Position numbers and translations under genes: made by a program | Source: Stappia sp. TSB10P1A | GTDB taxonomy: Bacteria; Pseudomonadota; Alphaproteobacteria; Rhizobiales; Stappiaceae | Reading direction: 5' to 3' | Assembly: GCF_900185725.1 (NCBI RefSeq) | Contig: NZ_FYAU01000035.1 | Span: 1-64,000, forward strand | Length of the DNA: 64,000 nt | Part shown: one piece after another, positions 1-64,000 of the stretch | Layout: every line of letters begins with the position of its first letter | How positions within the stretch are numbered: position 1 is the first letter of the stretch | The notes under the pieces: model-generated | The model's input: only the letters and a program-made list of their open reading frames with translations | Databases searched by the model: none | What the model was told of the DNA's origin: nothing

Positions 1-122
1 CCGTCTTCCACAGGCTGATCGCAAACGGAAAGAAGCCAATCGTCGCCCTCACAGCCCTCATGAGAAAGATCGTCGTCATCCTCAACGCCAGAACGAGAGA
101 CCACCTCAACGATATGAGTTGA
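1..122 (+). CDS. IS110-family transposase, C-terminal end (5' cut by window)
   Basis: The frame is open from the window edge to TGA at 120-122 and gives about 39 residues. It reads FHRLIANGKKPIVALTALM and then an RKIVVILNARTRD-like tail, which is the typical C-terminus of IS110/IS116/IS902 transposases (the transposase_20 end). These DEDD-type enzymes move circular IS copies without long terminal inverted repeats. The tail looks intact and ends in a normal stop, so the element may be complete to the left of the window. No terminal inverted repeat is evident just after the stop, as expected for IS110. The family call is fairly safe; whether the copy is active cannot be judged. Confidence 0.75.
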   Translation, partial: VFHRLIANGKKPIVALTALMRKIVVILNARTRDHLNDMS

Positions 123-673
123 TGACAGCCGTGGAATGGAGCGAACTCCTTCCGTCTCACGTCCGCCTGACGGCGCTTGCCGTGTCCATCCCCACGAACG
201 TTCGTGCCTCCCCGGTCCCGGATCGTCGGCCTTCGGCCTCGTCCGGTATGACAGCCGGGGAGGTGGCGACGCCGTCCCGCCTCGTGCCCTCCTGCGCTCC
301 TCCCTCTCCCCGCGTCGTCTCGCCTCACGCGCCTCTTGCGAGGTCCGATTTTGCGGTGCAATATATGCAAGGCCGATGGGAGAGGAGTGCCTCTGCCATC
401 CGATTGCCGCGATTGCGTCTGATTTCTCTCATATATCTTGGTGAAATAGCCCTGCTCGCCTGACTTCGTGGGGGGCGGGCCTTCGTGCGGCAGAGGCGCC
501 GCATGCTGCGCCTGCACAGGAGGCCGAGCCGCCGGAAACCGGCAGGCCGGCCGCTCGCACGGATGGCGGCAGGGTGCGCGGAGCGACCGGAAGGCCCGAG
601 GGCCGGCCCGGGCGCGTCCTTGCGCTGTCTCGCCCAGATCCCGAGAACCGTTTCCGAGGTGCCAGCAGGTCCC
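123..673. other. Intergenic region between IS110 end and opgG
   Basis: About 550 bp with no convincing gene. Open frames here lack good ribosome sites and have low-complexity Arg/Pro/Ser composition. It holds the 3' flank of the IS110 element, a nested palindrome at 207-263, and presumably the opgG promoter. An AT-richer patch around 350-450 is the best place for that promoter, but no clear -35/-10 pair stands out. Confidence 0.5.
207..263. repeat. Nested palindrome, REP-like
   Basis: Outer arms CCTCCCCGG (207-215) and CCGGGGAGG (255-263) are perfect complements. Inside them, CCGGA (218-222) pairs with TCCGG (242-246) around a GGCCTTCGGCC core. The shape resembles the dispersed extragenic palindromes of Rhizobiales chromosomes. 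Only one copy is seen in this window, so the repeat nature is inferred from structure alone. Confidence 0.5.
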
Positions 674-2329
674 ATGCCGACAATCGACAAGCGCCGCTTT
701 CTGACGTCCAGTGCCGGATTTCTCTCCTTCCTGATGGCCAGCACCGCCTTTTCCGCCTTTGCGCAGGAGACAGACGCGCAGGAGGCGGGCGCGCAGGAGG
801 CGGGCGCGCAGGAGGCAGGCGCGCAGGAGGCGGGCGCGCCTGCCCCAGGCGGGGCGCCGGCCGGCACGCCGTTCGACTGGGAGGCCCTGGTCGCGCGGAT
901 GAAGGCAAGAGCGGCCGAGTCCTACCGCGACGAGCCGGCGGATCTGCCGGAGGCGGTCGCCGGGCTCGACTACGACGCCCACCGCGCGATCCGCTTTCGG
1001 CCCGACCGCGCGCTGTGGAAGGACGACAAGCGCAATTTCGAGCTCCAGGCGTTCTATCCTGGCTGGGTCTTCGCCCATACGGTCGACCTGTTCGAGATCG
1101 TCGGGGGCCAAGCCTATCCGATGGGCTTTGCCGCCGGCGATTTCGAGTATCGCCCGCCGCTCGACCCGGCGGTCTTCGACGGGTTCGCCTTTCCGGGTGC
1201 GGCCGGCTTCCGCCTGCATTACCCGCTCAACCGCACCGACTATCGCGACGAGCTGATCACCTTCCTCGGCGCCAGCTATTTCCGCGCGCTGGGCCGGGGC
1301 ACCGTCTACGGCGCGTCGGCGCGCGGCCTTGCGGTCGATACGGCCGCGGGCAGCGCGGAGGAGTTCCCGCGCTTCAGCCGCTTCTATATCGAGCGGCCGG
1401 AGACGGATGCGCGCGAGATCCGCTTCTATGCCGAGCTGGAGAGCCCGCGCGTGTCGGGCGCCTATGCTTTCACCATTCTTCCCGGCACCGAGACCCTGAT
1501 CGACGTGGAGGCGGCGATCTTCCTGCGTGACGACGTCTCGCGGCTCGGCCTTGCGCCGCTCACCTCGATGTATCTGTTCGGCGAGAACGACCGGACCGGC
1601 TTCGACGACTTCCGCCCGGAGGTGCACGACAATGACGGCCTCGCCATCCTGCGGGCCAGCGGCGAACGCGTCTGGCGGCCGCTGACCAATCCGGCGCGGC
1701 TGCAGCTCTCCGTCTTCGGCGAGACCAATCCGCGCGGCTTCGGCCTGTTGCAGCGCGACCGCGACGCCGACAACTATCTGGACACGGAAGCGCATTACGA
1801 GCGCCGTCCCTCCGTCTGGGTCGAGCCGGTCGGCGACTGGGGCGAGGGCGCGGTGCTGCTTGCCGAAATCCCCTCCGACTCGGAGGCGAACGACAATATC
1901 GTCGCCTTCTGGATGCCGGAGAACGGCCTGACGGCCGGCTCCGAACACCGCTTGCGCTACCGCATGACCTGGGCGCTGGACGTGGAGGGCGACGTGCCGC
2001 TGGCGCGGGCGCTGCGCACCCGCACGGGCCATGGCGGGGTCGCCGCCGTGGCGCATGACGAGGACACCCGCAAGTTCCTGGTCGACTTCGACGGCGACAC
2101 CCTGGCCGGGCTGGGCGAGGAGGCGCCGATGGACGTCCGCCTCTCCCTCAGCAACGGCGAGGTGGTCCACCAGATTCTGAGCAAGATCGCGGGGAACGAT
2201 ATGTGGCGCCTCATAGTTGATGTGAGGCGGATCGACGCCGACAAGCCGGTCGAGCTGTCCGCCGCACTCATTCTCGAGGGCAAGACCCTCTCCGAAACCT
2301 GGACCTATCAATGGGGACAAACGAGATGA
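674..2329 (+). CDS. opgG: OpgG-type periplasmic glucan biosynthesis protein
   Basis: A 551-residue protein of the MdoG/OpgG/OpgD family, which acts in the periplasm on the beta-glucan backbone of osmoregulated periplasmic glucans made by OpgH. The start at 674 gives an N-terminus with KRRFLTSS and a hydrophobic stretch to about residue 30 ending AFA, so export is expected. The RR pair suggests Tat, as for E. coli OpgD, but the motif is imperfect. Residues about 35-54 are four AQEAG repeats forming a linker. The OpgG body follows, with DYDAHRAIRFRP and FAVD-like blocks. The gene overlaps the next by ATGA, and OpgH follows two genes on. Whether it is OpgG or OpgD type was not resolved. Confidence 0.9.
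   Translation: MPTIDKRRFLTSSAGFLSFLMASTAFSAFAQETDAQEAGAQEAGAQEAGAQEAGAPAPGGAPAGTPFDWEALVARMKARAAESYRDEPADLPEAVAGLDYDAHRAIRFRPDRALWKDDKRNFELQAFYPGWVFAHTVDLFEIVGGQAYPMGFAAGDFEYRPPLDPAVFDGFAFPGAAGFRLHYPLNRTDYRDELITFLGASYFRALGRGTVYGASARGLAVDTAAGSAEEFPRFSRFYIERPETDAREIRFYAELESPRVSGAYAFTILPGTETLIDVEAAIFLRDDVSRLGLAPLTSMYLFGENDRTGFDDFRPEVHDNDGLAILRASGERVWRPLTNPARLQLSVFGETNPRGFGLLQRDRDADNYLDTEAHYERRPSVWVEPVGDWGEGAVLLAEIPSDSEANDNIVAFWMPENGLTAGSEHRLRYRMTWALDVEGDVPLARALRTRTGHGGVAAVAHDEDTRKFLVDFDGDTLAGLGEEAPMDVRLSLSNGEVVHQILSKIAGNDMWRLIVDVRRIDADKPVELSAALILEGKTLSETWTYQWGQTR
776..835 (+). repeat. 15-bp coding tandem repeat (x4) in opgG
   Basis: Four direct copies of GCGCAGGAGGCGGGC (units 776-790, 791-805, 806-820, 821-835; the third has one substitution). 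They encode AQEAG pentapeptides just after the predicted signal-peptide cleavage site. The unit is a multiple of 3, so copy-number changes would lengthen or shorten the linker without a frameshift. Confidence 0.9.
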
Positions 2330-2700
2330 TCGCCGACACCGGTTCCGCGGAAGCCGCGTTCCGGCCGGGCCCGGCCGGAGCGCGTCAGGCTTTCCTCGAC
2401 GCGCTGCGCCGGCAGTTCTGCCGCCATGACCTCGACGACGAGACGCTGGAGCAGGCGGTGAGCGAGGCCGTCGGCCACCTGTCGCAAGATGCGGCGGGCG
2501 AGGGGCGGGACGCCCTGCTCGAGCGCCTCTTTGAGGGACGCGCCGACGCGGCCCTGCACCGGTCGGTGGTCGCCTCGCTGTGCCTGCCGGCACCGAGGGC
2601 GCCGCTGCAGATGCCGACGCAGATGCTCGAGCGTCCGCCCGTCCTGCCGCGGCTCGCCGCGCTGCGGGCGTTTGCCCGCCGGCGCATCGGCGAGCGCTGA
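2326..2700 (+). CDS. Small protein in opgI position
   Basis: A 124-residue hypothetical protein lying between opgG and opgH. The start at 2326 overlaps the opgG stop as ATGA and has GGGGA about 8 nt upstream; an in-frame ATG at 2311 is an alternative. It has no signal peptide or membrane segment. It is rich in Ala, Arg and Leu, with predicted helices (QAFLDALRRQF, ETLEQAVSEAV, LAALRAFARRR). In Rhodobacter sphaeroides the glucan operon is opgGIHC, with opgI between opgG and opgH; position and size fit an equivalent here, but homology was not tested. It is probably translationally coupled to opgG and cytoplasmic, perhaps acting on OpgH. Confidence 0.7.
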   Translation: MIADTGSAEAAFRPGPAGARQAFLDALRRQFCRHDLDDETLEQAVSEAVGHLSQDAAGEGRDALLERLFEGRADAALHRSVVASLCLPAPRAPLQMPTQMLERPPVLPRLAALRAFARRRIGER

Positions 2701-2731
2701 GACCAGAATTTTCAGAAAAGGGCTCTGGCGG

Positions 2732-4534
2732 ATGGAACCGGCTGTCTCGACGTCTTCGCTTCGCGAGAGCCTTGCCGTCGGCCTGCGCCGGACCGCGGCG
2801 ATCGTACTGACGCTGGGCCTCACGGTCGCCGCTGCGGCCATGTTCGGCTCGGTGGCGGTTGCCGACGGGTTCGACTGGGTCGACGTGGTCCGGGTCTCGC
2901 TGGTCGCCTTCTGTGCGCTGTGGCTGTCGTGGGGCGCCTGTATCGGCATTCTCGGACTGATCTTTCCGAGCGACGAGGTGCCGGCCCGGAACGGTCCCCC
3001 CGAGGGACGCACCGCGATCGTGATTCCGGTCTACAACGAGGCGGCGGATGCGGTCTTCGCCCGTCTCGAGGCGATGTACCGGGCGCTGGACGAGATCGGC
3101 GCGCTGGAGTGCTTCGACTTCCATGTCCTGTCGGACTCCACCCGCGAGGAGGCGGCGGCGGACGAGCGCCGGCTGTATCGGCAGGCCGTCGCGGAGCTTT
3201 CGGCAGCGGGGCGGCTCTACTATCGCCACCGCTCGCCGAACACCGGACGCAAGGCCGGCAACATCGCCGACTTCATCCGCAGCAGCGGCGGCGCCTACGA
3301 GTACATGCTGGTGCTCGACGCCGACAGCCTGATGAGCGCCGAGACGATCGTCGAGATGGTGCGGCGGATGGAGGCGGTGCCCGATCTCGGCCTGCTGCAG
3401 ACGGTGCCGCGCATCATTGGCCGCAAGACGCTGTTCGGGCGCATGATCCAGTTCTCGGCGAATTTCTACTCGCCGGTGTTCTCGCGCGGCGTCGCGGCGC
3501 TGCAGGGGCGCCAGGGGCCGTTCTGGGGCCATAACGCGCTGATCCGCACGCGCGCCTTCGCGGCGACCTGCGGGCTTCCCGCGCTCGCCGGAAAGCCGCC
3601 CTTCGGCGGCGAGATCCTGTCCCACGACACGGTGGAAGCGGCGATGCTGGCGCGCGGCGGCTGGCGGGTGCGGCTCGATACGGATCTCGACGGCTCCTAC
3701 GAGGAAGCGCCGGCCAACCTGATCGAATATGCCAAGCGCGACCGGCGCTGGTGCCAGGGCAACCTGCAGCACGCGCGGGTCCTCGCGGCGCCCGGCCTGC
3801 CGTTCTGGAGCCGGGTCAACCTGCTGCAGGGCATCATGGCCTATCTCGCCTCGCCGGTCTGGCTGATGTTCCTGCTGGCCAGCATCGCCGCGCCGCTGTT
3901 CGCGCCGGCGCCGGTCTATTTCGTCTCCGGCTCGCCGTTTCCGCGCTTTCCCCATCCGGAGACGGAAAAGGGGCTGGCGCTGCTGTTCGGCGTGGTCGCG
4001 CTGCTGATCCTGCCCAAGGCGCTGTTGCTGCTGCGCGCCGTCCTGACCGGCGGGGCGAAGGAGTATGGCGGTGCGGGGCGGGCCTCGCTTTCCGCGCTCT
4101 ACGAGCTGCTGCTCGCCTCGCTGCTCGCCCCCATCCACATGATGTTCCAGAGCCGCTCGGTGTTCCAGGTGCTGTCGGGAGCCGATTTCGGCTGGCCGTC
4201 GAGCGAGCGGGAGGACGGATCGCTCGATCTGGCGACCAGCGCCAGGGCGAGCTGGTGGATGGTCCTGTTCGGAATGGCGACGCTGGTCTTCGCCTATCAC
4301 TACGCCGCCGACCTTCTGGTCTGGCTGCTGCCGATCGCCTTGCCCCTGGTGCTGGCGCCGCTGGTGATCTGGTGGACGGCATCGCCCTCGGCGGGCGCGC
4401 GGGCGCGCCGGCGCGGCGTGTTCCTGACCCCGCAGGAGGGGCGGGAGGTTCCGCTGATCGCGGCGGCTGCGCACGCGCTCGCGGGCCACCGCCGTTCGCC
4501 GCCGATCGCCGGGAGCGCACGGAGCGCGGCCTGA
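2732..4534 (+). CDS. opgH: OpgH membrane glucosyltransferase
   Basis: A 600-residue inner-membrane GT2 glucosyltransferase that makes the beta-1,2-linked backbone of periplasmic glucans from UDP-glucose. Two N-terminal TM segments (about 20-45 and 52-78) precede the catalytic domain, which starts at TAIVIPVYNEAAD (about 94). The GT2 signature is present: DAD at 196-198, HD at 298-299 and RDRRW at 336-340. Several C-terminal TM segments follow from about residue 365. The start at 2732 gives the usual N-terminal membrane region; it is shorter than E. coli OpgH, which carries a long cytoplasmic extension. It is cotranscribed with opgG and the small gene. No opgC-type succinyltransferase follows. 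Confidence 0.93.
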   Translation: MEPAVSTSSLRESLAVGLRRTAAIVLTLGLTVAAAAMFGSVAVADGFDWVDVVRVSLVAFCALWLSWGACIGILGLIFPSDEVPARNGPPEGRTAIVIPVYNEAADAVFARLEAMYRALDEIGALECFDFHVLSDSTREEAAADERRLYRQAVAELSAAGRLYYRHRSPNTGRKAGNIADFIRSSGGAYEYMLVLDADSLMSAETIVEMVRRMEAVPDLGLLQTVPRIIGRKTLFGRMIQFSANFYSPVFSRGVAALQGRQGPFWGHNALIRTRAFAATCGLPALAGKPPFGGEILSHDTVEAAMLARGGWRVRLDTDLDGSYEEAPANLIEYAKRDRRWCQGNLQHARVLAAPGLPFWSRVNLLQGIMAYLASPVWLMFLLASIAAPLFAPAPVYFVSGSPFPRFPHPETEKGLALLFGVVALLILPKALLLLRAVLTGGAKEYGGAGRASLSALYELLLASLLAPIHMMFQSRSVFQVLSGADFGWPSSEREDGSLDLATSARASWWMVLFGMATLVFAYHYAADLLVWLLPIALPLVLAPLVIWWTASPSAGARARRRGVFLTPQEGREVPLIAAAAHALAGHRRSPPIAGSARSAA

Positions 4535-4564
4535 CACGAGGCGCCGCGCGCCATCGGCCGCCGC

Positions 4565-4582
4565 CTGTCATCATCCCGTAAC
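4565..4582 (+). promoter_or_regulatory. Candidate Pho box upstream of btaA
   Basis: CTGTCAT (4565-4571), a 4-nt spacer, then CCGTAAC (4576-4582). The spacing matches the 7+4+7 direct repeat of PhoB sites (CTGTCAT-N4-CTGTCAT): the first half is perfect, the second matches 4 of 7. It lies about 56 nt before the btaA start. Phosphate-starvation control of btaAB is known in Sinorhizobium meliloti, which makes the site plausible. Confidence 0.5.
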
Positions 4583-4637
4583 GAGAACGGCTTACCCGGC
4601 TCACTTCAAGGCAACTTGAGGCGAGTCGGAGGTGGTG

Positions 4638-5897
4638 ATGCTGTCGGGTCAGGCGTCGAACAGGAAATCGGTCAATGCGGGGCGGGGGGCGCTGCTCGGC
4701 CGGGCGGTGCATCGCAACAAGGCCTTGTCCGGGGAAGGCGCGCTGGAACGGCTGTTCACCTTCGCCTTCAAGGGGCTGGTCTATCCGCAGATCTGGGAAG
4801 ACCCCGAGATCGACATGGACGCGCTGGAGATCGGCCGCGACCACAAGGTGGTGACCATCGCTTCGGGCGGCTGCAACGTGCTGTCCTACCTGACGGCCGA
4901 TCCGGCCAGCATCACCGCCGTCGACCTCAACCGCGCGCATGTGGCGCTGACCCGGCTGAAGCTCGCCGCGGTCAGGCACCTGCCGGGGCACGACGCCTTC
5001 TACCGCTTTTTCGGCAAGGCGGACGAGAAGGGCAATGTCGAGGCCTATGACCGCTTCCTGCGCGAGCGGCTCGACCCGGAAACCCGCGACTACTGGGAAA
5101 AGCGCGACCTGACGGGGCGCAAGCGCATCACCCTGTTCGCCCGCGACCTCTATCACCACGGGCTGCTCGGCTATTTCATCGGCGCCGGCCATTTCGTCGC
5201 CCGCGCCTATGGCATCGACCCCAGGGACATGCTGCGCGCCCGCTCGCTGGAGGAGCAGCGCACCTATTTCGACAAGGCGCTGGCGCCGCTGTTCGACAAG
5301 CGGATGGTCCGCTGGGCGACGTCGAAGCGCGTCTCGCTCTACGGGCTCGGCATTCCGCCGGCGCAGTATGAGGCGCTGGCCGGCAGCGGCACCGGCGGCA
5401 TGGCGGCGGTGCTGCGCGAGCGGCTGGAGCGGCTGGCCTGCGACTTCCCGCTGTCGGAGAATTATTTCGCCTGGCAGGCCTTCGGCCGCGGCTATGCGAA
5501 TGACGAAGCCGGCCCGCTGCCGCCCTATCTGCGGCGCGACCACTTCGAGGCGATCCGCGCCCGCGCCGACCGGGTGCGCGTGGTCAACCGCTCCTTCACC
5601 GACTATCTGGCGGCGCAGGAAGAGGCGAGCGTCGACCGCTACATCCTGCTGGATGCGCAGGACTGGATGACCGACGGCGCGCTCAACGCCCTGTGGGCGG
5701 AGATCACCCGCACGGCCCGTCCCGGCGCGCGCGTCGTCTTCCGCACGGCGGCCGAGCCGAGCCTGCTGCCCGGCCGCGTCGCGCCGGAGATCCTGGAGAA
5801 GTGGCGCTACGATGCGGAGCGCTCGCGCAAGCTCGGCTATATGGACCGCTCGTCGATCTATGGCGGCTTCCACCTCTATATCCGCGACGCGGCATGA
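4638..5897 (+). CDS. btaA: BtaA, SAM:diacylglycerol 3-amino-3-carboxypropyltransferase
   Basis: A 419-residue DUF3419-family enzyme that moves the 3-amino-3-carboxypropyl group of S-adenosylmethionine to diacylglycerol, giving diacylglyceryl-homoserine, the first step of DGTS betaine lipid. Family landmarks are FAFKGLVYPQIWEDPEIDM (about 45), the SAM-binding IASGGCNVLSYL with AVDLN (about 75-100), and LLDAQDWM near 340. The ATG at 4638 has GGAGG five bases upstream; GTG codons at 4632 and 4635 are less likely. btaB overlaps its stop. A Pho-box-like site lies upstream. The lipid replaces phosphatidylcholine-type membrane lipid when phosphate is short. Confidence 0.92.
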   Translation: MLSGQASNRKSVNAGRGALLGRAVHRNKALSGEGALERLFTFAFKGLVYPQIWEDPEIDMDALEIGRDHKVVTIASGGCNVLSYLTADPASITAVDLNRAHVALTRLKLAAVRHLPGHDAFYRFFGKADEKGNVEAYDRFLRERLDPETRDYWEKRDLTGRKRITLFARDLYHHGLLGYFIGAGHFVARAYGIDPRDMLRARSLEEQRTYFDKALAPLFDKRMVRWATSKRVSLYGLGIPPAQYEALAGSGTGGMAAVLRERLERLACDFPLSENYFAWQAFGRGYANDEAGPLPPYLRRDHFEAIRARADRVRVVNRSFTDYLAAQEEASVDRYILLDAQDWMTDGALNALWAEITRTARPGARVVFRTAAEPSLLPGRVAPEILEKWRYDAERSRKLGYMDRSSIYGGFHLYIRDAA

Positions 5898-6580
5898 CCG
5901 TGCGGGACGGGGCTGAGGCAGGGACCTCCGGCGGCGCGGAGCTGATGGACGGCATCTACCGCTGGCAGCGGCATGTCTATGACGCGACGCGCAAATACTA
6001 TCTGCTCGGTCGCGACCGGCTGATCGACGAGCTCGCCCCGCCGCCGGGCGGCACCGTGCTGGAACTGGGCTGCGGCACGGCGCGCAACCTGGTGCTGGCG
6101 GCGCGCCGGCACCCGCAGGCGCGGTTCTTCGGCATCGACATCTCGGAGCAGATGCTGGAGAGCGCCCGCGGCTCGATCCGCCGCGCCGGGCTTGAAGGCC
6201 GGGTGCATGTGGCGCAGGGCGATGCGACGGCGTTCGATACAGAGGCGCTGTTCGGCGCCTCGCGCTTCGACCGGGTGTTCTTCTCCTACAGCCTGTCGAT
6301 GATCCCGCCCTGGCGCGAGGCGCTCATGGCCGGGGCCGGCGCGCTGGCCCCCGGCGGCGGGGTGCATCTCGTCGACTTCGGCATGATGGAGGCCTGGCCG
6401 GGCCTGATGCGGGCGCCGTTCCGCGCCTGGCTGGCGGCCTTCCATGTGACGCCGCGCGCGGAGCTGGGCGAGGCGCTTGCCGCCTGCGCGGCGGCCGTCG
6501 GCGGCAAGGCAAGCTTCCGCCGCCTGCATGGCGGCTACGCGGTGATCGGCGATCTCAAGGCCGGTGTGGCGCGAAGCTGA
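5894..6580 (+). CDS. btaB: BtaB, diacylglyceryl-homoserine N-methyltransferase
   Basis: A 228-residue class I SAM methyltransferase, with motif I VLELGCGTARN at about 55-65 followed by FFGIDISEQML. In the DGTS pathway BtaB adds three methyl groups to the amino nitrogen of the BtaA product. The start overlaps the btaA stop (ATGA at 5894-5897), so translation is coupled. The partner gene and the size fit BtaB, although the domain alone is generic. Confidence 0.9.
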   Translation: MTVRDGAEAGTSGGAELMDGIYRWQRHVYDATRKYYLLGRDRLIDELAPPPGGTVLELGCGTARNLVLAARRHPQARFFGIDISEQMLESARGSIRRAGLEGRVHVAQGDATAFDTEALFGASRFDRVFFSYSLSMIPPWREALMAGAGALAPGGGVHLVDFGMMEAWPGLMRAPFRAWLAAFHVTPRAELGEALAACAAAVGGKASFRRLHGGYAVIGDLKAGVARS

Positions 6581-6723
6581 TCCCGCCGTTCGGCTCGCCT
6601 GCGGACAGGCGGGTGGTTGTTTCGGCGCAGCGGGGCCTTAAATTCCTCTCCGACCGGCCGTCTGCGGCCTGCGGGGCGATGCTCCAGGGCCCCGGCCATC
6701 CACGACCATGGAGCATGACAGGC

Positions 6724-7437
6724 ATGTCCGCCACCCAGACCAAGCCCATCGATCTGCATTACTGGCCGACACCGAACGGCTGGAAGGTGACGATCCTGCT
6801 GGAGGAACTCGGCGTTCCCTATCAGGTGCATTACGTCAATATCGGTGCCGGCGACCAGTTCAAGCCGGAGTTCCTGAAGATCTCGCCAAACAACCGGATG
6901 CCGGCCATCGTCGATCCGGAAGGGCCGGGCGGCGAGCCGATCTCGGTGTTCGAGTCCGGCGCGATCCTGCAATATCTCGGGCGCAAGTTCGGCCGTTTCT
7001 ATCCGGCCGACGAACGCAAGCGCGTCAAGGTCGACGAGTGGCTGATGTGGCAGATGGGCGGCTTCGGTCCGATGCTGGGCCAGAACCACCATTTCCGCGT
7101 CTATGCGCCGGAAAAGCTCCCCTATGCCATGGACCGCTATCTCAACGAGACCCACCGGCTCTATGGCGTGCTCGACAAGCAACTCGCCGGGCGCGACTTC
7201 GTCGCCGACGAATACTCCATCGCCGACATGGCGATCGTCGGCTGGGCGACCGGCTGGGAGCGCCAGGGCATGGAACTGGACAAGGACTTCCCGAATGTCG
7301 CCCGCTGGCTGGCGGCGCTGAAGGCGCGCCCGGCGGTGGAGCGCGGGCTGGCGGTCGGCCGGGAGATGCGCGAGCAGCTCAACCTTGCCAGCGACAAGGG
7401 CGCCCAGTCGGTGCTGTTCGGCCAGCGCGCGCGCTGA
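6724..7437 (+). CDS. Glutathione S-transferase, Nu-class (YfcG/YghU-like)
   Basis: A 237-residue GST with an N-terminal thioredoxin fold (about 8-90) beginning DLHYWPTPNGWKVTILLEE. The TPN motif is typical of Nu-class enzymes such as YfcG and YghU, which show disulfide-reductase and peroxidase activity with glutathione or glutathionylspermidine. The helical C-terminal domain contains ADEYSIADMAIVGW, the conserved GST N-capping region. The start at 6724 has GGAG ten bases upstream; ATG 6715 adds three residues. It stands alone, convergent with the DUF2147 pair. The physiological substrate is unknown. Confidence 0.85.
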   Translation: MSATQTKPIDLHYWPTPNGWKVTILLEELGVPYQVHYVNIGAGDQFKPEFLKISPNNRMPAIVDPEGPGGEPISVFESGAILQYLGRKFGRFYPADERKRVKVDEWLMWQMGGFGPMLGQNHHFRVYAPEKLPYAMDRYLNETHRLYGVLDKQLAGRDFVADEYSIADMAIVGWATGWERQGMELDKDFPNVARWLAALKARPAVERGLAVGREMREQLNLASDKGAQSVLFGQRAR

Positions 7438-7478
7438 CCCTCCACATTCGCCCACATTCGACGACGGCGCCGGGGGGA

Positions 7479-7979
7479 TCAGTTCGCCCGGCGCCACACC
7501 TCCGTCTCGCAGAACTGCACCACCACCCGCACGCAGCCGCGCAAGGTGAGCTGGTCCCGGCCGTTCAGCGTCGCCGTCGCGTTGGCGGTGACGCCGCGGC
7601 GCGGGTCGTAGACGCGGGCACTCCAGGTGCCGGCCTTGCCGGCGGCGGGGGCAATGTCCCAGATCACCGGCATGTCCAGCAGCCTGCGGCCGCGCTTGGC
7701 GCCGTCGCGGTTGTTGATGTCGGTTGCCGTCTGCCGGGTGGTGCCGGGCGGCGGGGGAAAGTCGACGAGAAGCCCGCAAGGGGCCGCCCCGCAGGGGCCG
7801 ACCCGCACGATCCCGGCATCCGGCGTCTGCCAGGTGCCGAAGATCGTCTCGTCCGCGCTGGCGGGCGAGACGAGGGAAAACAGGGCCAGTCCCCCGGCCA
7901 GAAGCCATCGATGGGGGAAGGGCGCTACTTGACCCGTTGCCAGGTCTCGCCCTTGCAGATCAGTCCGCCGAGTACGCAT
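7479..7979 (-). CDS. DUF2147 protein, second of a tandem pair
   Basis: Up to 166 residues. A hydrophobic stretch WLLAGGLALFSLVSPASA (about 25-42) looks like a signal peptide, followed by a single DUF2147 domain: GTWQTPDAGIVRVGPCGAAPCG, then YDPRRG and LRGCVRVVVQFCETEVWRR. Family members are small exported proteins of unknown role. The only ATG giving the signal peptide is at 7979, inside the upstream paralogue, which implies about 55 nt overlap and probably coupled translation. A shorter start at a non-ATG codon is possible. The paired Cys residues suggest disulfides in the periplasm. Confidence 0.75.
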   Translation of the reverse strand: MRTRRTDLQGRDLATGQVAPFPHRWLLAGGLALFSLVSPASADETIFGTWQTPDAGIVRVGPCGAAPCGLLVDFPPPPGTTRQTATDINNRDGAKRGRRLLDMPVIWDIAPAAGKAGTWSARVYDPRRGVTANATATLNGRDQLTLRGCVRVVVQFCETEVWRRAN

Positions 7980-8449
7980 CCTTCAAGCTTCAGTCCCGTG
8001 TTGCCGACGAGCGTCATGACGCCGCTATAGGTCTTGCCGTCCTCGGCATTATACACCTTTCCCTTCCAGCGTCCGCCCCCGTCCGCGACCATGCCGAAGA
8101 CGGTCTGGCTGCCGAGCAGCGGCCGCGAGCGCCTGGCCGGGTCCGGATTGTTGGTGTCGTTGCGCGGTTCGCGCAGCCAGACCAGCGTGCCGCACAGGGC
8201 GCCGCCGCAGGGCGCGATCTGGATGCGGGAACTGCCGCCGGGGCGGGCCCAGATGCCGTTGGCCTCGGCCGCCAGGGCCGGCGGCGCGGCCAGCACCATG
8301 GCAAGGGCGGCTGCCGCGGCGAGCGCAAGGGCCGGACCGGAACGGAGAGCAAGGACGGCCGCTGCCCGGAGACGGGACAGGAGACGGGACAGGAGACGGG
8401 GCAGGGGACGGGGCAGGGGACGGGGCAGGGACGTTTCGGCTTCGATCAT
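7925..8449 (-). CDS. DUF2147 protein, first of a tandem pair
   Basis: A 174-residue exported DUF2147 protein. The start at 8449 has GGAGG about six bases upstream. The N-region is unusually long and basic, built from PLPR/LLSR tetrapeptides encoded by a 12-bp tandem repeat. It is followed by a hydrophobic core and an AEANGIW cleavage region. The domain shows PGGSSRIQIAPCGGALCGTLVWL and YSGVMTLVGNTGLKLEGCVLGGLIC. Its 3' end overlaps the second paralogue, so the two arose by tandem duplication and are likely coexpressed. The function is unknown. Confidence 0.85.
   Translation of the reverse strand: MIEAETSLPRPLPRPLPRLLSRLLSRLRAAAVLALRSGPALALAAAAALAMVLAAPPALAAEANGIWARPGGSSRIQIAPCGGALCGTLVWLREPRNDTNNPDPARRSRPLLGSQTVFGMVADGGGRWKGKVYNAEDGKTYSGVMTLVGNTGLKLEGCVLGGLICKGETWQRVK
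8368..8427 (-). repeat. 12-bp minisatellite in DUF2147 signal peptide
   Basis: Five direct 12-bp units (GGAGACGGGACA drifting to GGGGACGGGGCA on the + strand) lie at 8368-8379, 8380-8391, 8392-8403, 8404-8415 and 8416-8427. On the coding strand they give repeated PLPR/LLSR in the basic N-region of the signal peptide. In-frame copy-number change could alter export efficiency without breaking the gene. Confidence 0.9.
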
Positions 8450-8876
8450 GGGTTCCTCCACTGTTTAGGGATCTTTTGCATTCCCTTTACGGAAACGTAA
8501 CCTACGCCTGAGCCGGGCACCTGACCAGTCGTGTCGTAGCGGCAGGCCGGCGGATTTCTGCCGCTGCGCGCCTTGCGCATTTTCGGGCCAAGTTCTTTCA
8601 AGGTTACCCGTTGGTTTCCGCGCGTTTCCGGATTTGACTCAAAGACGATTGATTTCATTGCCGTTTCGCGGAGAAATTCGTGAATCCCTCGTAAAATTTA
8701 CCGCTTGTTTTCGTCTCGTTTTCTTCCTGTTAAGCGAAAATTTTAAGAGCACGTTGAAGGGCCGGCAGCACACTCGAACATGAAGATTGCGGGGAAAGAT
8801 CAATCGCTTCGGGATCTTCTATCGGCAACGGGCCGGCAGGACGCCGGCCGAAAAGACGACAGACAAGGAGTGTGAC
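8450..8876. other. AT-richer divergent intergenic region
   Basis: About 430 bp between two divergent genes, clearly richer in A/T than its surroundings (especially 8590-8760). No gene is supported. A loose sigma70-like pair, TTGTTT (8705-8710) and TGTTAA (8728-8733) with a 17-nt spacer, faces the small + strand gene and would leave a leader of about 140 nt. The DUF2147 promoter should also be here but was not pinned down. Confidence 0.4.
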
Positions 8877-9146
8877 ATGGCTCGTTTGGACCTGGGTTCC
8901 CCCGAACTCGCAATCATGGGCGGCCAGCCCGCCGGCCCCGATATCCTGCTGCAGATGGGACTGGATTGCGCCTGCGGCCGCCACGGCGCCGCCGACCTGA
9001 TCGCCGCGCACAAGTGGTTCAACATCGCGGCGGTGAAGGGCAGCCAGGACGCCGTGCGCTACCGCAAGGAAATTTCCACCGAGATGACGCGCACCGAAAT
9101 CGCCGATGCCCAGCGGGCGGCCCGCGAGTGGCTGTCGCTGCATTGA
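8877..9146 (+). CDS. Small Sel1-repeat-like protein
   Basis: An 89-residue cytoplasmic protein. The start at 8877 has AAGGAG six bases upstream. The centre reads DLIAAHKWFNIAAVKGSQDAVRYRKEI, close to one Sel1/TPR-like helix pair (AxKWFxLAAxxGxxxA), which usually mediates protein contacts. It ends in a helix, IADAQRAAREWLSLH. Short single-Sel1 proteins like this are seen in Rhizobiales, often annotated only as SEL1-like. It has its own AT-rich upstream region and no operon partner. Confidence 0.75.
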   Translation: MARLDLGSPELAIMGGQPAGPDILLQMGLDCACGRHGAADLIAAHKWFNIAAVKGSQDAVRYRKEISTEMTRTEIADAQRAAREWLSLH

Positions 9147-9342
9147 TCCGCGGTGGCGCAGGCCCCCGCGAGAGGGGCACTCCCGCCATCAGGATCAACC
9201 CGGCTGCGGCACTGTGAGCGCAGACCGTCCCTTTGCGCCCGCGCCGCAGCCTGTTTCCCCCGCTCCGGGGAGGATGCCGCGCCGATGCCGTGCGGCCTGC
9301 CCCGATGGTTCCCGGCCCCTGCCGGACCCGGCGAGCGGACGT

Positions 9343-9609
9343 TCACTCGCTCTCTTGCGGGCTTTGTCCCGGTAGCGCCTGCGCGGACGAGGGCGCCGTT
9401 CCCTCCCGCCGGCCAGAGGGCGCGCCCGTGGACGGGCTTGCTTCCGCCCTGTCCTCGCCGGTGAGTTCCAGAGCCGCGATCTCGCGGATCGCCGCCAGTT
9501 GACCGCCGAGCACGACCAGTTCGGGATGCGGCGCGATCCGGGCGATCGCCCCTTCGAGGCGGTCGATGATCTCCCGTCGGGCGTCGTTGCGTCCCTTCCT
9601 CTTGTCCAT
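9343..9609 (-). CDS. Small hypothetical protein
   Basis: An 88-residue protein not recognised as any family. The start at 9609 is supported by AGGAG about eight bases upstream. A basic N-terminus (MDKRKGRNDARREI) leads into a helical, conserved-looking segment, IDRLEGAIARIAPHPELVVLGGQLAAIREIAALEL. The C-terminal third is low-complexity Ser/Ala/Gly/Pro and probably disordered. It follows the luxR gene on the same strand after about 160 nt, so it could be a target or partner of that regulator. Confidence 0.55.
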   Translation of the reverse strand: MDKRKGRNDARREIIDRLEGAIARIAPHPELVVLGGQLAAIREIAALELTGEDRAEASPSTGAPSGRREGTAPSSAQALPGQSPQESE

Positions 9610-9770
9610 CCGGTCTCTCCTTTCGCGCGCTGGCGCGCTCCCTCCGGCTCCCGTTCGCAGCCGGCTGGTCCCGTGTTGCGTGCCGCTTGCGAGTCTCGCA
9701 AGGTCCTGCCGGGTCTCCATCATGGGTTTCCCGGATTGACGCGGCCAGCGCCCCTGCGCCGTTCTGTCGT

Positions 9771-10496
9771 TCAGTCGATTATCCCAAGGCGGAAGGCCTT
9801 GGCTACGAGATGTGTCTTGTTCGCGGCGTTCAACTTGCGGCGGGCGGCGGCAAAGTGGCTTTCGACCGTTTTCGGGGCGATGTCCAGAATGATGGCGGTT
9901 TCCCACTCGGTCTTGCCCTCCGCCGCCCATGACAGGCAATCGCGCTCGCGCTGCGTCAGCGGGGCGAGCGGCAGCGCCGCCGGCGTTTCCAGCAGGGCGG
10001 CGGCGCGATCGGCGGCCGAGGCCGCCAGCAGCGCCAGCGCGGGTCGTCGGGCAGGGGCAAGCTCGATCCGCTCGCCGCTCAGCGAGATGCTGCCGCGCCG
10101 GCCGGCGCCATTGGCGAAGGGCAGGGCGAAGCCGTCCGAGAGCCCGTGCTCGCGCGCCTCGCCCATCATCTGCCGGGCAAGGGCCATCCGATCCGCATCC
10201 GCACACGCCTCGCGCCAGCCGAACAGACGGTCGGCGCGCAGGACGCGGGCGATCACCGGGTCGATCTCGGCATAGCGGCGGGCGACGTAGCGCTCCAGCC
10301 AGCCGGAGGGCCAGTTGCCGAAGAAGATGGCCCTGCGCGCCTCGGCCGGCGGAGTGGAGGGGAGGGGCACAAGGCCGCACAGCGCGCGGTCGATGCCGAA
10401 GCCTGCGGTGGCCGCGGCGAGCCGGGCGCCCACCTCGTCCGGCGTGCCGGCGTGCCGGATCCGGTCAAGATGGGCGAGAAGGTCGTCGGCTTTCAC
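9771..10496 (-). CDS. LuxR-family quorum-sensing regulator (solo)
   Basis: A 241-residue transcription factor with an N-terminal autoinducer-binding domain (about 15-165) and a C-terminal LuxR HTH (LTQRERDCLSWAAEGKTEWE, about 178-240). The four TraR residues that contact acyl-homoserine lactone, W57, Y61, D70 and W85, are matched with identical spacing by W66, Y70, D79 and W94, so it should bind an AHL-like ligand. No luxI-type synthase is in the window, making it a solo here. The frame opens at ATG 10496; 15-bp direct repeats lie 55-106 bp upstream. Confidence 0.88.
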   Translation of the reverse strand: MKADDLLAHLDRIRHAGTPDEVGARLAAATAGFGIDRALCGLVPLPSTPPAEARRAIFFGNWPSGWLERYVARRYAEIDPVIARVLRADRLFGWREACADADRMALARQMMGEAREHGLSDGFALPFANGAGRRGSISLSGERIELAPARRPALALLAASAADRAAALLETPAALPLAPLTQRERDCLSWAAEGKTEWETAIILDIAPKTVESHFAAARRKLNAANKTHLVAKAFRLGIID

Positions 10497-10985
10497 GGGC
10501 TGTCCCTGCCGCCCGGCCGGCGGCGAAAACGGTCAATCGGATCGCGCGCGGGCTGGCCGTGTGCAGGCTGGCCCTGTGCAGGCTGGCCGTGTGCAGGCTG
10601 GGCATCGCGCGGTGCAAGGATCTCTCGAAAGGGGCGGCCACGGCCAACGGTGCTTTTGTCATGAACCTGTTCAATGAATGGCACGGTCTTGAAAATCGAC
10701 TGTCCCCGCGTTCCCGCAAAGACGAGCGGGAGCCCGCTCGAGGCGGGAGCCCAGGGTCCCGGTTCCGACAAGTTCAGATCGGACCGACCGACGACGGAAA
10801 TAGATTTTTCGTCTCGACAAGGTCGAAAGACGCGATGATCGCCCGCCAGCCTGGGCCGGGCCGCCCTTTGCCTGTGGAAACCTCGACCAGCGGAACGCGG
10901 ATTTCGGCTGGCAGGGCGAGGCGGCGGGCAAAAGCGCAACTTCCCGTCTTGCCAAATGCTCGCAAATCCTCGAAAAGGGCGGCAC
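10497..10985. other. Intergenic region between luxR solo and tRNA-Ser
   Basis: About 490 bp without a supported gene. It contains the 15-bp repeats (10551-10602) and a near-perfect short palindrome with arms CGAGCGGG (10723-10730) and CCCGCTCG (10733-10740). Open frames crossing it run into the tRNA and have shadow-type composition. The tRNA promoter is expected just before 10986. Confidence 0.5.
10551..10602. repeat. 15-bp tandem repeat upstream of luxR solo
   Basis: GGCTGGCCGTGTGCA is repeated three times (10551-10565, 10566-10580 with one change, 10581-10595), followed by a partial fourth copy. There are no spacers, so it is not CRISPR. The repeats lie in the region where the luxR promoter should be. 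Confidence 0.85.
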
Positions 10986-11076
10986 GGAGAGGTGGCCGAG
11001 TGGTCGAAGGCGCTCCCCTGCTAAGGGAGTAGGCGTCAAAAGCGTCTCGTGGGTTCGAATCCCATCCTCTCCGCCA
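10986..11076 (+). tRNA. tRNA-Ser (anticodon GCT)
   Basis: The acceptor stem GGAGAGG (10986-10992) pairs with CCTCTCC (11066-11072), followed by discriminator G and an encoded CCA (11074-11076). The anticodon stem CTCCC/GGGAG (11013-11017, 11025-11029) holds loop CTGCTAA with anticodon GCT at 11020-11022, reading AGC/AGT serine codons. The long variable arm (TAGGCGTCAAAAGCGTCTC region) is typical of serine tRNAs, and the T-loop GGTTCGAATCC is canonical. Confidence 0.98.
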
Positions 11077-11435
11077 TTCTTTCGCTCACGGCAGTCTCGC
11101 TTCGCTCGGCGCCTCCGCTGGGGCGGCCTTTCGGCCGGTCGCGCCGTTACGCTCCTGGCTCCGAGTTCGGACTTCGTCCTCTCTCTCCGTCATTGCCCGC
11201 CGCTTTCCCTCCATGATGCGATATCGCCGCCGATCGCTGCATCGCCGCCAGGCGATGCCGATTGCCGCCAACTCCACGCAGCCTGATAGACTTTGAAGAT
11301 CAGCGACACCAGCAAGCCGCATCCTTGTGGAAATGTGCAGGTGTCGCCGGACGGGGCTGCACCGAACTCCATTGCGTGACTGGCGTTGATGCATTGTGTT
11401 GGTAGCCCGGCCCAGCAGCAGGGATGGTAATCGAT
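11077..11435. other. Intergenic region after tRNA-Ser
   Basis: About 360 bp with nothing recognisable. There is no integrase fragment, and no second copy of the tRNA 3' end was seen that would mark an attachment site. Confidence 0.45.
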
Positions 11436-12284
11436 ATGCGCGTAGTCGAACATCAGGATATCAGGCTGGCGACGGAGGCCTTTGGCGATCCGAATGATCC
11501 GCCGGTGCTGCTGATCATGGGGGCCACCGCATCCATGCTTGGCTGGCCCGACGATTTTTGCGCCGCGCTGGCCGGGCGCGGTCTCTACGTGATCCGTTTC
11601 GATCATCGCGACACCGGGCAATCGACGACAGTCCCGCCGGGGGAGGCCACATATGCGGTGGAGGATCTGGCCGGCGATGCCGTGGCCGTTCTCGACGCCT
11701 ATGGGATCGACAAAGCGCATCTGGTCGGCATGTCGCTCGGCGGATACATCGCACAGATGCTGGCGGTCGCGCAGCCGGAGCGCGCGGCCTCGCTGATCCT
11801 GATCGCATCCGAGCCGCTCGGTTGGGACGGCGCGGAGTTGCCGCATATCTCGCAGGCATTTCTCGACCACTTCGGCACGCTTGGTTCGCTCGACTGGTCG
11901 GATCGCGGGGCTATGGCGGATTTCCTTGTCGAGAGCGAAAGACTGTGTGCGGGAACCGGAGCGCCCTTCGATGAGGATCGCGAAAGGATGCGTGTCGAGC
12001 GCGTGATGTCACGAACCGAGAGCCTGCCGAGCATGTTCAACCACGGCGCACTTGCCACCCGCGAGGACTGGACCGGGCGTTTTCGGGAGATCAGGTGCCC
12101 CGTTCTGGTCATTCACGGCGCCGAGGATCCGATCCTGCCCATCGAGAACGGGAGAGCCATTGTCGGCGGCATACCCGGCGCGTCGCTTACGGTTCTCGCC
12201 GGGACCGGCCATGAGATACCCGTTTCACGGATCCCCGATATTGCGGATCAGATCGCGGTTCACGTGCGAAGCTTGCAGGTCTGA
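11436..12284 (+). CDS. Alpha/beta hydrolase
   Basis: A 282-residue single-domain hydrolase. It reads PPVLLIMGATASMLGWPDDF (oxyanion region), then FDHRDTGQS, the nucleophile elbow GMSLGG (Ser about residue 100), the acid in HGAEDPILP, and GTGHEIP for the catalytic His. The DHRDTGQS pattern matches uncharacterised hydrolases related to aclacinomycin-methylesterase and haloperoxidase-type enzymes. The start at 11436 has AGGGA ten bases upstream; ATG 11424 is an alternative. It stands alone after tRNA-Ser, with a longer AT-richer flank than its neighbours. The substrate is unknown. Confidence 0.82.
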   Translation: MRVVEHQDIRLATEAFGDPNDPPVLLIMGATASMLGWPDDFCAALAGRGLYVIRFDHRDTGQSTTVPPGEATYAVEDLAGDAVAVLDAYGIDKAHLVGMSLGGYIAQMLAVAQPERAASLILIASEPLGWDGAELPHISQAFLDHFGTLGSLDWSDRGAMADFLVESERLCAGTGAPFDEDRERMRVERVMSRTESLPSMFNHGALATREDWTGRFREIRCPVLVIHGAEDPILPIENGRAIVGGIPGASLTVLAGTGHEIPVSRIPDIADQIAVHVRSLQV

Positions 12285-12469
12285 TGCTTGCGTGGCGCGA
12301 GTAACGGTTTCCCCTCTCACGGCAGTGCGACGGTGGTGTGAAGGACGGTTGCATGAACCTTGCTTGCGGGAGCTGGCGAGTGCAGGCCTTCGTAGATCTG
12401 TCGCCAATCCGACATGAATCTGACTCCTGTCCATCGCAACTTGTAACCGTCAGCAAGATGGAGGCGGGA

Positions 12470-13234
12470 ATGTTCTCTCTGAGTGGCCGCAAGGCGCTGG
12501 TTGTCGGGATCGCCAACGATCAGTCGATAGCCTATGGCTGCGCGCAGGCGCTGAGGGCCCAGGGCGCGGACCTCGCCGTCACCTGGCTGAACGACAAGGC
12601 CGAGCGCTTCGTCCGCCCTCTCGCGGAGGACCTCGGGGCCGAGATCATGCTGCCGCTCGACGTGGCCCGGCCCGGCCAGCTCGAAGCGGTGTTCGGGACA
12701 ATCGCGGATCGCTGGGGACGGCTCGACACGCTGGTCCACTCCATCGCCTTCGCGCCCAAGGCGGATCTTCACGGCCGGGTGGTGGATTGTTCGGCCGAAG
12801 GCTTCGCCATGGCGATGGATGTGTCGGTCCATTCCTTCCTGCGCATGATCCGTTCGGCCGAACCGCTGATGACCGAGGGCGGCTGCTGCCTGTCGGTCAG
12901 CTTCTTCGGCTCCTCCCGCGTGGTGCGGCACTACAACATGATGGGCCCGGTGAAGGCCGCGCTGGAAAGCGCCGTCCGCTATGCCGCCGCCGAGCTGGGC
13001 GAAAAGGGCATCCGGGTGCATGCCCTGTCGCCGGGGCCGCTGAAGACCCGGGCGGCGAGCGGGATCGACCATTTCGACGAACTTCTGGCGGCCGCCTCCG
13101 AGCGCGCGCCGATCCATCACCTGGCGACGATCGAGGATGTGGGGGCCGTGGCGGCCTTCCTTGCCTCGCCCGAGGCCCGCAACCTGACCGGCGGTGTCCA
13201 CGACATCGACGGCGGCTTCTCGATCACGGCCTGA
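12470..13234 (+). CDS. FabI-like enoyl-ACP/CoA reductase paralogue
   Basis: A 254-residue SDR of the FabI type. It has the NAD region GIANDQSIAYGCAQAL, HSIAFAPK, and the catalytic pair Y155-x6-K162 in HYNMMGPVKAALE. The position equal to E. coli Tyr146 is Phe (F145 in SFFG), although that Tyr is usually conserved. The start at 12470 has GGAGG five bases upstream. It heads an operon with a DUF3141 protein, phosphotransacylase, acyl kinase and CoA-transferase. This suggests a dedicated role on short enoyl-CoA or enoyl-ACP rather than bulk fatty acid synthesis; that role is inferred from context. Confidence 0.85.
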   Translation: MFSLSGRKALVVGIANDQSIAYGCAQALRAQGADLAVTWLNDKAERFVRPLAEDLGAEIMLPLDVARPGQLEAVFGTIADRWGRLDTLVHSIAFAPKADLHGRVVDCSAEGFAMAMDVSVHSFLRMIRSAEPLMTEGGCCLSVSFFGSSRVVRHYNMMGPVKAALESAVRYAAAELGEKGIRVHALSPGPLKTRAASGIDHFDELLAAASERAPIHHLATIEDVGAVAAFLASPEARNLTGGVHDIDGGFSITA

Positions 13235-13244
13235 GGAGACCCCC

Positions 13245-15755
13245 ATGGCGAATGTCTTCGATCTGTTCGATCCCTTCCGCCAGTCGCAGGTTCTGCGCTC
13301 CAAGGGCGATCTCTTCTCCGCGATGCAGAAGACCATGACCGCCACCGACGGCGAGATCGATGCCGGTTCGGCCATCTTGACCGTCCTGACCACGGCCGCC
13401 TCGCGCCAGTCGGAGCGGATCGCCGATGGCCATTCGCGCCGGGCCGAAGCGGCGGTCGAGACCGCCCGCTCGCTGATGGACAAGCTGCAGGTCGCGCAGG
13501 CCGAGGGCAGGCTGCACACGGATTATGCAGAATACCTGCGCGATGCCTGGGAACGGACGATCCTGACCATGGACACGCTGCGCAAGCGCGGCGATATCTT
13601 TCTGGCGCATGAAGAGGCCGGCTGCCCGCCCGTGCTGATCTACGATTACGACGTGATCATGGATGGCCGGGACCTGCCTTATCCGTCGAACTACATGCTG
13701 CTGAAGATCCTGCCGCCCGACGGCGTCACGATCGACGACGCCCGGCGCCCCTATATCATCATCGACCCGCGGGCCGGCCACGGTCCGGGGATCGGCGGCT
13801 TCAAGGCCGACAGCCAGGTCGGGGTCGCCCTGCGGAAGGGGCATCCGGTCTATTTCGTCGCCTTCCGGCGGATGCCGGAGCCCGGGCAGTTCCTGTCCTA
13901 CGTCACCCGGTCGGAGGCCGCCTTCGTGCGCGAGGTGATGCGCCGCCATCCCAGGGCGTCGATGCCCGTGGTGACGGGCAATTGCCAGGGCGGCTGGGCG
14001 ACGCTGCTGCTGGCCGCCACCAATCCGGACCTGACCGGCCCCATCGTCATCAACGGCGCCCCCGTCGCGCCCTGGGCCGGCAAGGTGGGCGAGAGCCCGA
14101 TGCGCTACAATGCCGGCGTGCTGGGCGGCACCTGGATCCCGATGTTCCTGTCCGATCTCGGCGGCGGCATCTTCGACGGCGCGCATCTGGTGCAGAATTT
14201 CGAGCTTCTCAATCCGGCGCGCACGCTGTTCCGCAAGTATACCGACCTCTTCCGCGACATCGACAAGGGCGACGAGGCGTTCCTCGAATTCGAGAAATGG
14301 TGGGGCGGCTTCTTCCTGATGACGGAAGCCGAGATCAAGTGGATCGTCGAGCAACTGTTCGTCGGCAACCGGCTGGTCAAGAACGAGGCCCGCATCGAGC
14401 CGGGACGCCCGGTCGACCTGAAGGCGATCCGCGCGCCGATCATCGTCTTCGCCAGCCACGGCGACAACATCACCCCGCCGCAACAGGCGCTGAACTGGGT
14501 CGCCGAAACCTATGCCGATGTGAACGAGATCCGCATCCGCGGCCAGCGCATCGTCTACATGGTGCACGAACAGGTCGGGCATCTGGGCATCTTCGTCTCG
14601 TCGCAGATCGCCAAGAAGGAGCACACGGAGGTTGCCTCCACGCTCAAGACGATCGAGGCCCTGGCCCCCGGCCTCTACGAGATGACCATCGAGGACGTGA
14701 CCGAGAAGGACGGGCACACGCATTTCACCGTCGGCTTTGCGGAACGCACGCTCGACGACATCCGCGCGCTGGGCGACGGGCTGGACGACCAGCGCCCCTT
14801 TGCCGCCGTTGCCCGTGCCGCCGAGGTGCAGGCGCAGCTCTACGACGCGATCGTCCGGCCCGTGGTGCGCTCGCTGGTCACCGAGAGCGGGGCCGAGATG
14901 AGCCGCGCGCTGCATCCGATGCGCCTGACCCGCGCGCTCGCCTCCAGCAGCAACCCGGCGATGCAACCGGTCGAAGGCCTTGCCGCGAAGGTCAAGGCGG
15001 AGCGCCGCAAGGCCGCCGCCGGCAACCCCTTCCTCGCCGCCGAAGCCTTCTGGGTGCAGGGCACGGAGACCATGATCGACTTCCTGCGCGACAGTCGCGA
15101 CATGGGGTACGAATTGTATTTCCATTCGATCTGGGGCAGCCCCTGGGGCCGTGCCTTCGGCCGCACCCACGAGGCGCGCCGGACCCTGAAGAACCAGAAC
15201 GAGCTGCGCGGCTTGCCCGAGGTTGCCACTGCGCTGATGACCGTCGAACTGGGCGGCTTCTGCGAAGCGGTGATCCGCATGCTGGTGCTCATGGCCGAGA
15301 ACCGCCGCCAGGTCCGGCGCGACCGGCTGGAGCGCTCGGCGCATGTGCTGACCAGGGATGAACCTTTCCGCAGTCTGGGCGCGGAACGCCGCGCGATGAT
15401 CATCCATCAGCAGACGCTGATCGCCACGTTCGAGCCCGAGCGCGCGATCGAGACCCTGCCGCTGTTGCTGGGCGACAGGAACGAACGCGAACTGGCCATG
15501 CAGGCGGTGCAGTACATTGCCGGCGACACCGAGGAAATGTTGCCCACCACGGTGGTCCTGCTGCAGCGGTTCCGCGAGATACTGGGGCTGGATCCGCTGA
15601 TCGGCAACGTCTCGCGGGATCCGCTGTCGGCGCCCGCCGAGGTCCCTCCGACACTGGAGCCGGCAGCGATGCTCGAGACGGTGCCGCCGGCGGCCGGCGG
15701 CACGGCGAAACCCCGACGCGGCAAGCCCGTCTCCACTCCCGGTGGCGAGGGCTGA
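13245..15755 (+). CDS. DUF3141 protein, PHA-synthase-like alpha/beta hydrolase
   Basis: An 836-residue DUF3141 protein. The middle (about 120-460) is an alpha/beta hydrolase like class I-III PHA synthases. The nucleophile box is GNCQGG with Cys247, matching the PhaC G-x-C-x-G-G box; the likely acid is Asp407 (SHGDNITP) and the base His446 (GHLGIF). Such a Cys is expected for thioester chemistry on acyl-CoA. About 390 C-terminal residues have no familiar motif and end in a disordered Pro-rich tail. AGGAG lies six bases before 13245, and the fabI-like stop is ten bases upstream. It may be a polyester synthase or acyltransferase; the substrate is unproven. Confidence 0.85.
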   Translation: MANVFDLFDPFRQSQVLRSKGDLFSAMQKTMTATDGEIDAGSAILTVLTTAASRQSERIADGHSRRAEAAVETARSLMDKLQVAQAEGRLHTDYAEYLRDAWERTILTMDTLRKRGDIFLAHEEAGCPPVLIYDYDVIMDGRDLPYPSNYMLLKILPPDGVTIDDARRPYIIIDPRAGHGPGIGGFKADSQVGVALRKGHPVYFVAFRRMPEPGQFLSYVTRSEAAFVREVMRRHPRASMPVVTGNCQGGWATLLLAATNPDLTGPIVINGAPVAPWAGKVGESPMRYNAGVLGGTWIPMFLSDLGGGIFDGAHLVQNFELLNPARTLFRKYTDLFRDIDKGDEAFLEFEKWWGGFFLMTEAEIKWIVEQLFVGNRLVKNEARIEPGRPVDLKAIRAPIIVFASHGDNITPPQQALNWVAETYADVNEIRIRGQRIVYMVHEQVGHLGIFVSSQIAKKEHTEVASTLKTIEALAPGLYEMTIEDVTEKDGHTHFTVGFAERTLDDIRALGDGLDDQRPFAAVARAAEVQAQLYDAIVRPVVRSLVTESGAEMSRALHPMRLTRALASSSNPAMQPVEGLAAKVKAERRKAAAGNPFLAAEAFWVQGTETMIDFLRDSRDMGYELYFHSIWGSPWGRAFGRTHEARRTLKNQNELRGLPEVATALMTVELGGFCEAVIRMLVLMAENRRQVRRDRLERSAHVLTRDEPFRSLGAERRAMIIHQQTLIATFEPERAIETLPLLLGDRNERELAMQAVQYIAGDTEEMLPTTVVLLQRFREILGLDPLIGNVSRDPLSAPAEVPPTLEPAAMLETVPPAAGGTAKPRRGKPVSTPGGEG

Positions 15756-15756
15756 G

Positions 15757-17127
15757 ATGCGCATGACAAATCGCACCTTCGACGAAATGCAGCCCGGCGA
15801 CCGCGCCGAGCTGCGTCGTCTGATCACGGCCGACGATCTTTTCGTCTTCGCCGCCGCTTCGGGCAATTCCAACCCGATGCATCTGACGGACACCGATGTG
15901 GACGGCAACGGCACGGCCGAGCGCATCGCGCCGGGCATGTTCATGGCGTCGCTGATCTCCGCCGTTCTCGGCACGCAACTGCCGGGGCCGGGGACGCTCT
16001 ATCGCCGCCAGACCCTCGACTTCCACACCCGCGCCCATGCCGGAGAGGAAGTCATCGTGCGTGCCGAGGTGGTGTCCAAGGCCGAGGGCATGGTGCGGCT
16101 GAGGACCGAGGTCACCCATGCCGACGGCCGCCAGATCCTGACCGGCGAGGCCGAGGTCATCGCCCCGGTCGAGAAGTTCGACCGCGAGGATGTCGAGGTG
16201 CCGGGGCTGGTGGTCCAGCGCCATCGCCATTTCGAGGCGCTGCTCGAGCGCGCGCGGCCCTTGCCCGCGCTGCCGACCGCCGTGGTTTGCCCGAACGAGG
16301 CGAAATCGCTGGGCGGGGCGTTGCTCGCTGCCCGCGAGGGCGTCATTTCGCCCATTCTGATCGGCGAGGCCGAGGCGATCCGGCGCGCGGCCGACGAAAT
16401 CGGGGCCGATCTCGGCGGGATCGAGGTGATCGACGTGGCCGGCGATGCAGCCGCGGCCGAACTGGCCTGCAGGCTGGTCCATGACCACCGCGCGGCGGCC
16501 GTCATGAAGGGGCATCTGCATACCGACGATCTTCTGAAGCCGATGCTCGACAAGGCCCATGGCCTGCGGGTCGGGCGCCGGTTCACCCATGTCTTCGTGA
16601 TGGACGTGCCGGGCCATCCCGAACCGCTGTTCGTCACCGATGCGGCGATCAACATCGCGCCGGATCTCGCCACCAAGATGGACATCTGCCAGAACGCCAT
16701 CGACCTGGCGCTGTCCCTGGGGATGGAGCCGCGCGTCGGCGTGCTGTCGGCGGTCGAAACCGTCAACCCGGCCATCCAGTCGTCCATCGATGCGGCGCTG
16801 CTGTCGAAAATGGCCGACCGCGGCCAGATCAAGGGCGGTCAGGTCGAGGGGCCGCTGGCCATGGACAATGCGGTGGACATGGGGGCCGCGCGGACCAAGG
16901 GGCTGAAGGGCTCGGTCGCGGGGCGGGCCAATATCCTTGTCGTTCCGGGGCTCGATGCGGGGAACATGCTGGCCAAGCAACTGGCCTTCATCAGCCATGC
17001 CGAGGGGGCGGGACTGGTGCTGGGCGCCAAGGTGCCGGTGATCCTGAACAGCCGCTCCGACAGCCCGATGTCGCGCCTTGCCTCCTGTGCCGTGGCGGCG
17101 ATCCGCCATTTCGCGGGCGCCAGATGA
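15757..17127 (+). CDS. MaoC hydratase-phosphate acetyl/butyryltransferase fusion
   Basis: 456 residues in two domains. Residues about 5-140 are a MaoC/hot-dog (R)-enoyl-CoA hydratase. Residues about 155-456 are a phosphotransacetylase/phosphotransbutyrylase (PTA_PTB), interconverting acyl-CoA and acyl-phosphate. The hydratase motif reads SGNSNPMH where the family has SGDxNPxH, so the catalytic Asp is Asn37 while His42 remains; hydration activity is uncertain. The gene starts one base after the DUF3141 stop, with the ackA start overlapping its own stop. Pairing with an acyl kinase implies a reversible acyl-CoA to acyl-phosphate to ATP branch. Confidence 0.88.
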   Translation: MRMTNRTFDEMQPGDRAELRRLITADDLFVFAAASGNSNPMHLTDTDVDGNGTAERIAPGMFMASLISAVLGTQLPGPGTLYRRQTLDFHTRAHAGEEVIVRAEVVSKAEGMVRLRTEVTHADGRQILTGEAEVIAPVEKFDREDVEVPGLVVQRHRHFEALLERARPLPALPTAVVCPNEAKSLGGALLAAREGVISPILIGEAEAIRRAADEIGADLGGIEVIDVAGDAAAAELACRLVHDHRAAAVMKGHLHTDDLLKPMLDKAHGLRVGRRFTHVFVMDVPGHPEPLFVTDAAINIAPDLATKMDICQNAIDLALSLGMEPRVGVLSAVETVNPAIQSSIDAALLSKMADRGQIKGGQVEGPLAMDNAVDMGAARTKGLKGSVAGRANILVVPGLDAGNMLAKQLAFISHAEGAGLVLGAKVPVILNSRSDSPMSRLASCAVAAIRHFAGAR

Positions 17128-18302
17128 CCCGCGCGGTGCTGACGCTGAACGCCGGGTCGTCGTCGCTGAAGGTCGCGCTGTTCCCGCAAACCGGCGATGC
17201 GCCGGTGGCGACGGGCCTGGCCGACCGGATCGGGCCGCAGGCCCTGCTGCGCCTCACGGACGCGGACGGGGCCGAAATCCCGGCCGCCGCCGGGGATCTG
17301 ACCACCCATGCCGGCGCGATGGCCGCCGTCATCGACGCGTTCCGGGCGCGCTGGCCCGATCTTGAGCTGCTGGCCATCGGCCATCGCGTCGTGCATGGCG
17401 GCGCGGACCGGCAGGCTCCCGAACCGATCACCGAGGCCTTGCTCGGCGAGTTGGAGCGGCTGTCTCCCTTCGCCCCGCTGCACCAGCCGCACAATCTTGC
17501 CGGCATCCGCGCGGCGAGGGCGGCGTTTCCGGGGGTGCCGCAGGTGGCCTGTTTCGACACCGCCTTTCATCGCAGCCACCCTTTCGTCAACGACACGTTC
17601 GCGCTGCCGCGCGCGCTCTATGCCGAGGGCGTGCGGCGCTACGGGTTTCACGGTCTGTCCTACGACTATGTCGCCGGGGAGCTGGCCCGCACCGCGCCGC
17701 GCCTTGCCCAGGGCCGGGTGGTGGTGGCGCATCTGGGCAACGGCGCCAGCATGTGCGCGATCACCGACGGCCGTTCGGTCTCCTCGACCATGGGGTTCTC
17801 GGCGCTCGACGGCCTGCCGATGGGCACGCGCTGCGGGCAGCTCGACCCCGGCGTGCTGCTCTATCTCATGGACCAGAAGGGCATGACGGCCGGCGAGATC
17901 TCCGACCTTCTCTACAGGCAGTCGGGCCTTCTCGGCCTGTCCGGCCTGTCGAACGACATGCGCACGCTCGAGGCCGCCGGCACGCCCGAGGCGGCCGAGG
18001 CCATCGACTATTTCACCTTTCGCTGCCAGCGCGAGGTGGGGGCGATGGCCGCTGCCCTAGGCGGCATCGATGCGCTGGTGTTCTGCGGCGGCATCGGCGA
18101 GAACTCGTGCCTGATCCGCGCCAGGATCTGCGAACGGCTGGGCTGGATGGGGATCGAGATCGATCCCGCGAGGAACGCGAAGCATGCGCGGGTGATCTCT
18201 TCCGATCTCGCCCGCACGACCGTGATGGTCATTCCGACAAACGAGGAACTGGTGATCGCCCGTGCCGCCCGCGCGGCCCTGGGCGCGATGGAGGCCGTAT
18301 GA
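17124..18302 (+). CDS. ackA: Acetate/propionate/butyrate family kinase
   Basis: A 392-residue acetokinase-family enzyme that transfers phosphate between acyl-phosphate and ADP. The motifs are complete: LNAGSSSLKVALF at the N-terminus, GHRVVHGG, CFDTAFHRSHP, RYGFHGLSYDYV, HLGNGASMCAI, GTRCGQLDPG and GGIGENS. It overlaps the phosphotransacylase gene by ATGA at both ends of the pair, so the enzymes should be made in step. Size and motifs fit AckA better than Buk, but the operon (FabI-like, DUF3141, CoA-transferase) suggests the true substrate could be a C4 acyl-phosphate. Confidence 0.9.
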   Translation: MTRAVLTLNAGSSSLKVALFPQTGDAPVATGLADRIGPQALLRLTDADGAEIPAAAGDLTTHAGAMAAVIDAFRARWPDLELLAIGHRVVHGGADRQAPEPITEALLGELERLSPFAPLHQPHNLAGIRAARAAFPGVPQVACFDTAFHRSHPFVNDTFALPRALYAEGVRRYGFHGLSYDYVAGELARTAPRLAQGRVVVAHLGNGASMCAITDGRSVSSTMGFSALDGLPMGTRCGQLDPGVLLYLMDQKGMTAGEISDLLYRQSGLLGLSGLSNDMRTLEAAGTPEAAEAIDYFTFRCQREVGAMAAALGGIDALVFCGGIGENSCLIRARICERLGWMGIEIDPARNAKHARVISSDLARTTVMVIPTNEELVIARAARAALGAMEAV

Positions 18303-18952
18303 AAGGTGCGTTGAGACCCGAGGCCGCGGCGGAGATGATCCCCGAGGGCGCCAGCCTGCTGATCGGCGGCTTCATGGCCGTCGGTTCGCCCGAGCGGATG
18401 ATCGATGCCCTGGTGGCACGGGGCGTCGGCGGGTTGACGGTGATCGCCAACGACACGGCGATGCCCGGCAAGGGCGTCGGCAAGCTGATCTCGGCCGGCC
18501 TCGTCCGGCATGTGATCGCCAGCCACATCGGCCTCAATCCCGAGACGCAAGCCAAGATGATCGCCGGCGAGATCACCTGCGAACTGGTGCCGCAGGGCAC
18601 GCTGGTCGAGCGCATCCGCGCCGGCGGCATGGGGCTCGGCGGGGTGCTGACGCCGACCGGCCTTGCCACCGAAGTGGAGACCGGCAAGCAGATCGTCACC
18701 GTCGAGGGCAACCGCTATCTGGTGGAAACGCCGCTGAAGGCCGACTTCGCGCTGATCGGCGCCTGGCAGGCGGATTATGTCGGCAACCTCAGCTATCTGC
18801 TCACGGCGCAGAATTTCAACCCGGTCATGGCGCTGTCGGGGCGCACGGTCATCGCCGAGGCGGAAAGCATCGTGCCGGTGGGGGTGATCCCGCCCGACGC
18901 GGTCAAGACGCCGGGCGTCCTGGTCGATCACCTGCTGATCCGCGCGGCCTGA
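18299..18952 (+). CDS. 3-oxoacid CoA-transferase subunit A
   Basis: A 217-residue alpha subunit of a two-subunit class I CoA-transferase (AtoD/ScoA/PcaI type). It has the glycine-rich GASLLIGGFMAVGSPERMIDAL near the N-terminus, GLNPETQAKM, and GTLVERIRAGGMGLGGVLTPTG. It moves CoA between carboxylic acids through the glutamyl-CoA formed on subunit B. It overlaps ackA by ATGA, with subunit B ten bases downstream. Acetoacetate/acetate or butyrate specificity is likely from context but cannot be fixed from sequence. Confidence 0.9.
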   Translation: MKGALRPEAAAEMIPEGASLLIGGFMAVGSPERMIDALVARGVGGLTVIANDTAMPGKGVGKLISAGLVRHVIASHIGLNPETQAKMIAGEITCELVPQGTLVERIRAGGMGLGGVLTPTGLATEVETGKQIVTVEGNRYLVETPLKADFALIGAWQADYVGNLSYLLTAQNFNPVMALSGRTVIAEAESIVPVGVIPPDAVKTPGVLVDHLLIRAA

Positions 18953-18962
18953 GGAGGGGAAC

Positions 18963-19616
18963 ATGGACGCCAAGGAATTCATCGCCCGCCGGGTGGCGCG
19001 GGAAATCAGGCCGGGCTCGCTCGTGAACCTCGGCATCGGCCTGCCGTCGATGGTGGCGAATTTCGTGCCCGCCGATCTTGGGGTGTTCTTCCAGGCCGAA
19101 AACGGCGTGATCGGTCTCGGCGCCCGTCCGCCGGAGGGGATGGAGGACCGCCACCTGACCGATGCGGGCGGCGGCTTCGTGACCGCCGTGCCGGGAGCGG
19201 CGAGCATCGACAGCGCCATGAGCTTCGGCCTGATCCGGGGCGGGCACCTGGACATGACGGTGCTGGGGGGACTGCAGGTCGACGAAGCCGGGCATCTGGC
19301 GAACTGGAAGGTGCCGGGCAAGATGGTGCCGGGCATGGGCGGGGCGATGGATCTGGTCACCGGGGCGGCCCGCGTGATCGTCGCCATGCAGCACAGCGCC
19401 AAGGGCCAGTCGAAGATCGTGCCGCGCTGCACCCTGCCGCTGACCGCGCAGCGCCGGGTCGACCTGGTGGTGACGGACCTTGCGGTCATCGAACCGACGG
19501 CGGCCGGTCTGGTCTTGCGCGAACGCGCGCCCGGCGTCACTGTCGACGACATTCGCGCCGCGACCGAGGCCGCATTGGTGATCCCCGACGACGTTCCCGA
19601 AGTGATCCTCGCCTGA
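18963..19616 (+). CDS. 3-oxoacid CoA-transferase subunit B
   Basis: A 217-residue beta subunit (AtoA/ScoB/PcaJ type). It carries the nucleophilic glutamate, Glu46 in FFQAENGVIGLG, and the GGLQVDEAGHLANWKVPGKM block that closes the CoA site. AGGGGA lies just before ATG 18963. It completes the heterodimer with the preceding gene. In this operon it would link 3-oxo or short-chain acids to the CoA pool feeding the FabI/DUF3141/phosphotransacylase enzymes. Confidence 0.9.
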   Translation: MDAKEFIARRVAREIRPGSLVNLGIGLPSMVANFVPADLGVFFQAENGVIGLGARPPEGMEDRHLTDAGGGFVTAVPGAASIDSAMSFGLIRGGHLDMTVLGGLQVDEAGHLANWKVPGKMVPGMGGAMDLVTGAARVIVAMQHSAKGQSKIVPRCTLPLTAQRRVDLVVTDLAVIEPTAAGLVLRERAPGVTVDDIRAATEAALVIPDDVPEVILA

Positions 19617-19785
19617 GGACGTCCCGGCCCCGAGCGATCCCTCGCGCGGCGCCTGCGTTGCCGCCCACGAGGCGCGACACCAGACCGGCAGGGACTTGCC
19701 GGCTGCAACAACCGCCGATGCGGACCGGAGCCGATGCGGAGCGGGGACGGGCTGCACGGGGGAGGGGACTGCCCAGGGGAGGGGA

Positions 19786-20640
19786 ATGCACAGGTTCAAG
19801 GCCGGGGACGGCACCATTCTGGCGTATCGCGACACGGGTCGGGGCCTGCCCCTGCTGGCCCTGGCCGGCCTGACGCGCGACGGCCGCGACTTCGACTATC
19901 TCGCGCGACATCTGCCCGAGGACGTGCGCCTGATCCGGCTCGACAGCCGCGGCCGCGGCGGTTCGGGCTGGGCCGATCCCGCCACCTATACCGTGGCGCA
20001 GGAGGCGGGCGATGCCGTCGCCCTGCTGGACCATCTCGGCATCGACCGGGCGGCGATCCTCGGCTCGTCGCGGGGCGGGCTTCTGGGGCTGGTGATCGCC
20101 GCGACCCAGCCCTCGCGCGTGCTCGGGCTCTGCCTCAACGATGTCGGGCCGGTGGTCGAACGCGACGGGTTGCAGCGGATCGGCACCTATATCGGCATCG
20201 AGCCGGCGGTGGCCGATCTGGACGAGGTCGCCGACCGCATGCCGGCGGCGATGCCGGGCTTTCACGGGGTGCCGCCGATGCGCTGGGCCGAGGAAGCCAT
20301 CCGCCACTATGTCCAGCTCGACGGTCGGCTCGGCCTGCCCTACGACCCCGCCCTGCGCCTCGCCTTCGAGACCGCGATGGCCGCGCCGCTGCCCGAACTG
20401 TGGACGCTGTTCGACGCCTGCCAGGGGCTGCCGCTGGCGCTGATCCGCGGCGAGGCCTCGGATGTGCTGGCGCGCGCCACCGCGCAGGAGATGCGCCGCC
20501 GCCGCCCCGACATGATCTTCGCCGAAATCCCGGATCGCGGGCATATCCCGTTCCTGGACGAGCCCGAGGCCCTGCGCGCGATCGAGGACTGGCTGGCCGC
20601 CGTGGGACAGGCCTGCGCTGCCGAACGGGCGGCCGGATGA
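19786..20640 (+). CDS. Alpha/beta hydrolase of the acyl module
   Basis: A 284-residue hydrolase with DTGRGLPLLALAGLTRDGRDF (oxyanion region), RLDSRGRGGSGW, nucleophile elbow GSSRGG (Ser95), and DRGHIPF for the catalytic His. The start at 19786 follows a strong GGGGAGGGG. It lies 169 bp after the CoA-transferase on the same strand, so it is probably the last member of the operon or a separate unit beside it. A thioesterase or short-polyester hydrolase role would complement the DUF3141 protein, but that is inference from position. Confidence 0.75.
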   Translation: MHRFKAGDGTILAYRDTGRGLPLLALAGLTRDGRDFDYLARHLPEDVRLIRLDSRGRGGSGWADPATYTVAQEAGDAVALLDHLGIDRAAILGSSRGGLLGLVIAATQPSRVLGLCLNDVGPVVERDGLQRIGTYIGIEPAVADLDEVADRMPAAMPGFHGVPPMRWAEEAIRHYVQLDGRLGLPYDPALRLAFETAMAAPLPELWTLFDACQGLPLALIRGEASDVLARATAQEMRRRRPDMIFAEIPDRGHIPFLDEPEALRAIEDWLAAVGQACAAERAAG

Positions 20641-20649
20641 TCGTCGCGC

Positions 20650-22017
20650 TCAGCGTTCGAACGCCACCTCGAAGACCATGCCCGTCTCGTCGGAGAAGCA
20701 GCGGGCCGTTCCGTCATGGGCGCGGGCCACGTCGTTGACGATCGCAAGGCCGAGGCCGCAGCCGCGCGAGTGGTCCTCGTCGATGCGGAAGAAGCGGTCG
20801 AACACCCGCTGCCGCAGCTCCGGCGGAATGCCGGGGCCGTCGTCGGCAAAGCGGATCCGCACCGAGTGCGGCTCGAAGTCGATCGAGACCTGCAGCCGTC
20901 CTTGCGGGCGCAGCGCGTATTTGTCGGCATTGTCCAGCAGGTTGACCGTCATCTCCTCGACAAGCACGGGGTCGCAGTCGACCGGGCGGGCCTCGCCGGT
21001 GACGACGAAAGAGACGTCCACGTCGCGCCGCAACTGCGTCTCGGCGAAAGGCAGGACCTTGTTGCGGATCAGGTCGACGAGATCGACCTTTTGGATGAGC
21101 GTCTTGAGACTGCGGCCGCGCACCCGTTCAAGCGACAGCAACTGCGAGGTCAGCCGGCTGGTGGCCCGCGCGGTGGCGGCCAGATCCTTGACGCGGGCGC
21201 GCAGTTCCGCCTCGGTCGGGGCGCTGATCGCCGCCTCGGCCTGGACCTGGATCGCCGCCACGGGATTGCGCATCTGGTGCGCGGCATCCGAAATGAAGCC
21301 GTCGCGCAGGGCGAAGGCCTGCGACAGGCGGTCGAACAGCGAGTTCGCGGTCTCGACGAGCGGGCGCAGTTCCGGCGGAACCCAGCGGCGGATCGGGCGC
21401 AGGTCGTCCGGCGTTCTCTCGCCGATCGCGTGACGCAGATCGAGGAGCGGCTTCAGCCCGATCTGGATGCCGAACCACAGGATCACCGCGGCCGTCAGGA
21501 TGATCGAGCCGACGACCATGACCGATTGCGAGACCAGCGAGCGCGACAGGGCCTCGCGCTGGCGCACCGTCTGCCAGACCTCCACGGTCACCCAGCCGCC
21601 GAACTGCGGCTCGCTGATGAACTCGCGCAGCATCACGGCCCGCACCGGCTGGCCGAGCGACTCGCTGTCGAAGAACAGCGGCGCCCCGCCGTCGACGAGC
21701 GCGCCGGCCGGCTTGTCGGGCGGGTCGGAATAGCCGGTGACGAAGCTGCCGCCGGGCCCGCTGACGCGGTAGTAGACCGGATCGCCGAGGGCGGTGGTCA
21801 GTTCGTCCAGCAGCCGTTCGGTCAGCACGTCGCCTTCGGAGATCACCACGTCGCGCGAGATCGTCAGCGCCACCGCCAGCAGGGTGTTGTCGTAGAGCTC
21901 CTGCGACAGGCGCGTCGCCAACTGGTAGCGGGCGAGGGACGCGGCGGCGGCGACGAAGACCAGCGGCAGGATGAGAAGCAGGAACAGCCGCCCCCGCAGC
22001 GAAAGACGCTGAAACAT
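20650..22017 (-). CDS. tctE: TctE-type sensor histidine kinase
   Basis: A 455-residue inner-membrane kinase. It has TM segments about 10-28 and 165-187 with a periplasmic sensor loop between (2CSK_N-type). The HisKA phosphoacceptor is H247 (SDAAHQMRNP), and the ATPase motifs NLLDNADKY, DDGPGIP and GCGLGLAIV are present. It overlaps the response regulator stop by ATGA on the same strand and stands opposite tctC, matching the Salmonella tctDE/tctCBA arrangement. It should sense external tricarboxylates and activate the transporter. Confidence 0.9.
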   Translation of the reverse strand: MFQRLSLRGRLFLLLILPLVFVAAAASLARYQLATRLSQELYDNTLLAVALTISRDVVISEGDVLTERLLDELTTALGDPVYYRVSGPGGSFVTGYSDPPDKPAGALVDGGAPLFFDSESLGQPVRAVMLREFISEPQFGGWVTVEVWQTVRQREALSRSLVSQSVMVVGSIILTAAVILWFGIQIGLKPLLDLRHAIGERTPDDLRPIRRWVPPELRPLVETANSLFDRLSQAFALRDGFISDAAHQMRNPVAAIQVQAEAAISAPTEAELRARVKDLAATARATSRLTSQLLSLERVRGRSLKTLIQKVDLVDLIRNKVLPFAETQLRRDVDVSFVVTGEARPVDCDPVLVEEMTVNLLDNADKYALRPQGRLQVSIDFEPHSVRIRFADDGPGIPPELRQRVFDRFFRIDEDHSRGCGLGLAIVNDVARAHDGTARCFSDETGMVFEVAFER

Positions 22018-22691
22018 CAGCCCTCGTCCAGCATGTAGCCGAGGCCGCGCGCGGTCCGGATCACGACGCCCGAGCCGTCGATCTTCCGGCGCAGCCGCGA
22101 GACCAGAAGCTCGACCGCGTTCGGATCGACCGGGGCGCCGGTGCCGTAGAGCGCATCGGCGATCCGGTCCTTCTCGATCAGCCGGCCGCGCTTGTCGAGC
22201 AGCAGCTCGAACAGCGCCAGCTCGCGCCGGGGCAGGTCGAGGCTCTGTCCGATCAGCGACACGATGCGCTTCTGGCGGTCATAGACCAGTTGGCCGATCA
22301 CCTCCTGCGCCGGGGCGACCTGGGGGCGGCGGCGGGACAGGGCGCGCAGGCGCGCGATCAGTTCCTCCATGTCGAAGGGCTTGACCAGATAGTCGTCGGC
22401 GCCCGCGTCGAGCCCCTGCACCCGTTCGGAGGTCTTGCCGCGCGCGGTCAGGATCAGCACCGGCGTCGTGTCGCCGCGGGCGCGCAGCCGGCGGATGATG
22501 TCGATTCCCGACAGGCGCGGCAGGTTGAGGTCGATGATCGCCACGTCGGTGGTCTGTCTGGCCAGCGTCGACAGGAAGGCGTCGGCATCCAGCCCGTCGT
22601 CGATATGGTCGACGGCATGCCCTTGATCCTTCAAGGCATTTGTTATTCCCTTGGCGAGGTCGAGATTATCCTCGATCAAGATCACGCGCAT
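22017..22691 (-). CDS. tctD: TctD-type response regulator (OmpR family)
   Basis: 224 residues. The receiver has acidic E7/D8, phospho-acceptor D54 (IIDLNLP) and K104 (YLVKPFD); a winged-helix Trans_reg_C DNA-binding domain follows (about 130-222, LPRRELALFELLLDKRG...RGLGYMLDE). The start at 22691 gives the classical MRVILIEDN beginning. It is divergent from tctC across 154 bp and forms an operon with the kinase. It most likely activates the tctC promoter in that gap. Confidence 0.92.
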   Translation of the reverse strand: MRVILIEDNLDLAKGITNALKDQGHAVDHIDDGLDADAFLSTLARQTTDVAIIDLNLPRLSGIDIIRRLRARGDTTPVLILTARGKTSERVQGLDAGADDYLVKPFDMEELIARLRALSRRRPQVAPAQEVIGQLVYDRQKRIVSLIGQSLDLPRRELALFELLLDKRGRLIEKDRIADALYGTGAPVDPNAVELLVSRLRRKIDGSGVVIRTARGLGYMLDEG

Positions 22692-22845
22692 GAAACGCCT
22701 TTTTGCGAGCACGACAGGTTGCGGACAGGAACCGCGCCTAGTTTCCGCGATCAGGCCGCGCTTGGGAGGAGAAATCAAGCGCGGTTTCGCACAATACTGC
22801 CCGAAGGGGCAGGGGGGTGTGCTACTGTCTCTACGGGAGGACGAC
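22692..22845. promoter_or_regulatory. tctD/tctC divergent promoter region
   Basis: A 154-bp gap between divergent genes, the expected TctD binding region. The tctC leader holds a small perfect hairpin, CTGCCC (22797-22802), loop GAAG, GGGCAG (22807-22812), followed by a G-rich tract and GGGAGG (22835-22840), the tctC ribosome site. CGCGGTTTC and GGAACCGCG form partial inverted copies at 22732-22789 that could be operator halves. No firm -35/-10 was assigned. Confidence 0.4.
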
Positions 22846-23949
22846 ATGACAATGAAACTCACTATCACGCGGCGCGTGGCGCTCGGGCTTGCCGCCGGCG
22901 CAATGACTTTCGCTCTGGCCGGACCGGCCACGGCCGAAGTCAGCTTTGCCGGCAAGACCATCGAATGGATCATCCCGTTCTCGGCCGGCGGCGGCTCGGA
23001 CACCTGGGCGCGGTTCAACGCCCCGCTGCTGTCCAAGTATCTGCCGGGCAACCCGACCGTGGTCGTCGTGAACGAGTCCGGCGGCGGCTCGACCAAGGGC
23101 ACCAACCTGTTCGCGGCGCGGGCGAAGCCCGATGGGCTGATGATCCTCGGCACCTCCGGTTCGACGCAGTTCCCCTATCTCCTGGGCGATCCGCGCGTGC
23201 GCTATGAGTACAAGGACTGGCGGATCGCGATGGCCGGCCCCACCGGCGGTGTCGTCTACACGACGCCGAAGCTGGGCCTGAAGGGGCCGGAAGACATCGC
23301 CATGCTCAAGGACAAGGAGCTGGTCTATGCCAGCCAGGGCGCGACTTCGCTCGACCTTGTGCCGCTGCTCGGCTTCCGCCTGATGGACTTCAAGGTGCAG
23401 CACGTCTTCGGCTTCAAGGGGCGCGGCGACGGCCGTCTGGCCTTCGAGCGGGGCGAGGTCAACATCGACTATCAGACCTCGTCGGCCTATCTCAAGAACG
23501 TGCAGCCGCTGGTCGATGCCGGCGAGGCGGTGCCGCTGTTTAGCTGGGGCGTGCTCGACGAGGCCGGCAACGTGGTCCGCGATCCGACCTTCCCCGACCT
23601 GCCGTCCTTCGTCGAAGCCTATGAGATGCTGACCGGCGTCGCGCCGTCGAGCCCCGAATATGCGGCCTATTTCGCCTTCTTCACCGCCGGCTTCCCGGCG
23701 CAGAAGATGGTGTTCCTGCCGAAGGGCACGTCGGACGAGATCGTCGCGGCCTATCAGAAGGCCTTCGAGGACATGAAGGCCGATCCGGACTACCAGGCCA
23801 ATGCCGAAGCGGTGCTCGGCACCTATGGGCAGGTCACCGGCGCGCTGGCCCAGGCGCTGTTCGAAAAGGGCACCACCATCGCGCCGGAAGTGCGCGCCCA
23901 GGTGGCGGACATGCTGAGCAGCGAATACGGCGTCAAGCTCGGCGAGTGA
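22846..23949 (+). CDS. tctC: TctC tricarboxylate-binding periplasmic protein
   Basis: A 367-residue TTT-family solute-binding protein (Bug/TctC). The signal peptide has a Tat-like ITRRVALGLAAGAM and ends near ATAEVSF. The mature part starts FAGKTIEWIIPFSAGGGSDTWAR, with the family motif PFxxGGGxDxxAR. GGGAGG lies five bases before ATG 22846. It feeds the TctA-TctB membrane protein encoded 108 bp downstream, beyond a GC hairpin. Citrate, tricarballylate or aconitate are probable ligands, given the catabolic genes that follow. Confidence 0.9.
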   Translation: MTMKLTITRRVALGLAAGAMTFALAGPATAEVSFAGKTIEWIIPFSAGGGSDTWARFNAPLLSKYLPGNPTVVVVNESGGGSTKGTNLFAARAKPDGLMILGTSGSTQFPYLLGDPRVRYEYKDWRIAMAGPTGGVVYTTPKLGLKGPEDIAMLKDKELVYASQGATSLDLVPLLGFRLMDFKVQHVFGFKGRGDGRLAFERGEVNIDYQTSSAYLKNVQPLVDAGEAVPLFSWGVLDEAGNVVRDPTFPDLPSFVEAYEMLTGVAPSSPEYAAYFAFFTAGFPAQKMVFLPKGTSDEIVAAYQKAFEDMKADPDYQANAEAVLGTYGQVTGALAQALFEKGTTIAPEVRAQVADMLSSEYGVKLGE

Positions 23950-23972
23950 TCCCACTCCTTCCGACCAGACGG

Positions 23973-23996
23973 GGCGGGCCCTGACAGGGGCCCGCC
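23973..23996 (+). terminator. Hairpin between tctC and tctA
   Basis: Perfect 9-bp arms GGCGGGCCC (23973-23981) and GGGCCCGCC (23988-23996) around a 6-nt loop, followed by a pyrimidine stretch without a full T-run. It is probably an attenuator or 3' stabiliser that lets the binding protein be made in excess over the permease. Confidence 0.65.
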
Positions 23997-24057
23997 TCCT
24001 CCCTTCGCCGAAGGGTGGCCTTGTTGCGACTGCCCGGCAAACACGGAAGCGCTCACC

Positions 24058-26052
24058 GTGATCGACACCCTCTTGTCCGCGCTCGGAACGCTGCTGTCGT
24101 TCCAGCATCTCTTCTACATGCTGATTGGCGTATCGGTCGGGCTGCTGGTCGGTGTCATTCCCGGCCTCGGCGGCATCGCCGGCCTGTCGCTGCTCATTCC
24201 CTTTCTCTACGGAATGAACGAGATTTCCGCGCTGGCGATGCTGATCGGCCTCGTCGCCGTGATCCCGACCTCCGACACGTTCGCCTCCGTGCTGATGGGC
24301 ATTCCGGGATCCTCGGCCAGTCAGGCGACGGTGCTGGACGGCTTTCCGCTTGCCCGCAAGGGGCAGGCGGCGCGGGCGCTGTCGGCGGCCTTCATCTCGT
24401 CGATGGCGGGCGGCATCTTCGGCGCCATCATCCTGACCGGCTTCGTCGTCATCGCCCGGCCGCTGATCCTGTCCTTCGGTTCGGCGGAACTGTTCATGCT
24501 GGCGCTGTTCGGCCTGTCCATGGTCGCGGTGCTGGCCGGGCGGAGCCTTGCCAAGGGGCTGGCCGCCTGCTGCATCGGCCTGGTTATCGGGTCGATCGGC
24601 GGGGCGCCCGCCACCGGCGAGTTCCGGATGATCTTCGGCTTCGACTATCTCTATGACGGCATCCCGCTGGTGATCGTCGGCCTCGGCTTCTTCGCCGTCC
24701 CGGAGATCGCCGACCTGCTGCGCCGGAATTCGGCCATCGCCTCGGGCAATGCGCTGGGCTCGGGGTGGTTCCAGGGCCTGCGCGACTGGTGGGCGAATGT
24801 CTGGCTGTCGATGCGCTGTTCCGGCTTCGGCTGCATCATCGGCTCGATTCCGGGCCTTGGCGGGTCCGTGGTGGACTGGATCGCCTATGGCCATGCGGTG
24901 CAGACGGTCAAGAAGGATCCGCATTTCGGCCAGGGCGACATCCGCGGCGTCATCGCGCCGGAAAGCTCCAACAACGCGATGCAGGGCGGTGCGCTGCTGC
25001 CGACCATGCTGTTCGGCATCCCCGGCTCCGGGTCGATGGCGGTGTTTCTCGGCGGCATGGTGCTGCTGGGCATCCAGCCCGGCCCGTCGATGGTGGGCGC
25101 CGACCTCGACATCACCTATTCGGTGATCTGGTCGCTGGCTCTCGCCAATGTCATGGGCGCCGGCATCTGCCTGGCGCTGGCGATCCCGATTTCCAAGCTG
25201 ACCCAGGTGCCGTTCCAGCGGCTGGCGCCTTTCATGATCGTGCTGATCTGCTTCGCCGCGTTCCAGGCGACGCGCTCGCTGGCCGATCTGGTGGCGCTGC
25301 TGGCGCTTGGCGTGCTGGGCGTGCTGATGAAGCGTTTCGGCTGGCCGCGTCCGGCCTTGCTGATCGGCTATGTGCTGGCGCCGCAGGCCGAGACCTATCT
25401 CTACCAGGCGCTGCAGTTCTACGGCTGGGACTTCGTCTTCCGGCCCGGCGTCATCGTCATCGCCCTGATGACGCTGGCCTCGATCTGGTTCGGCCTGCGC
25501 AACCGGGTGGACGAGCATGGCCACGTGGTGCCGAACGCGGACGATGCGCCGGACGTGCCGTCCTTCAAGGCGCATCTGCCGCAGATCGGCTTTGCCGCGG
25601 CGATGGCGGTGCTGCTGGTGGTGGCCCTGACGGATGCGCTGAAGCACGGGTTCCTGGCGCAGGTCTTCCCGCTGTCGGTGTCGCTGGTCGGCCTGACGAT
25701 GCTGGTGATCCTGATCCCGCAACTGGCGCGCGGCAAGACGGGGCATCATTCGCATTTCGATGCCGAACTGACCGGCGAGCATGTCGGCCAGGAGGGGGTT
25801 GGCAATCTGTGGGGCGGGCTGGTATGGATCGCCGGTCTCGTCGCCCTGACGGCGCTGATCGGCTTCTACGCGGCCATGCTGGTCTTCTTCCCGATCTTCC
25901 TGACGGTCCGTGCCAAGGCTGGTCCGGTCATGACCGGGTTGATGACCGCCGGTGTCGCCGGAGCGATCCTGCTGCTGGCCTGGGCCTTGGCCCTCAACTT
26001 CCCTTCGGGCGTGCTGCAGGATGCCGTGGACCTGCCCTGGCCCTTCCGCTGA
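24058..26052 (+). CDS. tctA: TctA-TctB fused tricarboxylate permease
   Basis: A 664-residue membrane protein. Residues 1-505 are TctA, with many TM helices and the repeated glycine motif GVIPGLGGIAG (about 32) and GSIPGLGGSVVDW (about 262). After a hydrophilic linker (about 485-510), residues about 515-664 add four TM helices typical of the small subunit TctB. The two permease subunits of a tripartite tricarboxylate transporter are thus one chain, and no separate tctB exists nearby. The start is GTG at 24058. It is cotranscribed with tctC across a hairpin. Confidence 0.9.
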   Translation: MIDTLLSALGTLLSFQHLFYMLIGVSVGLLVGVIPGLGGIAGLSLLIPFLYGMNEISALAMLIGLVAVIPTSDTFASVLMGIPGSSASQATVLDGFPLARKGQAARALSAAFISSMAGGIFGAIILTGFVVIARPLILSFGSAELFMLALFGLSMVAVLAGRSLAKGLAACCIGLVIGSIGGAPATGEFRMIFGFDYLYDGIPLVIVGLGFFAVPEIADLLRRNSAIASGNALGSGWFQGLRDWWANVWLSMRCSGFGCIIGSIPGLGGSVVDWIAYGHAVQTVKKDPHFGQGDIRGVIAPESSNNAMQGGALLPTMLFGIPGSGSMAVFLGGMVLLGIQPGPSMVGADLDITYSVIWSLALANVMGAGICLALAIPISKLTQVPFQRLAPFMIVLICFAAFQATRSLADLVALLALGVLGVLMKRFGWPRPALLIGYVLAPQAETYLYQALQFYGWDFVFRPGVIVIALMTLASIWFGLRNRVDEHGHVVPNADDAPDVPSFKAHLPQIGFAAAMAVLLVVALTDALKHGFLAQVFPLSVSLVGLTMLVILIPQLARGKTGHHSHFDAELTGEHVGQEGVGNLWGGLVWIAGLVALTALIGFYAAMLVFFPIFLTVRAKAGPVMTGLMTAGVAGAILLLAWALALNFPSGVLQDAVDLPWPFR

Positions 26053-26062
26053 TCGTGTTCCG

Positions 26063-26173
26063 GCCCGCGCCTGCAAGGCGCGGGCTCTTGTCTTCCGGCC
26101 CGTGCCCGCACGGCACAGGCCCCTTGTCTTCCGGCCTGCCCCGCGCCTTCGGGTGCGGGCCTTTTGTCTTCCG
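26063..26173 (+). terminator. Three tandem hairpins with a shared spacer
   Basis: Hairpin 1: GCCCGCGCC (26063-26071), loop TGCAA, GGCGCGGGC. Hairpin 2: GGCCCGTGCC (26097-26106), loop CGCAC, GGCACAGGCC with one mismatch. Hairpin 3: CCCGCGCC (26140-26147), TTCG loop, GGTGCGGG (26152-26159). Each is followed by a nearly identical CTTGTCTTCCG box (26087, 26123, 26163); the third has a TTTT run. The block separates the permease from the isomerase gene. Confidence 0.8.
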
Positions 26174-26189
26174 AGCTCAGGAGATGACG

Positions 26190-27281
26190 ATGGTCCAGAC
26201 CGCCATTCCCTTCCACTTCTTCCGCGGCGGCACGTCGCGCGGCCCGTATTTCCGGCGCGAGGATCTGCCCGAGGACCGCGAGACGCTTGCCCGCGTGCTG
26301 GTCGCCGCCATCGGGTCGGGCCACAAGCTGAACATCGACGGCATCGGCGGCGGCGCGGCGGTGACGACCAAGGTCGCCATGCTGTCGCGCTCGGAGGCGG
26401 AGGGGTGCGACATCGACTATTTCTTCGCGCAGGTCAGCGTCGAGGACGGGCTGGTCGACTTCAAGCCTACCTGCGGCAACATCCTGTCGGGCGTCGGCCC
26501 GGCCGCGCTGGAGATGGGGCTGATCGCGCCGCAGGGCGATGTCACCCGTATCCGCATCCGCTCGGTCAACACCGGCGCCAAGGTCGAGGCGGTGGTGCGC
26601 ACGCCGGGCGGCGAGGTCGAGTATGACGGCGATGCCGCCATCGACGGGGTGCCGGGCACGGCGGCGCCGATCTTCCTGAACTTCATGGATGTGGTCGGAT
26701 CGAGCACGGGGGCGCTGCTGCCGACCGGCGCGCTGCGCGACGTGATCGACGGGATCGAGGTCACCTGCATGGACGTGGCGATGCCGATCTGCATCGCCCG
26801 CGCCGCCGATTTCGGCCTGACCGGCTATGAGACGATCGAGGAGCTCGACGCCAACCGCGACTTCTACGCGCGCATGGAGCCGATCCGGCTCGAGGCCGGG
26901 CGGCGCATGGGGATGGGCGACGTGTCCAAGTCCGTCACCCCGAAATTCGCGATGCTGGCGCCGCCGCGCAACGGCGGCACGGTCACCGCGCGCTACTTCA
27001 TGCCGTGGAACTGCCACCCGACCATGGCGGTGACCGGCGCGCAGTGCCTCGCCTCCTGCGTGCTGACGCCCGGCACTGTTGCCGAGGGGCTGTTCACCCC
27101 GCCCGAGGGCAGCCCGGCGCTGGTGCTGATCGAGCATCCCGGCGGGGCGATCGACGTGACGGTCGACTACGAGACGGGGCCGGACGGCTTCGTCCTGAAG
27201 TCGGCGGGCCTGCTGCGCACCGCCCGCCTGCTGGCGCGGGGCGAGGTGATGGTGCCGGCCGGGGTCTGGGCCGGCCGATGA
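26190..27281 (+). CDS. PrpF/GalD-type aconitate isomerase or oxalomesaconate tautomerase
   Basis: A 363-residue PrpF-family protein (diaminopimelate-epimerase-like fold, two similar halves). It starts FHFFRGGTSRGPYFR, the signature shared with PrpF (2-methylaconitate isomerase) and GalD (4-oxalomesaconate tautomerase), and contains KPTCGNILSGVGPAALE and PKFAMLAPP. It catalyses proton shifts on tricarboxylic alkenes. Beside TcuA/TcuB and TctCA, isomerising cis- and trans-aconitate is the simplest role. ATG 26190 sits six bases after AGGAG; ATG 26184 is too close. It overlaps the next gene by ATGA. Confidence 0.85.
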   Translation: MVQTAIPFHFFRGGTSRGPYFRREDLPEDRETLARVLVAAIGSGHKLNIDGIGGGAAVTTKVAMLSRSEAEGCDIDYFFAQVSVEDGLVDFKPTCGNILSGVGPAALEMGLIAPQGDVTRIRIRSVNTGAKVEAVVRTPGGEVEYDGDAAIDGVPGTAAPIFLNFMDVVGSSTGALLPTGALRDVIDGIEVTCMDVAMPICIARAADFGLTGYETIEELDANRDFYARMEPIRLEAGRRMGMGDVSKSVTPKFAMLAPPRNGGTVTARYFMPWNCHPTMAVTGAQCLASCVLTPGTVAEGLFTPPEGSPALVLIEHPGGAIDVTVDYETGPDGFVLKSAGLLRTARLLARGEVMVPAGVWAGR

Positions 27282-28243
27282 GGGTCCATATCCTCGACGA
27301 CTGGTCGGACACGCTGCGCGGCCTGCCGTGCTTTGCGCGGCTGGCCGGCCATGACGTGACCGTGTGGACCGACCATGTCGAGGGGGCGGCTCTGGCGGAG
27401 CGGCTGCAGGCGGCGGAGGCGCTTTGCCTGTTCCGCGAGCGCACGCGCATCACCGCCGATCTGCTGGCGGCGCTGCCGCATCTGCGGCTGATCTCGGGGC
27501 GGGGCGCCTGGCCGCATGTCGATGTGGCGGCCTGCACGGCCCGCGGCGTCGCCTTCGCCTCCAGGAAGCCCGCCGAGGCGCCGAACCACGCGGCCGCCGA
27601 GCTGACCTTCGCGCTGATCCTTGCCGCCCTGCGCGATCTGCCGGGGCAGATGGCGAGCGCCAAGGCCGGCCACTGGCAGGCCGGCGTCGGCCGCACCCTG
27701 CGGGGCAAGACCATCGGCATCTACGGCCATGGCCGGATCGGGCGTCTCATCGCCGGCTATGCGGCGGCGTTCGGGGCGAGGGTGATCTGGTGGGGGTCGG
27801 AGGCCGGGCGCCTGCGGGCGGCGGGCGAGGGCGGCGAGGTGGCGGCAAGCCGCGCTGCCTTCTTCACCGAGGCCGATATCGTGACGCTGCATCTGCGCCT
27901 GACACCGGCAACGCAAGGCATCGTCACCGCCGAGGATCTCGCCCTGATGCGGCCCCGCTCGGTGCTGGTCAACACCTCCCGCGCCGGACTGATCGCGCCC
28001 GGCGCCCTGCTGGCGGCGCTGGAGGCGGGCCGGCCCGGCCTTGCCGCGCTCGATGTCTTCGACAAGGAGCCGCTCACGGATGCGGCCGATCCGCTGCTGT
28101 CGCATCCGCGGGTGATCGCGACGCCGCATATCGGCTTCGTCACCGAGGAGGAGTTCGACCTGCAATTCGCCGACGTCTTCGACCAGGTGGCCGCCTTTGC
28201 CGCCGGCACGCCGGTCCATCTGGTCAATCCGGAGGTGGCTTGA
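27278..28243 (+). CDS. D-isomer-specific 2-hydroxyacid dehydrogenase
   Basis: A 321-residue NAD(P)-dependent dehydrogenase. The Rossmann motif GHGRIG lies at 150-155 (IGIYGHGRIGRL). The catalytic set R235 (NTSRAG), E264 (DKEP) and H284 (TPHIG) is complete. It oxidises a D-2-hydroxyacid or reduces the 2-oxoacid; the substrate is unknown but should relate to the island, for example a hydroxylated tricarboxylate. It is coupled to the isomerase gene by ATGA. Its 3' end overlaps the convergent AbrB-type gene by 20 bp. Confidence 0.88.
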   Translation: MRVHILDDWSDTLRGLPCFARLAGHDVTVWTDHVEGAALAERLQAAEALCLFRERTRITADLLAALPHLRLISGRGAWPHVDVAACTARGVAFASRKPAEAPNHAAAELTFALILAALRDLPGQMASAKAGHWQAGVGRTLRGKTIGIYGHGRIGRLIAGYAAAFGARVIWWGSEAGRLRAAGEGGEVAASRAAFFTEADIVTLHLRLTPATQGIVTAEDLALMRPRSVLVNTSRAGLIAPGALLAALEAGRPGLAALDVFDKEPLTDAADPLLSHPRVIATPHIGFVTEEEFDLQFADVFDQVAAFAAGTPVHLVNPEVA

Positions 28244-29264
28244 CCTTCAGCAGGCGCGCCGCCAGCGGCGCGCCGAGGATGACGACGACGATCCGCGTCA
28301 GGTGATGCAGGATGACGAAGCCGAGATCGGCGCCGGCGACCAGCGCCAGCACCGTCATCTCCGCCTGGCCGCCGGGCGCGAAGGCGAGGAAGCCCTCGAC
28401 CGGCTGGGCAAGGCCCGACAGGGTGACGACCTCGGTGAAGATCGCGGCGAGGGCGGCCAGCAGCAGGACGAAGGCCAGGCCCGACAGGATGAAGCTGCGC
28501 AGCTCCCTGAGGGTCACCCCGACATATTGAACGCCGATGCCGATGCCGATGAAGAACTGCGAGGCGAGGATCGCCTCGGCGGGCGGGCGGGTGTGGATCA
28601 GGCCGCCGAGGGAGAGGGCGGCGGTCAGGATCAACGGACCGAGGATCGAGGCGCCGAACAGGCCGATCCGCTCGCCCCCCTTCCAGCCGATCAGGGCGGC
28701 GGCGGCCATCAGCAGCAGTTCGCCGCCGGGCAGGTCGCGGATCGGCGCGCCGACGGCGCCGGTCAGGCTGGCGCCATAGAGGCCGGTCAGGATCAGCGGG
28801 GCCAGCGTCACGATCACCAGCACCCGCGTCGCGTGGATCAGCGCCAGCGCCCGCACATCCGCGCCCGCCTGCTGGCCGAAGATCACCATGTCCTGCAGGC
28901 CGCCGGGCATGGCCGCATACCAGGACGTCACCGGATCGTAGCCGAGCCGGCGAAAGAACGGCACGCCGACGATGCCGATCATGACGACATAGACCGGCAC
29001 CAGGGCGACGCTGCCCGCCATCTGCGGGATGCGGGCGACCACCTCCGGCGTGATCGACGCGCCGACGGCGACGCCCAGCACCGTCCGCGCGAGGATGGAG
29101 ACCGTGCCCATCCCCTTCAGCGGCGCACGGGCGAGCGCCGCGAGCAGGCAGGCCGTCATCGGTCCGAACAGGAAGGGGAGAGGCAGGCCGAGCAGCATGA
29201 ACACCGCCACGCCGAGGCCGGCGATGGCGAGCGTCATCAGTCTTTTTGTTAAGTGGGCCGGCAC
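28224..29264 (-). CDS. AbrB-type (PF05145) multi-TM membrane protein
   Basis: A 346-residue protein with about ten TM helices. It is built as two similar halves, each with an amphipathic Gly/Pro-rich turn (LPLPFLFGPMTACLL; MPGGLQDMVIFGQQAGAD in the first half and FAPGGQAEMTVLALVAGAD in the second). This is the AbrB membrane family, often annotated as ammonia monooxygenase or transporter and frequently found beside tripartite tricarboxylate transporters. The GTG start at 29264 has AAGGAG seven bases upstream; an ATG-less longer frame would run into the operator. It is divergent from the GntR regulator. The transported substance is unknown. Confidence 0.8.
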   Translation of the reverse strand: MPAHLTKRLMTLAIAGLGVAVFMLLGLPLPFLFGPMTACLLAALARAPLKGMGTVSILARTVLGVAVGASITPEVVARIPQMAGSVALVPVYVVMIGIVGVPFFRRLGYDPVTSWYAAMPGGLQDMVIFGQQAGADVRALALIHATRVLVIVTLAPLILTGLYGASLTGAVGAPIRDLPGGELLLMAAAALIGWKGGERIGLFGASILGPLILTAALSLGGLIHTRPPAEAILASQFFIGIGIGVQYVGVTLRELRSFILSGLAFVLLLAALAAIFTEVVTLSGLAQPVEGFLAFAPGGQAEMTVLALVAGADLGFVILHHLTRIVVVILGAPLAARLLKVKPPPD

Positions 29265-29287
29265 GGCCAATCTCCTTGCATGATTTC

Positions 29288-29313
29288 GTATCCGACTGTA
29301 TACGTCCGGATAC
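29288..29313. promoter_or_regulatory. 26-bp inverted-repeat operator, AbrB-type/GntR gap
   Basis: GTATCCG (29288-29294) and CGGATAC (29307-29313) form perfect arms around ACTGTATACGTC, whose centre GTATAC is itself palindromic. It sits in the 73-bp gap between the divergent AbrB-type and GntR genes, 25 bp before the GntR start. It is the natural binding site of that FCD-type GntR regulator, controlling both directions. Confidence 0.7.
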
Positions 29314-29337
29314 AATTTAGCGCAAGAGAGATTGCCG

Positions 29338-30006
29338 ATGGCCGAAGACAGCGAAATTCCGCAAGGGCAGGTCGCCTATCGCCGCCTGCTGGAGGACATC
29401 CGCTCCGGCACGCTGGCGCCGGGGGCGCGGCTGCGCGAAACCGATCTTGCCGAGCGACTGGGCATCAGCCGCACCCCGGTGCGCGAGGCGATCCGCCAGT
29501 TGGAGGCCGACGGTCTGGTGATCCACCTGGCCCGGCAGGGGGCGACGATCCGGACCCTCGATCATGCCGAGGTGGTGGAGCTGTACGAGATGCGCGCGGT
29601 GCTGGAGGGGACGGCCGCGCGTCTTGCCGCGCGCGCTGCGTCCGACATGGAGCTGGCGGAACTTGCCGCCCTCAACAGCGAGCTTGCCGCCGCGCCCGCC
29701 GGCCCGCAGGCGCGCGAATTGAACCGGCAGTTTCACCGGACGCTGCTCGATGCCGCGCGCAACCGCTTCCTGCTGAAGTCGATGAGCGCGCTGCAGAAGA
29801 CCCTGCTGATCCTTGGCCCGTCGACCCTTGGCGACTCGGACCGCGTGGCCTCCGCCGTCGCCGAACATGCCGCCGTTCTGACGGCGCTGGAGGCCCGCGA
29901 CGGCGTCGCCGCCGAGGCGGCGATGCGCGGCCACGTGGAAGCCGCGCTGCTGGCCCGCATCCGCGGAATGCGCGGCCGGGAAATCCCGCTGGAGGACGAG
30001 GTATGA
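29338..30006 (+). CDS. GntR-family regulator, FCD subfamily
   Basis: 222 residues. The N-terminal winged helix (about 10-75) reads YRRLLEDIRSGTLAPGARLRETDLAERLGISRTPVREAIRQLE, the standard GntR HTH. The C-terminal FCD helical domain (about 80-215) has YEMRAVLEGTAARLAA, NRQFHRTL and EHAAVLTALEARD, which usually bind a metal and a carboxylic acid. The start at 29338 follows AGAGAG; TTG 29332 is less likely. It overlaps tcuA by ATGA. It probably represses tcuAB and the AbrB-type gene, with an organic acid as inducer. Confidence 0.9.
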   Translation: MAEDSEIPQGQVAYRRLLEDIRSGTLAPGARLRETDLAERLGISRTPVREAIRQLEADGLVIHLARQGATIRTLDHAEVVELYEMRAVLEGTAARLAARAASDMELAELAALNSELAAAPAGPQARELNRQFHRTLLDAARNRFLLKSMSALQKTLLILGPSTLGDSDRVASAVAEHAAVLTALEARDGVAAEAAMRGHVEAALLARIRGMRGREIPLEDEV

Positions 30007-31394
30007 AGGACTGGCCGAAAACGTTCGATCTTGCCGTCGTCGGCGGCGGCAATGCCGCCCTTTGCGCCGCGATCACCGCGGCCGAGGCCGGTTGCACCGT
30101 CCTGATCCTGGAGGGCGCGCCGCAGCCTTATCGCGGCGGCAATTCGCGCCACACCCGCAATTTCCGCTGCATGCACCGCCAGCCGGTGTTTCCGCTGACC
30201 GGCGCTTATGAGGAGGAGGAGTATCTCCACGACCTGATGCTGGTGACCAAGGGCAAGACGGATGAGGGGCTGGCGCGCCTTGCCATCCGCTCCTCGGAGG
30301 AGTGTCTGCCCTGGATGCAGCAGCACGGCGTGCGGTTCCAGCCCTCGCTCTCGGGCACCTTGTCGCTGTCGCGCACCAATGCCTTCTTCCTGGGCGGCGG
30401 CAAGGCGCTGGTCAACGCCTATTACAACACCGCCGCCGATCTCGGCGTGACGGTCGCCTATGACGCGCAGGTGACGCATGTGCACCTGGACGGGGACCAG
30501 ATCACCCATCTGCATGCCGACATCGCCGGGGTCCCGGTCACCGTCACGGCGCGGGCCTTCGTGCTGGCCTCCGGCGGCTTTCAGGCCGATCTCGACTGGC
30601 TGGCCCGTGCCTGGGGGCCGGCCGCCCGCAACTTCCTGATCCGCGGCACGCCCTACAATCGCGGCGTGGTGCTGCGCGACATGCTGGACCAGGGTGCCGA
30701 GTCGGTGGGCGATCCGACGCAGTGCCATGCGGTCGCCATCGACGGGCGCGCGCCGAAATTCGACGGCGGCATCGTCACCCGGCTGGACTGCGTGCCGTTC
30801 TCGATCGTCGTCAACAGGGACGGCGACCGCTTCCACGACGAGGGCGAGGATGTCTGGCCGAAGCGCTATGCGATCTGGGGCCGCCTGGTCGCCGCCCAGC
30901 CCGACCAGGTCGGCTATGCGCTGATCGACGCGAAGTCGATCGACCTGTTCATGCCCTCGGTGTTTCCGCCGGTGAAGGCGGACACGGTGGAGGAACTGGC
31001 CGCCAAGCTGGGCCTCGACCCGGCGCCCGTGCGCCGCACGGTCGACGGTTTCAACGCCGCCTGCCGTCCCGGTGCCTTCCATCCGACCGAACTGGACGGG
31101 CTCGGCACGGAAGGGCTGGCGGTGGCGAAGACCAACTGGGCGCGGCCGCTCGATACCCCGCCCTTCTACGGCTACGAGCTGCGCCCCGGCGTGACCTTCA
31201 CCTATCTCGGGCTGAAGGTCGATGACCGCGCGCAGGTGCATAGCGAGGCCGGCCCGATCCGCAACCTGTGGGCGGCGGGGGAGATCATGGCCGGGTCGAT
31301 CCTCGGCCAGGGCTATCTCGCCGGCTTCGGCATGACCATCGGCACCGTTTTCGGACGTATCGCGGGCAAGGAGGCCGCCGCCCATGTCGCTTGA
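30003..31394 (+). CDS. tcuA: Tricarballylate dehydrogenase TcuA (FAD)
   Basis: A 463-residue flavoprotein of the fumarate-reductase/succinate-dehydrogenase flavoprotein family. FAD motif DLAVVGGGNAALCAAITAAEAG is near the N-terminus, and RGGNSRHTRNFRCMH follows it, as in TcuA. Near the C-terminus, NLWAAGEIMAGSILGQGYLAGFGM contacts FAD. It oxidises tricarballylate (or a related saturated tricarboxylate) to cis-aconitate, and TcuB reoxidises the flavin. It is translationally coupled to the GntR gene and overlaps tcuB by 11 bp. Confidence 0.92.
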   Translation: MKDWPKTFDLAVVGGGNAALCAAITAAEAGCTVLILEGAPQPYRGGNSRHTRNFRCMHRQPVFPLTGAYEEEEYLHDLMLVTKGKTDEGLARLAIRSSEECLPWMQQHGVRFQPSLSGTLSLSRTNAFFLGGGKALVNAYYNTAADLGVTVAYDAQVTHVHLDGDQITHLHADIAGVPVTVTARAFVLASGGFQADLDWLARAWGPAARNFLIRGTPYNRGVVLRDMLDQGAESVGDPTQCHAVAIDGRAPKFDGGIVTRLDCVPFSIVVNRDGDRFHDEGEDVWPKRYAIWGRLVAAQPDQVGYALIDAKSIDLFMPSVFPPVKADTVEELAAKLGLDPAPVRRTVDGFNAACRPGAFHPTELDGLGTEGLAVAKTNWARPLDTPPFYGYELRPGVTFTYLGLKVDDRAQVHSEAGPIRNLWAAGEIMAGSILGQGYLAGFGMTIGTVFGRIAGKEAAAHVA

Positions 31395-32499
31395 CACCGC
31401 GCCTGACACCGCGCCTGTCACTTCGCTCGGCAGCTTCGAGGAGGCGCGCCGCCAGATCGAGATCTGCAACGCCTGCCGCTATTGCGAGGGCTTCTGTTCG
31501 GTCTTCCCGGCGATGACCCGCCAGAAGGCCTTTGCCGATGGCGACCTGACGCAACTCGCCAACCTGTGCCACAACTGCCGCGGCTGCTATTACGCCTGCC
31601 AGTACACCGCCCCGCACGAATTCGCCCTGAACATCCCGGCGGCGCTCGGCGAGGTGCGGGCGGAAAGCTGGGAGCGGCTCGCCCGCCCGCAAGCGCTTGC
31701 CCGGCTGTTCCAGAGCCACGGGGTGGCGATGGCCGGCCTGCTGGCCGTGGCGCTTGCCTGTTTCTTCTGGGCGCTCGCCGCCCTGAAGCCGGAGACCGGC
31801 GCCGGCTTCTATGCCCATCTGGCGCATAACACCATGGTCGCCATCTTCGTGCCGGCGTTTCTCGCGCCGCTCGGCCTCATCGCCCTGTCGATCCGCGACT
31901 ACTGGCGCGAGACCGGCGGCGGCCGCGTCCGGCTGATCCATGTGCTGCGCGCGCTCGACAGCGCCGCGCGGATGAAGAACCTGTCGGGCGGCCATGGCGA
32001 GGGCTGCAATTTCGAGCAGGGCGACCGCTTCAGCGACCGCCGCCGGGTGTTCCACCAGTTGATGATGTACGGCTTCCTGCTGTGTTTCGCCGCGACCGCC
32101 AGCGGCACGGTGATGCATTACGCCTTCGGCTGGGAGGCGCCCTATCCGCTGTTCTCCCTGCCCAAGCTGTTCGGCGTGCCGGGCGGGCTGATGATGGTGG
32201 CGGGGGCGGCCGGGCTGGTCTGGCTGAAGCTGCGGGCCGAGCGCACGCTCGGCGCTGCCCGGGTGTGGGGCGGCGAGATGGCCTTCATCCTGCTGCTCGG
32301 GGCCGTCGCCCTCACGGGTCTTGCGCTTTACGCGGCCACCGGCACCGGGCTGACCGGCCCGCTGCTGGCGATCCATCTCGCCTGCGTCATGGTGCTGTTC
32401 CTGCTGATGCCGTTTTCCAAGATGGTGCACGGCTTCTTCCGCCTTGCGGCGCTGACGGTGGAGGCGGGCAAGCCCGCTCCCGCCGGCGGCGGCGAATGA
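31384..32499 (+). CDS. tcuB: TcuB iron-sulfur/heme membrane protein
   Basis: 371 residues. Two cysteine clusters, CNACRYCEGFC (about 30) and CHNCRGCYYAC (about 62), are 4Fe-4S ligands. About six TM helices follow from residue 115, with conserved His residues for heme. TcuB takes electrons from reduced TcuA and passes them to the quinone pool. The start lies inside the tcuA 3' end. No tcuC (MFS importer) follows; the TctC/TctA system in the same island probably replaces it. Confidence 0.92.
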   Translation: MSLDTAPDTAPVTSLGSFEEARRQIEICNACRYCEGFCSVFPAMTRQKAFADGDLTQLANLCHNCRGCYYACQYTAPHEFALNIPAALGEVRAESWERLARPQALARLFQSHGVAMAGLLAVALACFFWALAALKPETGAGFYAHLAHNTMVAIFVPAFLAPLGLIALSIRDYWRETGGGRVRLIHVLRALDSAARMKNLSGGHGEGCNFEQGDRFSDRRRVFHQLMMYGFLLCFAATASGTVMHYAFGWEAPYPLFSLPKLFGVPGGLMMVAGAAGLVWLKLRAERTLGAARVWGGEMAFILLLGAVALTGLALYAATGTGLTGPLLAIHLACVMVLFLLMPFSKMVHGFFRLAALTVEAGKPAPAGGGE

Positions 32500-32539
32500 T
32501 CCGCATGCCCAAGATGCGGTCGTCTCAGGTGCGAATGTC

Positions 32540-33700
32540 TCAGGCGCGGTCGGCGGCGGCCTTGCCGCGCGTCCAGTAGGCGATCGCCATCTGCTCGCCC
32601 TTGCCGAGGCCGAACTGCTGCCGGAACAGGCCGCGCAGCCGCTGGGCGGTGTCGCGCTCGCCGGCGAACCAGGCGAAGGCCGGGGGCGCTGCCGCCGTCA
32701 GCTCGCGGGCCAGCGCCTCCGCCTCCGCGTCGAAGCGACCTGCGGCGAGCCCATGCACCGTCAGCCCGAGCGCGGCCACCGCCGCCTCGTCGAGATAGGA
32801 GCGCGCCAGCGCGTCGTCGCCGAGACCCAGGATGACATGGCCGCCCGGCGCCGCCACCTCGGGCGCTGGCGGCGTGCCGGCGCGGGCCTCGATCATCCGG
32901 GCGATGGCCGGGGCCGCCGTGGCATCGCCGATCAGCAGCAGGCCCGTCCGGGAGGCTCCCCCGGACGAAACCTCAGACGTTGCGGGAGCGGACAGCGGCA
33001 GGTCCTGGCCGCCGGAGGGGCCGAGCAGCCCGATCACCGCGCCGAGGGGCGCCGTTTCCGCCCAGTCGGCGAAGCTGCCGCCTGAATGGCGCACCACGTC
33101 GATGTCGACCTCGCCGGCCTCGGGCCGCAGGATGCGGATCGTGTAATAGCGCAGGGTCAGCGCGGCATCGCCTTCGGGGAGCACCAGCGCGCCGTTGGCG
33201 GCCAGCCGCGGCCACTGAGGCGTTTCGCTGCGAGGCGTCTTGCTGCCCTGCGGCGGCAGCAGCAGCTTCACATGGATGCCGTCCGATCCCAGGCGCGGCA
33301 TGTCCTCGACGGTGAAGGTCAGCCGCCACAGGCCGGGCAGGATCTCGCGCCGTCCCGCCAGCGTCATGCGGTGGAAGAAGGCCGGCAGCGCCTCCTGCGG
33401 CCGGTCGGCATCGTCGGACCAGCGCAGGCGGAGCGCTTCGCCAGGCGCCACCTCGTCGAGGCGTTCGATCACCAGTTGCTTCAGCCGGTGCAGGGCGACC
33501 TCGGCGCGCGCCTGCGCCGTGAAGGCAAGGGCCTCGCCCTCGGCCGCGATGCCGATGGCGCCGACCTCGAAGCGGAACAGCACCCGGTCGGCGGAGTGCG
33601 AGGCCGGCGCAAGGCCGCGCGCCGAGACCTCGCTCACCAGCGCCTCCAGCATCGCCTCGGGCTCGGGCACGGTCAGGCTGGCGGTGGCGTGGAACCTCAT
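32540..33700 (-). CDS. DUF2218-SIP fusion, siderophore-interacting ferric reductase
   Basis: 386 residues. Residues 1-95 match DUF2218 (RFHATASLTVPEPEAMLEAL ... FRFEVGAIGIAAEGEALAFTA). Residues about 115-386 are a siderophore-interacting protein: an FAD-binding barrel (MTLAGRREILPGLWRLTF, TLRYYTIR) and an NAD(P)H domain ending AFAWFAGERDTAQRLRGLFR. SIPs reduce ferric siderophores in the cytoplasm to release iron. Its ATG overlaps the MFS stop, and it is third in an iron-box-controlled operon after the TonB receptor. The DUF2218 part is more often a separate gene. Confidence 0.88.
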   Translation of the reverse strand: MRFHATASLTVPEPEAMLEALVSEVSARGLAPASHSADRVLFRFEVGAIGIAAEGEALAFTAQARAEVALHRLKQLVIERLDEVAPGEALRLRWSDDADRPQEALPAFFHRMTLAGRREILPGLWRLTFTVEDMPRLGSDGIHVKLLLPPQGSKTPRSETPQWPRLAANGALVLPEGDAALTLRYYTIRILRPEAGEVDIDVVRHSGGSFADWAETAPLGAVIGLLGPSGGQDLPLSAPATSEVSSGGASRTGLLLIGDATAAPAIARMIEARAGTPPAPEVAAPGGHVILGLGDDALARSYLDEAAVAALGLTVHGLAAGRFDAEAEALARELTAAAPPAFAWFAGERDTAQRLRGLFRQQFGLGKGEQMAIAYWTRGKAAADRA

Positions 33701-34998
33701 CGGCTGGCCTTCGGCGACTGGAGGGAGAGGGGGCGGGCGGGGCGGCGCAACAGGGCGGCGGTGACCAGCACGGCAAGGCCCGACAGGGCGCTCGCCAGCA
33801 GGAACAGCGTGTCGTAGCCGAAGCGGTCGGCGAGCACGCCGGACAGGCTGGAGCCGATCAGGTAGACGACGAGCTGGGCGCAGGCGAGCAGGGTGAAATC
33901 CGTGCCCGGCTGGTCGCTGGAGGCCACGGCCATGAACAGCGAATAGAGCACGACGATTTCCATGTAGCGGATGAAGGTCTGGAAGGCGGCGGCGGACATC
34001 ACCGCCTCGACCTGCGGCACCAGGCCGAGCGCATGGGCGGCGAACAGCAGGAAGCACAGGGTGCGCAGGCCTCCCAGCGTGATCAGCGCCCGTTCCGTGC
34101 CCTGCCAGCGGATCAGGCCGACGGCGACCACCGAGCCGATCAGCCCGGCGCTGGCCGCCGAGGCGCCGGACAGATAGCCGATCCAGGACAGCGGCAGGCC
34201 GGCATCGACCAGATACGGTCCCTCCATCGCCTTGACCAGGCCCTCGCTGGCGCGGAACACCAGCGCCACCACGAGGATGCGCACCGCCTCGGGCCGGGCG
34301 AAGAAGGCCTTCAGCGACGGCCGGTGCGCGGGCTGGGCGGCATCGGCGCCGCCGTCCGTCTCCGTCTCGCGCATCAGCGGCGTCACAGCGAGCGGCAGCA
34401 GGCTGAGGCCGGCGACGAAGAGCAGCGTGCCGGTCCAGCCGATCTGTTCGTAGAGGATCAGCGACAGGGTGCCGCCGATGACGACGCCGAAGGCGACGGC
34501 GCCGCCCTGGCAGGCATTGCCGATGCCCCGGTCCTGCGGCCTGAGGCTGCGGGTGGCATAGCCGTCGGTGGCGATGTCCTGGGTCGACATGGCGACGGCG
34601 ATCATCAGGCAGAGCACGAACAGCCCCATCACTTGGGTCGGTTCGACGAAGGCCATGGCGGCGATGCCGGCGGCGGTGACGAGCTGCATCGGCACGATCC
34701 AGCCGCGCCGGTGGCCGATCGGCAGCAGCCGCAGCCGGTCGACGAAGGGGGCCCAGGCGAACTTGACCACCAGCGGCAGCATCAGCAGCGAGAAGAAGCC
34801 GATGGCGCTGCGCGAAACGCCCTGCTCGCGCAGCATCGGCGGCAGGGCGGCGGCGATCAGATAGGTGGGGATGCCCTGCGCCAGATAGAGGCCGGCCAGG
34901 GTGACGAACAGCGGCAGCCGCGCGGGATGCGCGGCCCGTTCGTCCGGCTCCGCGGGACGATCCGGCGCCTGGCCGGGCGAGGGGGCTGTGGCGTCCAT
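33697..34998 (-). CDS. RhtX/FptX-type siderophore MFS importer
   Basis: A 433-residue, 12-TM major facilitator protein. After a hydrophilic N-terminus, TM1 begins PLFVTLAGLYLAQGIPTYLIAAALPPMLREQGVS, a pattern of RhtX/FptX and AmpG-like permeases. The loop VPMQLVTAAG and the block STQDIATDGYATRSLRPQDRGIGNACQ also match. RhtX carries ferric rhizobactin 1021 across the inner membrane without an ABC transporter. It lies between the TonB receptor and the SIP on the same strand, giving outer membrane, inner membrane and reduction steps in order. Confidence 0.88.
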   Translation of the reverse strand: MDATAPSPGQAPDRPAEPDERAAHPARLPLFVTLAGLYLAQGIPTYLIAAALPPMLREQGVSRSAIGFFSLLMLPLVVKFAWAPFVDRLRLLPIGHRRGWIVPMQLVTAAGIAAMAFVEPTQVMGLFVLCLMIAVAMSTQDIATDGYATRSLRPQDRGIGNACQGGAVAFGVVIGGTLSLILYEQIGWTGTLLFVAGLSLLPLAVTPLMRETETDGGADAAQPAHRPSLKAFFARPEAVRILVVALVFRASEGLVKAMEGPYLVDAGLPLSWIGYLSGASAASAGLIGSVVAVGLIRWQGTERALITLGGLRTLCFLLFAAHALGLVPQVEAVMSAAAFQTFIRYMEIVVLYSLFMAVASSDQPGTDFTLLACAQLVVYLIGSSLSGVLADRFGYDTLFLLASALSGLAVLVTAALLRRPARPLSLQSPKASR

Positions 34999-35053
34999 GG
35001 CAAACTCCGCCCTGGAGCGGCCGCGACGCCGGGGCGCCGCGGCCGGTCCTGGT

Positions 35054-37258
35054 TCAGAAGGTGACCCGGTAGGACAGGGCGATGGTGCGGCCAAGGCCGG
35101 GCACCTCGCCGCCGCGCGTGGCGCTGGCCGTCGGGTTGACGTAGTAGGTGTCGAAGACGTTGCGCACCGCGAGCGCCAGGTTGCCGGCATTGCCGAAATC
35201 CTTGGCGAGTTGCAGGTGCAAGAGGGTCGCCCCGTCCAGCCGCTCGCCCGCCACCTTGTCGCGCCCGGACAGGAACTCGACCTCGGCGCGGGTGGTGATG
35301 TCATGCGCGAAGCGCATCTCGCCGTAGAGATTGGCCTTGATCGTGTTGGGGATGCGGTTGTTGGGCAGGTGCTCGTTGCTGCTCAGCGTGCCGTCGCCAT
35401 TGGCGTCGTAGAGGCCTTCCTGATAGGAGAACAGCCCGCCGAGGGTGAAGCGGTCGGTGACGTCGACGGCGCCCGAGACTTCCACGCCCCAGATCCGCTC
35501 CTTCTGCTGCGACACCCGGTTGGAGGCGACGTCGTAGCTGACGCCGTTGTCCGAGGTGGAGATATAGGCGCTGGCGGTTGCCCGCACCCGGCCCCAGTCG
35601 CCGCGCAGGCCCGCCTCATAGGTGTTCACGAGCTGCGGTTCCGGCGCGATGTCGGAATAGTTGATGGCATAGGTCGGCGTGCCGGAGCAGCCGAAGGCAG
35701 CGGCGAGGGCGCCGTAGGCGGCGCAGATCTCGGCGCGGCTGTTGACGCCGGCGCGGCGGGTGAAGCCGCCGATATCGGTCAGCGAATAGCCTTGCGAGAA
35801 GTTGCCGAAGGCCTGGAGGTTGCGGGTCAGGTCGAACACGCCGCCGCCATTGAATGTCGGCGAGTTGTAGGTGAAGCTGCCGCCCGTCACGTTGACCGCC
35901 GGCCACAGCGTGCCGGGGAACTGGATCGCCGCCGGCCGGCGGAAGTCGTCGACCTTGAGGAAGAACTGGTCGAAGCGGGCGCCGCCCTGCAGGCGGAAGC
36001 GCTCGGTGATCGGCAGTTCGGCCTGGGCGAAGGCGCCGATCTGGTGCTGGGTCATCGGCGCGATGACGGTGGTGCCGTCGACCATCTCCTGGGTGGTGTG
36101 GTCATAGGTGTAGTCGAGGCCCCAGGTCAGGCTCAGCCCGTCGCGGATGGCGTCGAGCGAGCTGTTGACCGTGGCGCTCACGCCGATCCGGTCGGAGCGC
36201 AGCACCGTCTGGTTCTGCGAGGTGACCGGATTGGTCGGGTCGCCGGAGTAATAGACGATGGAGTTGACGCTCGACAGCCGGGCGAAGGGCGCCTGCTTCT
36301 CGATGCCGTTGTAATAGGCCTTCAGCTCGAGGGCGCCGAGCAGGAAGTCGCTTTCGGTGAAGCGGGCGGTGACATAGCGCGAATCTTCCTTCAGCGGATC
36401 GCCGACGTAGGGATCGTTGAAGTCCGGCGACACCGGCGTCGTGGCGTAATTGGTGAACCACTTCGGCTTCTGCTCGAGATAGGTCCAGTCGAAGCTCATC
36501 TCGAAGCGGCGGGTGTCGACCTCGTAGCCGAGGGCGGCGAAGAGATTGCCCTGCTTGGTGCGGTCGCCGCCGCCCTGGCCGAGCATGGCGTCGGAGGCCA
36601 TCTCGTTGCCGCGCCCGTCGAAGGTCTTGCGGGTCATGTCGCCGGAGGCGGAGAAGAAGTAGTCGAAGTTCTTCAGCCGGCCCTCGACGCTGGCGCTGAC
36701 GCTCGGCGCGATCGAGGCGCCGATGTCCTTGGTATAGGTGCTGGCCTCGGTGCGCAGCGTCACCTTCGGCGTTTCCGAACTGCCGCGCTTGGTGATGAAG
36801 TTGATGGTGCCGCCGGTGGCGCCGGCGCCGTAGAGGCTGGAGGCGCCGTTGACCACCTCGATGCGCTCCACCGTCTCCAGGTCGATCATCGACAGGATGC
36901 GGGAATTGTCGCGCAGCGGCGTGTTGCGCGGCACGCCGTCGACCATGATCAGCACGCTGCGGCCGCGGAATGTCTCGGAGGCGCCGGACAGGGTCTGGTT
37001 GGACGGGGCGAAGCCGGGCACCAGGCGGGCGATGATGTCGGCCGGGTCGGTGGAGCCGAAGCGGACCGCCTCGATCTGCTCGCGGTCGATGACGATGACC
37101 GACTGGGCCAGCGTGCCGACTTCGGCCGGCGCGCGGCCGGCGGTGACGACGATCCGGTCGAGCAGCGTCGCGCGCTCTTCCGCCGCCTCGTCCTGGGCCT
37201 GGGCCGGCAAGGCCGCAAGGCCCGCCGTAACGGTGATCAAAAAGGGTGTAATGCGCAT
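35054..37258 (-). CDS. TonB-dependent ferric-siderophore receptor
   Basis: A 734-residue outer-membrane receptor with a signal peptide to about AQAQ (residue 22). A TonB-box-like RIVVTAGRA (about 35-43) precedes the plug domain (about 45-165: LVPGFAPSNQTLSGASETFRGR, VLIMVDGVPRNTPL, IEVVNGASSLYGAGATGG). A 22-strand barrel follows, ending in Phe (LSYRVTF), as required for BAM insertion. The order receptor-RhtX-like MFS-SIP points to hydroxamate or carboxylate siderophores such as rhizobactin or aerobactin (RhtA type); the exact ligand is open. An iron box lies about 95 bp upstream. Confidence 0.92.
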   Translation of the reverse strand: MRITPFLITVTAGLAALPAQAQDEAAEERATLLDRIVVTAGRAPAEVGTLAQSVIVIDREQIEAVRFGSTDPADIIARLVPGFAPSNQTLSGASETFRGRSVLIMVDGVPRNTPLRDNSRILSMIDLETVERIEVVNGASSLYGAGATGGTINFITKRGSSETPKVTLRTEASTYTKDIGASIAPSVSASVEGRLKNFDYFFSASGDMTRKTFDGRGNEMASDAMLGQGGGDRTKQGNLFAALGYEVDTRRFEMSFDWTYLEQKPKWFTNYATTPVSPDFNDPYVGDPLKEDSRYVTARFTESDFLLGALELKAYYNGIEKQAPFARLSSVNSIVYYSGDPTNPVTSQNQTVLRSDRIGVSATVNSSLDAIRDGLSLTWGLDYTYDHTTQEMVDGTTVIAPMTQHQIGAFAQAELPITERFRLQGGARFDQFFLKVDDFRRPAAIQFPGTLWPAVNVTGGSFTYNSPTFNGGGVFDLTRNLQAFGNFSQGYSLTDIGGFTRRAGVNSRAEICAAYGALAAAFGCSGTPTYAINYSDIAPEPQLVNTYEAGLRGDWGRVRATASAYISTSDNGVSYDVASNRVSQQKERIWGVEVSGAVDVTDRFTLGGLFSYQEGLYDANGDGTLSSNEHLPNNRIPNTIKANLYGEMRFAHDITTRAEVEFLSGRDKVAGERLDGATLLHLQLAKDFGNAGNLALAVRNVFDTYYVNPTASATRGGEVPGLGRTIALSYRVTF

Positions 37259-37344
37259 GGAGGACGCCCCGATCCTTGCATGATTTCAGGAGGATGTGGT
37301 GGCTGGACCGGGAGGGTCGCTGGCTTCCGAATGGCCGCGACTGG

Positions 37345-37367
37345 ATCATACATGAGTCTAATTCTCA
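37345..37367 (-). promoter_or_regulatory. RirA-type iron-responsive operator (IRO) for receptor operon
   Basis: TGA-N9-TCA at 37353-37367 (TGAGTCTAATTCTCA), the iron-responsive operator format of rhizobia. On the minus strand it is followed directly by CATG and a -10-like TATGAT (plus-strand 37345-37350), so a bound repressor would cover the promoter spacer. It lies about 95 bp before the receptor start. Confidence 0.7.
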
Positions 37368-37469
37368 AGTTTTATTGCGGGAATTGACAGATCCGAAAGC
37401 GCAGTGTTGCGAAGATGAAACAGCCCTGTGGATGACGCTCCGCCGGCGGGGAGGTGCTCCGTCTGGCGA

Positions 37470-38804
37470 TCAGGCGCCGGGCGCCGTCCGGCCGCGCCTT
37501 GCGGCGAGCGCGCCTGCCGCAAGGGCAAGGGCGAGGGCGGCCAGCGTCGCGGTCAGCACGGCGAAGGCGAGGGGGAAGCCGATGTCGCCGAGGATGCCGG
37601 CCACCACCGCTCCGGCGGCAAGGCCGGCGAATTGCAGGCTGGCGATCCAGGTTGCCGCCTGCGCCCGGCTTCCGCGTCCGGCCGGCTGGTCCGCTCCCGG
37701 CGCTGGTTCTGGTTCTGGCGCTGGTTCTGGCTTTGGTTCTGGCGCGGCAGCGCCAGCGGCGAGGAGGGCGCGCGCGGTGTTGGCCCCCAGCGCCAGCACC
37801 GCGCCGGCGGAGACGAGGGCGATGGCAAGGGCGATTGCCGGCAGGGCGTCGGCGCGGCCGAGGGCGGCAAGGCCGAGCCCGGCCGCCACCGTTCCGGCAA
37901 GCAGGGCGCCGGTGAGCCGCTCCCCGGCCAGCCGCCGCAGCATCAGTTGCATGACGATGCCGACGGCGACGGCCAGCATCAGGCAGAGGCCGGCGGCACC
38001 GGCCGCCGCATCCGGCGCCAGCGCCAGCCGGTCGCGGATCAGCGGCGCCAGCAGCACCGAGGCGGCTCCCAGCGCCAGTTGCAGGGTGAAGGCGGTGGCG
38101 AGCGGCGCGAGCGGCAGGGGCATGCGCTTGCGCGCCCCTCCGATTTCCCGTTCGGTTGCGCGTCCCGTCTCGCCGGCGGCGCTGCGGCCGGAGCCGGTCG
38201 CGTTTGCGGCGGAGTGGCGCAAGCTGCCGATCAGCGCGGCGACATAGACGGGCAGCGGCAGCGCCAGCGGCAGGGCCGGGCCGAGCAGCAGCAGCGGCGC
38301 GACCAGCCCGTTGCCGGCCAGCCGTCCGAGGCCGGTGACCGCATTGGCGCGGCCGATGGCTGTCAGCGTTGCCGCCGCCGCGCGCTGGGCCCCCATCGCC
38401 TGGGCCAGCGGCAGGGCGGCGGGCGCCGTCAGGCTGTAGACCAGCCGCGCCAGGATCAGCAGGGCGAGGCCGGCGGCGACCGGCAGCATCCCCGCCGCCG
38501 TCGCCCAGACGCTGGCGACCAGCAGGCCGACGCCGGTGCAGGCGCCGATCAGGCTGGCGCGCAGCGCAAGGTCGACGCCGCGCCGCCGGGCGAGCCCGCC
38601 CCATAGCGGCACGGCGATGGCGGCCAGCGCCAGGCCGGCGCCGACGAGAAGACCGAGCGGGGTCAGGCCGAGGCCGAAGATCTGTTGCAGCACCGGCACC
38701 ATCGCCACCAGCGCGGCCTGGTGGAAGGCATTGGCCGCCAGCGCCAGCATCACATGGGCGGGCGCCCCCGCCTGTTCCTGTCGATCCATCGCCATCCGCC
38801 GCAT
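37470..38804 (-). CDS. MFS transporter, iron-box controlled
   Basis: 444 residues with 12 predicted TM helices. TM1 is in HVMLALAANAFHQAALVAMVPVL, and a cytoplasmic central loop (about 205-225) is rich in Arg/Gly/Glu. A second loop (about 350-370) is a Pro-Glu string, EPKPEPAPEPEPAPG, encoded by short GGTTCTGGC-type repeats. It has its own TGA-N9-TCA site 50-65 bp upstream and lies just before the receptor operon, so it is iron-linked: either export of a siderophore or a second inner-membrane uptake route. No siderophore biosynthesis genes are in the window. In-frame ATGs at 38795 and 38789 are alternative starts. Confidence 0.8.
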   Translation of the reverse strand: MRRMAMDRQEQAGAPAHVMLALAANAFHQAALVAMVPVLQQIFGLGLTPLGLLVGAGLALAAIAVPLWGGLARRRGVDLALRASLIGACTGVGLLVASVWATAAGMLPVAAGLALLILARLVYSLTAPAALPLAQAMGAQRAAAATLTAIGRANAVTGLGRLAGNGLVAPLLLLGPALPLALPLPVYVAALIGSLRHSAANATGSGRSAAGETGRATEREIGGARKRMPLPLAPLATAFTLQLALGAASVLLAPLIRDRLALAPDAAAGAAGLCLMLAVAVGIVMQLMLRRLAGERLTGALLAGTVAAGLGLAALGRADALPAIALAIALVSAGAVLALGANTARALLAAGAAAPEPKPEPAPEPEPAPGADQPAGRGSRAQAATWIASLQFAGLAAGAVVAGILGDIGFPLAFAVLTATLAALALALAAGALAARRGRTAPGA

Positions 38805-38847
38805 CCGCCCCGCAGCGCAAGGGCGCGCCGGGGTGTGGTTTGGCGGG

Positions 38848-38870
38848 CTAATACATGAGTAAAAAACTCA
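38848..38870 (-). promoter_or_regulatory. RirA-type iron-responsive operator (IRO) for MFS gene
   Basis: TGA-N9-TCA at 38856-38870 (TGAGTAAAAAACTCA). Its flanks (ATACATGAGT ... CTCAAGT) are the same as those of the site at 37353-37367. A -10-like TATTAG (minus strand, 38848-38853) follows at the same offset. It is about 52 bp before the MFS start. Confidence 0.7.
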
Positions 38871-38969
38871 AGTAAACGCCGGCGCCGCCTCCCGCGCTGC
38901 CGCTGCAGTGAAAAGCGGGCGGCGCGGGAGGCGTCGGACCTCTGCGTGATTGATCCGGGCGTCTGGCCG

Positions 38970-39362
38970 TCAAGCCGGGCGGTGGATGGCGCAGAGCTTG
39001 TTGCCGTCGGGATCGCGGACATAGCCGAGATGCAGCGTGCCCGAGGGGCCGTTGCGCGGGCCGGGCGCGCCCTCGATCGAGGTGCCGCCATGGGCCACGG
39101 CGACGTCGTGGAATTGCTGCACCTGTTCCGGCGAGTTGCACTTGAAGCCGATGGTGCCGCCATTGGCCGGCACCGCCTCCTGGCCGTCGACCGGCTCGGT
39201 GACGCAGAAGGTGCTGCCGTCGTGGCGGTAGAACAGGCGGGTCTGGCCGGTGGCGTTCTGGTTGCGCGCCGGCTCGCCGGCGCCCAAGAGCCCCAGCACC
39301 GCGTCGTAGAAGCGCTTGGCGCGCTCGATGTCGTTGGTTCCCACCATCACATGGCTGAGCAT
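38970..39362 (-). CDS. VOC-family (glyoxalase-like) protein
   Basis: A 130-residue single VOC domain, starting MLSHVMVGTNDIERAKRFYDAVLG and ending YVRDPDGNKLCAIHRP, the two ends of the paired beta-alpha-beta-beta-beta units. The segment QTRLFYRHDGSTFCVTEPVDG is also typical. It has a possible metal-binding His near the start and an acidic C-terminal position, but glyoxalase, dioxygenase and resistance roles all share this fold. It lies upstream of no clear operon. The substrate is unknown. Confidence 0.85.
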   Translation of the reverse strand: MLSHVMVGTNDIERAKRFYDAVLGLLGAGEPARNQNATGQTRLFYRHDGSTFCVTEPVDGQEAVPANGGTIGFKCNSPEQVQQFHDVAVAHGGTSIEGAPGPRNGPSGTLHLGYVRDPDGNKLCAIHRPA

Positions 39363-39378
39363 GTCTTCCTCCCTCTAT

Positions 39379-39420
39379 AGTCCACTCGCGACAGTCCACT
39401 CGCGACAGTCCACTTGCGAA
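39379..39420. repeat. 14-bp tandem repeat (x3)
   Basis: AGTCCACTCGCGAC is repeated at 39379-39392 and 39393-39406, with a third copy carrying two changes at 39407-39420. It lies between the VOC gene start and the AtoE-type gene stop. Confidence 0.85.
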
Positions 39421-39475
39421 AAACCGGCCGGGCACCGCTGGGCGGGCCGGCCGGCAATGGCAGTTCGGGTCAATG

Positions 39476-40786
39476 CTAAAGAATGACCAGCAGCGTCCCG
39501 ATGATCACGCCGGTGATGACCAGATGGATCAGGCAGAAGCCCATGATGTCCTTGGCCTTCAGCCCGGCGATACCGAGCATCGGCAGCGCCCAGAACGGCT
39601 GCAGCAGGTTGGTCCAGGCATCGCCCCAGGCGACCGCCATGACAACGCGGGCGACATCCGCGCCGAGCGCATCGGCCGCCGGCAGCATCACCGGCGCCTG
39701 CACCGCCCACTGGCCGCCGCCCGAGGGCACGAACAGGTTGACGATGCCGGCGCTGATGAAGGTCCAGAACGGCAGGGTGCCGGCGGTCGAGATCGAGACG
39801 AACCAGGCCGACATGCTCTGCGCCAGGCCCGACTGGGTCATGATCGCCATGATGCCGGCATAGAACGGGAACTGGATGACGATGCCGGCGCCGCCCTTCA
39901 CCGCGTCCTGCAGCGCATCGAGCAGGTTGCGGGCGGTGCCGTGCAGCACGATGCCCAGCATCAGGAACAGGAAGTTGACGATGTTGAGGTTCAGCCCGGC
40001 GCCGCGCACGAAGAAGTAGTGGGCGAGGAAGACGAGGCCGGCAAGACCGACCACCCACATCAGCAGCCGGCTGTTTTCCAGATGCTCGGCCGGGCGGGTC
40101 GGCACGAAACTCTCGCGCTCCTCCTCGCCGAGCTGTTCGCGGGTGACATAGACGCTTTCCTCCTCGCGCGGCACCATCAGCCAGTTCACCAGCGGGATGA
40201 CGACGAAGAGAATGGCGACGATGATCAGGTTGAAGCTGGAAAAGATCGTCTCAACCGTGCTGATGACGCCGATCTGCGCCTCGGTGAAATGGCCCGCCGT
40301 GGCGATGGTCAGCGGGATCGAGCCGGCAAGGCCGCCATGCCAGACGACGAAGCCGGAATAGGCGGCGGCGATCAGCAGGCGGTAGTCGACGCGGATCTGG
40401 CGGGCGAGCTCGCGGGCGAACAGCGCGCCGACGACGAGGCCGAAGCCCCAGTTGACCCAGGACGCGACCAGCGAGACCAGCGACACCAGCACGATCGCCG
40501 AGCCGGGCGACTTGGCAAGACCGGCCAGGTTGGCCAGCAGCTTTTTCACCGGCGGCGAGGACGCGAGGATGTAGCCGGTGACGAGGATCAGCAGCATCTG
40601 CATCGAGAAGGCGAGAAGCCCCCAGAACCCGTCGCCCCACATCTGCACGACCGCCACCGGGCCGGCGCCCTCGAACAGCATGGCGGCGGCGGCGGCGATG
40701 ATCGTCAGCAGCAGCACGAAGATGAAGGGGTCGGGCAGATAGCGATCCATCAGCACGACGGCGGGACGTGAAAGCGCACGCAACAT
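39476..40786 (-). CDS. AtoE-type short-chain fatty acid transporter
   Basis: A 436-residue membrane protein of the AtoE family (TIGR00366-like). TM-rich segments include PDPFIFVLLLTIIAAAAAML, NWGFGLVVGALFARELARQ, and the conserved NLFVPSGGGQWAVQAPVMLPAA followed by WGDAWTNLLQPFWALPMLG. It imports acetoacetate or butyrate-like acids. GGGAGG lies six bases before ATG 40786. It is not next to the CoA-transferase genes at 18.3-19.6 kb, but could supply the same acids. Confidence 0.92.
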   Translation of the reverse strand: MLRALSRPAVVLMDRYLPDPFIFVLLLTIIAAAAAMLFEGAGPVAVVQMWGDGFWGLLAFSMQMLLILVTGYILASSPPVKKLLANLAGLAKSPGSAIVLVSLVSLVASWVNWGFGLVVGALFARELARQIRVDYRLLIAAAYSGFVVWHGGLAGSIPLTIATAGHFTEAQIGVISTVETIFSSFNLIIVAILFVVIPLVNWLMVPREEESVYVTREQLGEEERESFVPTRPAEHLENSRLLMWVVGLAGLVFLAHYFFVRGAGLNLNIVNFLFLMLGIVLHGTARNLLDALQDAVKGGAGIVIQFPFYAGIMAIMTQSGLAQSMSAWFVSISTAGTLPFWTFISAGIVNLFVPSGGGQWAVQAPVMLPAADALGADVARVVMAVAWGDAWTNLLQPFWALPMLGIAGLKAKDIMGFCLIHLVITGVIIGTLLVIL

Positions 40787-41011
40787 GACAGCCTCCCTTT
40801 GGTTCGGGCCCGTTAGGCCGCGTCTTGCGGTGCCGCGGCTCTCTGAGCCGGGGCGTGGATGCCGGGTCTTGGGGCCCGGTTCCCGCGAGTGCGATTCTCG
40901 CGGGCCGCAAGGCGTGCCCAGATGGGGCGCGAGAACGCTGGGGGTGTCAAGTCTCGAGAAGGGTGACTTCAGGTTGTCGCAGCGGAAGATTCGGCCGCCG
41001 AAACGCAGGCG

Positions 41012-41039
41012 GCCGGCGGGGAGGGCTCCCGCCGGCCGG
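41012..41039 (-). terminator. GC hairpin after the ArsR-SRPBCC operon
   Basis: GGCCGGCGGG and CCCGCCGGCC form about 10-bp arms around GAGGGCT, about 25 nt past the SRPBCC stop on the minus strand. There is no T-run, so it is a weak intrinsic terminator or a 3' stabiliser. Confidence 0.5.
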
Positions 41040-41063
41040 ATGTTGTCGGTGTCCCCCGCGCGA

Positions 41064-41594
41064 TCAGGGCAGGCGGCGCTCGTAGTCCTGCTTGAGCGCG
41101 GCGCAGGCGTCCCAGAACGGGGCGGGCTTGCGGTTCTCGACCAGCGCCACCAGCACGTCGAGATGGGCATGCCAGCCGGAGCTGACGCTGAGCAGCGAGC
41201 CACGATCGGGCAGGCGGGCATGGACGATGGTGAGCAGCGTGCCCTCGCCGCGCGGGGCGAGGGTGAAGGTCACGTTGCTCGCCGTGCCCCAGGTGATGGC
41301 GAGGCTGCGCGGCGGATCGGCCGAGATCACCCGGCAGGTCATGCGGTGTTCCTCGCTGGCGCCGTCGGGCCGCTTGCCGGGCGGGTCGGTGAGCTCGTCA
41401 TTGCGCCAGACGAACTCGAACTCGGCGCCGGGCACCAGGGTCATCTCGCCGGCGGCCAGCCATTTCTTGCGCAATTCGCTGTCGGTGAGCCAGGCCCAGA
41501 CCCGCTCGGGCGGGGCGGGCAGCACGCGGCGGATCTCCAGCGTGTCGGGCGCGGTCAGCACACCATGGGCGTCGGGTTTTTCCATCAAGGTCAT
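41064..41594 (-). CDS. SRPBCC (AHSA1-like) family protein
   Basis: A 176-residue START/Bet v1-like domain. It has LEIRRVLPAPPERVWAWLTDSELRKKWLAAGEM at the N-terminus and FTLAPRGEGTLLTIVHARLPD, ending in a long helix with WDACAALKQDYERRL. Such proteins bind a hydrophobic ligand and are typically paired with ArsR regulators, as here: its ATG overlaps the ArsR stop by four bases. The cellular role is unknown. It is regulated with, and probably by, the ArsR protein. Confidence 0.85.
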   Translation of the reverse strand: MTLMEKPDAHGVLTAPDTLEIRRVLPAPPERVWAWLTDSELRKKWLAAGEMTLVPGAEFEFVWRNDELTDPPGKRPDGASEEHRMTCRVISADPPRSLAITWGTASNVTFTLAPRGEGTLLTIVHARLPDRGSLLSVSSGWHAHLDVLVALVENRKPAPFWDACAALKQDYERRLP

Positions 41595-41962
41595 GTCGTG
41601 TCTCCTTCCTTCGGTTCGGCAGTCGGTTTCCCGGCGTTTTCCTCGCGCAGCAGCGCGTCGAGCACGTCGAGGCGATCGGTCCAGAAGCGTTCGTAGAAGC
41701 CGAGCCAGTCATGGGCGCCGGCCAGCGGCCCCGGTTCCAGCCGGCAGGTATGGGTGCGCCAGCGCACCTCGCGGCGGATCAGGCCGGCCTTTTCCAGCAC
41801 CTTGACGTGCTTGGAGGCCGCCGCCAGCGACATGTCGAAGGGCTCGGCAAGCTGGCTGACGCTGCGCTCGCCCCCGGCGAGGGCGCGGAGCATCTGCCGG
41901 CGGGTGGCATCGCCGAGGGCGTGAAAGACGGCGTCGAGCCGGTGTGTCTCTTGTTCAACCAT
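41591..41962 (-). CDS. ArsR-family transcriptional regulator
   Basis: A 123-residue winged-helix repressor. DAVFHALGDATRRQMLRALAGGERSVSQLAEPFDMSLAAASKHVKVLEKAGLIRR spans the HTH (about 10-70), followed by LEPGPLAGAHDWLGFYERFWTDRLDVLDALL. The metal-binding Cys box of ArsR/SmtB is absent. This matches the metal-independent subclass that pairs with SRPBCC proteins. Inverted repeats at its start codon and 40 bp upstream suggest autorepression. Confidence 0.9.
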   Translation of the reverse strand: MVEQETHRLDAVFHALGDATRRQMLRALAGGERSVSQLAEPFDMSLAAASKHVKVLEKAGLIRREVRWRTHTCRLEPGPLAGAHDWLGFYERFWTDRLDVLDALLREENAGKPTAEPKEGDTT

Positions 41963-42010
41963 GAGGTTGAATTAAGACCGTCCCGGCGAATGAGTCAACC
42001 GAAAAGTTGA
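41954..42010 (-). promoter_or_regulatory. Two candidate ArsR operators
   Basis: Site 1: TTCAACC (41954-41960), ATGA, GGTTGAA (41965-41971), a perfect inverted repeat overlapping the arsR start codon. Site 2: TCAAC (41995-41999), 6 nt, GTTGA (42006-42010). The centres are 40 bp apart, close to four helical turns, so a repressor could bind both on one face. Confidence 0.6.
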
Positions 42011-42036
42011 ATGACAGCGCGCGCCAAACGCGACAA

Positions 42037-42064
42037 GGGCCGGACAGCACTCGCCGTCCGGCCC
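42037..42064 (-). terminator. Hairpin after uxaC
   Basis: Perfect 9-bp arms GGGCCGGAC (42037-42045) and GTCCGGCCC (42056-42064), 50 nt past the uxaC stop in the minus direction. It is followed by TTGTCGCGTTT rather than a clean T-run. It probably ends the dctQM-GH31-uxuB-uxaC transcript. Confidence 0.6.
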
Positions 42065-42114
42065 CTGTAACCACTTGAAGCTGAGGAAAGTCAGCAGGTT
42101 ACGCTGTCATCCTG

Positions 42115-43527
42115 TCACGCCGGATCGACGAACCAGCGCCTGGCATTGCCGTAGCAGACATCGGCGACGAGGCCGGCCGCCATCTCCCGGTCGGGCGGCA
42201 TCAGGCCCTGGTCCATCCATCCGCCGACCATGTCGCAGAGCAGGCGGCGGAAATATTCGTGGCGGGGGAAGGAGAGGAAGGAGCGGCTGTCGGTCAGCAT
42301 GCCGACAAAGGTCGACAGCAGCCCCATCTGCGCGAGCTGGGTCATCTGCCGCGCCATGCCGTCGAGCTGGTCGTTGAACCACCAGCCGGAGCCGGCCTGC
42401 ACCTTGCCCGCCACCGTGCCGTCCTGGAAATTGCCGGCGGTGGTGACGATCACCTCGTTGCGGGTCGGGTCGAGGCAGTAAAGGATCGTGCGCGGCAGTT
42501 CGCCGGTGCGGTCGAGCCCGTCGAGCAGGGCGTTGAGCGGGCCGGCCAGCGGCAGGTCGGCGATGGAATCGCCGCCCGCATCCGGGCCGATGCCGGCGAA
42601 CAGGCGCGAACGGGTGTTGCGGATCGCGCCGATATGGAGCTGCATGACGAGGTTTCGGCTGGCATAGGCGCGCCCCAGCGCCAGCAGCACCGAGGTCTGG
42701 AAATCGGCGATCTCGTCCTCGGCGAGCGCTCCGCCCGCCAGCCGCTTGGCGAGGATCGCGTCGAGCCGGGCGGCGCCGCTGTCGCGGCCCTGGCGCAGGA
42801 TCTCGATGCCGTGGTCGCTCGCCCGGCAGCCGGCGGCGACGAAATGGTCGAGCCGGGCGGTCAGCGCGCCGATCAGGTCCTCGAAGCTGCGGATCGTGGT
42901 GCCGGCCGCCGCGCCGAGCCGCTCCAGATAGGCGGGAAAGCCGTCGAGCTCGATCTTGAAGGCCCGGTCGGGCCGGAAGCTCGGCACCATCCGGAAGCCG
43001 AGGGCCGGATCGTCCTTCAGCGCGATATGGTGCTCCAGCGTGTCGCAGGGATCGTCGGTGGTGCCGACCAGCTCGACCTTCATGGCGCGCAGCAGGCCGC
43101 GCGCGGAGTGGCTGGGCGCGGCGAGCTGGCGGTTGGCTGCGTCCCACACCGCGTCGGCGCTGCGGGCGTCGAGCACCACGCCGGCCATGCCGAAACAGCG
43201 GGCCAGCTCCAGATGCGACCAGTGATAGAGCGGATTGCCGACGAAGCGCGGCATGGCGGCGGCGAAGGCCTGGTATTTCCTGGCGAAATCCGCCTCGCCG
43301 GTGATCAGCCGTTCGTCGATGCCGGCCCAGCGCATCGCCCGCCACTTGTAGTGGTCGCCCTCCAGCCAGATCCGGCCGAGCGTGTCCCAGCGCGTGTCGG
43401 CGGCAATGTCGGCCGGCGGCAGGTGGTTGTGGTAGTCGACGATCGGCAGGGGCGCCGCGACCTCGTGATAGAGCCAGGTGGCGCTGTCGCTCGACAGCAG
43501 GAAATCGTCTCCAAGGAAGGTCTTCAC
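42115..43527 (-). CDS. uxaC: Glucuronate isomerase UxaC
   Basis: A 470-residue amidohydrolase-fold isomerase converting D-glucuronate to D-fructuronate (and galacturonate to tagaturonate). Landmarks are LPIVDYHNHLPP (metal-binding HxH, about 30), GNPLYHWSHLELARCFG, DDPCDTLEHH, MQLHIGAIRNTRSRLF and LCDMVGGWMDQG near the end. The start is GTG at 43527, overlapping the uxuB stop as GTGA, with GGAG about ten bases upstream. It is last in the left arm of the glucuronide divergon. E. coli UxaC is the same length. Confidence 0.95.
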   Translation of the reverse strand: MKTFLGDDFLLSSDSATWLYHEVAAPLPIVDYHNHLPPADIAADTRWDTLGRIWLEGDHYKWRAMRWAGIDERLITGEADFARKYQAFAAAMPRFVGNPLYHWSHLELARCFGMAGVVLDARSADAVWDAANRQLAAPSHSARGLLRAMKVELVGTTDDPCDTLEHHIALKDDPALGFRMVPSFRPDRAFKIELDGFPAYLERLGAAAGTTIRSFEDLIGALTARLDHFVAAGCRASDHGIEILRQGRDSGAARLDAILAKRLAGGALAEDEIADFQTSVLLALGRAYASRNLVMQLHIGAIRNTRSRLFAGIGPDAGGDSIADLPLAGPLNALLDGLDRTGELPRTILYCLDPTRNEVIVTTAGNFQDGTVAGKVQAGSGWWFNDQLDGMARQMTQLAQMGLLSTFVGMLTDSRSFLSFPRHEYFRRLLCDMVGGWMDQGLMPPDREMAAGLVADVCYGNARRWFVDPA

Positions 43528-45035
43528 CGCTCGCTCTCCTGCGGGATCTCGGCAAGGCGGGCAAGGGCGGCCTCTACCCCGTGCTCGCGCAGTTCCAGAT
43601 AGGCCGCCTCGATGGCGCCGGCGAAGTCCGCCCGTCCGGCAAGCTCGGCGGCGAACACTTCGCGTAAGGACAGCATCTCGCGCAGATAGGCGCGCTCGTC
43701 GCCGGCCGCCTGCGAGATGGTGCGGATCCGTTCGGCCAGCGGATCGTTCAGCGGCAGCGGCGTGCCGTCCTGCGCCACGCCCCGGCAATAGGCCAGCCAG
43801 CCGGCGACGCCGAGGGCCAGGCGCGGCCAGGGCGTGCCGGCCTCCAGGTGATGGCGGATCGGCGCGAGCAGGCGCTGCGGCAGCTTCTGGCTGCCGTCGG
43901 TGGCGATCTGGGTGGTGCGGTGCTTCAGCCGGCTGTTGGCGAAGCGGGCGAGCAGCGCCTCGGCATAGGCGGCAAGGTCGACGCCCTGCGGCATCGACAG
44001 GGTCGGGGCCTGTTCGGCCAGCATCAGCCCGCGCGCGGCGCCGGCCAGCAGCGGGTCGGCCATGCAGTCGGAGATGGTGCGCCGGCCGGCCAGCGCGCCG
44101 AGATAGGCGAGGAAGGAGTGGCTGCCGTTGAGCATGCGCAGCTTCATCTCCTCGAAGGGGCGCACGTCGGCGACGAATTCGGCGCCGGCCAGCTCAAACG
44201 GCGGGCGCCCGGCGGCGAAGTCGTCCTCGATCACCCATTGCCGGAACGGTTCGCAGACGATGCCCGGCGCGTCGCCGAGCCCGAGTTCGGCGAGCAGCGC
44301 CCGCCCGTCCTCGTCCAGCGCCGGCACGATCCGGTCGACCATGGTGCAGGGGAAGGTGACGTTGGCGGCGATCCACTCGGCCAGCGCCGGATCGCGGCGG
44401 GCGGCGAAGTCCTCTACCACCGCGCGGCAGACGGCGCCGTTTTCCGGCAGGTTGTCGCAGGACAGCAGCGTGAGGCCGCCAAGGCCGGCCTGCCGCCGCC
44501 GCGCCAGCCCCTCGACCAGCACGCCGACGGCGGTCTGCGGGGTTTGGGGCGCGGCGAGATCCCGGCGGATGCCCTCATGCTCCGTGTCGAGCCGGCCGCC
44601 GCGCGAACAGTAGCCCTTTTCGGTGATGGTCAGCGTGACGATGGCAAGCTCCGGCGAGGCGAAGCGCGCGAACAGCGCCTCGCTCCCGTCACGCAGCGGA
44701 TGGCAGGTGCCGGCCAGCGCCTCGACGCGTCGCGCCGTCATGCCGCTGTCGTCGGCCGCGACCACCCAGTGATGCAGGTCGGCCGCCTCCAGCGCGTCGA
44801 GCTCCTCGACGCCGGAGTTGAGCCGCACCGCGATCATTCCCCAGTTTGGGCCCCAGTCGGGCCGGCCGTCGGCCGTCATCGCATCCAGCGTCTCGTCGAG
44901 GATGGTCGACAGGAAGGCGCGGGCGAAGGCGCCGAAGCCGAGATGCAGGATGCGGCCGCGCAAGGTGCTGCGGTCATGGATCGGGTGGACGATGCGCACG
45001 GCATCGCCTGCGGCTGCGCTTGCGGGATGCGGCAT
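43524..45035 (-). CDS. uxuB: Fructuronate reductase / mannitol dehydrogenase family (UxuB)
   Basis: A 503-residue polyol-dehydrogenase family protein. The NAD motif ILHLGFGAFARAF lies at about 29-41, TITEKGYC and LSCDNLPENG are family blocks, and the catalytic Lys region is EEMKLRMLNGSHSFLAYLG. Given uxaC and uxuA in the cluster, it should reduce D-fructuronate to D-mannonate; a mannitol or tagaturonate role is possible from sequence alone. ATG 45035 has GGAG seven bases upstream, and the GH31 stop is one base away. Confidence 0.9.
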   Translation of the reverse strand: MPHPASAAAGDAVRIVHPIHDRSTLRGRILHLGFGAFARAFLSTILDETLDAMTADGRPDWGPNWGMIAVRLNSGVEELDALEAADLHHWVVAADDSGMTARRVEALAGTCHPLRDGSEALFARFASPELAIVTLTITEKGYCSRGGRLDTEHEGIRRDLAAPQTPQTAVGVLVEGLARRRQAGLGGLTLLSCDNLPENGAVCRAVVEDFAARRDPALAEWIAANVTFPCTMVDRIVPALDEDGRALLAELGLGDAPGIVCEPFRQWVIEDDFAAGRPPFELAGAEFVADVRPFEEMKLRMLNGSHSFLAYLGALAGRRTISDCMADPLLAGAARGLMLAEQAPTLSMPQGVDLAAYAEALLARFANSRLKHRTTQIATDGSQKLPQRLLAPIRHHLEAGTPWPRLALGVAGWLAYCRGVAQDGTPLPLNDPLAERIRTISQAAGDERAYLREMLSLREVFAAELAGRADFAGAIEAAYLELREHGVEAALARLAEIPQESER

Positions 45036-45036
45036 C

Positions 45037-47427
45037 TCAGTCTCCGGCAAGGGATACGCTGTCGCCGGACGCGGCAGGGCGCCCGTTGACGGTGAGCGGG
45101 CGGGTCTCGCCGGCCGGCAGCACGACAGTCACCGCGTCGAAGGCCGGGCGGTAGTCTCCGCTGCGCGCCAGCGACAGGCGCAGGCCATCCGCATCGCTTG
45201 CCAGCTCCATGCGGGTCAGGGCATGGGGCGCGTCGACGGTCAGGCCGTCATCGGCATATTCGAGGCTGACGCCGGCATGGGGGCCGGGCGCGGGGAACAG
45301 CGCCAGCGTGCGCCGCGTGTCGCGCGCGGCGTCGGCGCGCGACAGGCCGTCGGCGAGCGGCAGCACCGCGCCGGCGCGCACGAAGAGCGGCATGGAGGCG
45401 AGCGTCACCGGCACCGTCACTTCGCGGCCGCCGGCATGCCAGGTGCCGGTCCAGAAGTCCCACCAGCCGCTGCCGTTGTCCGGCAGGTAGAGGCGGCGCT
45501 CCGCCGCGCCCGGATCGACGACGCTCGCGACCAGCAGGTCGCGGCCGATCAGGAACTCGTCGCATTCCTCGAAGCAGCGCGGATCGTGCTCATGGTCGAG
45601 GAAGGTCGGGCGCAGCATCGGCTCATGCGCGGCCACCGCCTGGTGCAGGGCGGTGTAGAGATAGGGGACGAGGCGGTAGCGGAAGCGGATCGCCTCGCGC
45701 ACCAGGTCGGTCACCTGCGGATACATCCAGGGTTCGTTGACCGTGCCGTCGTCGTTCCAGGAATGGATGGTGAAACGCGGGTGGAAGATGCCGTTCTGCA
45801 CCCAGCGGACGAAGAGTTCCGGATCGGGCCGGGGGCCGGCGAAGCCGCCGACGTCATGGCCGATATTGTAGAGGCCGGACAGCGACATGCCGAGGCCCAT
45901 GCGGATGTTGTAGCGCAGCGTCGCCCAGTCGGTGCGGTTGTCGCCGGACCAGGTCTGGGCGTAGCGCTGCAGTCCCGGCGCGCCGGAACGGGAGATCAAG
46001 TAGGGCCGCCGGTTCGGGGCATGCGCCAGTTGCGCTTCGCGGCTGGCGCGGGTCATCAGCACCGGCATCAGCGGGCGGATCAGGCCGATGCCGATCTCCT
46101 CGCCGAAGCCGTGGCAGCGCGCCTGCGCGTCCCACACCTCGTATTCGTTGTTGTCGTTCCAGGTCGAGCCGATGCCGTTGTCGAGCAGCTTGGCGGTGAC
46201 GTTGTCCTGCCACCAGCGCACCGTCGCCGGGTTGGTGAAGTCGAGATGCGAGCCCTCGTCGTCCCAGAAGGACGAGCGCTCCGGCGCGCCGGTCTCGCTG
46301 TCGCGCACGAAGAGGCCCGCTTCGGCCGCTTCCGCGTAGCGCGGATGGTCCTGCAGCAGGCAGGGCTTGATGTTGGCGGCCAGATGCAGGCCGGCGGCGG
46401 CGAAACTCGCCGACATCGCCTTGGGGTCCGGCACCTTGGCGTGGTTCCAGTTGAAGACGTAGCGCTTCGCCCCGATCGAGGTGTAGCCGGAGGAAAGCTG
46501 GAAACTGTCGCAGGGAATATCGTGTTCGGCGAGAAGCCGGACGAAGCCCTGAAGCTGCTCCTGCGCGTTCTCCGCATCGGTGTAATGCATGGTCGAGCCG
46601 GAATAGCCGAGCGTCCACAGCGGCGGGAAGGCGGTGCCGCCGGTCAGCGTCACATGCCGCTTGACGATGCCGAGCACGTCCGGCGCCCAGCTCATGTAAT
46701 AGTCGAGATCGCCGTCGGCGGCCCGGTACGCCCGGTAGGGGCGGTGGTAATTGTCGAGCTCGTTGCCGAGGTCGAACCAGCACCCCGCCAGATTGTCGTG
46801 GAAGAGGCCGAAGCTGCCGGCCCGCGGCGTGCGGGTCACGGTGAAGGGGATGTGCTTGTAGAGCGGGTCGGTGCTGCGCGCGTCATAGCCCATGGCGTCG
46901 AGATTGCGCATCTCGAAGCGGCGGCCCGAGCGCTCCAGGTCGCCGGCCTTCTCGCCGAGCCCGTAGACCTTCTCGCCCGGATGGCGCAGCAGGAAATGCG
47001 CATGGGCGTGGTCGCGCAGGCCCAGCAGCACGGCGCCGGTCGGACGCTCCTCGGCGAACACCGCCCAATTGCCGTCGCCTTGCCGCGCCGACCAGGTGAA
47101 GGCGAGCGGGGCGGCGATGTCGAGCCGCAGCACGGAGGTTTCAAGCCGCAGGCCGCCCTCCGTCTCCTCCAGCGTGAAGGGAGGGCAGGGATGGCCGGAC
47201 AGGTCGAGCCGGTCGCGGCCCTGCCACGGCACGTCGGCGCCGCCGCGGGCAAGCTCCGGCGCGACGCTCCAGCTCCGCGGCAGGCGGAACGCGCCGTCCT
47301 TGCGCAGGGTGACGCGGAAGAGCGCCTCGTCGAGGACGAAGACGGTCATCAGGTGGCGGCCATCGACGCGAAGGTCGATGCCGTCCTCGAAGCGGCGTTC
47401 GAGGCGGAAGGTCTTCAGCGGTTTCAT
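45037..47427 (-). CDS. GH31-family alpha-glycosidase
   Basis: A 796-residue GH31 enzyme with an N-terminal beta-sandwich (to about 260), including VYGLGEKAGDLERSGRR. The catalytic barrel has nucleophile Asp425 in TWNDNNEYE and acid/base Asp496 in WSGDN, followed by C-terminal sandwich domains. The nucleophile motif is NDNNE rather than the common W-x-DMNE, so it belongs to a divergent subgroup; alpha-glucosidase or alpha-xylosidase activity is not certain. It has no signal peptide, so it acts in the cytoplasm. Between dctM and uxuB, it may trim alpha-linked sugars from imported glucuronide oligomers. Confidence 0.88.
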   Translation of the reverse strand: MKPLKTFRLERRFEDGIDLRVDGRHLMTVFVLDEALFRVTLRKDGAFRLPRSWSVAPELARGGADVPWQGRDRLDLSGHPCPPFTLEETEGGLRLETSVLRLDIAAPLAFTWSARQGDGNWAVFAEERPTGAVLLGLRDHAHAHFLLRHPGEKVYGLGEKAGDLERSGRRFEMRNLDAMGYDARSTDPLYKHIPFTVTRTPRAGSFGLFHDNLAGCWFDLGNELDNYHRPYRAYRAADGDLDYYMSWAPDVLGIVKRHVTLTGGTAFPPLWTLGYSGSTMHYTDAENAQEQLQGFVRLLAEHDIPCDSFQLSSGYTSIGAKRYVFNWNHAKVPDPKAMSASFAAAGLHLAANIKPCLLQDHPRYAEAAEAGLFVRDSETGAPERSSFWDDEGSHLDFTNPATVRWWQDNVTAKLLDNGIGSTWNDNNEYEVWDAQARCHGFGEEIGIGLIRPLMPVLMTRASREAQLAHAPNRRPYLISRSGAPGLQRYAQTWSGDNRTDWATLRYNIRMGLGMSLSGLYNIGHDVGGFAGPRPDPELFVRWVQNGIFHPRFTIHSWNDDGTVNEPWMYPQVTDLVREAIRFRYRLVPYLYTALHQAVAAHEPMLRPTFLDHEHDPRCFEECDEFLIGRDLLVASVVDPGAAERRLYLPDNGSGWWDFWTGTWHAGGREVTVPVTLASMPLFVRAGAVLPLADGLSRADAARDTRRTLALFPAPGPHAGVSLEYADDGLTVDAPHALTRMELASDADGLRLSLARSGDYRPAFDAVTVVLPAGETRPLTVNGRPAASGDSVSLAGD

Positions 47428-47443
47428 TGTCTGGCTCCGCGGA

Positions 47444-48745
47444 TCAGTATCCGAGCAGGAGGCGGGGCAGGGCGAGGCTCAGCTCGGGCACGAAGGTGAC
47501 CAGCAGCAGCATCGCGATCAGCACGCCGTAGAAGGGCAGCAGCGGCTTCAGCACGTCGCCGATCGAGACCTTGGCGACCGAGCAGCCGACGAACAGGGCC
47601 GAGCCGACCGGCGGGGTGCAGATGCCGATGCACAGGTTGAAGGTCATCACCACGCCGAAATGCACCGGGTCCATGCCGAGACCCGCCACCACCGGCAGGA
47701 AGATCGGCGTGAAGATCAGCAGCGCCGGCGTCATGTCCATGAAGGTGCCGACGACGAGCAGGGCGAGGTTGATCACCAGCAGCAGCACGATCGGGTTGTC
47801 CGACAGGCCGAGCAGGATGTCGGAGATCGTGTAGGGGATGTCGGCGAAGGCCATCACCTTGGACATGGCGATGGAGCAGCCGATCATCAGCAGCACGATG
47901 GAGGTGGTGACGGCCGATTCCAGGATGATGCCGGGCAGGTCGGAGATCTTGATCTCCCGGTACCAGACCAGCGCCAGGAACAGGGTGTAGACCACGGCGG
48001 CGGCCGAGGCCTCGGTGGCGGTGAAGACGCCGCCGATGATGCCGCCCATGACGATGAAGATCAGGCCGAGCGGCAGGATCGCGTCGGCCGTCTTGCGCAC
48101 GACCTCGTCCAGGCTCGGGCGCGGGGCGACCGGGTAGCCGCGCTTCTTGGCGATGATGCCGGCCACCGTCATGATGCCGAGGCCCATCAGGATGCCGGGC
48201 ACGTAGCCGGCGACGAACAGCGCGGCGATCGAGGTGCCGTTGGTGATCAGCGAATAGACGATGAAGGTGGTCGAGGGCGGGATCAACAGGCCCGTGGGGC
48301 AGGAGGCGATGTTGACGGCGGCCGAGTAGGAGGGGGCGTAGCCCTCCTTCTTCTGCAGCGGCGCCATGACGCCGCCGACGGCGGCGGCCGAGGCGACGGC
48401 CGAGCCGGAGATCGAGCCGAACATCATGTTGGCCAGCACGTTGCAATGGGCGAGCGAGCCGGGCAGCTGGCCGCCGAGCACCTTGGCGAATTCGATCAGC
48501 CGCAGGGCGATGCCGCCGCGATTCATGATGTTGCCGGCCAGGATGAAGAAGGGAATCGCCAGCAGGGTGAAGCTGTCGAGGCCGGAGGCCATCTGCTGGG
48601 CGGTGATGTAGACCGACTGGTTGAAGGTCATGAACAGCATGAAGGTCACGACCGTGGCGATGCCGATGGCGAAGGCGATCGGCACGCCGACCGCCATCAG
48701 CAGCCCGAAGGACCCGAACAGGGTGAGTGCGCTCTGCAGTTCCAT
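47444..48745 (-). CDS. TRAP transporter large permease (DctM)
   Basis: A 433-residue TRAP large subunit with about 12-13 TM helices: LTLFGSFGLLMAVGVPIAFAIGIATV at the start, IPFFILAGNIMNRGGIALRLIEFAK, GSISGSAVASAAAVGGVM, and GICTPPVGSALFVGC. It couples sodium-driven uptake of the sugar acid delivered by the DctP protein at 49.6 kb. It starts 12 bp after dctQ and is followed by GH31 after 16 bp, within one operon. Confidence 0.94.
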   Translation of the reverse strand: MELQSALTLFGSFGLLMAVGVPIAFAIGIATVVTFMLFMTFNQSVYITAQQMASGLDSFTLLAIPFFILAGNIMNRGGIALRLIEFAKVLGGQLPGSLAHCNVLANMMFGSISGSAVASAAAVGGVMAPLQKKEGYAPSYSAAVNIASCPTGLLIPPSTTFIVYSLITNGTSIAALFVAGYVPGILMGLGIMTVAGIIAKKRGYPVAPRPSLDEVVRKTADAILPLGLIFIVMGGIIGGVFTATEASAAAVVYTLFLALVWYREIKISDLPGIILESAVTTSIVLLMIGCSIAMSKVMAFADIPYTISDILLGLSDNPIVLLLVINLALLVVGTFMDMTPALLIFTPIFLPVVAGLGMDPVHFGVVMTFNLCIGICTPPVGSALFVGCSVAKVSIGDVLKPLLPFYGVLIAMLLLVTFVPELSLALPRLLLGY

Positions 48746-48757
48746 CTGGTCGGCTCC

Positions 48758-49300
48758 TCAGTCCCGCCGGCCGCCGGCGGGCGTGCCGGTGCCAGTGTCG
48801 GTATCAGCGTCGGTGTCGGTCGGGTGGGGCTCGCCGCGGGCATAGCCGACGAGGAACCAGGCGCAATAGAACAGGATCATCCCGCCGGAGAAGGGGATGG
48901 CGCCGTAGACATAGCCCATGGGGATGCGCAGGGCCGGCGAGACCTGGCCGGTCGCCAGGGTCCGCGACATCAACTGGATGCCGCCATAGACCATGACCAG
49001 CGCCGCGAAGCCGGCAATCAGCAGCATGACGAGGACCGCCAGTGCGCGGGCGGCGCGGGCGCTGACCATCAGCGGCAGCACGTCGATGGCCAGGTGCCGG
49101 CCCTGGCCGAGCGTATAGGCGGCGCCGACCAGGCCGGTCCACATGAACAGGAAGCGGGCCATCTCGTCGGTGATGGTGCTCGGGGTGCCGAGCACATAGC
49201 GCGAGACGACCTGCCAGACGACACAGGCGACGAGCACCGCGAAGACGGCGGCGATCAGCAGGCCGAGGATCCGGTCGATCCGGGTCTTCAGGGCGTTCAT
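48758..49300 (-). CDS. TRAP transporter small permease (DctQ)
   Basis: A 180-residue, four-TM DctQ subunit, with the family block VSRYVLGTPSTITDEMARFLFMWTGLVGAAYTLGQGRHLAID (about 35-75). The C-terminal tail is an unusual TDTDADTDTGTGT string encoded by GTCGGT-type repeats, probably disordered. The start at 49300 gives a typical MNALKTRIDRILG opening. It is first in the left arm, about 140 bp from the operators shared with dctP. Confidence 0.92.
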   Translation of the reverse strand: MNALKTRIDRILGLLIAAVFAVLVACVVWQVVSRYVLGTPSTITDEMARFLFMWTGLVGAAYTLGQGRHLAIDVLPLMVSARAARALAVLVMLLIAGFAALVMVYGGIQLMSRTLATGQVSPALRIPMGYVYGAIPFSGGMILFYCAWFLVGYARGEPHPTDTDADTDTGTGTPAGGRRD

Positions 49301-49436
49301 GGCGAAACGCGCCTTGGCGGGGCCGAAAGGCCGGTGGCTGCCATGGTGTCCTCCCGTCTGCGGCCCGTCCATGCGGGCCGGTCTTGTCCGCTTGGCCGAC
49401 AGACGGCTGCGGTGTTTCTGACATCGCCGATTTCCA

Positions 49437-49456
49437 AAAATTGGTCAACCAATTTT
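49437..49456. promoter_or_regulatory. GntR-type operator 1
   Basis: AAAATTGGT-CA-ACCAATTTT: perfect 9-bp arms around a 2-bp centre. The core TGGTNNACCA fits FadR/UxuR-type GntR sites. A weaker related site, CTGGTTGACATG, follows with its centre 21 bp away (49461-49474). Confidence 0.75.
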
Positions 49457-49513
49457 CAAAACTGGTTGACATGAGGGCGGCTCTGAAGAAGTCTCAGGGG
49501 CGAGCTGACCTGA

Positions 49514-49527
49514 ATTGGTCGGCCAAT
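49514..49527. promoter_or_regulatory. GntR-type operator 2
   Basis: ATTGG-TCGG-CCAAT, identical to operator 1 at 12 of 14 positions and centred 74 bp from it (seven helical turns). It lies 86 bp before dctP. Confidence 0.7.
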
Positions 49528-49612
49528 CTGTGTGGCCGGCAGACCAGTCGCGGGCCCGCAAGGCCGGGGGCGGCACTGCCGCTCCGGCCGCACAACAACC
49601 GGGAGGTACCCC

Positions 49613-50593
49613 ATGCGCATGTCCCTTCGCGCCGCCGCCATCGCCGGCGCGGCCCTGATCGCCTTCGCGTCCGCCGCCGAGGCCCGCACGCTGCGGCTCA
49701 ACCACAACAATCCGGAAGACCATCCGCTGCACAAGTCGATGGAATTCATGGCCGAGCGGGTCAATGAGCTGACCGGCGGCGACATCAAGATCCGCGTCTA
49801 TGCCAATGCCCAGCTCGGCAACCAGCGCGAGTCGATGGAGCTGATGCAGAACGGCACGCTCGACATGGCCCGCTCCAACGCCAGCGAGCTGGAGGCCTTC
49901 GAGGAGTCCTATGCAGCGCTGAACCTGCCCTTCATCTTCGCCAATGACGACCACTACTACAAGGTCCTGTCCGGCGACATCGGCGACGACATTCTCGCCG
50001 CCTCGCACGACAAGGGCTTCGTCGGCATCGCCTTTTATGTCGAGGGTGCCCGCTCCTTCTACGCCAACAAGGAAATCCGCACGCCGGACGACCTCAAGGG
50101 CATGAAGATGCGCGTGCAGCCGAGCCCGTCGGCCATCCGCATGGTCGAGCTGCTCGGCGCCAGCCCGACCCCGATCGCCTGGGGCGAGCTCTACAGCGCC
50201 CTGCAGCAGGGTGTCGTCGACGGCGCGGAGAACAACCCGCTGGCGCTGACCACCGCCCGCCATGGCGAGGTCTCCAAGATCTATTCCAACAACGAGCACA
50301 CGATGATCCCGTCGGTGGTGATGGTCTCCACCCAGACCTGGGACGGGCTCACCGAGCAGCAGCAGACCGCGCTGCGGCAGGCCGCGCGCGAATCGATGGA
50401 CTTCCACCGCGACAACTGGAACCGGGAAGTCGCCGAGGGCATCGAGCTCGCCAAGTCCGAGCTCGGCGTCACCTTCATCGAGGTCGACAAGGCCCCCTTC
50501 GTCGAGAAGGTCCTGCCGATGCATGAGGAAGCCGCCGCCAAGTCCGAGCGCGTCGCGGACCTGATCAAGCGGATCAAGGCCGCCGCCGAATAA
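49613..50593 (+). CDS. TRAP substrate-binding protein (DctP family)
   Basis: A 326-residue periplasmic binding protein. The signal peptide MRMSLRAAAIAGAALIAFASAAEA is followed by RTLRLNHNNPEDHPLHKSMEFMAERV. DctP landmarks include NAQLGNQRESMELMQNGTLDMA, the Arg in GMKMRVQPS that binds the ligand carboxylate, and GELYSALQQGVVDGAENNP. GGGAGG lies six bases before ATG 49613. With uidA downstream, the ligand is probably a glucuronide or glucuronate. A hairpin separates it from uidA. Confidence 0.94.
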   Translation: MRMSLRAAAIAGAALIAFASAAEARTLRLNHNNPEDHPLHKSMEFMAERVNELTGGDIKIRVYANAQLGNQRESMELMQNGTLDMARSNASELEAFEESYAALNLPFIFANDDHYYKVLSGDIGDDILAASHDKGFVGIAFYVEGARSFYANKEIRTPDDLKGMKMRVQPSPSAIRMVELLGASPTPIAWGELYSALQQGVVDGAENNPLALTTARHGEVSKIYSNNEHTMIPSVVMVSTQTWDGLTEQQQTALRQAARESMDFHRDNWNREVAEGIELAKSELGVTFIEVDKAPFVEKVLPMHEEAAAKSERVADLIKRIKAAAE

Positions 50594-50618
50594 GGCGTCA
50601 TCCGAAAGCTGTCCGCGT

Positions 50619-50635
50619 CCCGGCCGCGTGCCGGG
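50619..50635 (+). terminator. Hairpin between dctP and uidA
   Basis: CCCGGC (50619-50624), loop CGCGT, GCCGGG (50630-50635), placed 25 nt after the dctP stop. It has no T-run. It probably limits read-through into uidA or protects the dctP message. Confidence 0.5.
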
Positions 50636-50661
50636 GCGCGGGCCTTCCCCGTCCGCGCCTG

Positions 50662-50671
50662 CCCCCCCCCC
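50662..50671 (+). repeat. C10 homopolymer upstream of uidA
   Basis: A run of ten cytosines 29 nt before the uidA GTG start, outside any gene, between the hairpin and the ribosome site. Confidence 0.95.
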
Positions 50672-50699
50672 ACGAGAGGGGCCGTTCCGGAGTTCGCTC

Positions 50700-52517
50700 G
50701 TGCTTGAACGTTCCGCCCTTGCCGAAAACGCCCTGCAGGCCCTGCATGACGAGGACTACGACCGTCCCTACAACACGCAGGCGCTCAATCACGAGACGAT
50801 GATCTTCGTCGGCGGGCGCACCCCGGTCAGCCTCGACGGCGCCTGGAATTTCTGCGTCGACCTGCTCGACACCGGCCTGCGCCAGAAGTGGTTCGCCATG
50901 CAGCCGATGCCGGCGGAAGAGCGCGCCGAGCCCTGGGACTACGATCCCTATGAGGGCGACACCGTGCCGGTGCCCTCCTGCTGGCAGATGCTGAAAGAGA
51001 CCTGGTACTTCTTCGAGGGCAGCGCCTGGTACACCCGGCCGCTCGACATGCCGCCCGACCTCGGCTCCGGCCGCCGCTTCCTGCGCGTCGGCGCCGCCCA
51101 GTACGACTGCAAGGTCTTCCTCAACGGCGCGTTCCTCGGCAACCATTATGGCGGCTCGACGCCGTTCTTCTGCGAGTTGACCGGCCACCTGCGCCCCGGG
51201 CGCAACTGGCTGATGCTGATGGTCAACAACACGCGCACGCTCGACCGCGTGCCGATGCGCAACACCGACTGGTTCAACTATGGCGGCCTCTACCGCGAGG
51301 TTTCGCTCTTTGAGACGCCGACCAGCGTGATCCGCGACCTTTTCGTGCATCTGGTGCCGGACGGCAGCTATCGCCGCATCCGCGCCGCCGTCGAGGTCGA
51401 TGGCGGGGCGCGCGAGGCGGTGCTGGAGATCGCCGAAATCGGCATCCGCCAGACGATCGCGCTCGGCGCCGACGGCCGCGGCGAGGTCATCGTCGAGGCG
51501 CGCCCGGAGCTGTGGTCGCCGGAGAACCCGAGGCTCTATGCCGTGTCGCTTGCCGCCGGCGACGACCGGGTCGAGGACCGCATCGGCTTCCGCCAGATCG
51601 AGCGGGTCGGCGACGAGATCCGCCTCAACGGCCGCTCGCTGTTCCTGCGCGGCATTTCCGTGCATGAGGACGACCGGGAGCTCGGCAAGGTGACGAGCGA
51701 GGCGGACCTGCGCCGCCGCTTCGCCGATGCCCGCGATCTCAACTGCAATTACCTGCGCCTTGCCCATTATCCGCATCACGAGATGGCGGCGCGGCTGGCC
51801 GACGAGCTCGGCTTCCTGCTGTGGGAGGAGATCCCGGTCTATTGGGCGATCGCCTTCGACAATCCGGCGACCTATCGCGACGCGCGCAACCAGCTCATCG
51901 AGTTGATCAAGCGCGACCGCAACCGGGCAAGCGTCATCATCTGGTCGGTCGGCAACGAGAATCCGGACACCGACGCCCGGCTCGACTTCATGAAGGGCCT
52001 CGCCGACACCGCCAAGGCGTTCGATCCGACGCGCCTGACCTCGGCCGCCTGCCTCGTCAACCACGCCCGCAACCGCATCGAGGACCGGCTCGCCGAGCAT
52101 ATCGACGTGATCGGCATCAACGAATATTACGGCTGGTACGAGGAGAATTTCGAGGATCTCGTCGAGATCGGCCGCAATTCCGATCCGGGCAAGCCGGTGG
52201 TCATCTCCGAGACCGGCGCGGACGGTGCCATCGGCGAGGGCGCCCCGGCGCGCGGCCTGTTCAGCGAAGCTTATATGACCGAGGTCTACGAAAAGCAGAT
52301 CGAGACCCTGCGCGCGCTCTCCTATGTCAAGGGCATGTCGCCTTGGATTCTCTACGATTTCCGGGTTGAACGCCGGCAAAATATCTTCCAGCGTGGTTTC
52401 AACAAGAAGGGCCTGATCGCCGCCGACAAGGCGACGCGCAAGGACGCCTTCGCGGTGCTGTCGGCCTATTATGCCGAGCGCCGCGACGCGGAGGCGGGCG
52501 GGGAGGAGATGGCATGA
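50700..52517 (+). CDS. uidA: Beta-glucuronidase (GH2)
   Basis: A 605-residue GH2 enzyme: N-terminal jelly roll, Ig-like middle domain, and TIM barrel from about 300. The acid/base is Glu420 (SVGNEN) and the nucleophile Glu504 (VISETG), as in E. coli GusA. The N-x-K pair that reads the glucuronate carboxylate is present (N568 and K570 in FNKKG), which separates it from beta-galactosidases. There is no signal peptide, so glucuronides are cleaved after uptake. The start is GTG at 50700 with GGAG seven bases upstream. It is coupled to the gntR gene by ATGA. Confidence 0.95.
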   Translation: MLERSALAENALQALHDEDYDRPYNTQALNHETMIFVGGRTPVSLDGAWNFCVDLLDTGLRQKWFAMQPMPAEERAEPWDYDPYEGDTVPVPSCWQMLKETWYFFEGSAWYTRPLDMPPDLGSGRRFLRVGAAQYDCKVFLNGAFLGNHYGGSTPFFCELTGHLRPGRNWLMLMVNNTRTLDRVPMRNTDWFNYGGLYREVSLFETPTSVIRDLFVHLVPDGSYRRIRAAVEVDGGAREAVLEIAEIGIRQTIALGADGRGEVIVEARPELWSPENPRLYAVSLAAGDDRVEDRIGFRQIERVGDEIRLNGRSLFLRGISVHEDDRELGKVTSEADLRRRFADARDLNCNYLRLAHYPHHEMAARLADELGFLLWEEIPVYWAIAFDNPATYRDARNQLIELIKRDRNRASVIIWSVGNENPDTDARLDFMKGLADTAKAFDPTRLTSAACLVNHARNRIEDRLAEHIDVIGINEYYGWYEENFEDLVEIGRNSDPGKPVVISETGADGAIGEGAPARGLFSEAYMTEVYEKQIETLRALSYVKGMSPWILYDFRVERRQNIFQRGFNKKGLIAADKATRKDAFAVLSAYYAERRDAEAGGEEMA

Positions 52518-53266
52518 CCGGAGATGCGGGCGGCAAGCGGCGCTACGAGGATGTCGCGGAGGCCCTGAAGCGGGAGTTGACGAGCGGCGGCTACAAGGTC
52601 GGCGACCGCATCAAGACCGAACGGCAGATGTCGGAGGAACTCGGCGTCAGCCGCTCGCTGGTGCGCGAGGCCGTCATCATGCTGGAGATCGAGGGCTTCG
52701 TCGATGTCCGCAAGGGCTCGGGCATCTATGTGTCGCGGCTGCCGTCGGGCGAGAGCCCGACCAGCGGCGGCGACATCGGCCCGTTCGAGCTGCTGCAGGC
52801 CCGGCAGGTGCTGGAGAGCAGCATCGCCGCCTTCGCCGCCTCGACCGTGACCAAGGCCGACATCCTGCGCATGCGCCAGGCGCTGGACATGGAACGCAAG
52901 GCCATCGAGACCGGGTCGGAAGACTATTCCGGCGACGAGCTGTTCCATCACCTGATCGCCGAGGCGACGCAGAACAGCGTCTTGGTCGACATGATCGACG
53001 AGCTGTGGCGCAAGCGCGAGCAGAGCCCGATGTGGGCGCGCCTGCACAGCCGCATCTTCGACAGCGGCTATCGCGGCCAGTGGCTGGAGGATCATCAGGC
53101 GATCCTCACCGCCCTGCAATGCCGCGATCCGCGCGCCGCGCGCCAGGCCATGTGGCAGCACCTGGAAAACGTCCGCCAGACCCTGCTCGAACTGTCGGAT
53201 GTCGATGATCCGCAATTCGACGGCTACCTCTTCGACAGCGGGCCGGTCGCCGCCGCAAGCACCTGA
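52514..53266 (+). CDS. GntR-family (FCD) regulator of glucuronide use, UxuR-like
   Basis: 250 residues. The N-terminal winged helix reads [63 protein letters not shown] (about 12-75), the FadR-type arrangement. The FCD domain (about 90-235) has [27 protein letters not shown] and [26 protein letters not shown]. coli UxuR/ExuR are relatives that respond to fructuronate or galacturonate. It should bind the TGGT-ACCA sites between dctQ and dctP. Confidence 0.92.
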
Positions 53267-53315
53267 CCGCCGCCGTCGATCCCATTCATCTCCTCGCCCG
53301 AGGGAAACGAACGCA

Positions 53316-54485
53316 ATGCAGCAGACATGGCGCTGGTTCGGCCCGTCCGATCCGGTCACCCTCACAGACATCCGCCAGGCCGGCGCGACCGGCATCGTCA
53401 CGGCCCTGCACGACATGCCGAACGGCACGGTGTGGCCGCGCGAGGCGATCCGCGCCCGCCGCGAGATGATCGAGGCGGCCGGCCTCGTCTGGGTCGTGGT
53501 GGAAAGCATCCCGGTGCATGAGGACATCAAGACGGCGGCGCCCGGCTGGCAGCGCCATGCCGAGGCCTGGGCGAGAAGCGTCGAGAACCTCGCCGCCGAG
53601 GGCGTGCGCACGATCTGCTACAATTTCATGCCGGTGCTCGACTGGACCCGCACCGAGCTTGCGCACGAACTCCCGGACGGCGCCCGCTGCCTGCGCTTCG
53701 ACCAGGCGCGGTTCGCCGCCTTCGACCTGTTCATCCTGGCGCGCGAGGGGGCCGAGGCCGACTATGCGCCGGCCGAGATCGAGGCCGCCCGGCGCCTGCA
53801 TGCCGGCATGGACGCCGCCGAGATCGCCCGGCTCACCGACACGATCATCGCCGGCCTGCCGGGCTCGGAGGAAAGCTACTCGCTGGAGAGCTTCCGCGCG
53901 CGGCTCGCCGCCTATGCCGGCATCGACGCGGCGGCCCTGCGCGGCCAGCTCGCCGCCTTCCTCGCCATCGTCCTGCCGGCGGCGGAGCGGGCCGGGGCGG
54001 TGCTCGCCATCCATCCGGACGACCCGCCGCGTCCGCTGTTCGGCCTGCCGCGCATCGTCTCCTGCGTGGACGACATGGCGGCCATCGCGGCGATGTCGGC
54101 GAGCCCGGCCAACGGCTTCACCTTCTGCACCGGCTCCTACGGGGTGCGGGCGGACAACGACCTGCCGGCGATGCTGGCGCGGTTCGGCGAGCGGGTGCAT
54201 TTCCTGCATCTGCGGGCGACCAAGCGTGAGGCGGACGGGCGCAGCTTCCACGAGGCCGCCCATCTCGACGGCGATGTCGACATGGTCGCGGTGATTTCCC
54301 AGGTCGTGCGCCTCGAGCGGGCGCGCGGCGCGGTGCTGCCGATGCGGCCCGACCACGGCCACCAGTTGCTCGACGACCTGCGCCGGGTGTCGACGCCGGG
54401 CTATCCGGCGATCGGCCGGCTGCGCGGCCTTGCCGAGCTTCGCGGCGTCGAGCGTGCCGTCGCGGCGCTGCTGCCGAACTTGTAA
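53316..54485 (+). CDS. uxuA: Mannonate dehydratase UxuA
   Basis: A 389-residue TIM-barrel dehydratase converting D-mannonate to 2-keto-3-deoxygluconate. It opens with [34 protein letters not shown], the UxuA signature. [37 protein letters not shown] (metal ligands) and [12 protein letters not shown] near the C-terminus are also diagnostic. It is the last step here; KDG kinase and aldolase are outside the window. It follows gntR by 49 bp on the same strand. Confidence 0.96.
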
Positions 54486-54603
54486 ACGGGTCTTCCGCCC
54501 CCGATACTCTTGCCTCGGCCGGTGAAGGTCTGCGATACCTGTGCTTGCAAGGGATCCGCCCCGGCGCGGATCGACAGCCTTTGGACGGGAAGCGGACCTT
54601 ACC

Positions 54604-55116
54604 ATGCGACTGGCCTACACGACGTCTCCCGGACGCGGCGACATGGACACGGTGCTCGCCCGGGTCACTGAGCGGCTCGAGGGGCGGGGCTTGCGGGTTC
54701 TCGGCGTCGTCCAGATCAACACCGCCTGCGAGGACGACCGCCCTTGCGACATGGACGTCAAGGTGCTGCCGGACGGGCCCTTGATCCGCATCTCGCAGTC
54801 GCTGGGGCCGCAGTCGCGCGGCTGTCGTCTCGATCCGCAGGGGCTGGAACAGGCGGTCGGCGAGACCGCCGCAAGGCTCGCCGGCGGCGGCGACGTGCTG
54901 ATGATCAACAAGTTCGGCAAGCAGGAGGCCGAGGGCAGGGGCTTTCGCGACGTGATCGCCGAGGCGCTGGCCGCCGGCATGGCGGTCATCGTCGGCGTCA
55001 ACGGGCTCAACCTGCCGGCCTTCCTGGACTTCTGCGGCGACATGGCGACCCGGCTGCCGGCCGATGTCGAGGCCATTGCGGCCTGGGCGGATGCCACCGT
55101 CTCCGAGGACGCGTAG
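54604..55116 (+). CDS. DUF2478 family protein
   Basis: A 170-residue protein with the DUF2478 pattern: LGVVQIN near the N-terminus, CDMDVKVLPDG, SLGPQSRGCRLDPQGLEQAV, and GGGDVLMINKFGKQEAEGRGFRDVIAEAL. The latter parts resemble Walker-like segments of THEP1-type NTPases, although a clear P-loop is missing at the N-terminus. DUF2478 genes are often found near molybdate transport or molybdoenzyme genes; none is here. The start is ATG 54604. It is convergent with the MaoC gene. Confidence 0.8.
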   Translation: MRLAYTTSPGRGDMDTVLARVTERLEGRGLRVLGVVQINTACEDDRPCDMDVKVLPDGPLIRISQSLGPQSRGCRLDPQGLEQAVGETAARLAGGGDVLMINKFGKQEAEGRGFRDVIAEALAAGMAVIVGVNGLNLPAFLDFCGDMATRLPADVEAIAAWADATVSEDA

Positions 55117-55119
55117 GGC

Positions 55120-55539
55120 TCAGCCCGTCAGCGGGACGCTTTCCAGCACGGCCTCACCGATGCAGATCATCGTGCCGGCGCCATTGGCGATGGTGAGGCG
55201 CAGGACCAGCTCCGTGCCTCCGCCCTCCAGCGGACGGATCCGCGCGAGGCGCCCGCCGATGACAATGCCGTCGCCGACTGCCAGCGGCTTGACGAAGCGG
55301 GTGGAGAGGCCTTTGAGCCGCGCGCCCGGCAGCCAGTTCCGGATCGCGCCCTCAAGGCGGCCCATCACCAGCATGCCGTGGACGATGGGGCCGGGCAGGC
55401 CGGCGGCGCGGGCGGCCGCCGCATCGAGATGGATCGGGTTGCGGTCGCCGGAGGCCTGCGCATAGGCGGCGACGGCCGCCGCATCGAGGTGGGCGAGCTT
55501 CGTGTCGTCGAAGCGGTGGCCGACGGCAAGGGTGCTCAT
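55120..55539 (-). CDS. MaoC-like dehydratase
   Basis: A 139-residue hot-dog dehydratase/hydratase. The full motif YAQASGDRNPIHLD is present, with the Asp and His needed for catalysis, followed by PGPIVHGMLVMGRLEGA. It hydrates or dehydrates enoyl/3-hydroxyacyl thioesters. Its ATG overlaps the stop of the FAS1-like dehydratase half by four bases, so the two probably form one heterodimer, as in (R)-3-hydroxyacyl-ACP dehydratases of actinobacteria (HadAB-like). Confidence 0.88.
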   Translation of the reverse strand: MSTLAVGHRFDDTKLAHLDAAAVAAYAQASGDRNPIHLDAAAARAAGLPGPIVHGMLVMGRLEGAIRNWLPGARLKGLSTRFVKPLAVGDGIVIGGRLARIRPLEGGGTELVLRLTIANGAGTMICIGEAVLESVPLTG

Positions 55540-55940
55540 GGCGCGCGCTCGCGATTCTCGAACAGCACGATCTCGGCGCGAAACTCCTGCAGGAACGTGC
55601 CCTCCGTCTCGCCGCGCACCCGGCCGCGCAGGGTGAGGCGGTCGGCGCGCTCCTCGTGCCGCTTCCAGTCGACGGCGACCGTGTAGCGGCGGTCCATCTG
55701 CAGCGGCGCGTGGAAGACGAAGTCCTGCGCCTGGTGGACCAGCGCGGCGGCGCGCTCGGCGGCAAGCTCGGCGAGCATCGCCAGCACCTTGGGATGGGAG
55801 AACACGGTGAAGGCATAGGTCGCCGGCACCAAGCCGGCAGGTGCTCCGAGCGCGGCGGCGAAGGCGGCGACGGCGGCACGGTCCGTCGCAAGCTCCAGCT
55901 CGGCGATCCCGGTCCAGCCCGTGTCGCCCGCTCCGCCCAT
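55536..55940 (-). CDS. FAS1-like dehydratase / MaoC N-terminal-type protein
   Basis: A 134-residue hot-dog protein of the MaoC_dehydrat_N (FAS1-type) family. It has ATYAFTVFSHPKVLAMLAELAAERAAALVHQAQDFVFHAPLQMDRRYTVAV but no catalytic D-x-N-P-x-H motif. Such halves pair with a catalytic MaoC protein, encoded immediately downstream with ATGA overlap. It probably shapes the acyl-chain pocket. It lies three bases after the ketosynthase stop. Confidence 0.8.
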   Translation of the reverse strand: MGGAGDTGWTGIAELELATDRAAVAAFAAALGAPAGLVPATYAFTVFSHPKVLAMLAELAAERAAALVHQAQDFVFHAPLQMDRRYTVAVDWKRHEERADRLTLRGRVRGETEGTFLQEFRAEIVLFENRERAP

Positions 55941-55943
55941 CGG

Positions 55944-57161
55944 TCAGACCTTCCGGATGGCGATGGTGGCGTTGATCCCGCCGAAGGCGAAGGAATTGCT
56001 GATCGCCGCATCGATCGGCCGGGCGCGGGCGGTGTTGGGCACCGGGTCGGCCAGGCATTTGGGGTCCGGCGCCAGCCAGTTGATCGTCGGCGGGGCGATG
56101 TTGTCGCGCAGCGCCTGGACGGTGATCACCAGTTCGATGGCGCCCGCCGCGCCCAAGGCATGGCCGTGGATCGGCTTGGTCGAGGAGACGGAAACCTCGC
56201 CGATATGGGCGCCGAACACCTGGCGCAGCGCCTCGCTCTCGGAAATGTCGTTGAGCACCGTGCCGGTGCCATGGGCGTTGACATAGCCGATGTCCCGCGG
56301 CGTCAGGCCGGCATCGGCCAGCGCATTGGCCATGGCGGCGGCCGGTCCCTCGACCGTCGGGCGCAGCAGGTCGCCGGCATCGCTGGTCGTGCCGTAGCCG
56401 GCGATCTCGGCCAGCGGCGTCGCCCCGCGCTTCAAGGCGTGCTCCAGCTCCTCGATCACCAGCACGGCGGCGCCTTCGCCCAGCACCATGCCGTTGCGCT
56501 TGTCGGAGAACGGCCGGCAGGTTTCCGGCGCCATCACCCGCAGCACCTCCCAGGCGCGGAAGGTCGCCGGCGTCAGCAGCGCCTCGCTGCCGCCCACCAG
56601 CATGGCATCGGCCATGCCGGCGCGGATCATCTGCAAGCCGTAGCCGACCGCCTGGGTGCCGGAGGCGCAGGCGCTGGAGATCGCCAGCGAGGGGCCGCGC
56701 ACGCCGTAGCGCATGCTGATCTGCGAGGCGGCGGCATTCGGCATCACCTTGGCGATGGTCAGCAGGTCGGTGCGCGTCTCGGTGACGTAGAAGGCATAGT
56801 GCCCGTCGTCGGTGGTCCAGGAGCCGCCGATGCCCGAGCCGATGATCGCGCCGAAGCGGGGGCCGAGCGGCGCGCCCGTGTCGAGGCCGGCCTGTGTCAG
56901 CGCCTCGGCGGCGGCGACCAGCGCGAGCTGCGCGAAACGGTCGGTGGTCTTGAGTTCCTGCTCGCTCAGATGCGCGGCCGGATCGAAACCGGCGATATGC
57001 GCGGCGCGGGTGATGCGCTGGCGCGGATAGCGGTCGAGGCGGAAGTCCGACACGCCGCTGCGTCCCTCGCGCGCGGCCTCCCACAGGGCGGGCACCCCGG
57101 AGCCGGCAGCGGTGATCGCGCCCAGTCCGGTGACGACGACGCGCCGGCCTGCCGCCGTCAC
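55944..57161 (-). CDS. Beta-ketoacyl-ACP synthase (FabF-like)
   Basis: A 405-residue ketosynthase. The active site Cys165 lies in ISSACASGTQ, His297 in NAHGTGT, Lys329 and His334 in TKPIHGHALGAAG, so it is a complete condensing enzyme of the decarboxylating KAS II type. Its ATG overlaps the ACP stop by four bases. With a private ACP and a two-part dehydratase it forms a small fatty-acid or polyketide-like set. Ketoreductase and enoylreductase would have to come from elsewhere. Confidence 0.92.
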   Translation of the reverse strand: MTAAGRRVVVTGLGAITAAGSGVPALWEAAREGRSGVSDFRLDRYPRQRITRAAHIAGFDPAAHLSEQELKTTDRFAQLALVAAAEALTQAGLDTGAPLGPRFGAIIGSGIGGSWTTDDGHYAFYVTETRTDLLTIAKVMPNAAASQISMRYGVRGPSLAISSACASGTQAVGYGLQMIRAGMADAMLVGGSEALLTPATFRAWEVLRVMAPETCRPFSDKRNGMVLGEGAAVLVIEELEHALKRGATPLAEIAGYGTTSDAGDLLRPTVEGPAAAMANALADAGLTPRDIGYVNAHGTGTVLNDISESEALRQVFGAHIGEVSVSSTKPIHGHALGAAGAIELVITVQALRDNIAPPTINWLAPDPKCLADPVPNTARARPIDAAISNSFAFGGINATIAIRKV

Positions 57162-57430
57162 GCGGCGGCTTCCTTCATCCGCGCGGCGAGGACCTTGAGG
57201 AAGTCGCCCACCGTGCTGGCCTCGGCCAGATCGCCGTCGACGGGAATATAGACGCCGAATTCCTCCTCGATCGCCATCAGGATGACGACCATATCGGCGG
57301 ACTGGATGCCGAGATCCTCGAAGCTGGCTTCCGGCACCAAGGCCTCGCGCCCGACCATGCCTTCCTTCGCCACCAGATCGAGCAGGCGCTCGATCGTTGC
57401 GCTATCCATCCCCTCGGCCGTTTGTGCCAT
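57158..57430 (-). CDS. Dedicated acyl carrier protein
   Basis: A 90-residue ACP (PP-binding fold), acidic and helical. The phosphopantetheine site is Ser44 in DLGIQSADMVVILMAIEEEFG; the usual DSL is changed to QSA, as in specialised ACPs. The start at 57430 gives MAQTAEGM; ATG 57409 is an alternative. It is first gene of the ACP-ketosynthase-dehydratase operon, with about 270 bp to the divergent membrane-protein gene. Confidence 0.88.
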   Translation of the reverse strand: MAQTAEGMDSATIERLLDLVAKEGMVGREALVPEASFEDLGIQSADMVVILMAIEEEFGVYIPVDGDLAEASTVGDFLKVLAARMKEAAA

Positions 57431-57698
57431 GTCAGCCTCGTACCTGCGATTTGCAACGTGTTTTGCCGATGTCATAAGGGGTAAGCCGACTTGGTTCCAG
57501 CAGGAAAGTGAAAATAAGGTCGCGCCCCGGCGCCCCTCCCGGCAGGTACCGGCAGGCCGCCTCCCTTCGCGCGCTTGGCCGCGCGGCTTGCGGGATCGCG
57601 GCGGCTCCACTATTGACGTCCTGTCCGTATGGCTAGGGCGACACGGCCGGGCCGCAAGCCGGGCGCAAGACGAGGCAGAATCGGGGCAACGGCACGGC

Positions 57699-58547
57699 AT
57701 GGAACAGTCTCTGGAAGCCGGAGCGGGGGAGGCATCGGCCGACGGGTCGGCGGCGGCGGCGGACGCCTCGCGCGGCGCCCGGCTCGCCGGGTGGGTCGCG
57801 GCGCTGCCGGTGGTGATTATTCCCGGCTTTGCCATCTACATGATGGTCTGGGCCCGCTGGGCCTTCTACGAGCGCCACCCGGACTATATCCTGCGCAGCG
57901 CGCCGACCGTCAGCCGCGCCATTACCGATCCGGCCATCGGCGACCCCTTCGCCGCCGCGATCCTTGCCGTCGCCATCGTCATCGCGCTGGCGATGGTGCC
58001 GCTGTCCTTTGCCTTCCTCGGGGCGATTTCCGCGCGCGCCGGCCATCTGCCGCGCGTTGCGACCAGCCTGCGGCGGCTGATGGCGGTGTTCCTGGTGATG
58101 CAGGCGCTCGGGACCACGGGCATGGTCATCTGCACCCAGGTGACCTTCCGCCACGATCACGACCTGCACATGCTCGGCAGCTACCTGTTCTTCGTGTTCC
58201 AGGCCCTGTCGATCCTGATGAGCGGCATTCTCACCACCCGGCTGCTGCGCCTGCCGGACACGGGACGCCCGACCTATCTGCGCCTCGGCTCGCGCTACAC
58301 GCGCCTGCGCCGCGACCTTGCCTTCGTCACCGCCGGCCTTGCCGGGTTCTATGTGCTGCTGTTCCTGGTCAAGGGGCTGGACCTGCCGATCCCCGAATAC
58401 GACATCTACTATGCCTATACGGTGCAGGAAATCGTCACCATCTCGGCCTATATCGTCCACTTCATGCTCTATGCGCCGGAGATCTACCGGATGGCCCGCG
58501 ATTTCGCCGGCGGATCGCGCTCCCGTCGCCTGATCCGGGGCGCCTGA
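57699..58547 (+). CDS. Six-TM membrane protein, Frag1/DRAM/Sfk1-like
   Basis: A 282-residue integral membrane protein. The N-terminus to about residue 27 is Ala/Gly/Ser-rich and hydrophilic. About six TM helices follow (about 28-50, 83-108, 128-150, 160-185, 213-232 and 247-268). The layout with YERHPDYILRSAPTVSRAI in the first loop and HDHDLHMLGSYLFFVFQALSI resembles Frag1/DRAM/Sfk1 (PGAP2-type) proteins, linked in eukaryotes to lipid remodelling. The assignment is by pattern only. It is divergent from the ACP operon and convergent with plsC, so a lipid role is attractive. Confidence 0.6.
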   Translation: MEQSLEAGAGEASADGSAAAADASRGARLAGWVAALPVVIIPGFAIYMMVWARWAFYERHPDYILRSAPTVSRAITDPAIGDPFAAAILAVAIVIALAMVPLSFAFLGAISARAGHLPRVATSLRRLMAVFLVMQALGTTGMVICTQVTFRHDHDLHMLGSYLFFVFQALSILMSGILTTRLLRLPDTGRPTYLRLGSRYTRLRRDLAFVTAGLAGFYVLLFLVKGLDLPIPEYDIYYAYTVQEIVTISAYIVHFMLYAPEIYRMARDFAGGSRSRRLIRGA

Positions 58548-58591
58548 TCCAAGGCGCCTGATCCAGGGCGCTGATCCCCGGCGCCTGAGCC
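58527..58591. repeat. 14-bp tandem repeat at convergent gene ends
   Basis: CGCCTGATCC plus a variable 4-nt spacer (GGGG, AAGG, AGGG, CCGG) recurs five times (58527, 58541, 58555, 58569 with one base missing, 58582 with a G change). It covers the last codons of the Frag1-like gene and reaches the plsC stop. GGCGCC in the repeats is self-complementary, so the RNA of either strand can fold. Confidence 0.85.
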
Positions 58592-58592
58592 G

Positions 58593-59381
58593 TCAGGGCC
58601 GGGGCGTCGCCATCGCCTCGCGGGCAAGCTCCGCCGAGCGCGGCTCCACCGCCTGCTGCAACTCGGCCATGAAGGCGCCGCTGGACAGTCCGGGGGCAAG
58701 CGCCGGCAGGATCTCGATGGTGATGCGGCCGGGAAATTTCCACGCACTGTTGCGCGGCCAGAACAGGCCGGAATTCAGCGCCACCGGCACGCAGGGCACC
58801 TGCAGCGCCCGGTACAGCGCGGCGACGCCCGGACGGTAGTTCGGGGCGGAGAGCGGCGCGCTGCGCGTACCTTCGGGAAAGATCACCACCTGCCGGCCGT
58901 CGGCGATGCGCCGTTTCGCCTGGCGGATCAGGCTCATCAGGGCGCTGGCGCCGGCGTTCCGGTCGATGGCGATATGGCCGAGCCGCCACATGCCCCAGCC
59001 GGCGACCGGGATCAGCGTCAGCTCGCGCTTCAGCACGAAGGCCGGGTCGGTCAGGATCACCTGCAGCGCCAGCGTCTCGAAGGCCGACTGGTGCTTGGCG
59101 GCGATCAGGCAGGGCCCCTCCGGCAGGTTTTCCCGCCCGCGCACCTCGTAGGCGAGCCCGACGGTCAGCCGCAGCAGGCCCAGCCAGCCATGCACGACGA
59201 GGCGCGCCACCTTGCGCGTCACCGCGCGCGGCAGCAGCATCAGGATGCAGGCCGGTGCCAGCAGCACCAGGCTGGCGATCACCAGCCCCTGGAAGGCGAG
59301 CGAGCGCAAGACCACGCGCGCGCTCGCGCGCGGCGGTGTCCAGACGGCGGGAGCAGGCACTGGGGCTCCGTCTGCGGCCAT
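58593..59381 (-). CDS. plsC: 1-acyl-sn-glycerol-3-phosphate acyltransferase (PlsC family)
   Basis: A 262-residue acyltransferase with one or two N-terminal TM segments (LAFQGLVIASLVLLAPACILML, about 28-49). Motif I is KHQSAFET (H-x4-E in place of H-x4-D), and FPEGTRS is motif III. VPVALNSGLFW is motif IV. It makes phosphatidic acid from lysophosphatidic acid. The start at 59381 places it four bases after the FAH gene stop; 59417 would overlap that gene. The role may be general, or tied to the private ACP nearby. Confidence 0.88.
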   Translation of the reverse strand: MAADGAPVPAPAVWTPPRASARVVLRSLAFQGLVIASLVLLAPACILMLLPRAVTRKVARLVVHGWLGLLRLTVGLAYEVRGRENLPEGPCLIAAKHQSAFETLALQVILTDPAFVLKRELTLIPVAGWGMWRLGHIAIDRNAGASALMSLIRQAKRRIADGRQVVIFPEGTRSAPLSAPNYRPGVAALYRALQVPCVPVALNSGLFWPRNSAWKFPGRITIEILPALAPGLSSGAFMAELQQAVEPRSAELAREAMATPRP

Positions 59382-59385
59382 GGGG

Positions 59386-60093
59386 TCAGTCCCGGTCCCG
59401 CGGCGCGCCGATGGCAAGGCTGAGCCGCGCCACGCCCTCGATCTCGCCCTCCAGGAGGTCGCCGGGCTGCAGCGCCGCGACGCCGGCCGGGGTGCCGGTG
59501 AAGATCAGGTCGCCCGGCTTCAGCTCCACCGCGGCGCTGCAGATCGCGACGATGTCCGCCACCGGCCAGATCTGGTCGGCAAGGTCGCCCTGCTGGCGCA
59601 GCTCGCCGTTGACCTTCAGGGAAATGCGCCCGCTCTTCGGGTGGCCGATGCGGCTTGCCGGCACCAGCGGCGAGCAGGGGGCGGAGCGGTCGAAGGCCTT
59701 GCCCCAGTCCCAGGGCCGGCCGAGGTCCTTGGCCTGCTGCTGCAGGTCGCGGCGCGTCAGGTCGAGGCCGATGCCGTAGCCCCAGATGTGGCTTTCCGCT
59801 TCCTCAGGGGCGATGTCGCGCCCGCCGCGGCCGATGGCGACGACCAGCTCCACCTCGTGATGCAGGTCCGCCGTCAGCGGCGGATAGGGGATGGTGCCGC
59901 CGGCATCGCACACCGCGTCGGCCGGCTTGGTGAAGAAGAACGGCGGTTCCCGGTCCGGATCCTTGCCCATCTCGCGGGCATGGGCGGCATAGTTGCGCCC
60001 GACGCAGAACACCCGGCGGATCGGGAAGCGTGCGTCCGTCCCCTCGACCGCGACATCGGCGGCCGGAGGCGGGGCAATCACGTAGTCTGTCAC
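59386..60093 (-). CDS. Fumarylacetoacetate hydrolase family protein
   Basis: A 235-residue FAH-fold enzyme. It has IRRVFCVGRNYAAHAREMG, FFFTKPADAV, the metal-binding HHEVELVVAIG, YGIGLDLTRRDLQ and PGDLIFTGTPAGVAAL. Related enzymes are fumarylpyruvate hydrolase, acylpyruvase and oxaloacetate decarboxylase (FAHD1 type); RNYAAHAREMG with GLDLTRRDLQ favours fumarylpyruvate hydrolase/acylpyruvase. The GTG start at 60093 has GAGGAG nine bases upstream. It is operonic with plsC. Confidence 0.88.
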   Translation of the reverse strand: MTDYVIAPPPAADVAVEGTDARFPIRRVFCVGRNYAAHAREMGKDPDREPPFFFTKPADAVCDAGGTIPYPPLTADLHHEVELVVAIGRGGRDIAPEEAESHIWGYGIGLDLTRRDLQQQAKDLGRPWDWGKAFDRSAPCSPLVPASRIGHPKSGRISLKVNGELRQQGDLADQIWPVADIVAICSAAVELKPGDLIFTGTPAGVAALQPGDLLEGEIEGVARLSLAIGAPRDRD

Positions 60094-60316
60094 GGAAAGT
60101 CTCCTCTCGGGGGGGCCGCGTGCGGGGCGCCGGCGAAGCTCCGCTCCGGCATGCGGGGCGCTCCTGTTTACGCCCTTGCCGGGAGTCGGTCCAGTGGGCG
60201 GCGGAGCATGCCTGGCGGGGCGGCGCCGGCTATGTGGCGATGACGATTGTCTTTGTTTTTTTGCAATGCAACAATGGCGGCAACAACAGCGTGAACGAGA
60301 CCTGTGGGAGCGGACG

Positions 60317-60967
60317 ATGACGGGGCGTATCATTTCGGTCGCGCAGCAAAAGGGCGGCTCGGGCAAGACGACGCTGGCGGCGCATCTTGCCGTGGCGCTG
60401 GCCGCGCGCGGCGCCTTTCCGGTCGCCGTGGTCGATATCGACCCGCAAGGCTCGCTCGGCACCTGGTACGAGGCCCGCGAGGACTCGCTCGGCGACGGCG
60501 CGACCGGTCTTTCCTTCCGCACCTCCAGCGGCTGGGGCGCCCGGCGCGAGGCGCGTTCGCTCGCCCGCGACCACGGCCTCGTCATCCTCGACACGCCGCC
60601 CAAGACAGACTCCGACGTGCGCCCGGCGATCGAGGCCGCCGACCTCGTCCTGGTGCCGATGCAGCCGACGCAGGTCGACCTGTGGGCCACCGGCCAGACG
60701 GTCGACATCGCCCGGCGCGAGGGCACCGACGCGCTCGTCGTTCTGAACCGCGTGCCGCCGCGCGCCGCGCTGACCGCCGAGGTGATGGGGCTGATCGGCG
60801 AGAACGGCTTCACCGTCGCCTCCGCCCGGCTCGGCAACCGCACGGCCTTCGCCGCCTCGATGGGCGAGGGGCTGACGATCCTGGAGACGGAAGCGCGCGG
60901 CAAGGGCGCGGACGAGGCCCGCCTGCTTGCCGAAGAGGTCGCGCGGCTGCTCGGCCTGGAGGTTTAG
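60317..60967 (+). CDS. Orphan ParA/MinD-family ATPase
   Basis: A 216-residue ATPase with a deviant Walker A (QQKGGSGKTT, about 10-19), Walker A' VVDIDPQGS and Walker B LVILDTPPKTD. GGGAG lies six bases before ATG 60317. No parB or centromere-like repeat is beside it, and it is shorter than chromosomal ParA. It resembles the stand-alone ParA proteins of alphaproteobacteria that position cytoplasmic clusters or cargo. The cargo is unknown. It ends seven bases from the convergent aat stop. Confidence 0.88.
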   Translation: MTGRIISVAQQKGGSGKTTLAAHLAVALAARGAFPVAVVDIDPQGSLGTWYEAREDSLGDGATGLSFRTSSGWGARREARSLARDHGLVILDTPPKTDSDVRPAIEAADLVLVPMQPTQVDLWATGQTVDIARREGTDALVVLNRVPPRAALTAEVMGLIGENGFTVASARLGNRTAFAASMGEGLTILETEARGKGADEARLLAEEVARLLGLEV

Positions 60968-60973
60968 AAGCGG

Positions 60974-61663
<690 letters not shown>

Positions 61664-61745
61664 GGCTGCCTTTCCTGCCGGTTGCCCCGTTCGGGCGCCG
61701 GCAAACGTTGGGGGACGGCGCCGGCTGGCGGCGCCATCCGTCCCG

Positions 61746-63095
61746 TCAGACGTCCGTCTTGGCCGCGAGATATTTCTCCAGCCAGTGGATGTCGTACATG
61801 CCGTTGGCGATGTCCTGGTTGTCGACCAGGTCGCGAAACAGAGGAATGGTCGATTCGATGCCGTCGACGACGAATTCGTCGAGGCAGCGGCGCAGCCGCA
61901 TCATGCACTCCACCCGGTTGCGGCCATGCACGATCAGCTTGCCGATCAGGCTGTCGTAATGCGGCGGGATCCGGTAGCCCTGATAGACGCCGGAATCGAC
62001 GCGTACGCCGAGACCCCCGGGCGGGTGGTAATAGGTGATCTTGCCCGGCGAAGGCGCGAAGCTGCGCGGGTTCTCCGCATTGATCCGGCATTCGATGGCA
62101 TGGCCCTCGAACACCACATCCTCCTGGCGCAGCGTCAGTTCGGCACCGGAGGCGATGCGGATCTGCTCGTTGACCAGGTCGATACCGGTAATCATTTCAG
62201 TCACCGGATGTTCCACCTGCAGGCGGGTGTTCATCTCGATGAAGTAGAACTGGCCGTCCTCGTAGAGGAACTCGATCGTGCCGACGCCGCGGTATTTCAG
62301 CTTGCGCATGGCGGCGGCGACGATCTCGCCGATCTCCTTGCGCTGCGCCGCGTTCAGCGCCGGGGAGGGGGCTTCCTCCCAGACCTTCTGGTGGCGGCGC
62401 TGCAGCGAGCAGTCGCGCTCGCCGAGGTGGATGGCGTTGCCCCGGCCGTCGCCCAGCACCTGGATCTCGATGTGGCGCGGCTTGCCGAGATACTTCTCCA
62501 TGTAGAGCGCATCGTCGCCGAAGGCGGCCTTGGCTTCCGAGCGGGCCGTCGACAGCGCGGTGTCGAGATCCTTTTCGCTGAGCGCCACCTTCATGCCGCG
62601 TCCGCCGCCGCCGGCCGCCGCCTTGACCAGCACCGGATAGCCGATCTCGCGGGCGATGGCATGGGCGTCGTCCGCCGGCGTCACCGCGCCGTCGGAGCCG
62701 GGCACCACCGGGATGCCCAGGTCGCGCGCCGTCTGCTTGGCGGCGATCTTGTCGCCCATGATGCGGATGTGCTCGGCGGTCGGGCCGATGAAGCCGATGT
62801 CATGGGCTTCGAGGATCTCGGCGAAGCGGGCGTTTTCCGACAGGAAGCCGTAGCCGGGATGCACCGCGTCGGCGCCGGTGATCTCGCAGGCGGCGAGCAG
62901 TTGCGGGATGTTGAGATAGCTGTCGCGCGCCGGCGGCGGGCCGATGCAGACGCTTTCGTCGGCAAGGCGCACATGCATGGCATCGGCATCGGCGGTCGAG
63001 TGCACGGCCACCGTCTGGATGCCAAGCTCCTTGCACGCGCGCAGCACCCGCAGCGCGATCTCGCCGCGATTGGCGATCAGGATCTTGGTGAACAT
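61746..63095 (-). CDS. accC: Acetyl-CoA carboxylase, biotin carboxylase subunit
   Basis: A 449-residue ATP-grasp enzyme. The N-domain is [24 protein letters not shown], the ATP-binding glycine loop is [14 protein letters not shown], and the catalytic region is [22 protein letters not shown]. It carboxylates biotin on AccB in the first half-reaction of malonyl-CoA formation. The start at 63095 gives the usual [12 protein letters not shown]. accB ends 14 bp upstream. Confidence 0.97.
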
Positions 63096-63109
63096 GGGCT
63101 CGGTCCCCG

Positions 63110-63568
63110 TCACTCGATGACGACGAGGGGCTCGCCGTACTCCACCGGCTGGCCGTCGTCGACAAAGATCGCGGTCACCCGTCCGGCGCGCGGCGCCGGG
63201 ATCTGGTTCATGGTCTTCATGGCTTCGACGATCAGCAGCGTGTCGCCGGCGGCGACCGTGTCGCCGATCTCGACGAAGGTGCGCGCACCCGGCTCCGGCG
63301 AGCGGTAGGCGGTGCCGACCATCGGCGAGAGCACCGCGCCCGGATGGCTTGCCGCCTCGGCGGCGGCAACCGGGGTGGCGACGACCGGCGCCGGCGCGGC
63401 GGCGGCGGCGCGGGCGAAGGAGACCGGAGCCTCGACCGTCACCTGACGGGCGACGCGGACGCGGAAGTCGTCCCGCTCCAGCTCGATCTCGGTCAGATTG
63501 GTCTCGTCGAGCAGCATCGCGAGCTGGCGAATCAGGTCCTGGTCGATCTGGTCTTTCTTTTCCGACAT
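63110..63568 (-). CDS. accB: Biotin carboxyl carrier protein of acetyl-CoA carboxylase
   Basis: A 152-residue BCCP. The N-terminal helical segment ([25 protein letters not shown]) leads to an Ala/Pro-rich linker (about 52-75). The biotinyl domain follows, with Lys118 in the VEAMKTM biotinylation motif. It carries carboxybiotin between AccC and AccAD. It is coupled in an operon, aroQ-accB-accC. Confidence 0.97.
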
Positions 63569-63618
63569 GGGCTTGTCTTGGTCTTTTCGTGGTTGGTCGG
63601 GCGCCGCGCGCCCGAAGG

Positions 63619-64000
63619 TCATGGCCGGATGACGGTCGACAGCGCTTCCAGCGCCAGCCGGTAGCCCGTCGGGCCGAAGCCGCAGATCACGCCGAGCGCG
63701 ACCGGCGACACGTAGGAGCGGTGGCGGAACGCCTCGCGGGCATGGACGTTGGACAGATGGACCTCGACGGTCGGGATCTGCACCGCCCGGATCGCGTCGT
63801 GAAGCGCCACCGAGGTGTGGGTATAGGCCGCCGGGTTGATCACCAGGCCCTGGGCGACGTCGCCCGCCTCCTGGATCCAGTCGACCAGCACGCCCTCGTG
63901 GTTGGTCTGGCGGAACTCGATGTCCAGGTCCAGATCCTCGCCGACATCGCGGCACAGCCGCTCGATATCGGCCAACGTCGCCGTTCCGTAGGTGGAAGGC
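63619..64000 (-). CDS. aroQ: Type II 3-dehydroquinate dehydratase (5' end outside window)
   Basis: The last 126 residues of AroQ, cut by the window edge. The visible part begins [15 protein letters not shown] (family: REPxxYGxxTLxDI) and includes [35 protein letters not shown] (active-site His), and [21 protein letters not shown]. Only the N-terminal strand with the catalytic Tyr loop start is missing. It dehydrates 3-dehydroquinate in the shikimate pathway. The order aroQ-accB-accC is common in this class. Confidence 0.96.

Follow-up and report, generated by a model that had tools for sequence, protein, structure and literature searches.

The 64,000-nt stretch of the Stappia sp. TSB10P1A genome analysed here (henceforth the window) carries an operon in which a DUF3141 protein related to PhaC is encoded together with a FabI-like reductase, a MaoC-phosphotransacylase (PTA) fusion, an AckA-type kinase (ACK) and a two-subunit CoA-transferase. 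This operon is real, conserved and biologically coherent: the gene set is linked again and again in other genomes, and the triad residues of DUF3141 are conserved. We tentatively read it as a module that converts storage polymer to acid, in which stored hydroxybutyrate would be used anaerobically with formation of acid and ATP, a reading that we consider possible rather than probable.

Six of the genes are densely packed between positions 12470 and 19616, every gap or overlap between their ORF coordinates being 14 bp or less. The gene positions given in the original prediction hold, and family models back each of the six enzymes (see table). Since all six score far over these models and their linkage recurs elsewhere, the operon is more than a chance arrangement. 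CoA-transferase A also matched PRK09920, with 268 bits, below the NCBIfam cut-off of 315. The junctions had been described as ATGA overlaps or spacings of 1–10 bp, which fits the ATGA overlaps at MaoC-PTA/kinase and kinase/CoA-transferase A and the 10-bp gaps at FabI-like/DUF3141 and CoA-transferase A/B; the DUF3141/MaoC-PTA junction is instead a 14-bp overlap with a GTG start, unless an alternative ATG 1 bp past the stop is used. The tight coupling proposed for the six genes holds; the alpha/beta hydrolase that follows is attached more loosely, with a gap of 169 bp. No listed NCBIfam model exceeded its cut-off in this hydrolase (19786..20640), and it neighbours DUF3141 in six of the 80 named loci described below. 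We also considered and rejected an island delimited by a repeated tRNA end, the tRNA 3' end being present with no second copy within the window.

Features of the operon and of the DUF3141 gene, in window coordinates.
Feature	Position	Strand	Evidence or remark
FabI-like (PRK07533 type) enoyl reductase	12470..13234	+	NF005717 425.8 bits vs cut-off 337
DUF3141 protein	13245..15755	+	PF11339 E 2.3e-224; 836 residues; Cys-Asp-His alpha/beta-hydrolase core resembling PhaC, flanked by extra helical regions at both termini
N-terminal helical region, DUF3141 residues 1-124	13245..13616	+	predicted model; perhaps phasin-like
C247 codon, proposed nucleophile	13983..13985	+	invariant 80/80; aligned to PhaC Cys
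C-terminal helical region, DUF3141 residues 503-803	14751..15653	+	predicted model; last part perhaps TerB-like
MaoC-phosphotransacylase (PTA) fusion	15742..17127	+	NF006045 604.8 bits vs cut-off 282
AckA-type (acetate/propionate-family) kinase	17124..18302	+	TIGR00016 362.2 bits vs cut-off 293.4; PF00871 E 2.2e-113
3-oxoacid CoA-transferase subunit A (AtoD-like)	18299..18952	+	TIGR02429 206.9 bits vs cut-off 128.5
3-oxoacid CoA-transferase subunit B	18963..19616	+	TIGR02428 295.2 bits vs cut-off 243.55
Alpha/beta hydrolase	19786..20640	+	169-bp gap from CoA-transferase B

The DUF3141 protein is a full member of PF11339 (746.8 bits against a gathering cut-off of 29.7), matched over residues 100–650 of 836, so that the last 180 residues or so lie beyond the Pfam match. 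The numbering of the proposed catalytic residues, C247 (GNCQGG), D407 (HGDNITPP) and H446 (GHLGIF), was correct. All three were invariant in the 80 rows of our main alignment (A2: the window protein and 79 loci, L077 being omitted owing to N letters), as were Asn246, Gln248, Trp251 and Arg176/Gly178/Gly182. C247 was also kept in 16 of 16 rows of a separate alignment, window included, and its conservation across DUF3141 homologues, on which the original prediction depended, is thereby borne out. As judged from these motifs, DUF3141 is an alpha/beta-hydrolase that carries predicted Cys-Asp-His catalytic residues.

Profile scores and predicted structure both indicate that DUF3141 is a distant relative of PhaC and, by score, no PhaC. 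It matched the class III model TIGR01836 with E 4.7e-11 (42.3 bits, cut-off 365.3) and TIGR01838 with 19.2 bits (cut-off 622.65), and it fell far short of every PhaC class cut-off. Alignment by hhalign to the class I PhaC of the same genome (probability 86.6, E 4.5e-6, 234 columns) paired C247 and D407 with the Cys and Asp of PhaC, respectively, and stopped short of H446. The AlphaFold2 model built from A2 had a mean pLDDT of 89.1 and a pTM of 0.86, with residues 449–452, adjoining H446, below 50. When this model was searched with Foldseek, ranks 1–13 were all PhaC chains (best E 9.2e-9). Full-length A. caviae PhaC chains, matched from E 9.2e-9, superposed with TMt 0.38–0.46 and an rmsd of 18–23, which suggests that the domains are arranged differently in DUF3141; the catalytic-domain chains 5xav, 5hz2, 6k3c and 5t6o (rank 15) reached TMt 0.56–0.60 at 14–15% identity. 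Non-PhaC alpha/beta-hydrolases matched from E about 1e-6, and with a total of 562 structures at E≤0.001 the fold alone would say only alpha/beta-hydrolase. A search by sequence for a solved relative gave none below E 0.1. DUF3141 shares with PhaC the Cys alpha/beta-hydrolase core, and has as its own the signature around DPRAGHGxGIGG, the long N-terminal helices and a C-terminal helical region of about 300 residues.

The likeness to PhaC, predicted from the Cys box and upheld by the Foldseek ranks and the hhalign match of Cys and Asp, is already in print. The relevant passages of a 2024 classification group PF11339 with PHA synthases and give a C-D-H triad (PMC11878206), contrary to the earlier statement that no function was known for DUF3141. 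Passages from two further papers locate a DUF3141 gene in the region that follows phaCAB (PMC8601165) and list a DUF3141 protein as PHB depolymerase (PMC8050969). The published passages on PF11339/DUF3141 that we retrieved describe no experiment on the family.

To assess conservation of the neighbourhood we used 80 named loci, the best 80 of 565 confirmed DUF3141 loci and for that reason leaning to close relatives, with flanks of up to 10 kb (some limited by contig ends) and matches excluded when below 40% identity or when coverage was not above 45%. FabI was found near DUF3141 in 39 of them, ACK in 37, PTA in 36 and the MaoC part in 28, while CtfA and CtfB, with 14 loci each, were the least shared enzymes. 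At least one of FabI, PTA and ACK was present in the flanks of 49 loci and all three in 26; FabI stood alone in 10, and 31 loci had none of the three, a clear limit to a neighbourhood that is otherwise conserved as predicted. About ten gene orders were seen, several of them from metagenome bins: FabI>DUF>PTA>ACK as in the window operon, PTA>ACK>FabI>DUF (L071, L095), PTA>ACK>DUF (L052, L077, L087), FabI>PTA>ACK>DUF (L056), DUF>FabI>PTA>ACK (L057), ACK>DUF>FabI with PTA opposite (L060), PTA>ACK>DUF>FabI (L109), DUF>PTA>ACK>FabI (L110), and divergent (L083, L088) or convergent (L076) arrangements. Because the linkage recurs in reshuffled orders the partners probably work together; a set put together in some ten different ways speaks for function beyond shared descent alone. 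No further widely shared neighbour emerged among the 60 largest ORF clusters listed for the 80 loci; equally large clusters appeared, judged by coordinates, to be shadows of the FabI, PTA and ACK genes. A Pfam scan of 98 of the 137 candidate flanking ORFs gave, among the 25 of 37 families listed, ABC transporter (7), SDR (5), 3-hydroxyacyl-CoA dehydrogenase (3) and phasin (2).

The partner enzymes offer clues to substrates. In the FabI-like protein Y155/K162 (Y-x6-K) was kept in 40 of 40 aligned rows, and we propose from its sequence and setting that it may act as an enoyl-CoA/crotonyl-CoA reductase. The hydratase motif of MaoC/PhaJ (R-specific enoyl-CoA hydratase) is GDxNPxH, in which the Asp is catalytic. 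The motifs had been called complete, which is true of the DUF3141 triad; the MaoC part of the window fusion reads GNSNPMH, with Asn replacing this Asp, and the hydratase step is therefore doubtful in the window operon. Among 38 MaoC rows (36 loci, the window and an unlinked copy on contig C27) the same replacement occurs in 25, window included, seven of which have also lost the His; Asp and His are intact in eight (L057, L060, L065, L069, L071, L077, L087, L095) and the site is degenerate, absent or unreadable in five. With the catalytic Asp replaced in most rows, the hydratase would not be the constant part of the module; canonical MaoC domains lie elsewhere in the same genome (L134, L136). 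The transacylase scored 282.7 bits with the phosphotransbutyrylase model TIGR02706 (below its cut-off of 410.5) and 57.9 with the pta model TIGR00651, and the kinase 362.2 with AckA (TIGR00016) against 55.3 with butyrate kinase. By these scores the transacylase is nearer phosphotransbutyrylase and the kinase nearer acetate kinase, and a C4 specificity of the operon is plausible. Adjacent transacylase and kinase genes are common to the PTA-ACK and PTB-BUK pathways and the window operon, which differs from them in joining a MaoC-fused, PTB-like transacylase to an Ack-type kinase and in the linkage of both to DUF3141 and FabI.

The PTA/ACK reaction is reversible, and the acyl-phosphate route to acid yields ATP. 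Known crotonate fermentations are a comparable dismutation, and crotonate/butyrate fermentation with PTA/ACK is established chemistry, so conversion of hydroxybutyryl-CoA to butyrate, acetate and ATP would be possible for this gene set given a hydratase. Polymer fermentation is favoured because a PhaC relative sits at the centre of the module and PHB would be a natural source. The granule location, direction, substrates, chemistry and low-oxygen role, as we infer them, would be as follows. DUF3141 would be an accessory PhaC-family enzyme on or near PHA granules, passing hydroxybutyryl groups between polymer and CoA through Cys247-His446-Asp407. When an electron acceptor is lacking it would most likely release (R)-3-hydroxybutyryl-CoA. 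Part of this would be dehydrated to crotonyl-CoA, in the window operon probably by a separate MaoC hydratase, and the FabI-like enzyme would reduce the crotonyl-CoA to butyryl-CoA; the transacylase and then the kinase would convert butyryl-CoA through the acyl-phosphate to butyrate and ATP. Oxidation of the remainder would give acetoacetyl-CoA and acetyl-CoA, free acetoacetate being dealt with by the CoA-transferase, so that in net terms stored polymer would be dismutated to acetate and butyrate.

A bolder version would make DUF3141 a separate PhaC-family class, bound to the granule by a phasin-like N-terminus, that cleaves PHA to hydroxyacyl-CoA by thiolysis rather than hydrolysis and supplies an ATP-yielding fermentation (FabI, PTA, kinase and CoA-transferase) with which aerobes survive anoxia; taken as a whole, we think this improbable. 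To our knowledge it is unsettled how stored polymer could fund survival without respiration, and oxygen shortage is met by many PHA-storing bacteria of soil, sea and root nodules. If true, a PhaC relative joined to substrate-level phosphorylation would be a testable answer to anoxic survival, the DUF3141 family would gain a function, none having been demonstrated in the passages of the literature that we found, and an enzyme recovering hydroxyacyl-CoA from bioplastic might be at hand. Our search of open-licence papers found no description of the operon, the recurrent module, the accessory role, the MaoC change or the signals in the extra regions. The PhaC link of DUF3141 is, in the passages cited above, already known (PMC11878206); what appears to be new here is the recurrence of the module, the putative role of DUF3141 as an accessory to PhaC, the change in the MaoC active site and the signals in the two extra regions.

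The original prediction had seen in the operon a pathway that reduces, stores or releases C4-type acyl groups with ATP recovery, with DUF3141 as a new synthase or acyltransferase. Conservation of the Cys box and of the neighbourhood supports part of this interpretation; the lack of a known function, the new synthase and, in the window operon, the hydratase step fare less well. A storing role for DUF3141, as a second polymer synthase in an operon that takes up or recycles short acids and stores their acyl groups, would suit the PhaC-like fold and triad of DUF3141, the CoA-transferase and the reversibility of PTA/ACK, with acid entering through acyl-phosphate to acyl-CoA or by CoA transfer. We regard such a synthase as unlikely, and the storing route that goes with it is similarly doubtful: a FabI-type reductase consumes enoyl-CoA, a hydroxyacyl-CoA precursor, the catalytic-domain structures of PhaC are matched at low identity, and nearly all DUF3141 genomes sampled already have an ordinary PhaC. 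The last point comes from a class sample of 385 genomes, 31 of which have a DUF3141 match over the cut-off and 18 a true one (E<1e-100). Class I PhaC was over its cut-off in 17 of these 18 genomes, that of the window included, and in 206 of the other 367 (223 in total; p 9e-4, ignoring kinship). DUF3141 thus occurs alongside PhaC and not as its replacement, which makes it look like an accessory relative rather than the main synthase, and a new synthase is no longer the simplest reading. PTA-type matches over the cut-off were found in 16 of the 18 DUF3141 genomes and 46 of the other 367 (62 in total; Fisher p 4e-12, likewise ignoring kinship). In these counts two genomes (G361 and G219) were taken as over the cut-off from their E-values. 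In 12 of the 18 the DUF3141 match was followed downstream, on its own strand and within 1.3 kb, by a PTA-type match, and in eight of these the PTA would be without the MaoC part, since the matches start near profile position 139–157.

About equally unlikely, to our mind, is that DUF3141, itself weakly catalytic or inactive, regulates or scaffolds PhaC at the granule, while PTA, ACK and FabI adjust acetyl-CoA and acetyl-phosphate during storage. Retention of Cys, Asp and His in 80 of 80 rows would be unusual for a dead enzyme. Bradyrhizobium PhaC paralogues have been proposed to be inactive as synthases and to lower synthase activity (PMC10888616), and DUF3141 has long helical additions at both ends, the first with a weak phasin-like signal. 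In the AlphaFold2 model the N-terminus forms two long helices (19–86 and 90–124). A single-sequence Pfam scan of 74 of the 76 N-terminal pieces (set A4) matched Phasin_2 in 10 at E≤1 (best 1.1e-4), DUF3141 itself in 44 and any further family in at most three; lone N-termini matched unrelated families equally well or better (e.g. STING_LBD, 5.6e-5), and the window protein's own N-terminus gave no Phasin_2 match. Aligned by hhalign to 19 phasins, the N-termini gave a weak match (E 0.015, probability 3%), against E 0.3 and 0.2% for the C-terminal part used as a control. These values are suggestive of a possible phasin-like (PF09361) N-terminus. The C-terminal 301 residues modelled alone (mean pLDDT 91.6, pTM 0.62) retrieved at Foldseek ranks 1–4 only chains of 2h5n, which we take to be a TerB-like structure (TMt 0.60–0.65, E only 0.14–0.34). 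Pfam TerB was matched in one of 72 C-terminal pieces (set A3, 72 of 80), and three unrelated families in two each. From the model, the last part of this region is perhaps TerB-like, a part that falls in the last 180 or so residues, past the Pfam match. A short Paracoccus DUF3141 ends near residue 597 and so is without the C-terminal helical part.

A role of the set in making or remodelling ordinary lipids, with acyl chains coming from FabI, acyl phosphates from PTA/ACK, and DUF3141 serving as an acyltransferase or thioesterase apart from PHA, is very unlikely: FabI models do call the first enzyme an enoyl-ACP reductase, but the genome has two further FabI-like copies, the transacylase belongs to the phosphotransbutyrylase/PTA type, and the association with PhaC-bearing genomes and the few phasin neighbours point to PHA. 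Those two copies are 45% and 41% identical to the window protein, and besides one DUF3141 (E<1e-100) and the class I PhaC the genome encodes, on contig C27, another MaoC-PTA/ACK pair (49% and 52% identity). The existence of these copies makes the window set look dedicated rather than housekeeping. A phasin-like gene adjoins the C27 pair (24.3 bits, 25.5 with neighbours, cut-off 24.9), and the same trio of phasin, PTA and ACK was present in the four congeners examined, chosen out of 12 for that phasin match. DUF3141 at E<1e-100 was present in 10 of 14 genomes of the genus.

Low-oxygen control through an FNR/FixK-like box was unsupported by box counts in the window and the 80 loci. No such box was found near the window operon. 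Within 300 bp upstream of DUF3141 it occurred in four of the 80 loci (about 0.9 would be expected at the box density of these loci), three of the four being one near-identical site, and within 1.6 kb in five (4.7 expected). We counted in favour of polymer fermentation the linkage in about ten gene orders, the association with PTA and PhaC in the class sample, the PhaC chains at the top of the Foldseek list and the dedicated look of the window set. We counted against it the MaoC Asn, the AckA-type kinase, these FNR-box nulls, the 31 loci with none of FabI, PTA and ACK and the 10 with FabI alone, the R. etli p42d and B. ottawaense plasmids (below), the rarity of phasins, the many other structures that match the fold and the poor full-length superposition on PhaC.

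Some neighbours and comparisons provide context for polymer fermentation, as hints only: phasins, the phosphoketolase, adhP and CBS genes, and the lxa locus. Phasin genes adjoin the operon in L066 and L073, and DUF3141 in L188 and in S. americanum (L113), although only two of the 80 loci have phasin neighbours. The low-oxygen-activated lxa locus of Burkholderia cenocepacia (BCAM0275-0323) includes genes for an acetoacetyl-CoA reductase (M0296) and for a phosphate acetyl/butyryl transferase (M0298), and by those two products resembles the operon, differing from it in its size of 50 genes and in encoding six universal stress proteins (PMC6127331). Plasmid records with module genes come from S. 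meliloti (pSymA, with CBS, adhP and phosphoketolase genes downstream), Azospirillum, Rhodobacter and Thiodictyon; a Paraburkholderia record has DUF3141 with PTA and a Methylorubrum record DUF3141 with FabI, and those of R. etli (p42d), B. ottawaense, Acidiphilium and B. vietnamiensis have DUF3141 with no annotated PTA, ACK or FabI. The Thiodictyon copy has phosphate-uptake genes nearby.

The DUF3141 protein of the operon is nearer to its Rhodobacterales counterparts (70-79% identity) than to the compared copies of congeners (41-59%), which suggests that it was gained horizontally. Three further DUF3141 copies (L035, L036 and L039), 69-72% identical to this alphaproteobacterial protein, come from metagenome bins that carry the labels Comamonadaceae, Burkholderiaceae and Ottowia, and their closeness would reflect either transfer or a binning error.

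The surroundings of the operon were also compared within the genus. The left flank, from position 6500 to the tRNA-Ser gene, has long collinear matches (about 72-87%) in several congeners; between 20650 and 24500 the matches are only short and scattered. Synteny with congeners thus seems to break after the tRNA-Ser, and because of this the operon may be located in an accessory region. For the alpha/beta hydrolase immediately upstream of the operon (11424-12284) the closest models are macrolide-esterase-like, with scores below their cut-offs (321 vs 420 bits). By eye, positions 20650-23949 hold a sensor kinase and a response regulator on the minus strand, followed on the plus strand by a solute-binding-protein-like ORF, which had no Pfam match at 1e-5.

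Features in and outside the window
Feature	Location	Remark
tRNA-Ser	window 10986-11076	
Alpha/beta hydrolase	window 11424-12284	immediately upstream of operon
Second MaoC-PTA and kinase pair	G000:C27:86447-89286	L140; source genome

Among NF006045-type MaoC-PTA fusions, including that of the window (15742-17127), the hydratase Asp is replaced by Asn in 25 of the 38 proteins aligned, and for that reason the name "bifunctional enoyl-CoA hydratase/phosphate acetyltransferase" is open to doubt for many members. In the second MaoC-PTA of the source genome the MaoC motif has disappeared entirely. A phasin-like gene is convergent with this second pair, and an ORF upstream was named by eye as pyruvate phosphate dikinase-like. 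The arrangement of phasin with PTA-ACK recurs in four congeners, chosen for their phasin match there.

L117, the gene for a short version of DUF3141 (597 aa) on plasmid p1 of Paracoccus aerodenitrificans, lies among genes for a metallo-hydrolase, thymidine phosphorylase, PRPP kinase and a copper ATPase, a setting that differs from that of the operon and looks like a stress cluster. The second DUF3141 of one congener (L188, G385:C16) belongs to a series of genes on one strand, in the order phasin, DUF3141, ACK, PTA and FabI.
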